From: an uncultured Oscillospiraceae bacterium
GTDB taxonomy: Bacteria > Bacillota > Clostridia > Oscillospirales > Oscillospiraceae
Reading direction: 5' to 3'
Assembly: GCA_947630645.1 (NCBI GenBank)
Contig: CANRIF010000009.1
Span: forward strand, 1 to 42,331
Length of the DNA: 42,331 nt
In this document: positions 1 through 42,331 of the stretch, one piece after another
Layout of the letters: the number at the start of each line of letters is the position of its first letter
Numbering within the stretch: the stretch's first letter is position 1
Notes under the pieces: model-generated
Database searches by the model: none
What the model saw: the letters and a program-made list of their open reading frames with translations, nothing else
What the model was told of the DNA's origin: nothing
Translations under genes and position numbers: made by a program

Positions 1-141
1 GCTCAGCTCCTCATCCTCCAGCACCTGCATGTGGTTCTTGGGGGTGGTGGCATACTCCGTCAATATCTCCGTGATGATCTTTGAGGACAGGCCGAAATCC
101 TTTGCCACCTCATGCACACGGTATTTCACCAAACTGCTCAT
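1..141 (-). CDS. infB: Translation initiation factor IF-2, N-terminal fragment
   Basis: Only the first 47 codons lie in the window; the gene continues beyond base 1. The peptide (MSSLVKYRVHEVAKDFGL...) matches the small helical IF2_N domain that opens bacterial IF-2, the GTPase that brings fMet-tRNA to the 30S subunit. The start is fixed by an ATGA overlap with the stop of the preceding ylxQ, so the two are translationally coupled. It is the last visible gene of the rimP-nusA-rnpM-ylxQ-infB operon, whose order is a standard Firmicute arrangement and strengthens the call for so short a fragment. Confidence 0.9.
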   Translation of the reverse strand, partial: MSSLVKYRVHEVAKDFGLSSKIITEILTEYATTPKNHMQVLEDEELS

Positions 142-467
142 ACTCGCTCCTCCTGTTCCCGTTCCATTTCAACAGCCGCCGAGAACGCTCTCGCCAAGCC
201 CTCGTCACATACCAGCGCCAGCGCCACCGGCGCGCCGCGTCCCACCGCCCGAGCCAACTCCCACTTCGTGTACGGCGTGTGCAGCAGGACGGTATCCCTC
301 CCGGCGCACATGGCCTCGGCCTGGCGGAGGGTGTTGGCGCCTATATCGGACGCCGCCGCCAGCAGACCGTGCTGGCACCGGCCCAGTTCCTTGGCGCAGT
401 CCTCCGCGCCAAGCTTCAGCTTTCCGGCGCGGGACGCGAGGCCCAGATAACCCAGGGCCTTATCCAT
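138..467 (-). CDS. ylxQ: L7Ae-family ribosomal/RNA-binding protein YlxQ
   Basis: A 109-residue protein opening MDKALGYLGLASRAGKL and carrying the L7Ae/L30e/Gadd45 fold signature: the GLASRAGKLKLG start, an AASDIGANT segment and an A-L-V-CDEGLARAF end. Members of this family bind K-turn RNA; the exact cellular role of YlxQ is not settled. The start is the ATG at 467 because it lies just inside the end of rnpM, and the stop overlaps the infB start (ATGA). A longer in-frame reading to 545 exists, but its N-terminal 26 residues are arginine-rich and look like out-of-frame translation of rnpM. Confidence 0.88.
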   Translation of the reverse strand: MDKALGYLGLASRAGKLKLGAEDCAKELGRCQHGLLAAASDIGANTLRQAEAMCAGRDTVLLHTPYTKWELARAVGRGAPVALALVCDEGLARAFSAAVEMEREQEERV

Positions 468-723
468 CCGCCGCCTCGATCGCCTCCGCCAGCGCGGCGT
501 AGGTCTCCGGGCTGATGGACGCGGCCAGCATCCGCTCCAGCGCACGGCTCTTTTGCGCCTTGGCCAGGCAGGACGCCTTGCGGCAGAGATACGCGCCGCG
601 GCCGGGGGTCTTCCCCTTGGCGTCCGCCACGATGCTCCCGTCCGGCGTGCGGACGATGCGTATCAGTTCTTTTTTGGGGGCGTGTGCGCGGCATCCGGCG
701 CACATACGCACAGGCTCCGCCAT
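460..723 (-). CDS. rnpM: YlxR / RNase P modulator RnpM
   Basis: An 87-residue YlxR-family protein. The characteristic N-terminal RMCAGCRAHAPKKELIRIVR stretch and the GRGAYLCRKASCLAKA segment are both present. Proteins of this family bind RNA; in Bacillus subtilis the protein has been described as a modulator of RNase P activity (established knowledge of the family). It sits three bases after nusA and overlaps ylxQ by eight bases, the usual Firmicute order. There is nothing unusual in its length or composition. Confidence 0.93.
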   Translation of the reverse strand: MAEPVRMCAGCRAHAPKKELIRIVRTPDGSIVADAKGKTPGRGAYLCRKASCLAKAQKSRALERMLAASISPETYAALAEAIEAADG

Positions 724-726
724 GGT

Positions 727-1779
727 TCAGTCCTCGCTCTCCGGCTTGATGTCGATCTTGATGCCGGTCAGCTTCGCGGCCAGACGGGCGTTCTGCCCCT
801 CCTTGCCGATGGCCAGGGACAGCTGGTTGTCCGGCACGATGACCCGGCAGGACTTGCCGTCCTCGTCCATATATACGTTCAGCACCTCCGCCGGGGACAG
901 GGCCGCCGCCACATACTCCTCGGGGATCTCGCTGTATTTCACGATATCGATCTTCTCGCCGCCCAACTCGTCCACCACGCTGGACACACGCCCGCCGCGG
1001 GGGCCGACGCAGGCGCCGATGGGGTCCACGTCCGGCGCGGTACTCCACACGGCCATCTTGGTCCGGGAGCCGGCCTCCCGGGCGATGGACATGATCTCCA
1101 CGGTACCGTCGGCGATCTCGGGGACCTCCAGGCCAAACAGACGCTTGACCAGCACAGGATGGGTCCGGCTGATCAGCACCTGGGGACCGCGGGAGGACTT
1201 GCGGACCTCGATGACGTATACCTTCACCCGCTGGCCCTCCACCAGCACCTCGTCCCGTATCTGCTCGTTGACGGACAGCAGCGCGTCGGTGTACTCGGCG
1301 TTGGAGCTGATCTTCATGGAGATGTTGCCGGTGCGCGGGTCGATGCGGGCAACCTCGCCGGTGAGGATCTCATGCTCATGGCTGGTGAACTCGTCGTAGA
1401 TAAGCCCGCGCTCCGCTTCGCGGATGCCCTGGATGATGACCTGCTTGGCGTTCTGGGCGGCGATGCGGCCCAACTCCTTGGTGTTGACGGGGACCTTGAT
1501 CTGGCCGCCCACCTTGGCGCGCTTGGAGATCTTCTGGGCCTGCTCCAGGGTCATCTCCACGGCGGGGTTCTCCACCTCGTCCACCACGTTGGTGACCACA
1601 TACATATCGATCTTCTTCTTGTCCTCGTCAAGTTCCACCACCACATTGTCCGCCGCGTCCGGGTTGTCCTTGCGGAAAGCGGCCAGCATGGCCTGGTTGA
1701 TCTTGTCGTACATATATTCACGGGGGATGCCCTTCTCCCTCTCCAGGTCCTCGATGGCGGCAAAAAATTCGGCGTTCAT
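727..1779 (-). CDS. nusA: Transcription termination/antitermination protein NusA
   Basis: A 350-residue NusA. The N-terminal RNA-polymerase-binding domain (MNAEFFAAIEDLEREKGI...) is followed by the S1 domain (roughly residues 135-200), then KH1 and KH2, with the classic RTHPVLVKRLFGLEVPEI and IGACVGPRGGRV motifs and the AIGKEGQNARLAAKLTG signature near the end. The protein stops after KH2, as is usual in Firmicutes, so it lacks the C-terminal acidic repeats of the E. coli protein. A GGAGGA ribosome site lies about 7 bases before the ATG at 1779. The longer frame to 1860 is rejected because it runs back through rimP. NusA stimulates hairpin termination, which makes the terminator-like leader of its own operon notable. 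Confidence 0.97.
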   Translation of the reverse strand: MNAEFFAAIEDLEREKGIPREYMYDKINQAMLAAFRKDNPDAADNVVVELDEDKKKIDMYVVTNVVDEVENPAVEMTLEQAQKISKRAKVGGQIKVPVNTKELGRIAAQNAKQVIIQGIREAERGLIYDEFTSHEHEILTGEVARIDPRTGNISMKISSNAEYTDALLSVNEQIRDEVLVEGQRVKVYVIEVRKSSRGPQVLISRTHPVLVKRLFGLEVPEIADGTVEIMSIAREAGSRTKMAVWSTAPDVDPIGACVGPRGGRVSSVVDELGGEKIDIVKYSEIPEEYVAAALSPAEVLNVYMDEDGKSCRVIVPDNQLSLAIGKEGQNARLAAKLTGIKIDIKPESED

Positions 1780-1795
1780 GATCTCTGTCCTCCGT

Positions 1796-2251
1796 TCACA
1801 TATCCATGTGCAGACGCACGCTGGCGATCTGTTTTTTCTCAAAGCGGCGCTCCCCGCCATTGGCGCGGATGGTCACGGCCCCGTCCTCGTAGGCGGAAAG
1901 CGCACCTATCCACTGTTTGGCCCCGTCCACGGCGCTATACAGCCGCACCTCCACGCTGGAGCCGATGAAACGCGCAAAATCGCTTGGCCGCTTCAGCGCC
2001 CGCTCACAGCCGGCGGAGCTGACCTCGAATATATAGCTGTCCGGCACAGGGTCTGCCTCGTCCAGGATGGGGTCCATAGCCCGGGACACCCGCTCGCAGG
2101 CGTCCAGGTCCACCCCGTCGGGGCTGTCCAGATACACCCGCAGATACCGCTGTCCCGCCTCCGTGACGTATTCCACGTCCCAAAGCTCCAGACCCGCATC
2201 GGTCACCACCGGCTGCGCCAGGTCCCAAACGGTCTTTTCGATCTGATTCAT
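1796..2251 (-). CDS. rimP: Ribosome maturation factor RimP
   Basis: A 151-residue RimP (YlxS) starting MNQIEKTVWDLAQPVV. The signature stretches GLELWDVEYV, LRVYLDSPDGVDLDACERVSR and YIFEVSSAGCERALKRPSDFARF are all present, covering the N-terminal alpha/beta domain and the SH3-like C-terminal domain. RimP assists 30S subunit maturation. It is the first gene of the rimP-nusA-rnpM-ylxQ-infB operon and follows a leader of about 80 bases. The upstream in-frame extension to 2362 would run through the leader hairpin and promoter, so the ATG at 2251 was chosen; its ribosome site is weak. Confidence 0.93.
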   Translation of the reverse strand: MNQIEKTVWDLAQPVVTDAGLELWDVEYVTEAGQRYLRVYLDSPDGVDLDACERVSRAMDPILDEADPVPDSYIFEVSSAGCERALKRPSDFARFIGSSVEVRLYSAVDGAKQWIGALSAYEDGAVTIRANGGERRFEKKQIASVRLHMDM

Positions 2252-2287
2252 GATGGATTTCCAATTTTTGACAATTTCTTTTTCATC

Positions 2288-2315
2288 AAGAAAAAGAGTG
2301 GGACAGCTCCCACTC
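2288..2315 (-). terminator. Leader hairpin with U-tract upstream of rimP (candidate attenuator)
   Basis: On the minus strand an 8-bp perfect stem (GAGTGGGA / TCCCACTC, loop GCTG) is followed directly by TTTTTCTT. It lies between the rimP promoter and the rimP start, so any transcript must pass it. A second short inverted repeat (CTTTTTC / GAAAAAG) overlaps its U-tract and could form a competing fold. In B. subtilis the nusA operon leader carries a NusA-dependent terminator; the same logic is inferred here. Confidence 0.65.
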
Positions 2316-2340
2316 CAGGAAAAGGACATTCGCTGATATG

Positions 2341-2369
2341 AATATACCACAGCCGTATACATAAATCAA
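2341..2369 (-). promoter_or_regulatory. SigA-type promoter of the rimP-nusA operon
   Basis: Minus strand TTGATT, 17-base spacer, TATATT, with a TG one base upstream of the -10 (extended -10). Predicted transcription start near 2333, giving a leader of about 80 bases to the rimP ATG. Confidence 0.75.
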
Positions 2370-2438
2370 GACTTTTTTCAATCAAAGGGCCAATATTTGT
2401 GGCCGGGATGCGCCCTGCTGCACAATATTTTGGCGTAT

Positions 2439-3134
2439 TCAGTCGTCAAACCGTCCCCGCAGCTTCTCCAGCGCCTTTTTCTCGATGCGTGATACGTAGG
2501 ACCGGGAGATGCCGAGGGCGGCGGCGACCTCCCGCTGGGGCATGGGCGGCTTGCCGTCAAGGCCGTATCGCAGGCGGATGACCTGGGCCTCCCGGCCGTC
2601 CAGGGTGGTGTCCACGGCCTTGCGGACCTGCTCGGCCGCCTCCCGGCGGGACAGGTCCTCCAGCATATCCTGGTCGCAGGCGATGGTGTCCAGCAGCGCC
2701 AGCCCCTCCCCCTCTCCGTCTGCGTCCAGCGCGTCGGACAGCGACACGTCCCCGGCGGACTTCTTTTGGCCCCGGAAGTGCATGAGGATCTCGTTTTCGA
2801 TGCACTTGGAGGCGTAGGTCGCCAGGCGCACGCCCTTGTCCGGCCGGTAGGTGGACACGCCCTTGATGAGCCCGATGGTGCCGATGGATACCAGGTCCTC
2901 GGCGTCGGCGCTGTTGGTGTAGTACTTCTTGATGATGTGCATCACCAGGCGCAGATTGTGTTCTATGAGGATGTTCCGGGCCTCCAGGTCCCCCTGCATG
3001 GCCCGCTCTATGTACCGCTGCTCCTCCTCCTGCTTCAGCGGCCGCGGGAACGACGAGGCGTTGTCCCCCAGCCGGAGCATCACCAGCGCGCTGGACACCA
3101 GCAGCATGAATGTCGCCGAAAGCATAGCCGTCAT
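2439..3134 (-). CDS. sigK: Sporulation sigma factor SigK
   Basis: A sigma-70 family protein of about 231 residues closest by eye to SigK: a hydrophobic N-terminal pro-sequence (about 22 residues, LLVSSALVML) precedes NASSFPRPL, then region 2 (ARNILIEHNLRLVMHIIKKY, DAEDLVSIGTIGLIKGV, RLATYASKCIENEILMHFR) and region 4 with the helix-turn-helix REVAAALGISRSYVSRIEKKAL. SigK drives late mother-cell sporulation genes and is made as an inactive membrane-associated precursor. The gene is complete, with no skin-type interruption. The start is uncertain: GTG at 3137, ATG at 3134 and ATG at 3125 all follow AGAGAGG; 3125 has the best ribosome-site spacing, 3134 keeps the full pro-sequence. A SigE call is less likely from the sequence, but the two are close relatives. 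Confidence 0.9.
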   Translation of the reverse strand: MTAMLSATFMLLVSSALVMLRLGDNASSFPRPLKQEEEQRYIERAMQGDLEARNILIEHNLRLVMHIIKKYYTNSADAEDLVSIGTIGLIKGVSTYRPDKGVRLATYASKCIENEILMHFRGQKKSAGDVSLSDALDADGEGEGLALLDTIACDQDMLEDLSRREAAEQVRKAVDTTLDGREAQVIRLRYGLDGKPPMPQREVAAALGISRSYVSRIEKKALEKLRGRFDD

Positions 3135-3205
3135 CACCTCTCTAAACAGACTATGCAGGGCGGGTCTGTCCTGATTCGACTTTTTTCGTCACTACCGCGA
3201 CGCAC

Positions 3206-3234
3206 TTCCCATTCCACCGCGGATGTGATATAGT
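3206..3234 (+). promoter_or_regulatory. Candidate promoter of the WG-repeat gene
   Basis: TTCCCA, 17-base spacer, TATAGT on the plus strand, 31 bases before the ATG at 3265. The -10 is good and the -35 matches four of six consensus bases. A GGGAGGAAG ribosome site follows at about 3250. Confidence 0.5.
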
Positions 3235-3264
3235 GAGTGCAGAAAAGAGACGGGAGGAAGAAAA

Positions 3265-4521
3265 ATGAAAAAGCGGCTCTTATCCCTGGCTCTGGCGCTG
3301 CTGCTGGCGCTGATGGCGACGGTCCCAGCTTGTGCTGCGGGCGACGGCACGCCGGAGATCACATGGCTGGCCCCATATGTCGATCCCGACAGCCTGTCGG
3401 TCTATTCTATCCCGGAACTGGACCTGCTCCTGCTGTGCGGACAGGACGGCCTCTCTGTCCTGGTAGACCGGCAGACTGGCCTGGCGGTGACCCGGGAGGA
3501 GTACGACGCGGTATATCCTTTCTCGGAGGGCTTGGCCCGTGCCGCAAAGACCGACGCGGACGGGAATACGAAGTGGGGCTATGTCGACGAGAGCGGCGCG
3601 GTGGCCATCCCGTTGGAATATGACTCTGTGCGTGATTTTTCGGAGGGTCTGGCCTATGTCAAAAAGGAATACGCGGACGGGAGTTCGCAGCAAAGCTTTA
3701 TCGACGAGACTGGCGCAGAAGTCATCCCGCTGGAATATTTCTTAGTTGGTGGTTTTTCTGACGGCCTGGCCTGCGTCGGCAAGCGCGACGCAGATGGGTC
3801 AAAGTTTGGCTTTATCGACAAGACCGGCGCGGAAGTCATCCCGCTGGAGTATAGCATTAGTCACTTTTCGGAGGGTCTGGCCTGCGTTTACACGACTGAC
3901 GCGAACGGGTTCAAGAAATACGGCTACATCGACCCCGCCGGTACGGAAGTCGTCCCACTGCAATACGATGACGCGCACAGCTTTTCAGAGGGTCTGGCCG
4001 CTGTCGGCAGGTACGATGCTGACTTGAACAAAAAATGTGGCTACATCGACAAGACCGGTGCGGTGGTGATCCCGTTGGAATATGACTTTGCGGGTGATTT
4101 TTCGGAGGGCATGGCCTGCGTCTACAAGCGCGACGCGGACGGGAATATGAAGTGGGGCTACATCGACGAGACGGGCGCGGTAGCCATCCCGCTGGAGTAC
4201 GACCAAGCAAACGCTTTCTCGGACGGCCTTGCCCTCGTTTACAAACATGGAAACTTACCGATGTTCATCGACAAGACCGGCAAGGTGGTCATGACTCTGG
4301 AATCGTGGACAGAGCCCTTTTCAAGTGGTCTGGCCTGCGTCTACAAGGCCGATGCGAACGGGAACAAAAAGTACGGTTATATCGATGCCGACGGAGAGGT
4401 GATCCTCCCTCTGGAATACGACGGCTGCGGCCTCGTCAGTGAGGCAGACGCTTCCGGCAGGCTTTACTATGTGATAAAAGGCGCCAGCATCGGCGTCTTT
4501 GAAAACCCGTTCTATGAATGA
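3265..4521 (+). CDS. Secreted WG-repeat protein
   Basis: A 418-residue protein with an N-terminal signal peptide (KKR, then a leucine/alanine-rich core, likely cut near ACAAG at residue 25-28) and about eight full tandem WG (KWG) repeats of about 38-40 residues from residue 70 to the end. The repeat core is GYIDxTGxxVIPLEY, a short spacer, FSEGLAxV, then a DADGN loop. WG-repeat proteins are thought to fold as open solenoids or propellers and are common on the outside of Clostridia; function is usually unknown. There is no sortase motif, transmembrane anchor or lipobox, so it should be free or loosely bound outside the membrane. GGGAGG precedes the ATG at good distance. It stands alone between sigK and a convergent ABC operon. 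Confidence 0.88.
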   Translation: MKKRLLSLALALLLALMATVPACAAGDGTPEITWLAPYVDPDSLSVYSIPELDLLLLCGQDGLSVLVDRQTGLAVTREEYDAVYPFSEGLARAAKTDADGNTKWGYVDESGAVAIPLEYDSVRDFSEGLAYVKKEYADGSSQQSFIDETGAEVIPLEYFLVGGFSDGLACVGKRDADGSKFGFIDKTGAEVIPLEYSISHFSEGLACVYTTDANGFKKYGYIDPAGTEVVPLQYDDAHSFSEGLAAVGRYDADLNKKCGYIDKTGAVVIPLEYDFAGDFSEGMACVYKRDADGNMKWGYIDETGAVAIPLEYDQANAFSDGLALVYKHGNLPMFIDKTGKVVMTLESWTEPFSSGLACVYKADANGNKKYGYIDADGEVILPLEYDGCGLVSEADASGRLYYVIKGASIGVFENPFYE

Positions 4522-4539
4522 GGTCCATTTGCAAAATAC

Positions 4540-4565
4540 GCGCCTGCGGCGGACGCCGCAGGCGC
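4540..4565. terminator. Hairpin between convergent genes
   Basis: A perfect 11-bp GC-rich stem (GCGCCTGCGGC / GCCGCAGGCGC, 4-base loop) between the WG-repeat gene and the convergent ABC operon. On the minus strand it is followed by GTATTTTGC, a weak U-tract, so it most likely ends the ABC operon; it may serve both directions. Confidence 0.6.
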
Positions 4566-4582
4566 GCTGCTATATCATTGGC

Positions 4583-5446
4583 TCACTTCTCCACAGGGGG
4601 CTGGGTGAGGTCCATGTTGAAGTACTTCTCCGACAGCGCCTGGAGCGTACCGTCCTTCCGCATGGCGGCGATGGCCTCGTCCACGGCCGCCAGGAAACTG
4701 GCCGTATCGTCCCCCTTGCGGACGGGGATAGCGATGCGGTTGGCCTCGGCGGTATAGGCGACGATCTTCAGCGGCGCGTCAGGCTGGGCGTTGAAGTAAT
4801 CGGCCACGGAGGACTCCGCGTTCAGCGTGGCGTCCACACGGCCGGCCTCCACCATCTGCATGGTCTCGCCCAGGGACTCCACCCCCTCGCAGGAGGCGCC
4901 ATACTGCTCGCCCAGCTCCATATAGGTGCTGCCGATGCTGTTGGCGGTCTTCTTGCCGTCCAGGTCCTCAAAGGACTGGATGTCCTCGTTATCCTGGCGG
5001 ACCACAAGCGCCGTGCGGTCGTAGGCATATGGCTCGGAGAAGTCGTACTTCTCGCTGCGGTCGGCAGTGATGTCCACGCCGTTGATGACGATGTCATAAC
5101 GGCCGGAGTCCATCCCGGCGAACAGGCCGCTCCACTCGCCCTCCACGAACTTGGCCTCCACGCCGATGTACTCGGCGATGTACTGGCCCACCTCCACGTC
5201 GTAGCCCACCAGCTCGTCATCCTCGTTGTGGTACGTCCAGGGGGACCAGGTGCCCTCCATGGCGATGGTCAGCTCGCCTTTTTCCTTGATCTGGGCCAGC
5301 AGGTCGGGCGTCTCCGCCGCCTCTCCCTCCGTCTCCGCGGGGGCCTCGGTGGCCGCCGGGGCGTTGCCGCTGCCACCGCAGCCGGCCAGCAGCCCCAGGC
5401 ACAGCGCGGCCATGAGCAGGATACCGATCAGTTTCTTCATTTTCAT
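4583..5446 (-). CDS. Amino-acid ABC transporter substrate-binding lipoprotein
   Basis: A 287-residue type 3 solute-binding protein (SBP_bac_3). A lipoprotein signal ends at LLAGC with the lipidated cysteine at about residue 23, then a low-complexity Ala/Glu/Thr linker, then the fold beginning ELTIAMEGTWSPWTYHN and containing GYDVEV, the WSGLFAGMDSGRYDIV segment and the NGVDITADRSEKYDFSEPY hinge region. It captures a polar amino acid outside the membrane for the permease and ATPase encoded just upstream. The EGTW.P.TYH start resembles cystine-binding proteins such as TcyA/TcyJ, so cystine is the best guess, but ligand assignment from sequence alone is weak. Its ATG overlaps the ATPase stop (ATGA). 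Confidence 0.9.
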   Translation of the reverse strand: MKMKKLIGILLMAALCLGLLAGCGGSGNAPAATEAPAETEGEAAETPDLLAQIKEKGELTIAMEGTWSPWTYHNEDDELVGYDVEVGQYIAEYIGVEAKFVEGEWSGLFAGMDSGRYDIVINGVDITADRSEKYDFSEPYAYDRTALVVRQDNEDIQSFEDLDGKKTANSIGSTYMELGEQYGASCEGVESLGETMQMVEAGRVDATLNAESSVADYFNAQPDAPLKIVAYTAEANRIAIPVRKGDDTASFLAAVDEAIAAMRKDGTLQALSEKYFNMDLTQPPVEK

Positions 5447-6186
5447 TCATCCTTTCTATCCAGGGAGCGGAGGAATGTCTGTACCCGCTCCAGTTTTTGC
5501 TCCTCAAAAAACGCCGCCGTGGGCGCCGTCACCAGGGCCTTGCCCTCCTCCATAAAGAGGACCTTCGTGGACACATGGCGGGCGAAGTGGATCTCATGGG
5601 TGACGACGATCATGGTCATGCCGTCCTCCGCCAGCTGCTGGATGGCATCCAGCACGCCGCCGATAAGCTCCGGGTCCAGGGCGCTGGTGGGCTCGTCGAA
5701 ATAGATGATGTCCGGCTGTCCGGCCACGGCCCGGGCGATGGCAACCCGCTGCTGCTGGCCGCCGGAGAGGTGGGCGGGATAGGCGTCCCGCTTGTCCGCC
5801 AGGCCCACCCGTTCCAGCGCGGCCATGGCCCGTTCCTCCGCCTCGTGCTTGGGCATCTTCCGGGCCACGATCAGCCCCTCGGTGACGTTTTGCAGGGCGG
5901 TCTTGTTGGAAAAGAGGTTATAGCTCTGGAAAACGAATCCGGTGTGCCGCCGGTAAGCGGCGATGTCCCGGCGGGACATGGTGGCCATATCCACGGTCTT
6001 GCCCAGGAACGTCATCTGCCCCGCGTCGGGCCGCTCCAGATAGTTCATGCAACGCAGCAGCGTGGTCTTGCCACCGCCGGAGGGTCCCAGCACCGCCAGC
6101 ACGTCCCCCTTGTCAACGGCCAGGTCCACGCCCTTCAATATCTCGTTTCCGTCGAACGACTTCCGCAGGCCATGTATCTCAAGCAC
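5443..6186 (-). CDS. Amino-acid ABC transporter ATP-binding protein
   Basis: A 247-residue polar amino acid uptake ATPase. Walker A is GPSGGGKTT, the Q-loop is in FVFQSYNLFSNKTALQNV, the ABC signature is LSGGQQQR, Walker B is DIIYFDEPTSALDPE, and the switch histidine is in VVTHE. The Q-loop neighbourhood (NLFSNKTALQNVTEGLI) and overall length fit the GlnQ/TcyN group. Its ATG lies eight bases inside the 3' end of the permease gene and its stop overlaps the binding-protein start, so all three are translationally coupled. It powers import by the permease of the same operon. Confidence 0.95.
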   Translation of the reverse strand: MLEIHGLRKSFDGNEILKGVDLAVDKGDVLAVLGPSGGGKTTLLRCMNYLERPDAGQMTFLGKTVDMATMSRRDIAAYRRHTGFVFQSYNLFSNKTALQNVTEGLIVARKMPKHEAEERAMAALERVGLADKRDAYPAHLSGGQQQRVAIARAVAGQPDIIYFDEPTSALDPELIGGVLDAIQQLAEDGMTMIVVTHEIHFARHVSTKVLFMEEGKALVTAPTAAFFEEQKLERVQTFLRSLDRKDE

Positions 6187-6862
6187 GGATCACATCGCCT
6201 CCGTTCATGGCGTTCAGCCGCTTCTCGCCCCACCGCTGCAGCCAGGTGATCACCGTGCAGAACAGCAGGTAGATCAGAGCCACCTCGATGTACAGCGCCA
6301 TGTGTTCGTATGTCCGCCCCGCCGCCCGCTGGGTGGCCATGAACATCTCCGTCACGGTGATGTTGGCGGCTAGGGACGTGTCCTTCACCATGCTGATCAG
6401 GGAGTTGGAAAGGGGCGGGAACGCAGTGCGGAACGCCTGGGGCAGCACGATCCGGCGCATGATCTGGCCGTAGCTCATGCCCACGCAGTAGCCCGCCTCC
6501 ATCTGTCCCTTGGGCACCGCCTCGATGGCGGCGCGGACCGTCTCCGCGCAGTAGGCCCCCTCATTCAGGGCGAACACCGCCACCGCGCAGGGGAACGCGG
6601 GCAGCACCAGTCCCAGGTCCGGCAGACCGAAATACACCAGATACAGCTGCACCAGCAGCGGCGTGCCGCGCACGACCCAGATGTAAAACCGCACCACCTG
6701 CCGCAGGCCGCGGACGTTGGCGATCTGCACCATGGCGCAGGCCACGGCGATGATCAGCGCCAGGGAAAAGGAGATCACCGTCAGGGGTATGGTGACCAGC
6801 AGGCCCTGCCCCAGGATGCGGGGAAAGGACGACACAAGGATGTTGATGACTCTCTCGCTCAC
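6179..6862 (-). CDS. Amino-acid ABC transporter permease
   Basis: A 227-residue His/Glu/Gln/Arg-type permease with about five membrane segments. The EAA loop that contacts the ATPase is AAIEAVPKGQMEAGYCVGMS...RRIVLPQAFR, and LISMVKDTSLAANITVTEM is typical of the cystine/polar amino acid group. It starts with GTG at 6862, chosen because a GGAGAG ribosome site sits nine bases upstream. It is the first gene of the permease-ATPase-binding protein operon and follows a near-consensus promoter. A single permease gene implies a homodimeric membrane channel. Confidence 0.93.
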   Translation of the reverse strand: MSERVINILVSSFPRILGQGLLVTIPLTVISFSLALIIAVACAMVQIANVRGLRQVVRFYIWVVRGTPLLVQLYLVYFGLPDLGLVLPAFPCAVAVFALNEGAYCAETVRAAIEAVPKGQMEAGYCVGMSYGQIMRRIVLPQAFRTAFPPLSNSLISMVKDTSLAANITVTEMFMATQRAAGRTYEHMALYIEVALIYLLFCTVITWLQRWGEKRLNAMNGGDVIRA

Positions 6863-6915
6863 GATTCGCTTCTCTCCGGGATCGATTTTCCCTATTTCCT
6901 AGGGATGCAAAGGGT

Positions 6916-6944
6916 ATTATATAGCGTCCATCCAAAAAGTGCAA
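6916..6944 (-). promoter_or_regulatory. SigA-type promoter of the amino-acid ABC operon
   Basis: Minus strand TTGCAC, 17-base spacer, TATAAT. The predicted start near 6908 gives a leader of about 45 bases to the GTG. No T-box or S-box structure is visible in so short a leader. Confidence 0.8.
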
Positions 6945-7021
6945 CATTTTTGATTGGGCCACACCGTTTTTTCTCTCCGGCGGCAAGAATAACGGTCTTG
7001 TCCATACAGAAAGGACGTGTT

Positions 7022-7114
7022 ATGACGTGCCGGACCGGGGACCTGGCCGTGGGCGCCAACGCGGCGGGCTTTTTGAAGGCGGCCGAGGCCATGATGGCCC
7101 AGGGCGCGGTGTGA
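7022..7114 (+). pseudogene. gdhA: Remnant of the C-terminus of glutamate dehydrogenase
   Basis: A 30-codon frame (MTCRTGDLAVGANAAGFL...MAQGAV) ends exactly like NADP-type glutamate dehydrogenases, whose last residues typically read GANxAGFxKVADAMxxQGV. Nothing upstream in any frame resembles the remaining 400-odd residues, so the body of the gene appears to be deleted. AAAGGA lies 7 bases before the ATG, so a peptide might still be made. A strong terminator follows within 20 bases in the right orientation, as expected for the original gene end. The alternative is a small unrelated gene with a chance match; the match is short (about 22 residues) but dense. Confidence 0.5.
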
Positions 7115-7131
7115 GAAGGTTTTGATGAAGT

Positions 7132-7165
7132 GACCGGAGGACCAACTGGCCTCCGGTCGTTTTTA
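7132..7165 (+). terminator. Rho-independent terminator after the gdhA-like remnant
   Basis: Perfect 9-bp stem GACCGGAGG / CCTCCGGTC with a 9-base loop, followed on the plus strand by GTTTTTAT. The minus strand lacks a U-tract, so it acts on plus-strand transcription and fits a formerly longer plus-strand gene. Confidence 0.8.
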
Positions 7166-8533
7166 TATTTTCGCAAGACCGTTTTTCGTGTATATCTTCT
7201 TTCGCAGCAGCAGGTATGTGCCGATCATCAATATCCCGGTGACCACCCAGGTGACGGGGTACACGCTCATGAGCCTGTCAAAGGACGTGGTGTTGGGGAA
7301 CAGCAGATACACCCACACCAGCCGCAGCACACAGGAGCCGAACACCGTGATGATGGTGGGCGTAAGGGAGTATCCGGTCCCCCGCAGCGCCGCGCCGGTG
7401 ACCTCGTAACTCACCGCCAGGAAGGAGAACAGCCCCACCCGCAGCAGCCGCGTGACGCCGTAGGCGATCACGTCCGGCTCGCTGGTGAACAGCAGGATGA
7501 CCGTGTTCCTCCCCAGGCAGAAGGCGGCGGACATACACCCGGAGGCAATGAAGCCGGATAAGAGGCTCAACCGCAACACCCGCTTGCAGCGGTCGAACTG
7601 GTGGGCGCCATAGTTCTGGCTGATGAAGGTCACCGTGGCCTGGTTGAAAGAGTTGGTGACGTAAAAGGTGAAGGACTCGAAATTCTGCGCCGCGGCAGAC
7701 CCGGCCATGGCGGCGGAGCCGAAGCTGTTGACGGCGGACTGGATGCACACGTTGGACAGAGAAAATACCACCCCTTGAAGCCCCGCCGGCACGCCGATTC
7801 GCACCACCCGCTTCAGGATGCCCTTGTCCACCCGCAGCTTCTTCAGTTCCAGGCGGATGGGGTCCTGCTCCCGGAGGAGAAAGAGGATCACCAGCGACGA
7901 GCTGACGCCGTTGGAAAGCACCGTCGCGATGGCCACGCCGTCCGCGCTCCGGTGAAAGACGATCACGAACACCAGGTTGAGGATCACGTTGATGACGCCG
8001 GACACGATCAGGCAAAACAGCGGCCTCCGGGTATCCCCCACGCTCCGCAGCACGGCGGAGCCGAAGTTATAGAGCATGATGAACGGCATCCCCAAAAAGT
8101 AGATGCGAAGATACACCACCGCCAGTTCCAGCGTGTCCTGCGGTGTCCCCATGAGTTCCAGCATGGGCCTCGCGGCCACCTGCCCCACCGCCAGCAGGAA
8201 GAACCCGCTTATCAGCGCCAGGGTGACGACGGTATGTACGGCGGTGTGTATCTCATGGTCCCGCCGCTGGCCGATGAAGTTGGCGATGACCACGTTCCCG
8301 CCCACGGACAGGCCCACGAAGAGGTTGATGAGCAGATTGATGACCGGGCCGTTCACGCCCACCGCCGCCTGGGCCTGGTACCCGGCGAAGCGCCCCGCCA
8401 CCGCCACGTCCGCGGAGTTGAAAAGCTGCTGCAAGATGCTGCTGGCCGCCAGGGGCAGGGCAAAAAGCAGTATCCGTCCCAGCAGCGGCCCGTGGAGCAT
8501 GTCTATTTGATTGGAATGGTCTTTCAGTGTCAT
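7163..8533 (-). CDS. MATE-family efflux transporter
   Basis: A 456-residue MatE (MOP superfamily) exporter of the DinF/NorM-like type common in Clostridia, with twelve predicted membrane helices in two homologous halves; the first helix carries FALPLAASSILQQLFNSADVAVAGRFAG, typed here in shortened form as LPLAASSILQQLFN, and VGVNGPV follows. Such proteins exchange Na+ or H+ for cationic drugs or metabolites. The ATG at 8533 lies four bases after the glpK stop with only a weak AAAGAGTGA ribosome site, so translation is probably coupled to glpK. The substrate cannot be told; co-transcription with glycerol kinase does not by itself suggest one. Confidence 0.92.
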   Translation of the reverse strand: MTLKDHSNQIDMLHGPLLGRILLFALPLAASSILQQLFNSADVAVAGRFAGYQAQAAVGVNGPVINLLINLFVGLSVGGNVVIANFIGQRRDHEIHTAVHTVVTLALISGFFLLAVGQVAARPMLELMGTPQDTLELAVVYLRIYFLGMPFIMLYNFGSAVLRSVGDTRRPLFCLIVSGVINVILNLVFVIVFHRSADGVAIATVLSNGVSSSLVILFLLREQDPIRLELKKLRVDKGILKRVVRIGVPAGLQGVVFSLSNVCIQSAVNSFGSAAMAGSAAAQNFESFTFYVTNSFNQATVTFISQNYGAHQFDRCKRVLRLSLLSGFIASGCMSAAFCLGRNTVILLFTSEPDVIAYGVTRLLRVGLFSFLAVSYEVTGAALRGTGYSLTPTIITVFGSCVLRLVWVYLLFPNTTSFDRLMSVYPVTWVVTGILMIGTYLLLRKKIYTKNGLAKI

Positions 8534-8537
8534 GGAT

Positions 8538-10037
8538 TCACTCTTTCGCCCAGCCCTTCGCCCGGTCTACCGCCCGGTGCCAGCCCTCCATGAGGCGTTT
8601 GGCCTCTTCCGGTTCCATTTGCGGTTCAAACCGCTTTTGTGTGGTCCTAAGCTGCTGCACCTGGCCGAGATCGGTCCACAGTCCCGCCGCCAGGCCCGCC
8701 AGGAACGCCGCGCCCAGCGCCGTTGTCTCTACGGAGGACGGCCTGTCGATGGGCCGCTGGAGCATATCTGCCTGGAACTGCATCAGAAAGTCGGACACGG
8801 CCGCGCCGCCGTCCACCCGCAGCACGTCCATCCGGTATCCGGCGTCCGCCTCCATCAGGCCCAGCAGGTCCGCCACCTGGTAGGCGATGCCCTCCAGCAC
8901 CGCCCGGCACAGATGCGCCCGGCCCGTTCCCCGGGTGACGCCGGTCAGCGTGCCCCGGGCGTAGGGGTCCCACCAGGGCGCGCCCAGGCCGGTGAAGGCG
9001 CTGACCATGTATACCCCGCCGGTGTCCGGCACCGTCTCCGCCAGCACGTCGCACTCGTGGGCGGTAGAGATAAGTCCCAACTCGTCCCGCAGCCACTGGA
9101 TAGAGGACCCGGCGTTGAAAACGCTCCCCTCCACCGCGTAGGCGGTCCGCCCCGCTACCTGCCAGCCCACGCTGGTGAGCAGGCCGTTCTCGCTGCGGAC
9201 CGGGGCGGAGCCCACGTTCATCAGCGTGAAACAGCCGGTGCCGTAAGTGTTCTTTGCCTGGCCCGGGCGGATGCAGCCCTGGCCCAAGAGCGCGGCCTGC
9301 TGGTCCCCCGCCGCGCCGCACACCGGCACGCCCTCCATCTGCTCCAGGCCCCGGATGCCCCGCTTCACCCGGCCGAACTCGATGGAGTTGGGCATGGCGT
9401 AGGGCAGCATGGACATGGGCACGTTCAGCGCCCGGCACAGCCCGTCGTCCCATTGGAGGCGGCCGATGTCGAAGAGCATGGTGCGGGAGGCGTTGGAGTA
9501 GTCCGTCACATGGCGGCCGGTCAGGTTCCATATGAGCCAGCAGTCCACCGTGCCGAACAGGAGTTTCCCCTGCTCCGCCCTGGCCCGGGCGCCGGGGACA
9601 TTGTCCAGTATCCACTGGATCTTCGTGCCGGAAAAATAGGGATCCGGCACCAGGCCGGTGATGCGGCGTATCTCGTCCCCCATGCCGTCTGCCACCAGCC
9701 GCTGGATGATGGGCGCGGTGCGGCGGCACTGCCAGACGATGGCGTTATATACCGGCTCGCCCGTCTCCCGATCCCAGACGATGGCCGTCTCCCGCTGGTT
9801 GGTGATGCCGATGCCCACGATATCCGCCGCGGACAGGCCGGAACGCTCGAACGCCGCGCCCAGGGCGTGATACTGGGTGGCCAGGATGTCCATGGGGTCA
9901 TGCTCCACCCATCCCGGTCTGGGGTAGTGCTGCTCAAAGGGGTACTGCGCCTGGGAGACGATGTTCCCCTCCCTGTCGAAGATGATGGCCCGGGAACTGG
10001 TGGTGCCCTGGTCCAGCGCGATCACATAGCCGTTCAT
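8538..10037 (-). CDS. glpK: Glycerol kinase
   Basis: A 499-residue FGGY-family kinase of normal GlpK length. It starts YVIALDQGTTSSRAIIFD, includes the substrate-loop GWVEHDPMDI, ITNQRET, the TGCF-LMN phosphate site (GTGCFTLMN), YAVEGSVFNAGSSIQWLRD and the C-terminal LRVDGGAAVSDFLMQFQAD and TALGAAFLAG motifs. It phosphorylates glycerol to sn-glycerol 3-phosphate in the cytoplasm. AAGGAGGT gives a strong ribosome site. No glpF, glpD or glpP is next to it; the divergent neighbour is a monoacylglycerol-lipase-like hydrolase, which could release glycerol (inference). Confidence 0.96.
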   Translation of the reverse strand: MNGYVIALDQGTTSSRAIIFDREGNIVSQAQYPFEQHYPRPGWVEHDPMDILATQYHALGAAFERSGLSAADIVGIGITNQRETAIVWDRETGEPVYNAIVWQCRRTAPIIQRLVADGMGDEIRRITGLVPDPYFSGTKIQWILDNVPGARARAEQGKLLFGTVDCWLIWNLTGRHVTDYSNASRTMLFDIGRLQWDDGLCRALNVPMSMLPYAMPNSIEFGRVKRGIRGLEQMEGVPVCGAAGDQQAALLGQGCIRPGQAKNTYGTGCFTLMNVGSAPVRSENGLLTSVGWQVAGRTAYAVEGSVFNAGSSIQWLRDELGLISTAHECDVLAETVPDTGGVYMVSAFTGLGAPWWDPYARGTLTGVTRGTGRAHLCRAVLEGIAYQVADLLGLMEADAGYRMDVLRVDGGAAVSDFLMQFQADMLQRPIDRPSSVETTALGAAFLAGLAAGLWTDLGQVQQLRTTQKRFEPQMEPEEAKRLMEGWHRAVDRAKGWAKE

Positions 10038-10095
10038 AGCGGACCTCCTTGTTGACGGATACGGCCGAAAGCGGTAAAATAATCCTGCTTTTTTG

Positions 10096-10104
10096 ATTAT
10101 AACA
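10096..10104 (-). promoter_or_regulatory. Extended -10 promoter element of glpK
   Basis: Minus strand TGTTATAAT, an extended -10 with perfect TATAAT. No good -35 is seen at 16-18 bases. The predicted start near 10089 leaves a leader of about 50 bases. Confidence 0.55.
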
Positions 10105-10123
10105 CTTAGGACGGTGCATTGCT

Positions 10124-11059
10124 ATGGTGCAAATCAGTGATTTTACGTTTCCGTCCAGCGACGGAAAGCACGATATCCACAGCCGCCTCTGGCTGCCGGA
10201 CGGTCCGGTGCTGCAGGCGGTGCAGCTGGTCCACGGCGTAGCGGAGCATATCGGCCGCTACGACGCCTTCGCCCGGTACCTGGCGGAACACGGCTGCGCC
10301 GTGGCGGGAGACGACCACCTGGGCCACGGCCAGAGCGTCAGCGACCCGGCGGAGTTGGGCTGGTTCGCCGAGAAGGACGGCTGGGCCAGGCTGGTGGAGG
10401 ACGAAAAACGCCTGCACGACATCCTGCTGGAGCGGTTCCCAGGGGTGCCGCTGATCCTCTTCGGCCACAGCATGGGCAGCTTCATCGCCCGCACATATCT
10501 GGGCAGCTATCCGGGGCAGTATGACGCCTGCGTCCTGTCCGGCACCGGCCGCCAGAGCGCCGCCGTGTGCAAGGCGGGGCGGCTGCTGGCCAAGCGGGAG
10601 ATCGCCGCCCACGGCAGCCAATACCGCAGCCCTACCCTGCAAAAACTGGCCTTCGGCAGCTATTTGAAGCGCATCGAATCCCCCATCGGGGCCAACGACT
10701 GGATCTGCCGGGACGAGGCCGTCATCCGGGCTTACGACGCGGACCCGCTGTGTGGCTTCACCGCCACGGCCGGGCTGATGCGGGACATGATGGAGGGCCT
10801 GGAGACCATCGGCCGCCGGGACCACATGGCCCGCATGGACAAGGCCATGCCCGTCCTCTTCATCGCCGGAGGCGAGGACCCAGTGGGCGCCTACGGCAAG
10901 GGCGTGGAGAAGGTGGCCGCCGGGTTCCGGCGCGCCGGGATGAAAGACGTGACCGTGAAGCTATACCCCGGCAGCCGCCACGAGGTACTGAACGAATTGG
11001 ACAAAGAGACCGTCTGGCGAGACGCGCTGGACTGGATAGAAGAAAAAACCGGGAAGTGA
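10124..11059 (+). CDS. Alpha/beta hydrolase (monoacylglycerol-lipase-like)
   Basis: A 311-residue serine hydrolase of the Hydrolase_4 (monoacylglycerol lipase/lysophospholipase) group. The early oxyanion region reads LVHGVAEHIGRYDAFA, the strand-4 DDHLGHGQS is typical, the nucleophile elbow GHSMG puts Ser at 116, and Asp252 (GGEDPVG) and His286 (SRHE) complete the triad. No signal peptide, so it is cytoplasmic. It diverges from glpK across an 86-base gap. Known relatives cleave monoacylglycerols or lysophospholipids; the true substrate here is unknown. Its stop codon lies in the loop of a bidirectional terminator. Confidence 0.88.
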   Translation: MVQISDFTFPSSDGKHDIHSRLWLPDGPVLQAVQLVHGVAEHIGRYDAFARYLAEHGCAVAGDDHLGHGQSVSDPAELGWFAEKDGWARLVEDEKRLHDILLERFPGVPLILFGHSMGSFIARTYLGSYPGQYDACVLSGTGRQSAAVCKAGRLLAKREIAAHGSQYRSPTLQKLAFGSYLKRIESPIGANDWICRDEAVIRAYDADPLCGFTATAGLMRDMMEGLETIGRRDHMARMDKAMPVLFIAGGEDPVGAYGKGVEKVAAGFRRAGMKDVTVKLYPGSRHEVLNELDKETVWRDALDWIEEKTGK

Positions 11060-11073
11060 CTTCCCGGTTTTTT
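11043..11073. terminator. Bidirectional terminator overlapping the hydrolase stop codon
   Basis: A6-CCGGGAAG / CTTCCCGG-T6 with a 3-base loop TGA that is also the hydrolase stop codon. A- and U-tracts flank the stem symmetrically, so it can end the hydrolase (plus) and the uvrA-mreB operon (minus). Confidence 0.85.
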
Positions 11074-11084
11074 ATATCGCCTTA

Positions 11085-12122
11085 TCAGCTCGCTCCCTTC
11101 ATCTGGCGGCGGCGGGCCAGGTTGATCATGCCCTCCTGCATATCGTTCAGGCTCTGGAGCATCCGCCCGGCGCCGTAGGCCGTACAGGAGAGCGCGTCGT
11201 CCACCAACAGGGTGTCGATGCCCGTCTTGTCGGTGATGAGCTTGTCCAGGCCCCAGATCTGGCTGCCCCCGCCGGACAGGACGATGCCGTTTTCCGACAC
11301 GTCCCCCACCAACTCCGGCGGCGTGCGCTCCAGCACCAGATGGATGGCCTCCATGAGCCGGGCCATGGGCTCCTCCAGCGCCTCGATCATGTCCGAGGAG
11401 CTGACCGTGACGCTCCGGGGCAGGCCCGTCACCAGGCAGCGGCCCTTGACCTCCTCGTAACTCACCTCCGGCCGGGGATAGACGCAGCCGATGGACTGCT
11501 TCAATTCCTCCGCCGTCCGGGACCCGATCAGCAGATTGTGCTTTTTCCGCACGAAGCGCACGATGGCCTCGTCGAAGGCCTCCCCTGCGGTCTTGATGGA
11601 CTCCTGTTCCACCACGCCGCCCAGGGATACCACCGCCACCTCCGTGGTGCCGCTGCCGATGTCCACGATCATGTGGCCGTCGGCCTTGGCGATGTCGATA
11701 CCCGCGCCCACGGCGGTCGCCAGCGAGGACTCCACCAGATAGACCTTGCGGGCACCGGCCTCGATGGCCGCGTCGATCAGCGCGCGCTCTTCCACGCCGG
11801 TGATGCTCCCCGGCACGCAGATCAGCACCCGGGGCTTGAACAGACTGAAGGACGTGATACGGCTGATGAACTCCTTCAGCATCTGGGCGGTCATGTCGTA
11901 GTCGGAGATGACCCCGGCCACGATGGGGCTGATGGGCACGATGTTGGCCGGCGTGCGGCCCAGCATCTTCTTGGCCTCCTCGCCGATGCGGAGCATACGG
12001 CCGTTGGTGCTGTCCATGGCCACCAGCGAGGACTCCCGCAGCCGGATGCCCCGTCCGCGCACATACATCAGCGTGGTCATGGTCCCCAGGTCGATGGCGA
12101 TGTCTCTTTCAAAAAACAGCAT
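11085..12122 (-). CDS. mreB: MreB-family rod-shape protein (divergent paralogue)
   Basis: A 345-residue bacterial actin of the MreB/Mbl family. The phosphate-1 motif reads IDLGTMTTLMYVRGRG where most MreB proteins have DLGTANTLVYVKGKG; phosphate-2 is MIVDIGSGTTEVAVVS and the adenosine motif is ENGIVLSGGGSQIWGLD. GRTPANIVPISP replaces the usual GRTPxNIxAIRPL. It polymerises under the membrane to guide wall synthesis. GGAGG lies in the end of comF, and the ATG at 12122 follows 12 bases after the comF stop. mreC and mreD are not in the window, which with the motif drift suggests an Mbl/MreBH-like paralogue rather than the main cell-wall MreB; the symbol is at family level. Confidence 0.9.
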   Translation of the reverse strand: MLFFERDIAIDLGTMTTLMYVRGRGIRLRESSLVAMDSTNGRMLRIGEEAKKMLGRTPANIVPISPIVAGVISDYDMTAQMLKEFISRITSFSLFKPRVLICVPGSITGVEERALIDAAIEAGARKVYLVESSLATAVGAGIDIAKADGHMIVDIGSGTTEVAVVSLGGVVEQESIKTAGEAFDEAIVRFVRKKHNLLIGSRTAEELKQSIGCVYPRPEVSYEEVKGRCLVTGLPRSVTVSSSDMIEALEEPMARLMEAIHLVLERTPPELVGDVSENGIVLSGGGSQIWGLDKLITDKTGIDTLLVDDALSCTAYGAGRMLQSLNDMQEGMINLARRRQMKGAS

Positions 12123-12134
12123 ATCTCTGTCCTC

Positions 12135-12794
12135 CTAGCGGGTACTGGCAAGCGCGGCGCACCGAACGTCCTCCGCCCCCGCCAGCAGCAGGGTCTTGGC
12201 GCACTCCGAGAGCGTGGAGCCGGTGGTCACGATATCGTCGATGAGCAGGATGCGCTTTCCGGCGACGAGCGCCGGGTCCTTCACGCGGTATGCGCCCGCG
12301 ATATTGGCTTTGCGTTTTTCCGGCTCCCCTGTCCGGGACTGGGGCTTCACGCCGCGCCGTTTGCACAGCACGGCCACCGGCTCCCGCCGCAGCTTCCTGC
12401 CCGCGGCGCGGGCCAGCAACTCGGCCTGGTCATAGCCGCGGCTGCGTCGGCGGCCCGGGTCCAGCGGCACCCAGGAGAGGATGTCGTACTTCCCCTCCAG
12501 TTCCTCATAGATGCAGGACGCCAGCAGTTCGCCAAAGCTGTCCGCATACGCCTGGGCGCCCCGGAATTTATAGCGCAGGATCGCCTCTTTCACGGTCCCC
12601 TCGTAATAGAGCGGCGAGACGCACTCGGAAAAGAAGTCGCCCTTTTTCCGACCGCCGTTCTCCGTTCGGGGAAGGCTGTCCCCGCAGGCCGGGCAGATAC
12701 GCGGCCGGCCTGGCGTGAGAAAATTGCGGCACAGGATGCACCGGGTGGGATACACCAGGTCCAAGACCCGGTCGGTAAGGTCACGCGCTCTCAT
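12135..12794 (-). CDS. comF: ComF family protein (phosphoribosyltransferase-like)
   Basis: A 219-residue ComF/GntX-type protein. Two CxxC zinc pairs near the N-terminus (CILC, CPAC) are followed by the YKFRGAQAYADSFGELLA region, VPLDPGRRRSRGYDQAELLA and the type I phosphoribosyltransferase loop ILLIDDIVTTGSTLSEC. In naturally competent bacteria ComF works with ComFA in DNA uptake; in others the role is unclear. Its start lies 14 bases inside recD2. No comFA or comE genes are in the window. Confidence 0.9.
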   Translation of the reverse strand: MRARDLTDRVLDLVYPTRCILCRNFLTPGRPRICPACGDSLPRTENGGRKKGDFFSECVSPLYYEGTVKEAILRYKFRGAQAYADSFGELLASCIYEELEGKYDILSWVPLDPGRRRSRGYDQAELLARAAGRKLRREPVAVLCKRRGVKPQSRTGEPEKRKANIAGAYRVKDPALVAGKRILLIDDIVTTGSTLSECAKTLLLAGAEDVRCAALASTR

Positions 12795-15000
12795 TTTGGA
12801 GAAGGCGGATGCAAAGGCCGGTATAGCGCTTGGCGCGGCGGGCGTTGCTCGTCATGATGCGGATGACCTCCTCGTCCCCCACAACGGCCAGCAGCTCCGC
12901 GGCGCGGGTGACGGCGGTATATAGAAGGCTGCGGTACATCAGCTGGGGCGCGGCGCGCACAGCGGCCAGCACCACCGCCCTGTACTCGCTGCCCTGGGCC
13001 TTATGGACCGTGGTGGCCCAGGCGTGATCCAGTTCCGATGCCTGCTCAAAGACGTACTCCGCCCGGCGCCCGTCAAAGTCCACGGTGAACGCCTGCGCCG
13101 CCGGGTCGATGGACAGAAGATAACCGATGTCGCCGTTGAACACGCCATAGCCGCTCTCCATGGACTCGGTCTTCCAGGCGATGTCGTAGTCGTTGCGTAT
13201 CTGCATCACCCGGTCGCCCTCCCGGAAGGTCCGGCCGGCGAAGACGAATTCCTGCTTGCCGCCTGGCACAGGCGGGTTGAGCGCCTGCTGGAGGCGTTTG
13301 TTGAGTTCCGCCGTCCCCGCAGCGCCCTTGCGGGTGGGCGTGAGGACCTGGATCTGGTCGGGCCGGATGCCCATGTTCTTGGGCAGCCGTTCCTGGCAGA
13401 GGGACACGATGGTCTCCGCCGCGCTCTCCGCGTCCCGGCGGCGCAGGAAGTAGAATCCCCCTGTATTGGCCCGCAGGTCCGGCATCTCGCCCTTGTCGAT
13501 CTGGTGGGCGTTGAGGACGATGCGGCTCTCCAGCTTCTGCCGGAATATCTCCGTCAGACGCACCGTCTCGGCCACGCCGCTGCGGATCAGGTCACGGAAC
13601 ACCGCCCCGGGCCCCACAGAGGGCAGCTGGTCCGCGTCCCCCACCAGCACCAGTCGGCAGGACGGCCCGATGGCCGCCAGCACCGCTCGCATCAGCGCGA
13701 TATCCACCATGGAACATTCGTCCAGCACCAGCGCGTCACAGCGAAGTCGGTCGTTCTCGTCCTTGCGGAAAACGGTGCTGTCCGTCTCCGGGGAGAAACT
13801 GGCGCCAAGCAGCCGGTGGATGGTGGAGGCCTCCCGTCCGGTGACCTCGGCCAGGCGCTTGGCCGCCTGGCCGGTGGGGGCCGCCAGCATGGTCTCCAGG
13901 CCCATGGCGTCGAAAAGCGCCAGCACCGCCCGGACCGACGTGGTCTTGCCCGTCCCCGGACCGCCGGTGATGACCACCAGCTGCCGCGCGGCGGCGGCGT
14001 TAAGGGTCTCGCGCTGCAAGGGCGCGAAGCGGATGCCCTGCTCCCCCTCCAGCTTCTCGATGACGCGTTCCACGCTGACGCCGGGCGTATCGTATGTATA
14101 CCGGGCCATCTGCCACAGCCGCTGGGCCACATAGACCTCGGCGGCGTACAGCGGCGCCAGATAGCAGGCGGTCACGTTTGCCACCGGTTCACATACCACC
14201 TCGCCCCCCTCCAGCAGCAGGTCCAGCCCCTCCTGCGCCCGGGATGGCTCCACGCCGATGAGCTGGGCCGTGGCGGCGGTGAGCTTGTCCACAGGGAGAA
14301 AACAGTGGCCGTTATCGCTGTTGTGCCGCAACTCAAAAAGCAGCGCCGCCGACACCCGCTGGAGCGAGTCTGCCTCCACCCCGTGGGACAGGGCCAGTGC
14401 GTCCGCCTGGGCAAAGGAGGCGCCGATCTGCATACTGGCGAGGATATAGGGGTTATCCTCCACAGCTGCCAGCGCGTCGTCACCATAGCTGCGATAGAGC
14501 CGAAGGGCCGTGACAGGCTCGATGCCCGCGCCGGCCACATACTCCATCAGGGAGCGGACCACCGTCATCTGGCGGAACTGGGCGCTCATAGACTCCGCCA
14601 TCTGAAAGCTGATGCCCCGCAGGGTGGCCAGCTTCTCCGGGTGGTCCCGCAGCACCTTCAGGGAGTCGTCCCCGAATTTCCCCACGATCAGCGCGGCCGT
14701 GGCCGGGCCGATGCCCTTGATGGCGCGGCTGGAGAGATAATCAAATATGGCGGCCGCGCCGGTGGGCATGGTCCGCTCCGCATAGTCGGCCTTGAACTGC
14801 TCGCCATAGGAGGCGCTGCGGGTCCAGCTGCCCCATGCGGTCATGTTCTCCCCCGGCATAGCCATGGGGATGCACCCCACCACCACGGTCTGGGAGCCGT
14901 CGTCCGTCTCCAGGCGCAGGACGGAGTAGCCGTTCTCCTCGTTGTAGTAGATGACAGAGGCGACCCGTCCCTCCACTTTTTCCAGCGGCTGCTCCTGCAT
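12781..15000 (-). CDS. recD2: ATP-dependent RecD2-type DNA helicase
   Basis: A 739-residue RecD2 (YrrC) helicase of superfamily 1B. An N-terminal OB-like region (EGRVASVIYYNEENGYSVLRL) precedes tandem helix-hairpin-helix motifs (AIKGIGPATAALIVGKFG), then Walker A GGPGTGKTT, Walker B LVLDECSMVD, the VGDADQLPSVGPG motif III and the C-terminal motif WATTVHKAQGSEY. It unwinds DNA 5' to 3' and acts outside RecBCD in repair. The start is ATG 15000, giving the family's N-terminus; a longer frame to 15138 overlaps the upstream gene with non-homologous sequence. The ribosome site is weak; two bases separate it from the upstream stop. Confidence 0.95.
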   Translation of the reverse strand: MQEQPLEKVEGRVASVIYYNEENGYSVLRLETDDGSQTVVVGCIPMAMPGENMTAWGSWTRSASYGEQFKADYAERTMPTGAAAIFDYLSSRAIKGIGPATAALIVGKFGDDSLKVLRDHPEKLATLRGISFQMAESMSAQFRQMTVVRSLMEYVAGAGIEPVTALRLYRSYGDDALAAVEDNPYILASMQIGASFAQADALALSHGVEADSLQRVSAALLFELRHNSDNGHCFLPVDKLTAATAQLIGVEPSRAQEGLDLLLEGGEVVCEPVANVTACYLAPLYAAEVYVAQRLWQMARYTYDTPGVSVERVIEKLEGEQGIRFAPLQRETLNAAAARQLVVITGGPGTGKTTSVRAVLALFDAMGLETMLAAPTGQAAKRLAEVTGREASTIHRLLGASFSPETDSTVFRKDENDRLRCDALVLDECSMVDIALMRAVLAAIGPSCRLVLVGDADQLPSVGPGAVFRDLIRSGVAETVRLTEIFRQKLESRIVLNAHQIDKGEMPDLRANTGGFYFLRRRDAESAAETIVSLCQERLPKNMGIRPDQIQVLTPTRKGAAGTAELNKRLQQALNPPVPGGKQEFVFAGRTFREGDRVMQIRNDYDIAWKTESMESGYGVFNGDIGYLLSIDPAAQAFTVDFDGRRAEYVFEQASELDHAWATTVHKAQGSEYRAVVLAAVRAAPQLMYRSLLYTAVTRAAELLAVVGDEEVIRIMTSNARRAKRYTGLCIRLLQNESA

Positions 15001-15002
15001 GG

Positions 15003-15494
15003 TCAGAACAGCAGATGTATGACCCCGGCCGTGGCCAGGGACACAACTAGCCCCGCGATCAGCACGCCCAGCAGGATGGCAGGCAGAGACCGGCGCATAC
15101 GGACGTTGAGCAGCGCCGCCAGCAGCGCGCCCGTCCATGCGCCGGTACCCGGCAGCGGGATGCCCACGAACAGCACCAGGCCCCAGAACTGGGCCTGCCG
15201 GACCCGGTCCGCCTTTTTGCCCGTGCCCTTGGACTCCAGCCAGGCGACGAAACGGCGCGCCCGATCCGAACGCTTGCGAAGCCAGTCCATCACCGTGCGA
15301 ACAAAGGCGATGATGAACGGCACGGGCAGCATATTGCCGACCATGCTGATCAGGGCCGCCTGCCAGACGGGCAGGCCCAGCCCCACGCCCACGGGGATCG
15401 CGCCGCGCAGTTCGATGATCGGCAGGACGGAGACGATCAGCGTGGCCAGCACCTCGCCGGCGCCCATATTCGTGATGAACTCCGCAATACCCAT
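15003..15494 (-). CDS. COG2426 small membrane protein (putative small multidrug export family)
   Basis: A 163-residue membrane protein with about four hydrophobic segments. The stretch LPIIELRGAIPVGVGLGLPVW is the family signature, as are GNMLPVPF and LFVGIPLPGTGAWTGALLAALL. Databases often name the family 'small multi-drug export protein', but the function is poorly supported; the pairs of P-G-T-G and E-L-R-G motifs resemble re-entrant loops of the wider SNARE-associated/DedA-like set (inference). GAGGAGA precedes the ATG inside the uvrA end, so it is coupled to uvrA. Confidence 0.85.
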   Translation of the reverse strand: MGIAEFITNMGAGEVLATLIVSVLPIIELRGAIPVGVGLGLPVWQAALISMVGNMLPVPFIIAFVRTVMDWLRKRSDRARRFVAWLESKGTGKKADRVRQAQFWGLVLFVGIPLPGTGAWTGALLAALLNVRMRRSLPAILLGVLIAGLVVSLATAGVIHLLF

Positions 15495-15500
15495 AATAGC

Positions 15501-18329
<2,829 letters not shown>

Positions 18330-18365
18330 TCTCCCCTATCCTTCGCATACGGACTTTAACGATTC

Positions 18366-18395
18366 ATTATACACTATGCGGGGCATAAATTACAA
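18366..18395 (-). promoter_or_regulatory. SigA-type promoter of the uvrA operon
   Basis: Minus strand TTGTAA, 18-base spacer, TATAAT, in the gap between dus and uvrA. Predicted start near 18358, about 30 bases before the uvrA ATG. Confidence 0.7.
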
Positions 18396-18411
18396 TGACA
18401 AACCGCAAAAT

Positions 18412-19368
18412 TTAATACTGCGTTCTTATTTTTGCCGCCAGCGGCAGCGAGGCGAATATCTCCTCCGTCACGGCAATGAAGTCCGGCCACCGCCGTGTCT
18501 TCGCCAGGGCCTTGGCGTACCGCTCTCCCCCCTGGAAGCTGGCCAGCATATAACTCCAGATGGCCTTCATCCGGTGGATGGCGCTCTGCGGCCCGCCAAA
18601 GGCCTGGCAGTAAGCGTCGCACAGCGCCTCATGGAACCGGTACAGCGCGTCCCGGTCCGCCCCGCCGCCCCGGATGCGGCCCGCCAGCGCCGGGTCCGCC
18701 GCGAGGCCCCGTCCGATCATCACGGCGCCCAGGTCCGGGAACCGCTCCGCCAGGGCGGACACGTCCTCCGGCGCGCGGATATCGCCGTTATAGCACACCG
18801 GGGCGCGGCTGGCCGCCAGCGCCAGCGCGAATGCGTCCAGATGCACCGGCCCGGCGTACATCTCCGTCCTGGTCCGGGCGTGGATGACGAGCTGGGCGAT
18901 GGGATAGTCGTTGTAGATGTCCAGTATTGGCCCGAACTCCGCTGCGTCACGTACCCCCAGGCGGGTCTTCACCGACACGGCCGCCGGACAGTCCCCGGAG
19001 AAGATGCCGTCCAGCAGCCGCCGCAGGCTGTCCTTGTCCGCCAGCAGACCGGCGCCCTTTCCCTTGGCCGTGACGGTGCCGGAGGGGCAGCCCACATTCA
19101 GATTGACCTCCTCGTAGCCCATGGCGGCCAACTCCCCTGCTGCCCAGAGGAAATCCGCGGCGTTCTTGGTGAGCAGCTGGGGCACTAAGCATACGCCCTC
19201 GTTGTTCTCCGGCGCCACCTGCCGCAGCTCCCGGGGCGGGAAAACATGGTTTTGGGTGGGGCTCAAAAAGGGCGTGTAATACCGGTCCGCCCCAGGGAAA
19301 AACCGCCGGTGCAGCCGGCGGTAGATGTAGTCTGTGACGCCCTCCATGGGCGCGAAATAGATGTCCAT
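18412..19368 (-). CDS. dus: tRNA-dihydrouridine synthase
   Basis: A 318-residue Dus-family flavoenzyme: FAPMEGVTDYIYRRL at the N-terminus, the catalytic motif NVGCPSGTVTAKGKGAGLL with Cys94, SVKTRLG, VIHARTRTEMY, the NGDIRAPEDV strand and MIGRGLAADPAL for FMN phosphate. It reduces specific uridines in tRNA to dihydrouridine. A promoter -10 lies only six bases before the ATG, while the nearest purine-rich ribosome-like sequence is about 17 bases upstream, so the mRNA may be leaderless. The Dus subgroup (B/C-like) was not decided. Confidence 0.93.
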   Translation of the reverse strand: MDIYFAPMEGVTDYIYRRLHRRFFPGADRYYTPFLSPTQNHVFPPRELRQVAPENNEGVCLVPQLLTKNAADFLWAAGELAAMGYEEVNLNVGCPSGTVTAKGKGAGLLADKDSLRRLLDGIFSGDCPAAVSVKTRLGVRDAAEFGPILDIYNDYPIAQLVIHARTRTEMYAGPVHLDAFALALAASRAPVCYNGDIRAPEDVSALAERFPDLGAVMIGRGLAADPALAGRIRGGGADRDALYRFHEALCDAYCQAFGGPQSAIHRMKAIWSYMLASFQGGERYAKALAKTRRWPDFIAVTEEIFASLPLAAKIRTQY

Positions 19369-19374
19369 GGCCGC

Positions 19375-19403
19375 ATTTTAGCATATCTCCCCTCCCGGCG
19401 CAA
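19375..19403 (-). promoter_or_regulatory. dus promoter, abutting the start codon
   Basis: Minus strand TTGCGC, 17-base spacer ending TGC, TAAAAT (extended -10), then six bases to the dus ATG. The predicted transcription start falls on or next to the A of the ATG. Confidence 0.6.
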
Positions 19404-19407
19404 GTGC

Positions 19408-19436
19408 TTGTAAAACCGGCGCGTATATGGTAGAAT
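19408..19436 (+). promoter_or_regulatory. Promoter of the AlkZ-like gene, back-to-back with the dus promoter
   Basis: Plus strand TTGTAA, 17-base spacer ending TGG, TAGAAT (extended -10). Its -35 is only four bases from the -35 of the divergent dus promoter, so the two polymerase sites overlap. Confidence 0.7.
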
Positions 19437-19468
19437 CTTCGCACTACTAAGAGGGGGCGCGGCGCGTT

Positions 19469-20149
19469 ATGATCCGGGAGATCCATTCGGAAAAGGATAT
19501 GGAACAGCTGGTGCTGGAGTGGGGGCTGCTGCCCTTTTTCAAGAACGAGATCGAGGGCTTTTCCATCGAGGAACACACCCCGCCGGAACTTTGGTACGAC
19601 AGCGACGGCGACTGGGCGCCCTGGGACTGGAAGGGACCCGTGGCCCGGGCCGGGACCAGCGTATACGGCAAGCTTTTCTGGAAAAAGGCCGGCTTCGTGA
19701 GCATGGAGTGGTTTCCCGACCTTGCCAACTTGCGCCGGGACGGATACGACTTCGACGCCCGCTTTGACGACGGGCTGGCCTCTTACAAGGACAAGGAGCT
19801 GTACGACGCCGTGGTGAAGAGCGGCTCGCTCCAGACTGGACAGCTCAAGAAGCTGCTGGGCTACGGCGGCAAGGACGGAAAAAAGGGCTTTGAGACGGTC
19901 ATCACCCGCCTGCAGATGCAGACCTATCTCTCCGTGGCGGACTTCGATTACGCCACCGACAAGCACGGCGTCCCCTACGGCTGGGGCATCGCCCGCTGGA
20001 CCACCCCGGAGGCCGTTTACGGCTACGACGCCGTCACCGCCGCCTATCCCCGCACGCCGGAGGCGTCCCGCCAGCGGCTGCTGGACCACCTAAAAAAGCG
20101 CCTGCCCCACGCCAGCGAGGCGCAGCTGATAAAGCTGCTGAATATATGA
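19469..20149 (+). CDS. AlkZ-related winged-helix protein (hypothetical)
   Basis: A 226-residue cytoplasmic protein without membrane segments. It resembles proteins labelled 'AlkZ-related' in Clostridia: an N-terminal WAPWDWKGPVARAG region, a strongly aromatic FWKKAGFVSMEWFPDLAN stretch, then a helix-turn-helix-like segment (GSLQTGQLKKLLGY) and FETVITRLQMQTYLSVADFDYA, as in winged-helix modules. AlkZ/YcaQ proteins are glycosylases that unhook DNA crosslinks, but this protein is much shorter and I cannot identify a catalytic motif, so no activity is claimed. It overlaps the next gene by ATGA. Confidence 0.65.
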   Translation: MIREIHSEKDMEQLVLEWGLLPFFKNEIEGFSIEEHTPPELWYDSDGDWAPWDWKGPVARAGTSVYGKLFWKKAGFVSMEWFPDLANLRRDGYDFDARFDDGLASYKDKELYDAVVKSGSLQTGQLKKLLGYGGKDGKKGFETVITRLQMQTYLSVADFDYATDKHGVPYGWGIARWTTPEAVYGYDAVTAAYPRTPEASRQRLLDHLKKRLPHASEAQLIKLLNI

Positions 20150-20808
20150 ACCGCACCCGGGAGGACGGGTCCATGTGCTTTGAAAACGCCTATTTCATCA
20201 ACGGCACGGCCTACGCCGGAAAGTCCACCATGGTGCGGATGCTGGCGGAAAAGCACGGCGGCGTCGCCTGCGGGGAGAATTACCACAACGCCCTCCTGCC
20301 GGAACTTTCCAAAGAGGACTTCCCCGGCCTGACCTATACACGCGACCTGGCCGACTGGCACGACTTCATCCGCCGGACCCCGGAGGAATACGAGGCGTGG
20401 GTGGACCGGACCAGCAGGGAGTGCGAGACGCTGGAGCTGCGGATACTGGCGGGCCTGCGGGACGCGGGCCGGCCGGTGTTCGTGGATACGAACATCTCCC
20501 TGGAGACGCTCCGGCGCGTCGCGCCCCGAAGCCATGTGCTGATCATGCTGGCGGACCCGGAGATATCCGTGCGCCGTTTCTTTGAGCGGCCGGACCGGGA
20601 CAAGCAGTTCCTCTACCGCCTCATTATGGAGGAACCTGACCCGGCCGCCGCGCTGGAGAACTTCCGGCAGTGCCTCAAGCGCATCAACACCCGGGAGCGG
20701 TACGACCGATTTTTGTGCTCCGGCTTCCCCGTGCTTCTCCGGGACGAGAGCCGGACCGTCGAAGAGACACTCTCCCTGGCAGAAAAAGCCTTTGGACTGA
20801 ACAGCTGA
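20146..20808 (+). CDS. P-loop NTPase, kinase-like (hypothetical)
   Basis: A 220-residue protein with a Walker A motif GTAYAGKST at about residues 20-28 after the strand FENAYFINGT, and a plausible Walker B-like strand (RPVFVDTNI, then HVLIMLADPE). The layout, with an E/R-rich helical middle and a lid-like RRFFERPDRDKQF segment, recalls small nucleoside/shikimate-type kinases. No specific substrate motif is recognised. The ATG overlaps the stop of the AlkZ-like gene, so the two are co-translated. An internal Met at residue 10 is a possible alternative start with a nearby GGACGGG. Confidence 0.7.
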   Translation: MNRTREDGSMCFENAYFINGTAYAGKSTMVRMLAEKHGGVACGENYHNALLPELSKEDFPGLTYTRDLADWHDFIRRTPEEYEAWVDRTSRECETLELRILAGLRDAGRPVFVDTNISLETLRRVAPRSHVLIMLADPEISVRRFFERPDRDKQFLYRLIMEEPDPAAALENFRQCLKRINTRERYDRFLCSGFPVLLRDESRTVEETLSLAEKAFGLNS

Positions 20809-20850
20809 CAGCATAGCGGGTATATCAAGTCCTCTTCATCACATCACCGT

Positions 20851-20888
20851 AGCAAAAAAGCAAGTCCCGAAGGACTTGCTTTTTTGCT
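20851..20888. terminator. Strong bidirectional terminator
   Basis: A 17-bp stem (AGCAAAAAAGCAAGTCC / its complement, loop CGAA) with A6 and T6 arms. It separates the plus-strand P-loop gene from the end of the nine-gene minus-strand cluster; the ilvD-like stop codon lies in its arm. Confidence 0.9.
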
Positions 20889-22584
20889 ACATCCCCTTCT
20901 CTCCGGGGACCTCCATCACGGCGCCGTGCCAGGCGTCCGTGACAAGGTATTGAAAGCGTTTGAGATAGTGGCTCTCCGCCTTCAGCGGCGCGCTATGCCA
21001 GCTCTTTTTCCGCCGCGCCAGCTCCTCCTCGCTTACCTCCAGGCTGATCAACTTATCGGGAATGCTGATGGAGATCATATCTCCCTCCTGGACAAATGCG
21101 ATAGGGCCGCCCTCTGCCGCCTCCGGGGCCACATGGCCCACACATGGACCATGGCTGGCGCCGGAAAAACGCCCATCTGTAACAAGCGCTGTACTCTGAC
21201 CAAGGCCGTAGCCGATCAGTGCGGTGGTAGGATTGAGCATCTCCCGCATCCCAGGGCCGCCCTTTGGTCCCTCGTATCGTATCACGATCACGTCACCAGC
21301 ATGGATCGCGCCAGAACGTATCGCCTCCACAGCGGCGTCCTCCCCGTCGAACACACGGGCCGGGCCCCTGTGTACCAACATGTCCGGATGGACGCCAGTG
21401 CGCTTTACAACGGCTCCTACCGGCGCCAGGTTCCCCCGCAGCACGCACAGGCCGCTGTCCGGACGCAACGGGTCGTCGGTGGTCGTGATCACCGCATGAT
21501 CCTGACTGCCGGGGTTATCCCGCAGTTCCTCCTCCCAGGTCCGTCCGGTCACACAGCGTCGGCTCATATCCAAATAGTTGCCGCCCAGCTCCTTCATCAC
21601 CGCCGGTGTTCCGCCGGCCTGGTCAAATTCCAGCATGGTGTATTTTCCTGAAGGGATCACGTTCCCCATCCACGGTGTAGAATCGCCGATTTCGTTGAAC
21701 AGCTCCGGCTCCAACTCATATCCAAAGGCCTTTGCGATAGCGGGCATATGGATCACCGTATTGGTGGAGCCGCCGATCGCCGCGCTGACACGTAATGTGT
21801 TCACGATCGAGCCATAGTCGATATAGTCCCTGGGCTTGATGTCCTCCTGGACCATCTCCACGATCCGCTTGCCGCTGTTGCGGGCATAGCGAAGCTTCTC
21901 CGCCGTCACGGCATGACATGAGCCGCAGCCGGGGAGCGTCAGACCCAGTGTCTCCATCAGGCAGGACATAGTATTCGCCGTGCCCATCATAGGACAGGAA
22001 CCGACACCGCTGCAGACGCTTTTCTGCATCCGTTCGTATTCCTCCGGCGGCATCTCGCCGCGGGCTACCTTGGCCGCCGCCTCTCTGACCATCCATGCGC
22101 CGCCCATGCGCTGGCCATGAAACATCCCACCGACCATAGGGCCGCCCGTCACAAGGATGGATGGGATATTGATCCGCCCAGCCGCCATGGCCATCGCGGG
22201 CACGATCTTATCACAGCTGGCGATCATCACCAGCCCGTCCAGCTGATGCCCCTGGGCGTTTATCTCGATGGAGTCCGCGATCAGGTCCCGGCTCGGCAGC
22301 ACATAGCACATTCCGGGGTGCCCCTGCGTAAGTCCATCACACAGAGCGATCGTGTTGAATTCAAACGGCTGGCCACCTGCTGCCAGGATGCCCTCCTTCA
22401 CCGCAGCCGAAAGCTCTCTCAGATGCTTATGCCCAGGGTGGATCTCGTTCCAGCTGTTGGCAATGCCGATGAAGGGCCGCCGGATGTCTTCTTTGTCCAA
22501 CCCCAGGCCATAGAGCAGAGTCATGTTGCCCGCGTTGAACACTTCCGATTTCATCTGGTCACTGCGATAACTCTCTTTCTTCAT
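20887..22584 (-). CDS. IlvD/Edd-family dehydratase (hydroxy-acid or sugar-acid)
   Basis: A 565-residue iron-sulfur dehydratase. [17 protein letters not shown], the cluster motif [27 protein letters not shown] and [23 protein letters not shown], and the C-terminal [17 protein letters not shown] are family marks. Members remove water from 2,3-dihydroxy acids to give 2-oxo acids. The MGTANTM variant and the catabolic neighbours suggest a sugar-acid substrate rather than branched-chain amino-acid synthesis, although the automatic name would be dihydroxy-acid dehydratase. The start is ATG 22584 with GGAGGGG six bases before it. It is the last gene of the gntR cluster; the terminator overlaps its stop. 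Confidence 0.88.
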
Positions 22585-22610
22585 AAAAACCCCTCCTGTG
22601 CAGCGCCGGC

Positions 22611-23882
22611 TCACTTGCCGATTACGTCCGAGCAGATCGCAAGCGCCTGTGTGTCTGTTACAAGCGCCTTCGTGACCATGGCCTCCGCTTTTATCCGCTC
22701 CAGTATCTCCACCATCTCCTGCTTGTCAGCCGTGAGCCCGTATTTGTCTAAAAACATCTCTACGGAAGCCGTTCCGCTGTTCTTCCCCAGCACATAAGTC
22801 ATCCCGCCGGGAATACCGAACATACTTGGATCGTAGGACGTCTGGATGGGACTGATGCCCATAGGAGAAAAAGTCTTGATTACATGGGTGGATATGCCCG
22901 TTTCGATCTCATAAGGCCGCGAGCCGATGATACATTTCCCTGGCGGTATCTCGTACTTGGCGATACTCTCAAGTATCTTTGCGTTGGGGTATATCTTTTC
23001 CAGAGATATGCCGCAGTCGATCCCGCAAAGCGTCTGAGCGGCGTTGGCGAATTCCTCTGTCGCCACATTGCCGGAGCGGCCGCCCAGACCGTTGAGCGAG
23101 CTGTGGATGACCGAGGCTCCGTTCTTCAGTGCCGCCAGCGCGCAGGCAACGCCAAGCGAAGAATCGTTATGCCCGTGGAACTCCAACTGCAGGTCCGGGA
23201 ACCACTCTTTGAACTGCCGGAACATATACCCCACCGCGTCCGGCGTAGCGCTGCCCATGGTGTCAACGATCGTCAGCGCGTCAAACTTCACCTGCTCGTA
23301 GACCTTCGCCGTCACCCAGCCACAGTAATCCATGGGCGAGCGGAACCAATCCCAACCCATGAAGACGGAGAACAGGCCCGCGCGCTTTGCCTCGGTGAGC
23401 GAGCTTGTCAGCCTCTCTACGAGCTTATCCGGCGTCAGCTTATAGGAGTATGTGTTGTAATAGGGATTCATAGCGTGCTCGACAATGATCCCCTTACAGC
23501 CCGCATCCAGGACTAGGCCCACATCCTTTGGGTTCGCTCTGGCAAACCCGGTGATCATGGCATGCAGGTTCTTTCCTGCGATCCGCTGCAGCGCCCGGAA
23601 TTGTGTCTCGGAAACGGCCGGCATCCCCGCCTCAATCCGTGCCACGCCTATCTCATCCAGGCACTCCGCTATACGTACCCGTTCGTCTTCCAGAAAGGTC
23701 ACGCCGGGCGTCTGCTCCCCGTCGCGCAGCGTGACGTCGTGGATCTGCGCTTTTGCTGGATACCCTTCCAGGACCTCTGGTATTTTATTCACCGGTGGTA
23801 TCCAGTACTTTCCTTCTTTGTAATATGCCTCATCGTTCAGATCATATAGGGGAAACTGCCGCATTTCTTGTGGTATCTTCAT
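22611..23882 (-). CDS. DRE-TIM metallolyase family enzyme (LeuA/homocitrate-synthase-like)
   Basis: A 423-residue HMGL-like TIM-barrel. An N-terminal extension of about 45 residues precedes the metal/substrate motif [16 protein letters not shown]; then EAGMP, the [11 protein letters not shown] metal-binding motif and [14 protein letters not shown], which place it nearest the Claisen-condensing isopropylmalate/homocitrate synthase group. It lacks the LeuA regulatory domain, ending at about the barrel plus a short helical subdomain. The usual reaction joins acetyl-CoA to a 2-oxo acid; whether it condenses or cleaves here is unknown. AGAGG lies before the ATG at 23882. It follows the larA-like gene by 56 bases. 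Confidence 0.85.
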
Positions 23883-23938
23883 CGCTTAACCTCTCGCCCT
23901 TCTCGATATTTTGCTGCCTGAGTTTCTTCTTGTACGGC

Positions 23939-25240
23939 TCATGCATAGAGAAATCCATTTTTCTCCAGCGTTCCATCTTTCCCGAAACGAAACGGCTCCG
24001 GCTCTCCGACGATCTGTATCTGGCTGTTTTCACGAGCCTGCTCCAGCAGAGCCTCTGATATCTCCATTCTGCTCATGCAGAGTGTGTTTCTGATGCGGAG
24101 GATGCGAAGCGCGTTCAGGTCTGTGTCCGGCGCGAGCTTGACCCCCGCTTTGATCGCTTTCTCATCGTTGTCCATGATCATCGGAAGTCTCGCGCTGGCA
24201 GGAACGCGCGCAGTCAGGATATTGACGTAGGCTTTCTCGGCCTCGATCTTGTCAAAGAACCGCCTGGTGGTAACGTCCGCCAGCCCGGCGCCTGTTGCGT
24301 TTCCGCCGCTCTCATCCGTCAGGTCCAGGACCACCAGACGCTTTGTGATCGGTTCGGTCTTCATATGTTCGCTGGCAAAGCGGTGGATGATATTGGGGTC
24401 CATACCTCCCCCTGTGATGTTCTTTCCAATCTCGTCGACGATGAGAACATCCAGGTCTTTGAATGGGATCTGCGGCAGACGCGCGGCGGCCTCCTTCAAA
24501 AGCGCAGGCTCCCTGTCCAGGATGTCCCGCTTTGAAATAGCGCATATCTTGCACGTCTCGTCATACGCATTTTCGATCACACACAGAGACAACAAAAGAT
24601 TGGACCTTTCCAGCGAGACCTTCCCGATCTTCACCAGATTCTCCGGCATATTGTGCATGCCTTGAAAGTGGCAGTAGTCCGCTCCGCGCTGCTTTCCCAA
24701 GCCGATGACGTTCATCTTCACCATGCCGCTCTCATAGCGGCCGCGAAAGGCGGTGTGCGGTTTCACGCGCGCTATCGTCACCGTGTAGTCGGCCGAGGCA
24801 GCGTTCGCGTCAAAATATACAGGGACGCCGTCCACCGTATGTCCGATGATCACCGGCTCCATGCAGGAGCGCACCGGCACGCCCATCGTCTGCTCCGAGA
24901 TGCCCAAATGCTCCAACATCTGTGCCTGTCCCTCGGCCGTTGCGCCGCCGTGGCTGCCCATGGCGGGGACGATGAACACATTCGCGCCGTGCTCCTGGAG
25001 TACGGTTATCGTCGTTTTTACCAGTACAGAAAGGTTTTTCAGCCCGCGGCTGCCCACTGCGAGAGCCACCGTCTTGCCACGGACCTTCTCCGTGTCCCGG
25101 TTGTTTTCCAGTTCTTCGCGTATCCGCCCGCCGACATCCTCCACGCGGCTGTCGTCATATTGGACCCGGATGGCTGCCATTTTAGGCAGCGTGATCGGAT
25201 CGAGCAGAGCGTCAAAGTACCCCAAAGGCGGTAATTTCAT
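23939..25240 (-). CDS. LarA-like (DUF2088) racemase-domain protein
   Basis: A 433-residue protein with the nickel-dependent lactate racemase-type fold: AVGSRGLKNLSVLV, the VPAMGSHGGATAEGQ loop, ARVKPHTAF, and GMVKMNVIGLGKQRGAD. LarA itself racemises lactate with a nickel-pincer nucleotide; relatives act on other 2-hydroxy acids. The family marks are clear, but substrate and cofactor use are not; larB, larC and larE, which make the cofactor, are absent from the window. The start is ATG 25240, seven bases after AAGGAGG; the in-frame Met at 25261 has no ribosome site. No signal peptide or membrane segment. Confidence 0.82.
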   Translation of the reverse strand: MKLPPLGYFDALLDPITLPKMAAIRVQYDDSRVEDVGGRIREELENNRDTEKVRGKTVALAVGSRGLKNLSVLVKTTITVLQEHGANVFIVPAMGSHGGATAEGQAQMLEHLGISEQTMGVPVRSCMEPVIIGHTVDGVPVYFDANAASADYTVTIARVKPHTAFRGRYESGMVKMNVIGLGKQRGADYCHFQGMHNMPENLVKIGKVSLERSNLLLSLCVIENAYDETCKICAISKRDILDREPALLKEAAARLPQIPFKDLDVLIVDEIGKNITGGGMDPNIIHRFASEHMKTEPITKRLVVLDLTDESGGNATGAGLADVTTRRFFDKIEAEKAYVNILTARVPASARLPMIMDNDEKAIKAGVKLAPDTDLNALRILRIRNTLCMSRMEISEALLEQARENSQIQIVGEPEPFRFGKDGTLEKNGFLYA

Positions 25241-25276
25241 GCAACATCCTCCTTTATGCAAACTGTTTGCGTCTCA

Positions 25277-26764
25277 TCATTCCTGCGGTTCCATCATGCT
25301 CCCGCCGCTTTGGACGCGGGCGTACCAATCCCACGCCTGTATGGGATGCTGCGGGATATGCCGCCCTATGCCGCTTCGTTTTGCCGACGCCAAATACTGT
25401 CTGAGCTGGGGTCTGTAGTCAGGGTGGGCGCAGTTTTCTATCAGTAGCTCCGCCCGTTCCTCCGGCGAACACCAACGCAGATCGGCCACGCCCTGCTCCG
25501 TCACGATGATCTGTGTATCGTGCTCTGTGTGGTCAACATGCGAGACCATCGGCACGATGCAGGATATGCTCCCGCCCTTTGCAACAGATTCCGTCGCAAA
25601 GATATTGAGTCTGGCGTTCCGCGCAAAATCGCCGGACCCGCCTATCCCGTTCATTATGGTGCCTCCCATCACATGGGTGGAATTGACATTTCCGCACAGG
25701 TCCACTTCGATCGGGGTATTCATGGCGATTAAGCCGAGGCGGCGCACCACCTCCGGGTGGTTTGTTATCTCCTGCGGGCGCAGGACGAGCCGCTGCTTGA
25801 ACCAGTCAAGATTATCATAAAAACGCTTTTGCGCCTCTGCGCTCAAAGAGACAGCTGTGGTGGAAACATCGCTGAACACGCCTGCCTCCAGCAGCTCCAG
25901 CGCCGCATCCTGACAAGTCTCCGTGTACATGCTCAGGCCCCGAAAGCCTCCGGCGCGCAGCGACCGCAGGACCGCATTCGCCACTGCTCCGACACCGGAC
26001 TGGATGGGCCCCAGCGATGGCGGCAGACGACCTGCCTCTACCTCATCCTCCAGAAATCGCAGGATGTGCCCGCCGATCTTCTCAGCCGCCGGTGAGCTTT
26101 CAGGGAAATGAGGTCTATCATCCGCCCGGTCGCTGAGTACCACAGCCGCGATCTTCTCCGGCGGACACGGGATATACGGCAGGCCGATGCGGTCCGACGG
26201 ATGGATGATCGGGATGACTCTGGCGCTGGGTGGCACACCGATCTCAAAAATATCGTGCATCCCAACGATACTCTCAGGCACATCGGTGTTAAGCTCCACG
26301 ATCACCTTATCGGCCATGCTGACAAAGGCGTCGGACGCGCCCACAGAGCATGTCGGTACAAGGCCATTCTCCAGCACCGCGGCGCACTCGATCACTGCCA
26401 CATCGATCTTGCAGCCGGTGCCCCATCGCAGCATAGCGGGGAGCATCGACAGATGCATGTCCGCGTATGCCACAGCGCCCTCGTTGATGAGCCGGCGCAT
26501 CGTGGGATTCGACTGATATGGAAATCTGCGGGAAACGAGCCCTGCTCTGGCCATGACGCCCTCCAGGCCATCGCCCACCGAAGCGCCAGTAATGAGCGTG
26601 AGCCCCTGCGCGTGGCCAGTCTCCGCCAGCGCCTCCGGCACAAGCTTCGGATAGCCTGTCAGCGTGAAGCCGCTCATCGCTACTGTCATGCCGCTTCGGA
26701 TCAGACCGGCAGCCTGCCGAGCGCTCATCAACTTTGCAGCGTAAAGATCATGTATTCTTTCCAA
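25277..26764 (-). CDS. Acetyl-CoA hydrolase/transferase family CoA transferase (Cat1/AarC-like)
   Basis: A 495-residue family I CoA transferase. Marks are SGFTLTGYPKLVPEAL, the SMYTE motif holding the presumed catalytic Glu, GGTIMNGIGGSGDFARNA, IVPMVSHVDHTEHDTQIIVTEQG (typed in pieces: IVPMVSHVDHTEHD) and ENCAHPDYRP. This set fits succinyl-CoA:acetate or propionyl-CoA:succinate transferases. It would charge or release a pathway acid as its CoA thioester in the cytoplasm. The start appears to be TTG at 26764: an in-frame TGA lies three codons upstream, and GGGTGA precedes the TTG by six bases. The next Met (26728) would cut a conserved helix. Confidence 0.9.
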   Translation of the reverse strand: MERIHDLYAAKLMSARQAAGLIRSGMTVAMSGFTLTGYPKLVPEALAETGHAQGLTLITGASVGDGLEGVMARAGLVSRRFPYQSNPTMRRLINEGAVAYADMHLSMLPAMLRWGTGCKIDVAVIECAAVLENGLVPTCSVGASDAFVSMADKVIVELNTDVPESIVGMHDIFEIGVPPSARVIPIIHPSDRIGLPYIPCPPEKIAAVVLSDRADDRPHFPESSPAAEKIGGHILRFLEDEVEAGRLPPSLGPIQSGVGAVANAVLRSLRAGGFRGLSMYTETCQDAALELLEAGVFSDVSTTAVSLSAEAQKRFYDNLDWFKQRLVLRPQEITNHPEVVRRLGLIAMNTPIEVDLCGNVNSTHVMGGTIMNGIGGSGDFARNARLNIFATESVAKGGSISCIVPMVSHVDHTEHDTQIIVTEQGVADLRWCSPEERAELLIENCAHPDYRPQLRQYLASAKRSGIGRHIPQHPIQAWDWYARVQSGGSMMEPQE

Positions 26765-26789
26765 AACAGGTCACCCATCCGTCCGTGGC

Positions 26790-28301
26790 TCAGGAGAGTA
26801 CGCCTATGTCCCATGGCTGAAATTCGTCCTCTCCCACGCCCAGTATTTCACTTTTTGTCTTCCTCCCGGAGGCGACCGCCAGCAGATCACGGAATATCTC
26901 TTCGCCCATCTGCTCCACCGTTTGCTCGCCGTCGATGATACGGCCGCAATTGATGTCCATGTCCGCCTCCATCCGCCGAAACAGCGGCGTATTGGTCGCC
27001 AGCTTATAGGTCGGCGCCGGGACGCTCCCAAAGCAGGAGCCGCGCCCGGTGGTGAAAGCTACCAGGTTAGCCCCTCCGGCGATCTGACCCGTCACCGCGA
27101 CCGGGTCATAGCCCGGCGTGTCCATAAAGACGAGCCCTCGCTGGCAGACCCGCTCGCCGTAGCGGTAGACCTCCATCAGCCCTGTATCGCCGCCTTTTTT
27201 GATGCCTCCCAGCGACTTTTCCAGCACGTTTGTGATACCGCCGTCCTGGTTGCCGGGCGTCACTCGACCGTTGATCTGCGTATCGCGGCCCTTACTGTAT
27301 TCCATCCACCACTCGATCCGCTCCGTTAGCTTTTGCGCCACTTCCGGCGTGGCAGCCCTTCTGGTGAGCAGATGCTCCGCACCGAATATCTCTGATATCT
27401 CCGAAAGGATCGCCGTACCGCCGCATCGGACCAGTTTCGTCACGGCTGCGCCGAGCGCTGGATTGGCGGAAAGTCCGGAAAAGCTGTCGCTTCCGCCGCA
27501 CTCCAACGCTACCGTCAAATGCTCCGCAGACACAGTTTTCCGCACAGCTTGATTGGCTTCCACCAGCATCCCGCGGACGAACTTGATGCCCTTGTTGATC
27601 GCCGCCGCGGTCCCTCCGATCTGTTGGATCACGATCCGAGCGCAGGGTTTGCCCTCCGGCTCGCCTACCGCCTCGAAGAACTCATCCATATTGTTGCGCT
27701 CGCAGCCCAGGGACACGGCCACGATGCCGGCGATATTCGGATGGCGCATATACCCGCCGATGGTGCGGCGCAGGCAGTCCAGAGGCTCGCCGTTTTCCAT
27801 ACCGCAGCCGCTGTGTACCACAAACGGCACAACGCCATCCACCTGCGGGTACGCCGCAAGGGTCTCCGCATCAAAGGCCCCGGCTATTTTCCTGACCACC
27901 GTCGCCGCGCAGTTGCTCAGGGCAAACACGCCAATGTAGTTGCGCGTGCCGACCCGTCCGTCCGCGCGGACAAATCCGTCGAATGTTGCGTGCATATCAC
28001 GTTGTACGGGCCGGTACTCAGAGCAGAAAGCGTAGTCCTGGGCACCTTGTCCGAAACGGATGTTCTGCGTGTGCATCATCGCTCCCGCAGGTACGTCCTC
28101 GGCCGCATAGCCGATCACCGTGTTATATTTGACTACGGCTTCACCCTCTTTCAGCGGACGTGTGGACAGCTTAAAGCCCCTGGGGATGAAACTCGCCGCC
28201 GTCAACCCTTCCTCCGGGATCGGCGTTCCGGGCTGGATATCCTCCCGGCTCACGACCACATTGTCATTCGGATGAAGACGGATGGTCTTATTGACTGCCA
28301 T
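26790..28301 (-). CDS. UxaA/GarD-family dehydratase (altronate/galactarate type)
   Basis: A 503-residue dehydratase. An N-terminal SAF domain (residues 1-95: KTIRLHPNDNVVVSREDI, GYAAEDVPAG, HTQNIRF) is fused to the catalytic part: FVRADGRVGTRNYIGVFALSNC, VHSGCGM, LGCERNN, ECGGSDSFSGLSANPALGAA, PGNQDGGITNVLEKSLGG and TTGRGSCFGSVPAPTYKLATN. Such enzymes eliminate water from altronate, galactarate or similar acids using iron. The exact substrate is not given by sequence. The start is ATG 28301 with AGAGGTGGG upstream; a longer frame to 28760 runs into tctA. Gap to the CoA transferase is 25 bases. Confidence 0.88.
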   Translation of the reverse strand: MAVNKTIRLHPNDNVVVSREDIQPGTPIPEEGLTAASFIPRGFKLSTRPLKEGEAVVKYNTVIGYAAEDVPAGAMMHTQNIRFGQGAQDYAFCSEYRPVQRDMHATFDGFVRADGRVGTRNYIGVFALSNCAATVVRKIAGAFDAETLAAYPQVDGVVPFVVHSGCGMENGEPLDCLRRTIGGYMRHPNIAGIVAVSLGCERNNMDEFFEAVGEPEGKPCARIVIQQIGGTAAAINKGIKFVRGMLVEANQAVRKTVSAEHLTVALECGGSDSFSGLSANPALGAAVTKLVRCGGTAILSEISEIFGAEHLLTRRAATPEVAQKLTERIEWWMEYSKGRDTQINGRVTPGNQDGGITNVLEKSLGGIKKGGDTGLMEVYRYGERVCQRGLVFMDTPGYDPVAVTGQIAGGANLVAFTTGRGSCFGSVPAPTYKLATNTPLFRRMEADMDINCGRIIDGEQTVEQMGEEIFRDLLAVASGRKTKSEILGVGEDEFQPWDIGVLS

Positions 28302-28342
28302 TGTTCCCACCTCTCTGTCCTGCTCCTTATCGGTCTGCACGT

Positions 28343-29839
28343 TCACTTGTTTTTTGCCTTCTTGCTCCCATGGGTCCTTCGGTACATCACGATGCTGAGC
28401 GTGATGGCGAGGACGATGAATACGCAGCTGAGAGGCCGCGTGAAGAACGACAGGTAGTTCATCTTGCTTGCGATCAGCGCACGGCGGAAATTCGGTTCCA
28501 TGATCGGACCGAGTATGATGCCCAGGACCATAGGTGCGACCGGCATCCCGCATTTGATCATCACATAGCCGAAGACGCCAAGGCCATAAGCGACCCACAT
28601 ATCGAACGGGGAATTGTTCACCGCATAACTGCCGACGACACACATCACGATCACAACAGGAAACAGGATCTTCGGCGGTACGGACAGCAGCTTGGGAAAC
28701 AGCTTTGCGCCGCCCAGGCCGAAAGCGAGCATGGCCAAATTGGCGATGAGCAGTATCCATAGGATAGTGGTCACCAGCTCCGGGTTCTTTGTCATCAGCG
28801 TGGGACCGGGCGTCAGGCCCTGTATCATCAGCGCGCTCAGAAGGATCGCCGTGCAGGGGTCGCCGGGTATGCCCAGGGTCACCATCGGAATGATGGCGCC
28901 GCCTGTCACCGCGTTATTGGAACTTTCACAGGCCAGAATGCCTTCTACCGCCCCTTTGCCAAACTCTTCGGGGTGCTTGGAACAGCGCTTAGCCTCGCTG
29001 TAGGAGAGCCAAGCGGCGATCGTCGGGCCCGTCCCTGGGATAGCGCCAATGACCATTCCAATAAACATAGACTTGAACAGGAGCCACTTGTTGTGCCAAT
29101 ACTCACGGAATTTTGGCATAACTCCCGTAATCTTCTTTGCCACGCCCTTCGCCACGGTATGATCTTCTTCCGCCTTCAGGAACATCTCAGACAGCGCGAA
29201 CAGACCTACCAAGGCCGGAACGGTCGAGATGCCCTTCATAACGCTCATAGACCCAAATGTATAGCGCAGCACGCCGTCCATCGGATCAACGCCGATGCAG
29301 GCCAACAGCATCCCCATGACGCCGGCGAGAATTCCGAACAGCATTGAGCCCTCGGATACGCCGATGATGCAGGACAGGCCGATCAATGCCACGGAGAAAT
29401 ACTCCTGCGGGCCGAATTCCAAAGCGAAACGGGCGATCAGGCTGGCAAAAATCAGCAGGCAGAACGCGGAAAACGTCCCTCCCAGCCAGGAGGCCGTTAC
29501 AGAGAGGCTCAGGGCATGTCCAGCCTCGCCCCTTTGCGCCATAGGGTATCCATCCACCGTCGTGGCGACGTTACCCGGCGCACCGGGCGTGTGGATAAGG
29601 ATCGCAGGGATGCTCCCGCCGTAATAGCCGCCGCAATACAGCCCCAGAAGGAAGCCGAACGCGGAGGAAAACTCCATGCCAAAGGTGACCGGCGTGAAAA
29701 CAGCGATCCCCGTGGCAGCGGTAAGACCTGGTATCGCGCCAAAGATGATCCCGACGAGTACGCCCAGGATCAGCCAAAGCAGACAGCCAGGGTTCAGCAC
29801 TGTCATAAGACCGTCCAAAATGGCCTGAAAACTAATCAT
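28343..29839 (-). CDS. tctA: Tripartite tricarboxylate transporter, large permease TctA
   Basis: A 498-residue TctA-family membrane protein with about twelve helices. Family motifs include GIIFGAIPGLTAATGIAVFTP, YYGGSIPAILIHTPGAPGNVATTVDGYPM (cited in parts: GGSIPAILIHTPG) and the second-half GAIPGTGPTIAAWLSY. TctA, with TctB and the periplasmic/lipoprotein TctC, imports citrate-like or other carboxylates using ion gradients. ATG 29839 follows GGGAGGA by nine bases; a longer frame overlaps tctB. It lies 41 bases before the uxaA-like gene. Confidence 0.95.
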   Translation of the reverse strand: MISFQAILDGLMTVLNPGCLLWLILGVLVGIIFGAIPGLTAATGIAVFTPVTFGMEFSSAFGFLLGLYCGGYYGGSIPAILIHTPGAPGNVATTVDGYPMAQRGEAGHALSLSVTASWLGGTFSAFCLLIFASLIARFALEFGPQEYFSVALIGLSCIIGVSEGSMLFGILAGVMGMLLACIGVDPMDGVLRYTFGSMSVMKGISTVPALVGLFALSEMFLKAEEDHTVAKGVAKKITGVMPKFREYWHNKWLLFKSMFIGMVIGAIPGTGPTIAAWLSYSEAKRCSKHPEEFGKGAVEGILACESSNNAVTGGAIIPMVTLGIPGDPCTAILLSALMIQGLTPGPTLMTKNPELVTTILWILLIANLAMLAFGLGGAKLFPKLLSVPPKILFPVVIVMCVVGSYAVNNSPFDMWVAYGLGVFGYVMIKCGMPVAPMVLGIILGPIMEPNFRRALIASKMNYLSFFTRPLSCVFIVLAITLSIVMYRRTHGSKKAKNK

Positions 29840-29858
29840 ATCTGACCATCCTCCCTTC

Positions 29859-30290
29859 TCAGGGCAAGTAAATGCCAAAAACCTTGGTGAACAGGTAATA
29901 CAGCACCACGGGCAGCAAAATGGAAATGCCCAGCAGGCTGATCCATCTCTTTTCTCCAAACAGGTACATCTCGCCCATAAGGAAAATGATCGTCGGGATC
30001 AAAAATCCAAAGTTTTGAAACGCGAGAATATACAGCCCGACCCAGATGATCGTCGGCAATGACCTGCACAGATTGAACTTTTTCCCATTTTTGCTCTCGT
30101 CTGCAGGTTTCCTCACCTCAACGATCAGGATACACACAGCAGTGATAAACATGATGGCGAACAATACCAAAGGCCAAAAGCTCGGATTAACGCCAGTGGT
30201 ACTCACATACGGCCACGAAAGTGTGTAGAGAAAACCTGCAACTGCAAAAAGGATATAAGAGACGGCTAGTATTATGTTTCTTTTTTTCAT
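29859..30290 (-). CDS. tctB: Tripartite tricarboxylate transporter, small permease TctB
   Basis: A 143-residue TctB-family protein with four hydrophobic segments (starting KKRNIILAVSYILFAVAGFLY, quoted in part: RNIILAVSYILFAVAG) and the typical WPLVLF and IPTIIFLMGEMYLFGEKRW elements. It is the small membrane partner of TctA. ATG 30290 is preferred over GTG 30299 because AAAGGGTGGAGA lies correctly only for the ATG. It sits between tctC and tctA and is separated from tctC by a large hairpin, which may set the ratio of binding protein to permease. Confidence 0.88.
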   Translation of the reverse strand: MKKRNIILAVSYILFAVAGFLYTLSWPYVSTTGVNPSFWPLVLFAIMFITAVCILIVEVRKPADESKNGKKFNLCRSLPTIIWVGLYILAFQNFGFLIPTIIFLMGEMYLFGEKRWISLLGISILLPVVLYYLFTKVFGIYLP

Positions 30291-30314
30291 TCTCTCCACC
30301 CTTTAAAATACTGA

Positions 30315-30356
30315 TCAGCCTGCCCTGAGCCGCGCTGACGGTTCAGGACAGGCTGA
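30315..30356 (-). repeat. Intercistronic hairpin between tctC and tctB
   Basis: An inverted repeat (TCAGCCTGCCCTGA / TCAGGACAGGCTGA) of 13 pairs with one mismatch and a 14-base loop. It lies directly after the binding-protein gene. Only a weak U-tract follows on the minus strand (ATTTT), so it is more likely a partial terminator or 3' RNA-stabilising structure than a full stop. Confidence 0.6.
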
Positions 30357-30387
30357 ATGGTCGCGCTGAATAGCTGCGCCGCGCCGC

Positions 30388-31437
30388 TTAACTGTTCAGG
30401 GCCGCGATAACGTTCTTGAACGACTCAGTGACCTCGCGCATATGCGCTTCGGATTCCTCCGCGCTCATATAGCAGTTGGGGAAGCCCATCTTCTCAAAGG
30501 ATTCGTTGACATAGTCGGATGCCATAGCTTCCGTGTACGCGTCGCGCAAAATGGTGAGTACGGCCGGATCGACGCCGGCGGGAGCGACCAGCGTGGTAAA
30601 GCAGGTGGAGGTGATGTCATACCCTTGGGAGACAAAGGTAGCCACATCAGGGACCACTTCGTCCTGCTCCGCGGAGGACACGCCAAGCGCTTTATACTGG
30701 CCGTCTGCCAGGTTGGCAACGGTATCGGTGCTGAGCAAGCAGCCCACCTCCAGGTGGCCGCCCATGATCGCTGCGTTCACGTCGGCAGCGCCGCCGTAAG
30801 GCACATGGGTCAGCTCGATGTCGGCATACTGCTCAAGCTGGTGCATGAATATCTCCTGGGAGCTGTTCGCACCGGGCGTACCATAGTTCAGACCGGGATT
30901 CTCCTTTGCGTATTCCACGAACTCGTCGATGTTGTCCGCCGGGAAGTCATTGGGGACCACCAGCACGAAGGCTAGGTCGGTCGCCTGACCGATCACATCA
31001 AAGCTGTCGATGTCATACGAGACCGTCGAAGTGTACGGGACCACGGAAATGCATCCAGCCGCGCTCATGAACAGCGTATAGCCGTCCGGCTTCTCAGCGG
31101 CCGCCTGGACAGCGCCCACAGAGCCGCCCGCGCCGGGCACGTTAAGGACCGTGATGGTGCAGTCAAGGATATCGCCCATAGCATCGGCAATGATCCGGCT
31201 GGTCATGTCGTTGGAGCCGCCGGCGGTATAGGGGCTAATCAGCGTGATGGCCTTGGTGGGAAAATCGACCTTCGGTTCTTCGGCCGGCTTTTCTTCTTCG
31301 GCGTCAGACTTCTCCGCCTCGTCCTGCTTGGGGGCTTCCGTCGCAGTGGAGGCGTTCTCCTTATTGCCGGACCCGCCGCAGGCAGCAAGCGAAAGTACCA
31401 TGACGAGCGCCAAAACAAGTGCGAGATACTTTTTCAT
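30388..31437 (-). CDS. tctC: Tripartite tricarboxylate transporter substrate-binding lipoprotein TctC
   Basis: A 349-residue TctC/Bug-family solute receptor. A lipoprotein signal ends at LSLAAC with Cys20, then an acidic/Ala linker of about 35 residues, then the Bug fold: FPTKAITLISPYTAGGSNDMTSRI, VLNVPGAGGSVGA, NYGTPGANSS, LTHVPYGGAADVNAAIMGGHLEVG (cited in part: VPYGGAADVNAAIMGG). It binds the carboxylate substrate outside the membrane. GAAAGGATG precedes the ATG. It lies 83 bases after gntR with no clear promoter of its own, so it is probably read from the gntR promoter. Confidence 0.93.
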   Translation of the reverse strand: MKKYLALVLALVMVLSLAACGGSGNKENASTATEAPKQDEAEKSDAEEEKPAEEPKVDFPTKAITLISPYTAGGSNDMTSRIIADAMGDILDCTITVLNVPGAGGSVGAVQAAAEKPDGYTLFMSAAGCISVVPYTSTVSYDIDSFDVIGQATDLAFVLVVPNDFPADNIDEFVEYAKENPGLNYGTPGANSSQEIFMHQLEQYADIELTHVPYGGAADVNAAIMGGHLEVGCLLSTDTVANLADGQYKALGVSSAEQDEVVPDVATFVSQGYDITSTCFTTLVAPAGVDPAVLTILRDAYTEAMASDYVNESFEKMGFPNCYMSAEESEAHMREVTESFKNVIAALNS

Positions 31438-31520
31438 GTGTTTTCATCCTTTCTGTAAAATTTGATGTTGTTCCACGCATGCAAATAGGACTCAGGACCG
31501 CACGGCTCTCCATTCGCTTT

Positions 31521-32177
31521 TTACAGCTCCCGCAAAATGTCCCGCAGAATGGTCTGGTAGCCGCCGATCTTGTTCTTGCGGATGATCTCAGCGACCTTTT
31601 CCGCCTCTCTGCAGCGGATCAGACGCAGGATCTCCTTATGCTCCTCCAAAGATTCAGCGATACGGTCGGCACGAAGAATATAGAAGTTTCGCGTGATCTT
31701 AGATCTGTTCGCCAGTTGGTCGATCAGATCGATCAGCGTCTGGTTGCCGCAGTGCTTATTGATATATGTGTGGAATTTCGTGTTATAGTCAGAGTATGTG
31801 ACGTTGTCCCCCTCCTTAACACACTTCTCCATCACATCCAAAAGTTTCTGCAGCTCGTCGATCTCCTGCTCCGACATACATTTGACGGCAAGCTGTGCGG
31901 CATAGGGCTCTAAAAGCTGCCTGATCGCGGAGATCTCGCTGTACTCCTTCCCGTCTATCTTCTTCACCGTGGCGCCGGCGTATGGCACCACTTCCACAAG
32001 ACCGTCCTGCTGGAGCATCTTCAGCGCAGCGCGCACAGGCATGGCACTCGTTCCAAGACTCTGGCTGATCTGCGCTACGATGATCCGCTCGCCCGGATTT
32101 CTCTTCCCGGTGACGATCTCGCCTTTCAACGTTCGATAGACACGCTCTTCTTCTGTCAGTTTCTTCATGTCGGCCAT
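31521..32177 (-). CDS. GntR-family (FadR/FCD-type) transcriptional regulator
   Basis: A 218-residue regulator. The N-terminal winged helix holds GEIVTGKRNPGERIIVAQISQ and the recognition helix TSAMPVRAALKMLQQDGLV, ending VPYAGATVKKID. The C-terminal all-helical FCD domain (from about residue 80) carries His residues in YNTKFHTYINKHCGN and SLEEHKEIL that usually bind metal and the effector acid. FCD regulators commonly sense carboxylic or sugar acids and repress catabolic operons. It is the first gene of the cluster and its own promoter carries candidate operators, so autoregulation is likely (inference). GGAGGTG lies seven bases before the ATG. Confidence 0.93.
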   Translation of the reverse strand: MADMKKLTEEERVYRTLKGEIVTGKRNPGERIIVAQISQSLGTSAMPVRAALKMLQQDGLVEVVPYAGATVKKIDGKEYSEISAIRQLLEPYAAQLAVKCMSEQEIDELQKLLDVMEKCVKEGDNVTYSDYNTKFHTYINKHCGNQTLIDLIDQLANRSKITRNFYILRADRIAESLEEHKEILRLIRCREAEKVAEIIRKNKIGGYQTILRDILREL

Positions 32178-32203
32178 ATGAGCACCTCCATTTGAATGCT
32201 CAG

Positions 32204-32217
32204 GATTTGATCAAATC
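32204..32217. promoter_or_regulatory. Perfect 14-bp palindrome, candidate GntR operator
   Basis: GATTTGA/TCAAATC, an uninterrupted palindrome just downstream of the predicted gntR transcription start and 27 bases before the gene. Position and symmetry suit a dimeric repressor. Confidence 0.6.
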
Positions 32218-32226
32218 TTTGATTTT

Positions 32227-32254
32227 ATTTTATATCAAATCCTGTATTTGTCAA
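32227..32254 (-). promoter_or_regulatory. SigA-type promoter of the gntR-tct-ilvD cluster
   Basis: Minus strand TTGACA (consensus), 16-base spacer, TAAAAT. It is the only strong promoter seen for the nine-gene cluster. Its -35 lies inside an inverted repeat ATTTGTC/GACAAAT. Confidence 0.75.
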
Positions 32255-32285
32255 GGACAAATTATTATCAAAATGTTGATTTGTC
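32246..32285. promoter_or_regulatory. Second operator candidate overlapping the -35
   Basis: ATTTGTC (32246), three bases, GACAAAT (32256-32262), and a further ATTTGTC at 32279-32285 that could pair with the same GACAAAT. Together with several TTGAT/ATCAA half-sites between 32205 and 32280 this suggests more than one regulator-binding site. Confidence 0.45.
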
Positions 32286-32392
32286 CAAAACGTCTCATTT
32301 TTGCGCTTGTTTCTTGTGTAAAATCACTTGTTTCACCGTGCAACATGGTAAGTCCGCCATACCGGACAGCAGATTACGCCTCTCCTCTTCTA

Positions 32393-32431
32393 CATATAAA
32401 CAGAACGCCGCAGGCATGAAGCTTGCGGCGT
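32393..32431 (-). terminator. Hairpin terminator after the LD-carboxypeptidase gene
   Basis: ACGCCGCA-GGC / GCT-TGCGGCGT stem of 11 pairs (one G-T) with a 5-base loop, then TTCTGTTTAT on the minus strand. The U-tract is modest. It separates ldcA from the gntR promoter. Confidence 0.6.
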
Positions 32432-32449
32432 CCATTCTATCCTGTTTGT

Positions 32450-33493
32450 TCATGCCGTGGCCGGCTCCAGGAGCGTCAGCGTCTTTCTGTCCGCGTCCAG
32501 GCGGCACATCACGCCGTAAGGAATAACGCCGATGGGCTCGGCATGGCCGAAATTGACGTTGCAGAGGATGGACAGGTCCGGCCGTCCGGCCTCCCGGCCC
32601 ACCACACGGCGGTATACCTCCTTATAGGGCTCGTACTTCCTGCGCCGGGCGGGCTTGCCCACCAGGATACCTTTTACCACGTCGAATATCCCCTGGGCGG
32701 CCAGATTGCGTAGATACCAGGTCAGGTTGTCGATGGATATGTCGTCCTCGCTGGTCTCTAAAAACAGCATCTTCCCCATCCACTCCTCCTTGGACGGCCA
32801 TATCGTCGTGCCTACCACCATGGGGAACACGTCCATGCACCCGCCCAGCAGCGGTCCCTCCGCCACGCCGGAACCCTGTATGACCTCATAGCCGATCTCC
32901 TCCGGGTGGTACTGTTTGACCCGGTGCATATTCTCCGGCTTCCACCAGATCTTCTCGTCCTCGTCATCGTACCAGTACGGCGCGGAGGGGATGTCCAATG
33001 TGGGTTTTGGCTCAAAAAGGGTATCCCGGATCATGGCGGCGGTGTAGTCGTTGATCTTGCCATACTCGGAGAAGTTGGTCATCAGGCTGGCGCCGTAATA
33101 GGAGACGAGCCCGGCCTTATAGCACATCAGGTGGTTGATAGTCGTGTCGGAAAAGCCGGTGAAAATCTTGGGGTTATCACGGATCACATCAAAGTCGATG
33201 TAGGGCAACAGGCGGATGGCGTCATCCCCGCCGATGGCGCTGATAACGGCCTTGACGCTCTTATCCCGAAAGGCGTCCATCATGTCCGCCGCCCGGGCTT
33301 CCGGGTGGTCATAGAGATAGTCCCGGCCCTTCAATGCGTTGGGCATGACCTTGACATGAAGCCCATAGTCCCCCTCCAGCCGCTGGCGGGCGATCTCCAG
33401 CTTGTGGATGGCCCAACTCTCCCCCAGCGTGCCCGCCGAAAGGCTGACGACGGCGACGGTGTCGCCTCGTTCCAAATGCTTTGGCTTGATCAT
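32450..33493 (-). CDS. S66-family peptidase (LD-carboxypeptidase / MccF-like)
   Basis: A 347-residue S66 serine peptidase. The nucleophile elbow GFSD puts Ser115 in place, GPLLGGCMDVFPM is the middle motif, MLFLETSEDD supplies the catalytic Glu region, and the C-terminal CNVNFGHAEPIGVIPYGV carries the His. LD-carboxypeptidases trim the terminal D-Ala of muropeptides; MccF relatives instead hydrolyse microcin C-type aminoacyl nucleotides. At about 350 residues with an aromatic insertion (WYDDEDEKIWW), it may belong to the MccF side; I cannot decide. No signal peptide, so cytoplasmic. It overlaps dapF by ATGA. Confidence 0.85.
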   Translation of the reverse strand: MIKPKHLERGDTVAVVSLSAGTLGESWAIHKLEIARQRLEGDYGLHVKVMPNALKGRDYLYDHPEARAADMMDAFRDKSVKAVISAIGGDDAIRLLPYIDFDVIRDNPKIFTGFSDTTINHLMCYKAGLVSYYGASLMTNFSEYGKINDYTAAMIRDTLFEPKPTLDIPSAPYWYDDEDEKIWWKPENMHRVKQYHPEEIGYEVIQGSGVAEGPLLGGCMDVFPMVVGTTIWPSKEEWMGKMLFLETSEDDISIDNLTWYLRNLAAQGIFDVVKGILVGKPARRRKYEPYKEVYRRVVGREAGRPDLSILCNVNFGHAEPIGVIPYGVMCRLDADRKTLTLLEPATA

Positions 33494-34329
33494 ATCGTCA
33501 GTTCCTCGTCGGTGATCTCGCCCTTGCAGACCACGTTGGTAGGGCCGGTGAGGAAGAGGTCGGTGACCCGCTCCCCTGCCCGGCCCACGTCCACGGTGAG
33601 GGTCCCGCCGGGCACGTCCACATGAATATTCTCGCCGCTGACTTCTCCCCGGAGAGCCAGCACCGCCGCCACCGAGCCGGTCCCCGTGCCGCAGGCCAGG
33701 GTGATGTCCTCCACGCCCCGCTCAAAAGTGCGTTCCAGCACATGATCCCGGCCTGTGAGTTCGTAAAAATTCACGTTGGCACCCGTGGGGAACGTCGGGT
33801 GGCGGCGTATCTTCCGCCCCAGCGCCCGCAGCGCGTCCATATCAGCCCCCGCCAGGCCCTGATAAGGCACTACGGCGTGGGGCAGGCCCGGCACGCCAAG
33901 CTCCACGTATGCACAGGGCCACCGTGTACCGTCCACTTCCACGGGCCGGTCCAGGTCGATCAGGCTGGGGGCGTTGAGCCGCACCCGCCAATTCCGGGCG
34001 TCCACGCGCCAGCCCGTTACCGTGCCGGACAGGGTCTCCACCCGCTGCACCGCCTCGGCCAGGCCGTTCTCATATCCATAGCGGCAGATGCACCGGGCCC
34101 CGTTGCCGCACATCTCCGCCTGGGAGCCGTCGGCGTTGAAAAACACCATCCGGAAGTCCCCGCCGTCCTCCGCCGGGCGCACCACCATCAGCCCGTCCGC
34201 CCCGATGGACATCCGGCGGCGGCACAGCGTCCGCGCCAGCCGGGGCAAATCGCTGTCCGGGATGCGGCGGTCCATGTCGTTCAGGATGATAAAGTCGTTC
34301 CCGGTGCCGTTCATCTTCCAAAAATCCAT
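33490..34329 (-). CDS. dapF: Diaminopimelate epimerase
   Basis: A 279-residue DapF. FWKMNGTGNDFIILND opens the protein, and the two catalytic Cys motifs EMCGNGARC and ACGTGTGS are both present, as is NVNFYEL. The enzyme converts LL- to meso-diaminopimelate for lysine and peptidoglycan. AAAGGAGG precedes the ATG at 34329; the longer frame to 34362 crosses the promoter -10. It is followed by an overlapping muropeptide-peptidase-like gene, which could link precursor synthesis and wall recycling (inference). Confidence 0.96.
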   Translation of the reverse strand: MDFWKMNGTGNDFIILNDMDRRIPDSDLPRLARTLCRRRMSIGADGLMVVRPAEDGGDFRMVFFNADGSQAEMCGNGARCICRYGYENGLAEAVQRVETLSGTVTGWRVDARNWRVRLNAPSLIDLDRPVEVDGTRWPCAYVELGVPGLPHAVVPYQGLAGADMDALRALGRKIRRHPTFPTGANVNFYELTGRDHVLERTFERGVEDITLACGTGTGSVAAVLALRGEVSGENIHVDVPGGTLTVDVGRAGERVTDLFLTGPTNVVCKGEITDEELTI

Positions 34330-34350
34330 AGCAGCGCCTCCTTTTCTTTC

Positions 34351-34378
34351 AGTATAGCACACAGAGAAAAGGTTGCAA
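34351..34378 (-). promoter_or_regulatory. dapF promoter sharing its -35 with the divergent promoter
   Basis: Minus strand TTGCAA, 16-base spacer ending TGC, TATACT (extended -10). TTGCAA is its own complement and is also the -35 of the plus-strand promoter. Confidence 0.75.
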
Positions 34379-34401
34379 AGAGGGCCAAAGGAATGTATAA
34401 T
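34373..34401 (+). promoter_or_regulatory. Promoter of the peptidase E gene
   Basis: Plus strand TTGCAA, 17-base spacer, TATAAT. Predicted start near 34408, with an AGAGGT ribosome site before the ATG at 34437. Confidence 0.75.
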
Positions 34402-34436
34402 GCTCTCCGCAAAACCATGACAAAGAGGTATCAGCT

Positions 34437-35153
34437 ATGACCTGTTTTTTCACCAGCAGCCCCTTCCTGCCCGGCGAGGCGGACCTGTGCGGCGCCAACG
34501 GCTTCCTTCATGAGCTGCACCTGGCAGTGCCCTATCCCTGCCGGGCGGTGTATGTCTGCTCCGACCCGGACAGCTGGGAGGACACAGACACCTATGCCGC
34601 CGCCAACGGCGAGGCGCTGGAGCGCGCTGGTTTCTCCTTTTCCTCCTACGACGTGCTGGATGGACGCAACGGAGAGGACGCCGCCTCGCTTATCCAAAAT
34701 GCCCAGCTCATCATCCTCGCCGGCGGCCACGTTCCCACCCAGAACGCCTTTTTCCAGGAGATCGGCCTGCGGGAGCTGATGCAGGGCTACGACGGCGTGG
34801 TCATCGGCATCAGCGCCGGGAGCATGAACAGCGCGGACGTGGTCTACTCCCACCCAGAGCTGGAGGGCGAGGCCGTCGACCCGGATTATGAGCGGTTCCT
34901 GCCCGGCCTGGGCCTGACCCAGTGCAACATCATCCCCCACTACAACACCGTTCACGACGATGTGCTGGACGGGCTGGGCCTCTTTGAGGACATCGCCATC
35001 CCCGACAGCATGGGCCACACGTTTTACGTCCTGCCCGACGGCAGCTATATCCTCTCCAAAGATGGACGGGAGGAACTGCACGGCGAGGCGTATGTCATCC
35101 ACGACGGCGAGATGGAGCAGGTCGCCTCCGACGAGGACGTACTGCCCCTGTAA
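34437..35153 (+). CDS. S51-family peptidase E-like protein
   Basis: A 238-residue member of the S51 dipeptidase E family with the class I glutamine-amidotransferase-like fold. ILAGGHVPTQN and the nucleophile elbow GISAGSMNS (Ser126) are diagnostic, and NIIPHYNT carries the likely catalytic His. Bacterial peptidase E splits Asp-X dipeptides in the cytoplasm; some relatives act on cyanophycin. No signal peptide. It diverges from dapF and ends in a strong terminator. Confidence 0.9.
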   Translation: MTCFFTSSPFLPGEADLCGANGFLHELHLAVPYPCRAVYVCSDPDSWEDTDTYAAANGEALERAGFSFSSYDVLDGRNGEDAASLIQNAQLIILAGGHVPTQNAFFQEIGLRELMQGYDGVVIGISAGSMNSADVVYSHPELEGEAVDPDYERFLPGLGLTQCNIIPHYNTVHDDVLDGLGLFEDIAIPDSMGHTFYVLPDGSYILSKDGREELHGEAYVIHDGEMEQVASDEDVLPL

Positions 35154-35166
35154 CAATAAAAATGTG

Positions 35167-35203
35167 GCATCCGGCGCGCCAGACGGTGCGCCGGATGCTT
35201 TTC
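35167..35203. terminator. Terminator between convergent genes
   Basis: Perfect 11-bp stem GCATCCGGCGC / GCGCCGGATGC with a 10-base loop, followed by TTTTCT on the plus strand and, after four bases, by T5 on the minus strand. It can end both the peptidase E gene and the ABC exporter operon. Confidence 0.85.
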
Positions 35204-35213
35204 TATATCCCCG

Positions 35214-35999
35214 CTATCGGATGTCCTTTCTTCCATACCACCCGTAGGCCGCCGCGACACCGGCCAAGGCCCACGCCAGCCCCAGGGCAGCCAGTCCGGT
35301 GTCCAGATGCCCGGCGGCGACGATATCCGCACCCTCACAGTAGGCGAAGGGGGTGAGATACCGCAGAAAGCCGGCCCGGTCCGTCAGGTTGGCGATCAGC
35401 TCCAGTAGGTACGTCCCGGCGGCAAGGCCCATGGCCGCCCCCGCGCCGCCCCGCCGCAAAAACGCGGACAGGCCGAAGCACACGCAGGCAAGTTCCGTTT
35501 GTAGCAGCCAGCAGGCCCCGTGCAGCAGCAGGACCTCCCGCCAGGGGACGCTCTCGCCGATGCAGCGGATCGCGGCCAGGGCCAGGCATAACAGCGCAGC
35601 GTCCATCACCGCCAGCTGCGCCAGCACCGCCGCCAGTTTTTCACTGACGATGCGCGGCCTGGACACAGGCTGGGTCAGCAGCAACTCCGCCGTACCGTCC
35701 CGCTCCTCCCGGGCCAGGGCGGACACGCCGGAGAGGCAGGCGTAAAACGCCCCGCCCAGGGCCATGACGCTGCCGCACTCCACGGCGTAGAACCCGGTGA
35801 GGCTCCCCACGTCCAGCCGGTCCATGCCGAAGGCGGCGGTGAAGCGGCCCATGGAGGCGAAGAGCGCGCTCACCCCCTCCATCTGGCCCCGCATCTCCGG
35901 GAAAATGCCTATGCACACGGCCAGAAGGCCGGCGAGAGAGGCTATCCAGATCGCCAGGGTCATCCGCCCCTGGCGCAGCTCATGCCGGAAAACGGTCAT
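35214..35999 (-). CDS. ABC-2 type transporter permease
   Basis: A 261-residue ABC2_membrane-type protein with about six hydrophobic segments, opening MTVFRHELRQGRMTLAIW. The loop SALAREERDGTAELLLTQPVSRPRIVSEKL is the typical cytoplasmic coupling region. It pairs with the ATPase encoded just upstream to form an exporter of unknown substrate. GGAGG lies about 8 bases before ATG 35999, 20 bases inside the ATPase gene; the longer frame to 36140 overlaps that gene with non-homologous sequence. Confidence 0.9.
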   Translation of the reverse strand: MTVFRHELRQGRMTLAIWIASLAGLLAVCIGIFPEMRGQMEGVSALFASMGRFTAAFGMDRLDVGSLTGFYAVECGSVMALGGAFYACLSGVSALAREERDGTAELLLTQPVSRPRIVSEKLAAVLAQLAVMDAALLCLALAAIRCIGESVPWREVLLLHGACWLLQTELACVCFGLSAFLRRGGAGAAMGLAAGTYLLELIANLTDRAGFLRYLTPFAYCEGADIVAAGHLDTGLAALGLAWALAGVAAAYGWYGRKDIR

Positions 36000-36876
36000 C
36001 CGCCCCGCCTCCTTCCCCGTAATAGTGCATAAACGCCTCCTCCAGGTCCGGCTCGGAGATGGCCAGGTCCTGCACCTCCCCGGCCGCCAGCGCGGCCAGC
36101 AGCGCGTCCATGTCCCCGCTGTAAAGAAACGCCGCGCCATCCGGTGCGGCGCGCCAGTCCCGCACCCCGGCCAGGCCGTCCAGCCGCACCCGGCCCCGGA
36201 CGGTCACCCGCCGCGCCCCGGCACGGGCCAGGTCCTCCACCGGGCCGCACGCGGCGATGGAACCGGCCCGGATGACGGCGGCGCGGGTGCAGTTTTGCCG
36301 CACCTCCGAGAGGATGTGGCTGGAGAGGAACACGGTGGTCCCCCGCTCGCTGCGCTCCCGGAGCAGGTCGAAAAACGCCCGCTGCATCAGCGGGTCCAGC
36401 CCGCTGGTGGGCTCGTCCAAAATGAGCAGTTCCGGCTCGTGCTGCATCGCGCAGACGATGGCTGTCTTCTTTTTGTTCCCCAGGGAAAGCTGATCCGCCC
36501 GCCGGGACGGGTCCAGTTCCAGCCGTTGGCACAGCCGCTCCGCCTCCCTGTCGCAGTCCTTTTTCCGAAGCCTTGCACACAGCCGCAGCACGTCCCTGAC
36601 CCGCATCCCCGGCCAGAAGGACGGCTCCGCCGGCAGATACCCAACCCGGGCCAGGACCCGCTCCCGGTCCCGACGGATGTCCAGCCCGCATACCTCGCCC
36701 CGGCCGGCGGTGGGCCGCACCAGGCCCAGCAGCGTGCGGATGAAGGTGGACTTGCCCGCCCCGTTGGGGCCGATGAAGCCGAACATCCCGCCCCGCTCCA
36801 CCGTGAGGCTGACGTTCTCGATGCCCCGTATCTGGCCGTAGAACTTGGTCAGGCCCTCCGTCCGGATGGCGTCCAT
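35980..36876 (-). CDS. ABC transporter ATP-binding protein (exporter type)
   Basis: A 298-residue CcmA/DrrA-like ATPase. Walker A GPNGAGKST, Q-loop region VGYLPAEPSFWPGM, a signature variant LSLGNKKKT (normally LSGGQ-like), Walker B LLILDEPTSGLDP and switch His in FLSSHILSEV. The C-terminal 80 residues form the substrate-linked extension common in this type. It powers the ABC-2 permease downstream. ATG 36876 shares a base with the tetR stop, and AAAGGAG precedes it, so the three genes form one unit. Confidence 0.92.
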   Translation of the reverse strand: MDAIRTEGLTKFYGQIRGIENVSLTVERGGMFGFIGPNGAGKSTFIRTLLGLVRPTAGRGEVCGLDIRRDRERVLARVGYLPAEPSFWPGMRVRDVLRLCARLRKKDCDREAERLCQRLELDPSRRADQLSLGNKKKTAIVCAMQHEPELLILDEPTSGLDPLMQRAFFDLLRERSERGTTVFLSSHILSEVRQNCTRAAVIRAGSIAACGPVEDLARAGARRVTVRGRVRLDGLAGVRDWRAAPDGAAFLYSGDMDALLAALAAGEVQDLAISEPDLEEAFMHYYGEGGGADDRFPA

Positions 36877-37493
36877 CAGTCCGGCTCCTTTCGCAGATAC
36901 ACGCTCTTCCAAAAGGCCATGAGCCGTGTGAAGTCCCGCTCCATCCGCTCCATGTCCACATCCCCCCGCTGGACCATCTCCCACAGATACCCCTCCGAGG
37001 CCCAGTACATCTCCCGGTACATCATGGGGATGTCCAGGCCGGGGACGAACTGGGCCGGGTCCAGGTCCAGGCGGGTCTGGTCCGCCTTGAAGTTGAAGTA
37101 TCGGTGATAACTCTCCTGGATGGCGGCGCATATCTCCGGGTCCTTCTCATAGAAGGCCCGGATGGTGAAGCCGGCCATGTCGGGGTATTGGCGAATGAGT
37201 TCCATCTTGGCCCTCATGCCCCGCTCCATACTGGTGAAGAGGTCCCGCTGGCCGTAGCACCCGCACTGTGTCAGCGCCCGGATGGTCAGCCGGGCAGCCT
37301 CGTCCCATAGGTAGAGATACAGTTCCTTCTTATTGCGGAAGTAATGGAACAGCAGGCTCTTGCTGATCCCCGCCTCCGCGGCGATCTCGCTCATGGGGCT
37401 GTTTTTGTAGGCGTTTTGGGAGAACACCCGGTAGCCCGCGCCCACGATGGCCCGCCGCTTTTCCGCGGGCAGGGAAAAGAATCTCTCGTTCAT
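36876..37493 (-). CDS. TetR-family transcriptional regulator
   Basis: A 205-residue TetR regulator: PAEKRRAIVGAGYRVFSQNAYKNSPMSEIAAEAGISKSLLFHYFRNKKELYLYL (in parts: MSEIAAEAGISKSLLFHYF is the helix-turn-helix with recognition helix), then a helical ligand-binding C-terminus. It most likely represses the exporter genes that follow it in the same transcript, in response to a compound the exporter removes. ATG 37493 has AAGGAGG at six bases; an earlier Met at 37517 lacks a ribosome site. Confidence 0.9.
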   Translation of the reverse strand: MNERFFSLPAEKRRAIVGAGYRVFSQNAYKNSPMSEIAAEAGISKSLLFHYFRNKKELYLYLWDEAARLTIRALTQCGCYGQRDLFTSMERGMRAKMELIRQYPDMAGFTIRAFYEKDPEICAAIQESYHRYFNFKADQTRLDLDPAQFVPGLDIPMMYREMYWASEGYLWEMVQRGDVDMERMERDFTRLMAFWKSVYLRKEPD

Positions 37494-37513
37494 CTTGCGC
37501 CTCCTTGGGGACA

Positions 37514-37542
37514 TCATACCGCCGTTGACCGTTTTTGAGAAG
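37514..37542 (-). promoter_or_regulatory. Candidate promoter of the tetR-ABC operon
   Basis: Minus strand TTCTCA, 17-base spacer, TATGAT. The -35 matches four of six bases. No clear palindromic TetR operator was found around it; position estimated by eye. Confidence 0.45.
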
Positions 37543-37550
37543 ACCCCATG

Positions 37551-37595
37551 AAAAGGCCGGCGGCCGCACGGACATACGCCGCGGATCGCCGGTCC
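37551..37595 (-). terminator. Candidate terminator after the glycosidase gene
   Basis: Minus strand GG(A)CCGGCG ... CGCCGGCC stem with a bulge and an internally structured 24-base loop, followed by TTTTC. It lies between the glycosidase stop and the tetR promoter. Confidence 0.45.
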
Positions 37596-37611
37596 GTCCT
37601 GTTGAAAACGC

Positions 37612-39537
37612 TCACGTTCTCCTGCCGCGGGAGGTCTTCGGCTTCATCAGGCACGGGACGAAGTAGTTCGTTCCCGCCGGGACGGTCAGCTCCACGCTGT
37701 TCTCGTCCAGCGGCCGCCAGGCCAGCTTCTCCCCCATCACGTCCTCGTCCGCGAGGCCGCAGGCGCCGACAGCGCCCAGGGGCAGGCGGACGCGCTCGTC
37801 CTTTTCGCTGTTGGACAGCACTGCTACGAAGGCCTCGCTTCCGTCAAAACGGGCCAGCGCGGCCACGCCGCCGTCGGCATAGAGGAACTTCATCCCGCCG
37901 TGGGAAAGCGCCCTATGGGTCGCCTTCAGGTGGGCCATGGTCCGGTAGAGGGCGAACATCCAGCCCTTCTGAAAGTCACTGTACCAGGGCATAGGATAGC
38001 GGCAGCCCTCGTTGGTCCCCAGCCGCCCGTCGATGGCGGCCTCGTCGCCGTAGTAGATGCAGGGCGCGCCGGGAAGGATGAACTGGAAATACACCGCGCC
38101 CCGGTAGGCCATGGGCGTGATCGCCGGGTCGTTATGAAGGCGGCTGGCGTCGTGGCTGTCCAGGAGGTTGAACTGGTTCTCCCAGATGGCCCAGGGCAGC
38201 TTCGCCAAGTGCTGCATCACCCGGGCCTGCAGCTGACAGGCCGTCATGGTCCACGGCGCGCTCCGCAGTTCACGGTCCCGGCCCAGGTGCATATCCGGCT
38301 GGCCGAAGAACTGGCGGATGGGCCGGGCGCAGCCAAAGTAATTCATGGCCGAGTCCCACTCCTTGCCTTGCAGGCGCGGCCCGCAGTCGCCCCAGTCCTC
38401 CGCCAGGATATACGCCTGCGGCGAGGTATCGCGGATGCTCCGGCGTATCTCGGGCCACAGCTCGTCGGCCAGCTGCACGCCGTCGTTGCGGGCGAAGGTG
38501 TCCGCCACGTCGAAGCGCCAGCCGTCGATGCTGTAAGGGGGCTTGAGCCACTTTTTCAAGACCGAGTCCTCCGCCCGGTATATCACGTCCCGCAGGGCCT
38601 GGGAGGTGTAGTTGAGGGTGGGCAGGTCCGCGTTGCCGAACCAGGCGTGGTAGGCGTTGCCCGGGCCGAAGAAGTAATACCCCCGCTCCGGGCTGTCCGG
38701 GTGATGGTATGCCCCCTCCCCGGCGGGGAAAAACGTCCCGTCCCGGTTGAACCAGCGGTGGTCTGCGCCGGTGTGGTTGATGGAGATATCCAGGATAAGG
38801 CGCATCCCGTTGGCGTGCAGTTCCGCCGAGAGTTCGGCCAGCGCCTCGTCGCCGCCGAAGTGGGGGTCCACATGGAAGTAATCCACACAGTCGTACTTGT
38901 GTACCGACGGCGCCCGGAAGATGGGGTTTATGTACAGCGCCGTGATCCCCAGGTCCTTTAAGTACGGTATCTTCTGCCGTATCCCCTGCAGGTCGCCGCC
39001 GTAAAAGTCCAGGCACCGGCCCCGGAGGAAGCTGGGCGGCGTGTCGGTCCAGGCCATCGCCTTGGTGGGCCAGCCGTTTTTGGTGTACTCCCCCGTCCGC
39101 ACGTCATTGGCGGGTTCGCCGTTGCAGAACCGCTCGGGGAAGATCTGATAGAACACCGCCTCCTTCACCCACGCCGGCTGCACATAGTCCGCCAGCAGCA
39201 CGAAGTCGCAGGTGTGGTCAGGCATATACGCCGTCACGCCCTGCTGGGTGTAGAACCACAGCCCGTCGCTGCCGACGAGATAGAACTGGTACTGCATCCT
39301 GGGCTCGGTCACGGGCATGGCCGCCTCGTAATACACCAGTCCCCGCTCCCGACGGACCACCCGCGCCCGGGCGGACATCTCCACGCCGTTACGCATATAC
39401 CGCAGCAGCACCCGCCGCACCGGGGCGCCCTCATACATCCGCAGGCGCACCTTCACCGTGTCGCCCACCGCCGGCGACGGTTCGCTCACGAACAGGTCCG
39501 TCCCGTCGCTGTATACGCTCTCCAGCCATGTATCCAT
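37612..39537 (-). CDS. GH13 alpha-glycosidase (neopullulanase/maltogenic-amylase type)
   Basis: A 641-residue GH13 enzyme. An N-terminal CBM34-like beta domain (residues 1-115) is followed by the catalytic barrel: DISINHTGADH (region I), GWRFDVAD with nucleophile Asp343 (II), ILAEDWGD with acid/base Glu380 (III) and LLDSHDASR with Asp463 (IV), then a C-terminal beta domain. This layout fits the GH13_20 group (cyclomaltodextrinase, neopullulanase), which act on short maltodextrins inside the cell; no signal peptide is present. AAAGGAG precedes the ATG. No sugar transporter or MalR-type regulator is adjacent. Confidence 0.94.
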   Translation of the reverse strand: MDTWLESVYSDGTDLFVSEPSPAVGDTVKVRLRMYEGAPVRRVLLRYMRNGVEMSARARVVRRERGLVYYEAAMPVTEPRMQYQFYLVGSDGLWFYTQQGVTAYMPDHTCDFVLLADYVQPAWVKEAVFYQIFPERFCNGEPANDVRTGEYTKNGWPTKAMAWTDTPPSFLRGRCLDFYGGDLQGIRQKIPYLKDLGITALYINPIFRAPSVHKYDCVDYFHVDPHFGGDEALAELSAELHANGMRLILDISINHTGADHRWFNRDGTFFPAGEGAYHHPDSPERGYYFFGPGNAYHAWFGNADLPTLNYTSQALRDVIYRAEDSVLKKWLKPPYSIDGWRFDVADTFARNDGVQLADELWPEIRRSIRDTSPQAYILAEDWGDCGPRLQGKEWDSAMNYFGCARPIRQFFGQPDMHLGRDRELRSAPWTMTACQLQARVMQHLAKLPWAIWENQFNLLDSHDASRLHNDPAITPMAYRGAVYFQFILPGAPCIYYGDEAAIDGRLGTNEGCRYPMPWYSDFQKGWMFALYRTMAHLKATHRALSHGGMKFLYADGGVAALARFDGSEAFVAVLSNSEKDERVRLPLGAVGACGLADEDVMGEKLAWRPLDENSVELTVPAGTNYFVPCLMKPKTSRGRRT

Positions 39538-39568
39538 CTCGCCGCTCCTTTGTCCCAGTCTTTACGCC

Positions 39569-39597
39569 AGTATAACAAAGCGCCCGGCAAAAAACAA
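39569..39597 (-). promoter_or_regulatory. Promoter of the GH13 gene, embedded in a terminator U-tract
   Basis: Minus strand TTGTTT, 17-base spacer ending TGT, TATACT (extended -10). The -35 bases are part of the U-tract of the terminator of the upstream gene pair. Confidence 0.65.
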
Positions 39598-39624
39598 GAC
39601 GGGCGGATGTCCCGCCCGCCTTGT
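39588..39624 (-). terminator. Terminator after the Spo0A-domain gene
   Basis: Minus strand ACAAG-GCGGGCGG / CCGCCCG-TCTTGT stem of about 12 pairs with one mismatch, followed by TTTTTTG. It ends the XRE/Spo0A-domain pair. Confidence 0.75.
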
Positions 39625-39670
39625 CCATGGCGGCAAAAGCGCCGGGACGATCCGCCCCGGCTCTTTCTCT

Positions 39671-40060
39671 CTATTCGATCACCGACACGCCCCACTGTTC
39701 CCGTTCGCTCTCCGCCATCGGCCCCGTGTCCGGCGGGGACACGGCGGAGGACAGGATCGCCAGAAGCTGGGCGTTGCCCGGCTTTTTCGATAACGGCCTA
39801 CGGGACAGCTTCTCCAGGAGCGGCCTGTTCTCGTGCCAGATCACGTTCCCCACCGTGGCGATGTCCCGGGCCACGGCCCGCCAGTTCGTGTCGTATTTCT
39901 TGGCCACGTCCATATATACCCATTTCGTGACCAGCAGCAGCCGCTCTGGCTGCGCCGCACACAGCCGCATGGCATAGGCGATATAAAAGAATCCCGCGTA
40001 ACGCGCTGTTACCCCCAGGCGGTACAGCAGGTCATAGATTTGAGAAGTCAGATTGTCCAC
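39671..40060 (-). CDS. Stand-alone Spo0A C-terminal-domain protein
   Basis: A 129-residue protein whose residues 5-105 match the DNA-binding domain of Spo0A: IYDLLYRLGVTARYAGFFYIAYAM, LVTKWVYMDVAKKYDTNWRAVARDI (in parts: YMDVAKKYDTNWRAVARD), NVIWHENRP. There is no receiver domain, so no phospho-Asp switch; a short tail (about 20 residues) follows. The start is GTG 40060 with GAGGG six bases before; it lies 29 bases inside the XRE gene. It may bind 0A-box-like DNA or interfere with Spo0A (inference). It is not the full-length master regulator spo0A, which would be about 260 residues. Confidence 0.78.
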   Translation of the reverse strand: MDNLTSQIYDLLYRLGVTARYAGFFYIAYAMRLCAAQPERLLLVTKWVYMDVAKKYDTNWRAVARDIATVGNVIWHENRPLLEKLSRRPLSKKPGNAQLLAILSSAVSPPDTGPMAESEREQWGVSVIE

Positions 40061-40280
40061 GTCTTCCCTCGTCCTCTGTGCTTAGCAGTTCTGAAACGGT
40101 CACTCCCATATAGGAGGCGATCAGCTGTATCGTACTCAGCTTCGGGTCTGTCCTGCCCCTTTCCAGCAGGCTCAGCTCTTCCTCGCATATCCCGATTTCA
40201 GAAGACATCTCAAATTGTGTTTTGTTTCTTGTTCGTCTGTATCGCTTCAGCTGTTTCGCTAATGCGTCTATCTCCGGCAT
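40032..40280 (-). CDS. XRE-family HTH regulator
   Basis: An 82-residue single-domain Cro/C1-type protein. The helix-turn-helix reads RNKTQFEMSSEIGICEEELSLLERGRTDP and continues LSTIQLIASYMGVTVSELL (quoted in parts: TQFEMSSEIGICEEELSLLE). No sensor domain is attached. AAAGGGG lies eight bases before the ATG. The gene overlaps the Spo0A-domain gene by 29 bases, so the two are translated together and may act as a pair. A TGGACT - 16 bases - TATACT promoter candidate lies at about 40303-40330. Confidence 0.88.
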   Translation of the reverse strand: MPEIDALAKQLKRYRRTRNKTQFEMSSEIGICEEELSLLERGRTDPKLSTIQLIASYMGVTVSELLSTEDEGRRGQSDFSNL

Positions 40281-40405
40281 GTTTACGACCCCTTTTGCAC
40301 ACTAGTATATAAAAGGAATCGCAAAAGTCCACGGATTGCAATACGGATTTTTGCTTATGAGATAAAAAATAGCCTTCAAAAGCATGAATAACGCCCAAAA
40401 AGGCA

Positions 40406-40442
40406 TAAAAAACGCCGGAGCAAAGCGAACTTTGCCCCGGCG
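40406..40442 (-). terminator. Terminator of the tRNA-Ser transcript
   Basis: Minus strand CGCCGG-G-GCAAAG / CTTTGC-T-CCGGCG with a TTCG tetraloop and one internal mismatch, followed by TTTTTT. It starts one base after the CCA end of tRNA-Ser(GCU). Confidence 0.85.
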
Positions 40443-40534
40443 TGGCGGAGAAGGAGGGATTTGAACCCTCGCTGCGCTCAACACGCACTACTCCCTTAGC
40501 AGGGGAGCCCCTTCGGCCTCTTGGGTACTTCTCC
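40443..40534 (-). tRNA. tRNA-Ser (anticodon GCU)
   Basis: Minus strand gene of 92 bases with encoded CCA. Acceptor GGAGAAG pairs with CTTCTCC; the anticodon loop is CTGCTAA (GCU); a long variable arm (GTAGTGCGTGTTGAGCGCAGC region) is typical of tRNA-Ser; the T-loop GGTTCAAATCC is present. It decodes AGC/AGU. Confidence 0.95.
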
Positions 40535-40584
40535 AAGCCGAAATGCTATATTGTTTCAGCGGGCCGTCCCCGCGAACGTGTAAA

Positions 40585-40673
40585 TGGCGGAGAGAGAGGG
40601 ATTCGAACCCCCGGCCCCTTGCGGAGTCACTGGTTTTCAAGACCAGCTCCATAAACCACTCGGACATCTCTCC
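40585..40673 (-). tRNA. tRNA-Ser (anticodon UGA)
   Basis: Minus strand gene of 89 bases with encoded CCA. Acceptor GGAGAGA pairs with TCTCTCC; anticodon loop CTTGAAA (UGA); long variable arm; T-loop GGTTCGAATCC. It lies 50 bases upstream of tRNA-Ser(GCU) and shares its promoter. Confidence 0.96.
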
Positions 40674-40685
40674 GAATGCCCGCCT

Positions 40686-40714
40686 ATTTTATCACAGAAA
40701 CACGGCTCTGTCAA
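40686..40714 (-). promoter_or_regulatory. Promoter of the two tRNA-Ser genes
   Basis: Minus strand TTGACA, 17-base spacer, TAAAAT, ending 12 bases before the mature 5' end of tRNA-Ser(UGA). Confidence 0.85.
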
Positions 40715-40742
40715 TTCATTCTCCCGAAATTTTCCGCCGGGG

Positions 40743-40772
40743 CTGTCAACGGCGGCGTTTTTATGATATGAT
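40743..40772 (+). promoter_or_regulatory. Candidate promoter of the ABC-F gene
   Basis: Plus strand CTGTCA, 18-base spacer, TATGAT, 33 bases before the ATG. GGAGGG ribosome site follows. Confidence 0.5.
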
Positions 40773-40805
40773 AGGCACAAGTCATTTTCCTGGAGGGTCA
40801 CCGCC

Positions 40806-42331
40806 ATGATCACTGTTGAAAACCTCACCCTGCAATACGGCAGCCAGGTCCTGTTCTCCAACGTGGACCTGCAATTCACCGCCGGCAACTGCTACGGCAT
40901 CATCGGCGCCAACGGCGCGGGCAAGTCCACCTTCCTGCGGCTGCTGTCCGGCCAGGAGGAGCCTACCCGCGGCCACATCTCCATCGACCCGAAGCGGCGC
41001 ATGAGCGTGCTGCGCCAGGACCAGAATATGTTCGACGAGTACGCCGTGCTGGAGACGGTCATCATGGGCAATAAGCGTCTCTACGACTGTGGCAAGGAGA
41101 AGGACGCCATCTACGATAAGCCCGACTTCTCCGACGCCGACGGCATCCGCGCCGCGGAGCTGGAGGAGGAATACGCCGAGCTGGGCGGCTGGGAAGCCGA
41201 CTCCGACGCCAGCCGTCTTTTGCAGGGCCTGGGCATCCCCGTGGCGCTGCACGGCAAGCAGATGCACGAACTGGAGGGCCGGCAGAAGGTGAAGGTGCTG
41301 CTGGCCCAGGCCCTCTTTGGCCACCCAGACATCATACTGCTGGACGAGCCCACCAACAACCTGGACCTGGCCTCTACCGTGTGGCTGGAGGACTTTCTCA
41401 TGGACTATGAGGGCACCGTCCTGGTGGTCAGCCACGACCGTTATTTCCTCAATAACATTTGCACTCACATCGTGGACATCGACTACGGCAAGATCCGGAT
41501 GTATGTGGGCAACTACGACTTCTGGTACGAGTCCAGCCAGCTGATGCAAAAGCTGGTGAAGGACCAGAACAAGAAGGCCGAGCAGAAGATCGCCGAGCTG
41601 CAGACCTTCATCGCCCGCTTCTCCGCCAACAAGTCCAAGTCCCGCCAGGCCACCAGCCGCCGGAAGCTGCTGGAGAAGATCACCGTGGAGCAGATGCCCG
41701 CCTCCTCCCGGCGCTACCCCTGGGTGGGCTTCAAGGCCGAGCGGGAGCCGGGCAAGGACCGGCTGTTCGTGACGAACCTCTCCAAGACCGTGGACGGGGT
41801 GAAGCTGATCAACAACGTCTCCTTCATCATGGGCAAGGAGGACAAGATCGCCGTCATCGGCGCCAACGAGAACGCCATCACCTGCCTTTTCCAGCTGCTG
41901 GCCGGCGAGTTGGAGCCGGACGAGGGCGAGATCAAGTGGGGCGTGTCCACCACCCAGGCCTATATGCCCCGGGACTTCGGCCGGTACTTCGACGGCTGCC
42001 AGCTGGAACTGATGGACTGGATGCGCCAGTTCTCCGTGGACAAGCGGGAGAGTTACCTACGCACGTTTTTAGGCCGGATGCTCTTCTCTGGCGACGAGGT
42101 GTATAAGCAGGTGAACGTGCTGTCCGGCGGCGAACGGGTGCGGTGCATGATCTCCAAGATGATGCTGGCCGGGGCCAACGTACTGATGTTCGACCAGCCC
42201 ACCAACCACCTGGACCTGGAGAGCATCGCCGCGCTGAACAGCGGCATGACCGCCTTCCCCTACAACATCCTCTTTTACAGCCACGACCACCAGCTGACCC
42301 AGACCGTGGCCAACCGCGTCATCGAACTGAC
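40806..42331 (+). CDS. ABC-F family ATPase (YkpA/YbiT-like), 3' end outside window
   Basis: The first 508 codons of an ABC-F protein; no stop is reached before the window edge. Site 1 is intact: Walker A GANGAGKST (34-42), signature-like LEGRQKVKV, Walker B IILLDEPTNNLD. A linker helix pair (QLMQKLVKDQNKKAEQKIAE ... SRRKLLEK) follows. In module 2 the P-loop reads GANENAIT (352-359), lacking the GK pair, while the signature LSGGERVR is normal and the Walker B end is FDQPTNHLD, with Gln464 where the catalytic Glu is expected. ABC-F proteins act on the ribosome (translation factors or antibiotic protection). GGAGGG precedes the ATG at 40806. Confidence 0.93.
   Translation, partial: MITVENLTLQYGSQVLFSNVDLQFTAGNCYGIIGANGAGKSTFLRLLSGQEEPTRGHISIDPKRRMSVLRQDQNMFDEYAVLETVIMGNKRLYDCGKEKDAIYDKPDFSDADGIRAAELEEEYAELGGWEADSDASRLLQGLGIPVALHGKQMHELEGRQKVKVLLAQALFGHPDIILLDEPTNNLDLASTVWLEDFLMDYEGTVLVVSHDRYFLNNICTHIVDIDYGKIRMYVGNYDFWYESSQLMQKLVKDQNKKAEQKIAELQTFIARFSANKSKSRQATSRRKLLEKITVEQMPASSRRYPWVGFKAEREPGKDRLFVTNLSKTVDGVKLINNVSFIMGKEDKIAVIGANENAITCLFQLLAGELEPDEGEIKWGVSTTQAYMPRDFGRYFDGCQLELMDWMRQFSVDKRESYLRTFLGRMLFSGDEVYKQVNVLSGGERVRCMISKMMLAGANVLMFDQPTNHLDLESIAALNSGMTAFPYNILFYSHDHQLTQTVANRVIEL

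What the first reader, a model, noticed from the sequence alone, without database searches (positions are those of the whole stretch)
20887..32177. Nine-gene carboxylate cluster that may encode an undescribed hydroxy-acid route
Seen: gntR(FCD)-tctC-tctB-tctA-uxaA-like-cat1-like-larA-like-leuA-like-ilvD-like, all on the minus strand, small gaps, one strong promoter and one strong terminator. Known: each family acts on hydroxy-, oxo- or CoA-linked carboxylic acids. Inference: a TctABC substrate with several hydroxyls is racemised (LarA-like), dehydrated (UxaA- and IlvD-like), carried through a CoA ester (Cat1-like) and joined or split by the DRE-TIM enzyme. The usual sugar-acid partners (KDG kinase, KDPG aldolase, uronate isomerase, tagaturonate reductase) are missing, so standard hexuronate or galactarate routes do not fit. 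I cannot name the substrate.
Basis: partly seen in the sequence, partly recalled or inferred. Interest (0 to 1): 0.78.

Follow-up and report, generated by a model that had tools for sequence, protein, structure and literature searches.

The report
Hydroxy-acid degradation operon, substrate unknown
A block of nine genes, apparently gained in one piece by an uncultured bacterium, looks like an uptake-and-breakdown route for an unknown polyhydroxy acid, and its carbon-bond-cutting step seems to be done by an unusual relative of leucine-pathway enzymes that has lost their usual catalytic residue.

Summary
The nine-gene cluster is real and one unit: gntR(FCD)-tctC-tctB-tctA-uxaA/garD-like-cat1/scpC-larA-like-HMGL/leuA-like-ilvD, all minus strand, gaps 19-97 bp, one 11/12 promoter, one 19-bp terminator. 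In five genus relatives the flanking genes occur together without it, and it is lower in G+C (57.6% against 63-64%), so it was probably acquired in one piece. The same enzyme set, with parts swapped, recurs: HMGL-like enzyme of the same clade + UxaA + LarA homologue(s) (some with IlvD) + butyrate kinase/phosphotransbutyrylase instead of Cat1 + another importer, in Bacillota, a Kosmotogaceae MAG and Cryosericum. The 'LeuA-like' protein has the homocitrate/isopropylmalate synthase fold, but all 18 clade rows (17 distinct) lack the synthases' catalytic His and carry a Glu that no His-bearing row has. A condensing role is doubtful; I think it is a lyase/aldolase. The LarA homologue belongs to group 22, for which I found no tested activity. 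Best reading: TctABC imports a polyhydroxy acid, LarA epimerises C2, UxaA/IlvD dehydrate it to a 2-oxo-3-deoxy acid, the HMGL-like enzyme cuts it, the CoA-transferase makes acetate. Substrate and reactions are unproven. No paper listed in seven open-licence searches described this gene set.

The parts
31521..32177 (-). GntR/FCD regulator, probably of this operon
   Evidence: PF00392, PF07729
32201..32244 (.). operator-like 11-bp perfect inverted repeat CAGGATTTGAT/ATCAAATCCTG overlapping the -10 box
   Evidence: 7 of 2000 shuffles contain such a repeat
32227..32254 (-). sigma-70-type promoter TTGACA-16-TAAAAT
   Evidence: 12 of 2000 shuffles reach 11/12
30388..31437 (-). TctC solute-binding protein
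   Evidence: PF03401
29859..30290 (-). TctB small membrane subunit
   Evidence: PF07331
28343..29839 (-). TctA large membrane subunit
   Evidence: PF01970; start
26790..28301 (-). UxaA/GarD-family dehydratase, fused SAF + large domain
   Evidence: PF08666, PF04295, PF20629; best solved match galactarate dehydratase 6u7l; below the GarD cut-off, 354 of 731 bits
25277..26764 (-). Cat1/ScpC-type CoA-transferase
   Evidence: NF053853 succinyl-CoA:acetate CoA-transferase, 633 bits against 500
23939..25240 (-). LarA homologue, nickel-pincer isomerase group 22
   Evidence: NF052515, 499.5 bits against 400; R66, H98, H163, K176, H192 kept in at least 95% of 30 group-22 proteins
22611..23882 (-). HMGL/LeuA-like DRE-TIM enzyme without the catalytic His; proposed lyase/aldolase
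20887..22584 (-). IlvD-type dihydroxy-acid dehydratase
   Evidence: TIGR00110, 669 bits against 618
20846..20890 (-). intrinsic terminator, 19-bp stem
   Evidence: fold -32.1 kcal/mol

Best explanation
A horizontally acquired, GntR-controlled operon for non-phosphorylative breakdown of an imported polyhydroxy acid (aldonate or aldarate kind). TctABC takes up the acid; the LarA group-22 enzyme inverts C2 by nickel-pincer hydride transfer; the UxaA/GarD-like and IlvD-like enzymes each dehydrate one stereochemical form to a 2-oxo-3-deoxy acid; the His-less DRE-TIM enzyme binds the 2-oxo acid on its metal and cuts it, most likely a retro-aldol cut giving pyruvate and an aldehyde or oxo-acid, perhaps with Glu135 in the place of the lost His; pyruvate-derived acetyl-CoA is turned to acetate by the Cat1-type transferase with succinate as CoA acceptor, which lets succinyl-CoA synthetase make ATP. 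Shown: gene set, unit structure, family assignments, empty site in relatives, recurrence of the module, residues kept, lost and gained. Inferred: every reaction, the direction of the C-C step, the role of Glu135, and the substrate class.
For: Unit; five relatives with both flanks and no cluster gene between them; G+C 57.6% against 64.0% and 63.1% on the two sides. Recurring module: among 17 other loci (16 distinct) of the same HMGL clade, UxaA family in 11 (10 distinct), any LarA in 9 (8), Buk and/or Ptb in 10 (9), and all those 10 have UxaA; UxaA is in 3 of 41 other His-less loci. Sugar-acid flavour: 139 operon neighbours of LarA group 22 (from 27 of 29 loci) are led by carboxylate importers, IlvD/EDD (4), UxaA/GarD (4), HGD-D (4), DHDPS-family (4) and RraA-like (3). 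DHDPS/RraA relatives occur in 5 of 29 LarA-22 loci and 0 of 17 HMGL-clade loci, window included, as expected if the HMGL enzyme fills that slot (p 0.14). Catalytic residues: all 18 clade rows (17 distinct) lack the His, and Glu135 is in 59 of 59 His-less rows and 0 of 58 His-bearing rows (His role from passages of PMC11532901).
Against: No substrate or activity is shown. 5 of 29 against 0 of 17 is not significant (p 0.14), and the aldolase queries came from those same LarA-22 loci. L095, the nearest HMGL relative by tree path, has a class II aldolase-like gene (PF00596), so another aldolase can be present. The HMGL protein is structurally closest to condensing enzymes, and an Asn mutant of the corresponding His in MAMS keeps weak activity, so condensation is not excluded. 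The window protein also differs from its clade at one GERxGN position (GGRSGN). In L097, L129 and L240 clade members sit with a 2-hydroxyacid dehydrogenase and TRAP genes, not UxaA; L065, L103 and L164 have none of the module enzymes. LarC, the nickel insertase for the cofactor, was not found in this 73%-complete genome, and of five genomes with LarA in the Buk/Ptb module that were tested only one (G548) has it. No other genome with all nine genes was seen.
Confidence: 0.42

Rival explanations
1. CoA-ester lyase route, like citrate or citramalate fermentation: the CoA-transferase loads CoA from acetyl-CoA onto a 2-substituted malate, and the HMGL-like enzyme cleaves the thioester to acetyl-CoA and a 2-oxo acid. 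Butyrate kinase plus phosphotransbutyrylase, or SucCD-like ligases, do the same loading in other loci.
For: Buk/Ptb in 10 of 17 clade loci, and SucC/SucD-like genes beside three other His-less HMGL genes (L105, L112, L114); Gln57, at the place of the CoA-contacting Gln93 of MAMS, is kept in 18 of 18 rows.
Against: Does not explain why UxaA-, IlvD- and LarA-type enzymes go with it; dehydratases of these families make 2-oxo acids, not 2-substituted malates (recalled). Catalytic features of HMG-CoA lyase were not tested.
Confidence: 0.25
2. The HMGL-like enzyme is a true condensing synthase (2-oxo acid + acetyl-CoA to 2-alkylmalate) and the operon lengthens or disposes of a 2-oxo acid.
Against: His388 position is Ser (Val in 16 of 18 rows) and the Glu227 column is Trp (MAFFT) or a gap (phmmer); that Glu is itself present in only 47 of 58 His-bearing rows. 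The 25 NCBIfam matches shown are all below cut-off. No LeuB/LeuCD-like partner among the nine genes.
Confidence: 0.12
3. 2,3-Dihydroxy branched acids or pantoate-like acids rather than sugar acids: LarA racemises, IlvD makes a branched 2-oxo acid, acyl-CoA is turned to acid with ATP yield.
For: LarA family members racemise 2,3-dihydroxyisovalerate (PMC11770544 abstract); one LarA-22 locus (L037) has IlvD, a ketopantoate hydroxymethyltransferase-family gene (PF02548) and a reductase-like gene (by eye); Buk/Ptb could serve branched acyl-CoA.
Against: Leaves the UxaA/GarD-like enzyme, the commonest partner of this HMGL clade, without a role.
Confidence: 0.12
4. Loose collection of carboxylate genes with no single pathway.
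For: No other genome was seen with all nine genes.
Against: Tight spacing, one promoter and terminator, empty site, recurrence of the enzyme set.
Confidence: 0.06

Closest known systems
Module LIV-type ABC + (IlvD) + LarA homologue(s) + HMGL-like + SAF/UxaA + butyrate kinase + phosphotransbutyrylase, seen here in L098-L102, L130-L133 (no description found in print)
   Same: HMGL-like enzyme of the same clade, UxaA family, LarA superfamily, IlvD in L098, L101 and L133, an acyl-CoA/acid step
   Different: LIV ABC importer instead of TctABC; LarA nearer the LarAH6/LarAH10 models (L099) instead of group 22; split instead of fused UxaA; Buk/Ptb instead of CoA-transferase; PucR instead of GntR in several
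Hexuronate (UxaA) and galactarate/glucarate (GarD) routes (recalled)
   Same: UxaA/GarD-family dehydratase
   Different: no uronate isomerase, reductase, KDG kinase or KDPG-type aldolase among the nine genes; UxaA-like protein is below the GarD cut-off
LarA homologues for malate, gluconate or 2-hydroxyglutarate (PMC7583248, PMC11770544)
   Same: NPN-dependent 2-hydroxy acid racemase/epimerase superfamily
   Different: group 22 has no tested activity in the parts I read; accompanied here by two dehydratases and a DRE-TIM enzyme
Isopropylmalate, homocitrate and citramalate synthases
   Same: fold, DRE motif, metal-binding HxH, GxGxRxGN region
   Different: catalytic His missing, Glu135 gained; shorter (423 aa), without the extra regulatory domain of many LeuA proteins (recalled)

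Membership tests
Tripartite tricarboxylate transporter (TctABC) | TctA, TctB and TctC together | tested here: met
   PF01970, PF07331, PF03401
LarA superfamily, NPN isomerase group 22 | NF052515 score over curated cut-off | tested here: met
   499.5 against 400 bits
LarA superfamily, NPN isomerase group 22 | Arg, two catalytic His, Lys and Ni-binding His of LarA | tested here: met
   R66, H98, H163, K176, H192 line up with LarAH6/10-like proteins and are kept in at least 95% of 30; LarA itself was not in the alignment
LarA superfamily, NPN isomerase group 22 | cofactor-making genes in the genome (LarC tested; LarB, LarE not) | tested here: inconclusive
   PF01969 absent in the 73%-complete genome; present in 14 of 21 other LarA-22 genomes, 8 of 19 family genomes without it, and 2 of 9 HMGL-clade genomes
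Claisen-type DRE-TIM synthases (IPMS/homocitrate/citramalate) | overall fold with C-terminal subdomains | tested here: met
Claisen-type DRE-TIM synthases (IPMS/homocitrate/citramalate) | catalytic His (His388 in MAMS) | tested here: not met
   Ser331; no His in 18 of 18 clade rows
Claisen-type DRE-TIM synthases (IPMS/homocitrate/citramalate) | curated NCBIfam cut-offs | tested here: not met
   best 253 against 517 bits; all 25 shown of 26 are below
Galactarate dehydratase GarD (TIGR03248) | curated cut-off | tested here: not met
   354 against 731 bits; family-level domains met
Dihydroxy-acid dehydratase IlvD (TIGR00110) | curated cut-off | tested here: met
   669 against 618 bits; substrate not testable
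Succinyl-CoA:acetate CoA-transferase ScpC (NF053853) | curated cut-off | tested here: met
   633 against 500 bits; TIGR03458 missed, 642 against 659
Hexuronate or galactarate degradation operon | KDG kinase/aldolase, isomerase or reductase partners among the nine genes | tested here: not met
   Pfam of all nine; rest of the genome not tested
HMG-CoA lyase or 4-hydroxy-2-oxovalerate aldolase | catalytic residues of those subgroups | not tested

The most novel reading that the evidence does not exclude
The His-less, Glu135-bearing HMGL-like clade is an undescribed C-C lyase (a DRE-TIM aldolase for 2-oxo-3-deoxy acids) at the centre of an undescribed non-phosphorylative route for polyhydroxy acids, found in at least Bacillota, Thermotogota and Cryosericota, in which nickel-pincer epimerases feed one or two dehydratases and acyl-CoA energy conservation replaces sugar-acid kinases.
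Probability: 0.33. Interest if true: 0.72.

Novelty: new variant of a known kind. Interest (0 to 1): 0.55.

Why it matters
If right, it gives a substrate context to LarA group 22, whose activity I found unassigned in what I read, corrects the automatic naming of a set of 'isopropylmalate/homocitrate synthase-like' proteins in acid-using operons, and makes an anaerobic sugar-acid route testable with a handful of enzymes.

Tried and rejected
Condensing synthase as first choice: set aside on the missing catalytic His. Identical nine-gene cluster elsewhere: HMGL searches over overlapping samples of family (2 of 200 at E<=1e-60), order (1 of 295 at 1e-70), phylum (37 of 398 at 1e-60), genus (1 of 35 at 1e-60) and class (2 of 391 at 1e-80), own genome counted in each; stretches around 34 of the 38 other phylum matches, and around the one other family and class match each, were fetched and none held all nine genes. 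A first genome-contig scan with the single protein found nothing; the scan with alignment A1 gave 80 loci, of which 20 were annotated for neighbours and 23. Plasmids: no match at 1e-60. LarC as a marker of LarA-22: not specific. Structure neighbours do not separate synthase from lyase function. Literature: in an open-licence library; supplementary files, among them the gene-context table of PMC7583248, could not be read. Sulfolactate-type use (SuyAB are UxaA relatives, recalled) was considered and not pursued: it gives no role to IlvD or HMGL.
Full report
Setting. The window is a whole contig (G000:C9) of a 1.87-Mb, 134-contig genome, 73% complete.

With the likely starts the gaps are 19-97 bp. 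A TTGACA-16-TAAAAT promoter (11 of 12) sits upstream of gntR, overlapped by an 11-bp perfect inverted repeat. In 2000 mononucleotide shuffles of the 273-bp region, 12 reach an 11/12 promoter and 7 hold such a repeat. Directly after ilvD is a 19-bp-stem terminator, -32.1 kcal/mol. Across the region the promoter and terminator scans as a whole were no richer than shuffles.

It was probably gained as one block. G+C is 57.6% over the cluster, 64.0% to its left and 63.1% to its right, though single 2-kb bins outside go as low as 57.7%. An AlkZ-related gene and its neighbour (20146-20808, plus strand) flank it on one side, the S66 peptidase on the other. In 5 of the 20 genus stretches that I fetched (L220, L223, L224, L233, L237) genes of both sides are present with no cluster gene between them. 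In L223 and L224 the two immediate neighbours are about 56 bp apart; in L220 some 2.7 kb of other sequence lies between the AlkZ-related gene and the peptidase. The other 15 stretches show the peptidase without the left flank. The HMGL-like gene is in 1 of 35 genus genomes, this one.

What each enzyme is. The LarA homologue passes the NCBIfam model 'nickel pincer cofactor-dependent isomerase, group 22' (499.5 against 400 bits). Positions that line up with the catalytic and cofactor residues in LarAH6/10-like proteins (R66, H98, H163, K176, H192) are kept in at least 95% of 30 group-22 proteins. In PMC7583248 (passages and section 8 read) and PMC11770544 (outline, abstract and section 6 read) I found no activity for group 22; that the NCBIfam number is the same as that paper's is assumed. 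The UxaA-like protein has SAF and both GD_AH domains; its only NCBIfam match is GarD, far below cut-off. IlvD passes TIGR00110 and the CoA-transferase passes NF053853, succinyl-CoA:acetate.

The enzyme set recurs. I looked at 17 other GWD loci (16 distinct contigs). A UxaA-family gene is in the fetched stretch in 11 (10 distinct), a LarA homologue in 9 (8), IlvD in 4, Buk and/or Ptb in 10 (9); all ten with Buk/Ptb have UxaA. In 41 other His-less loci UxaA is in 3 and LarA in 4 (Fisher p 1.4e-5 and 8e-4, near-copies included and kinship not corrected). The clearest form is LIV ABC - (IlvD) - one or two LarAs - HMGL - SAF/UxaA - Buk - Ptb in the window's phylum (L098-L102, L133; L131 equals L100 and is titled Firmicutes), with variants in a Kosmotogaceae MAG (L130) and Candidatus Cryosericum odellii (L132). 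The two LarAs in L099 score best, below cut-off, with LarAH10 and LarAH6; Buk passes its cut-off, Ptb's best is below. L095, the nearest relative by tree path, joins TctA, TctC, SAF/UxaA and the HMGL enzyme, but also a class II aldolase-like gene. The other clade loci tell a different story: L097, L129 and L240 have a 2-hydroxyacid dehydrogenase and TRAP genes, L096 has IlvD with alcohol-dehydrogenase-like genes (by eye), and L065, L103 and L164 show none of the module enzymes.

LarA group 22 neighbours. Of 200 family genomes 22, own included, carry a group-22 gene over cut-off. I took stretches around all 29 other over-cut-off copies. Their 139 operon neighbours, from 27 of the 29 loci, are led by TRAP, LIV, Tct and GntP importers, IlvD/EDD (4), UxaA/GarD (4), HGD-D (4), DHDPS (4) and RraA-like (3) (25 of 107 families shown). 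By BLAST from five such DHDPS/RraA proteins, 5 of 29 LarA-22 loci and 0 of 17 GWD loci (window included) hold one (p 0.14; the queries come from the LarA-22 loci themselves). This is weak but fits the HMGL-like enzyme as the aldolase of its own clusters.

Mechanism. I therefore favour import, C2 epimerisation, dehydration by two dehydratases of different family (perhaps one for each epimer), retro-aldol cleavage by the HMGL-like enzyme, and acetate formation through the CoA-transferase. The CoA-ester lyase scheme is the main rival. All reactions are inferred; the substrate is not identified.

Cofactor caveat. LarC (PF01969) was not found in this incomplete genome. It is present in 14 of 21 other LarA-22 genomes, in 8 of 19 family genomes without LarA-22, and in 2 of 9 genomes with HMGL-clade loci; of the five genomes there whose module holds LarA (G548, G507, G807, G520, G670) only G548 has it. 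G078, a single-contig genome given as 100% complete, has LarA-22 and no LarC match. Either these cells get the cofactor otherwise, or their LarAs differ from the model; this counts against the nickel-pincer step.

Literature. Searches returned no paper whose listing described this gene set.

Noticed in passing
L050 and L056 (LarA-22 loci): LarA group 22 sits with a family III CoA-transferase, 2-hydroxyglutaryl-CoA dehydratase subunits and what looks by eye like its activator, acyl-CoA dehydrogenase and a TRAP importer: possibly a racemase-fed 2-hydroxyacyl-CoA dehydratase route.
   Followed up: partly
G078 (L049), module genomes G507, G807, G520, G670, and the window genome: LarA homologues in genomes without a LarC (PF01969) match, one of them a single-contig, 100% complete genome; cofactor source unclear.
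   Followed up: partly
window 22611-23882 and the 58 other His-less rows of the HMGL alignment: Glu at window protein position 135 goes strictly with loss of the synthase His (59 of 59 against 0 of 58), a possible marker for a whole unassigned DRE-TIM subgroup in acid-using operons.
   Followed up: partly
L062 5266-6534 (own genome, C19): A second LarA homologue beside a malic-enzyme-like gene and a TRAP importer, reading like a malate racemase cluster (by eye).
   Followed up: no
L105, L112, L114: Other His-less HMGL-like genes sit with SucC/SucD-like genes, a 2-hydroxyacid dehydrogenase, a cupin-like and a creatininase-like gene (the last two by eye).
   Followed up: no
L108, L111: His-less HMGL-like genes beside pyruvate-formate-lyase-like glycyl radical enzymes with activase-like genes and TRAP (by eye).
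   Followed up: no
L107, L110: HMGL-like proteins whose DRE motif itself is changed (RESEQ, REAEQ), beside cyclase-like genes.
   Followed up: no
L002 (own genome, C1): A second IlvD/EDD protein, 42% identical to the window's, followed by a LacI-like regulator rather than ilv genes (by eye).
   Followed up: no
window 33490-34362: A DapF-like epimerase gene directly beside an S66 peptidase; the pair is also seen in 5 of 20 genus stretches.
   Followed up: no
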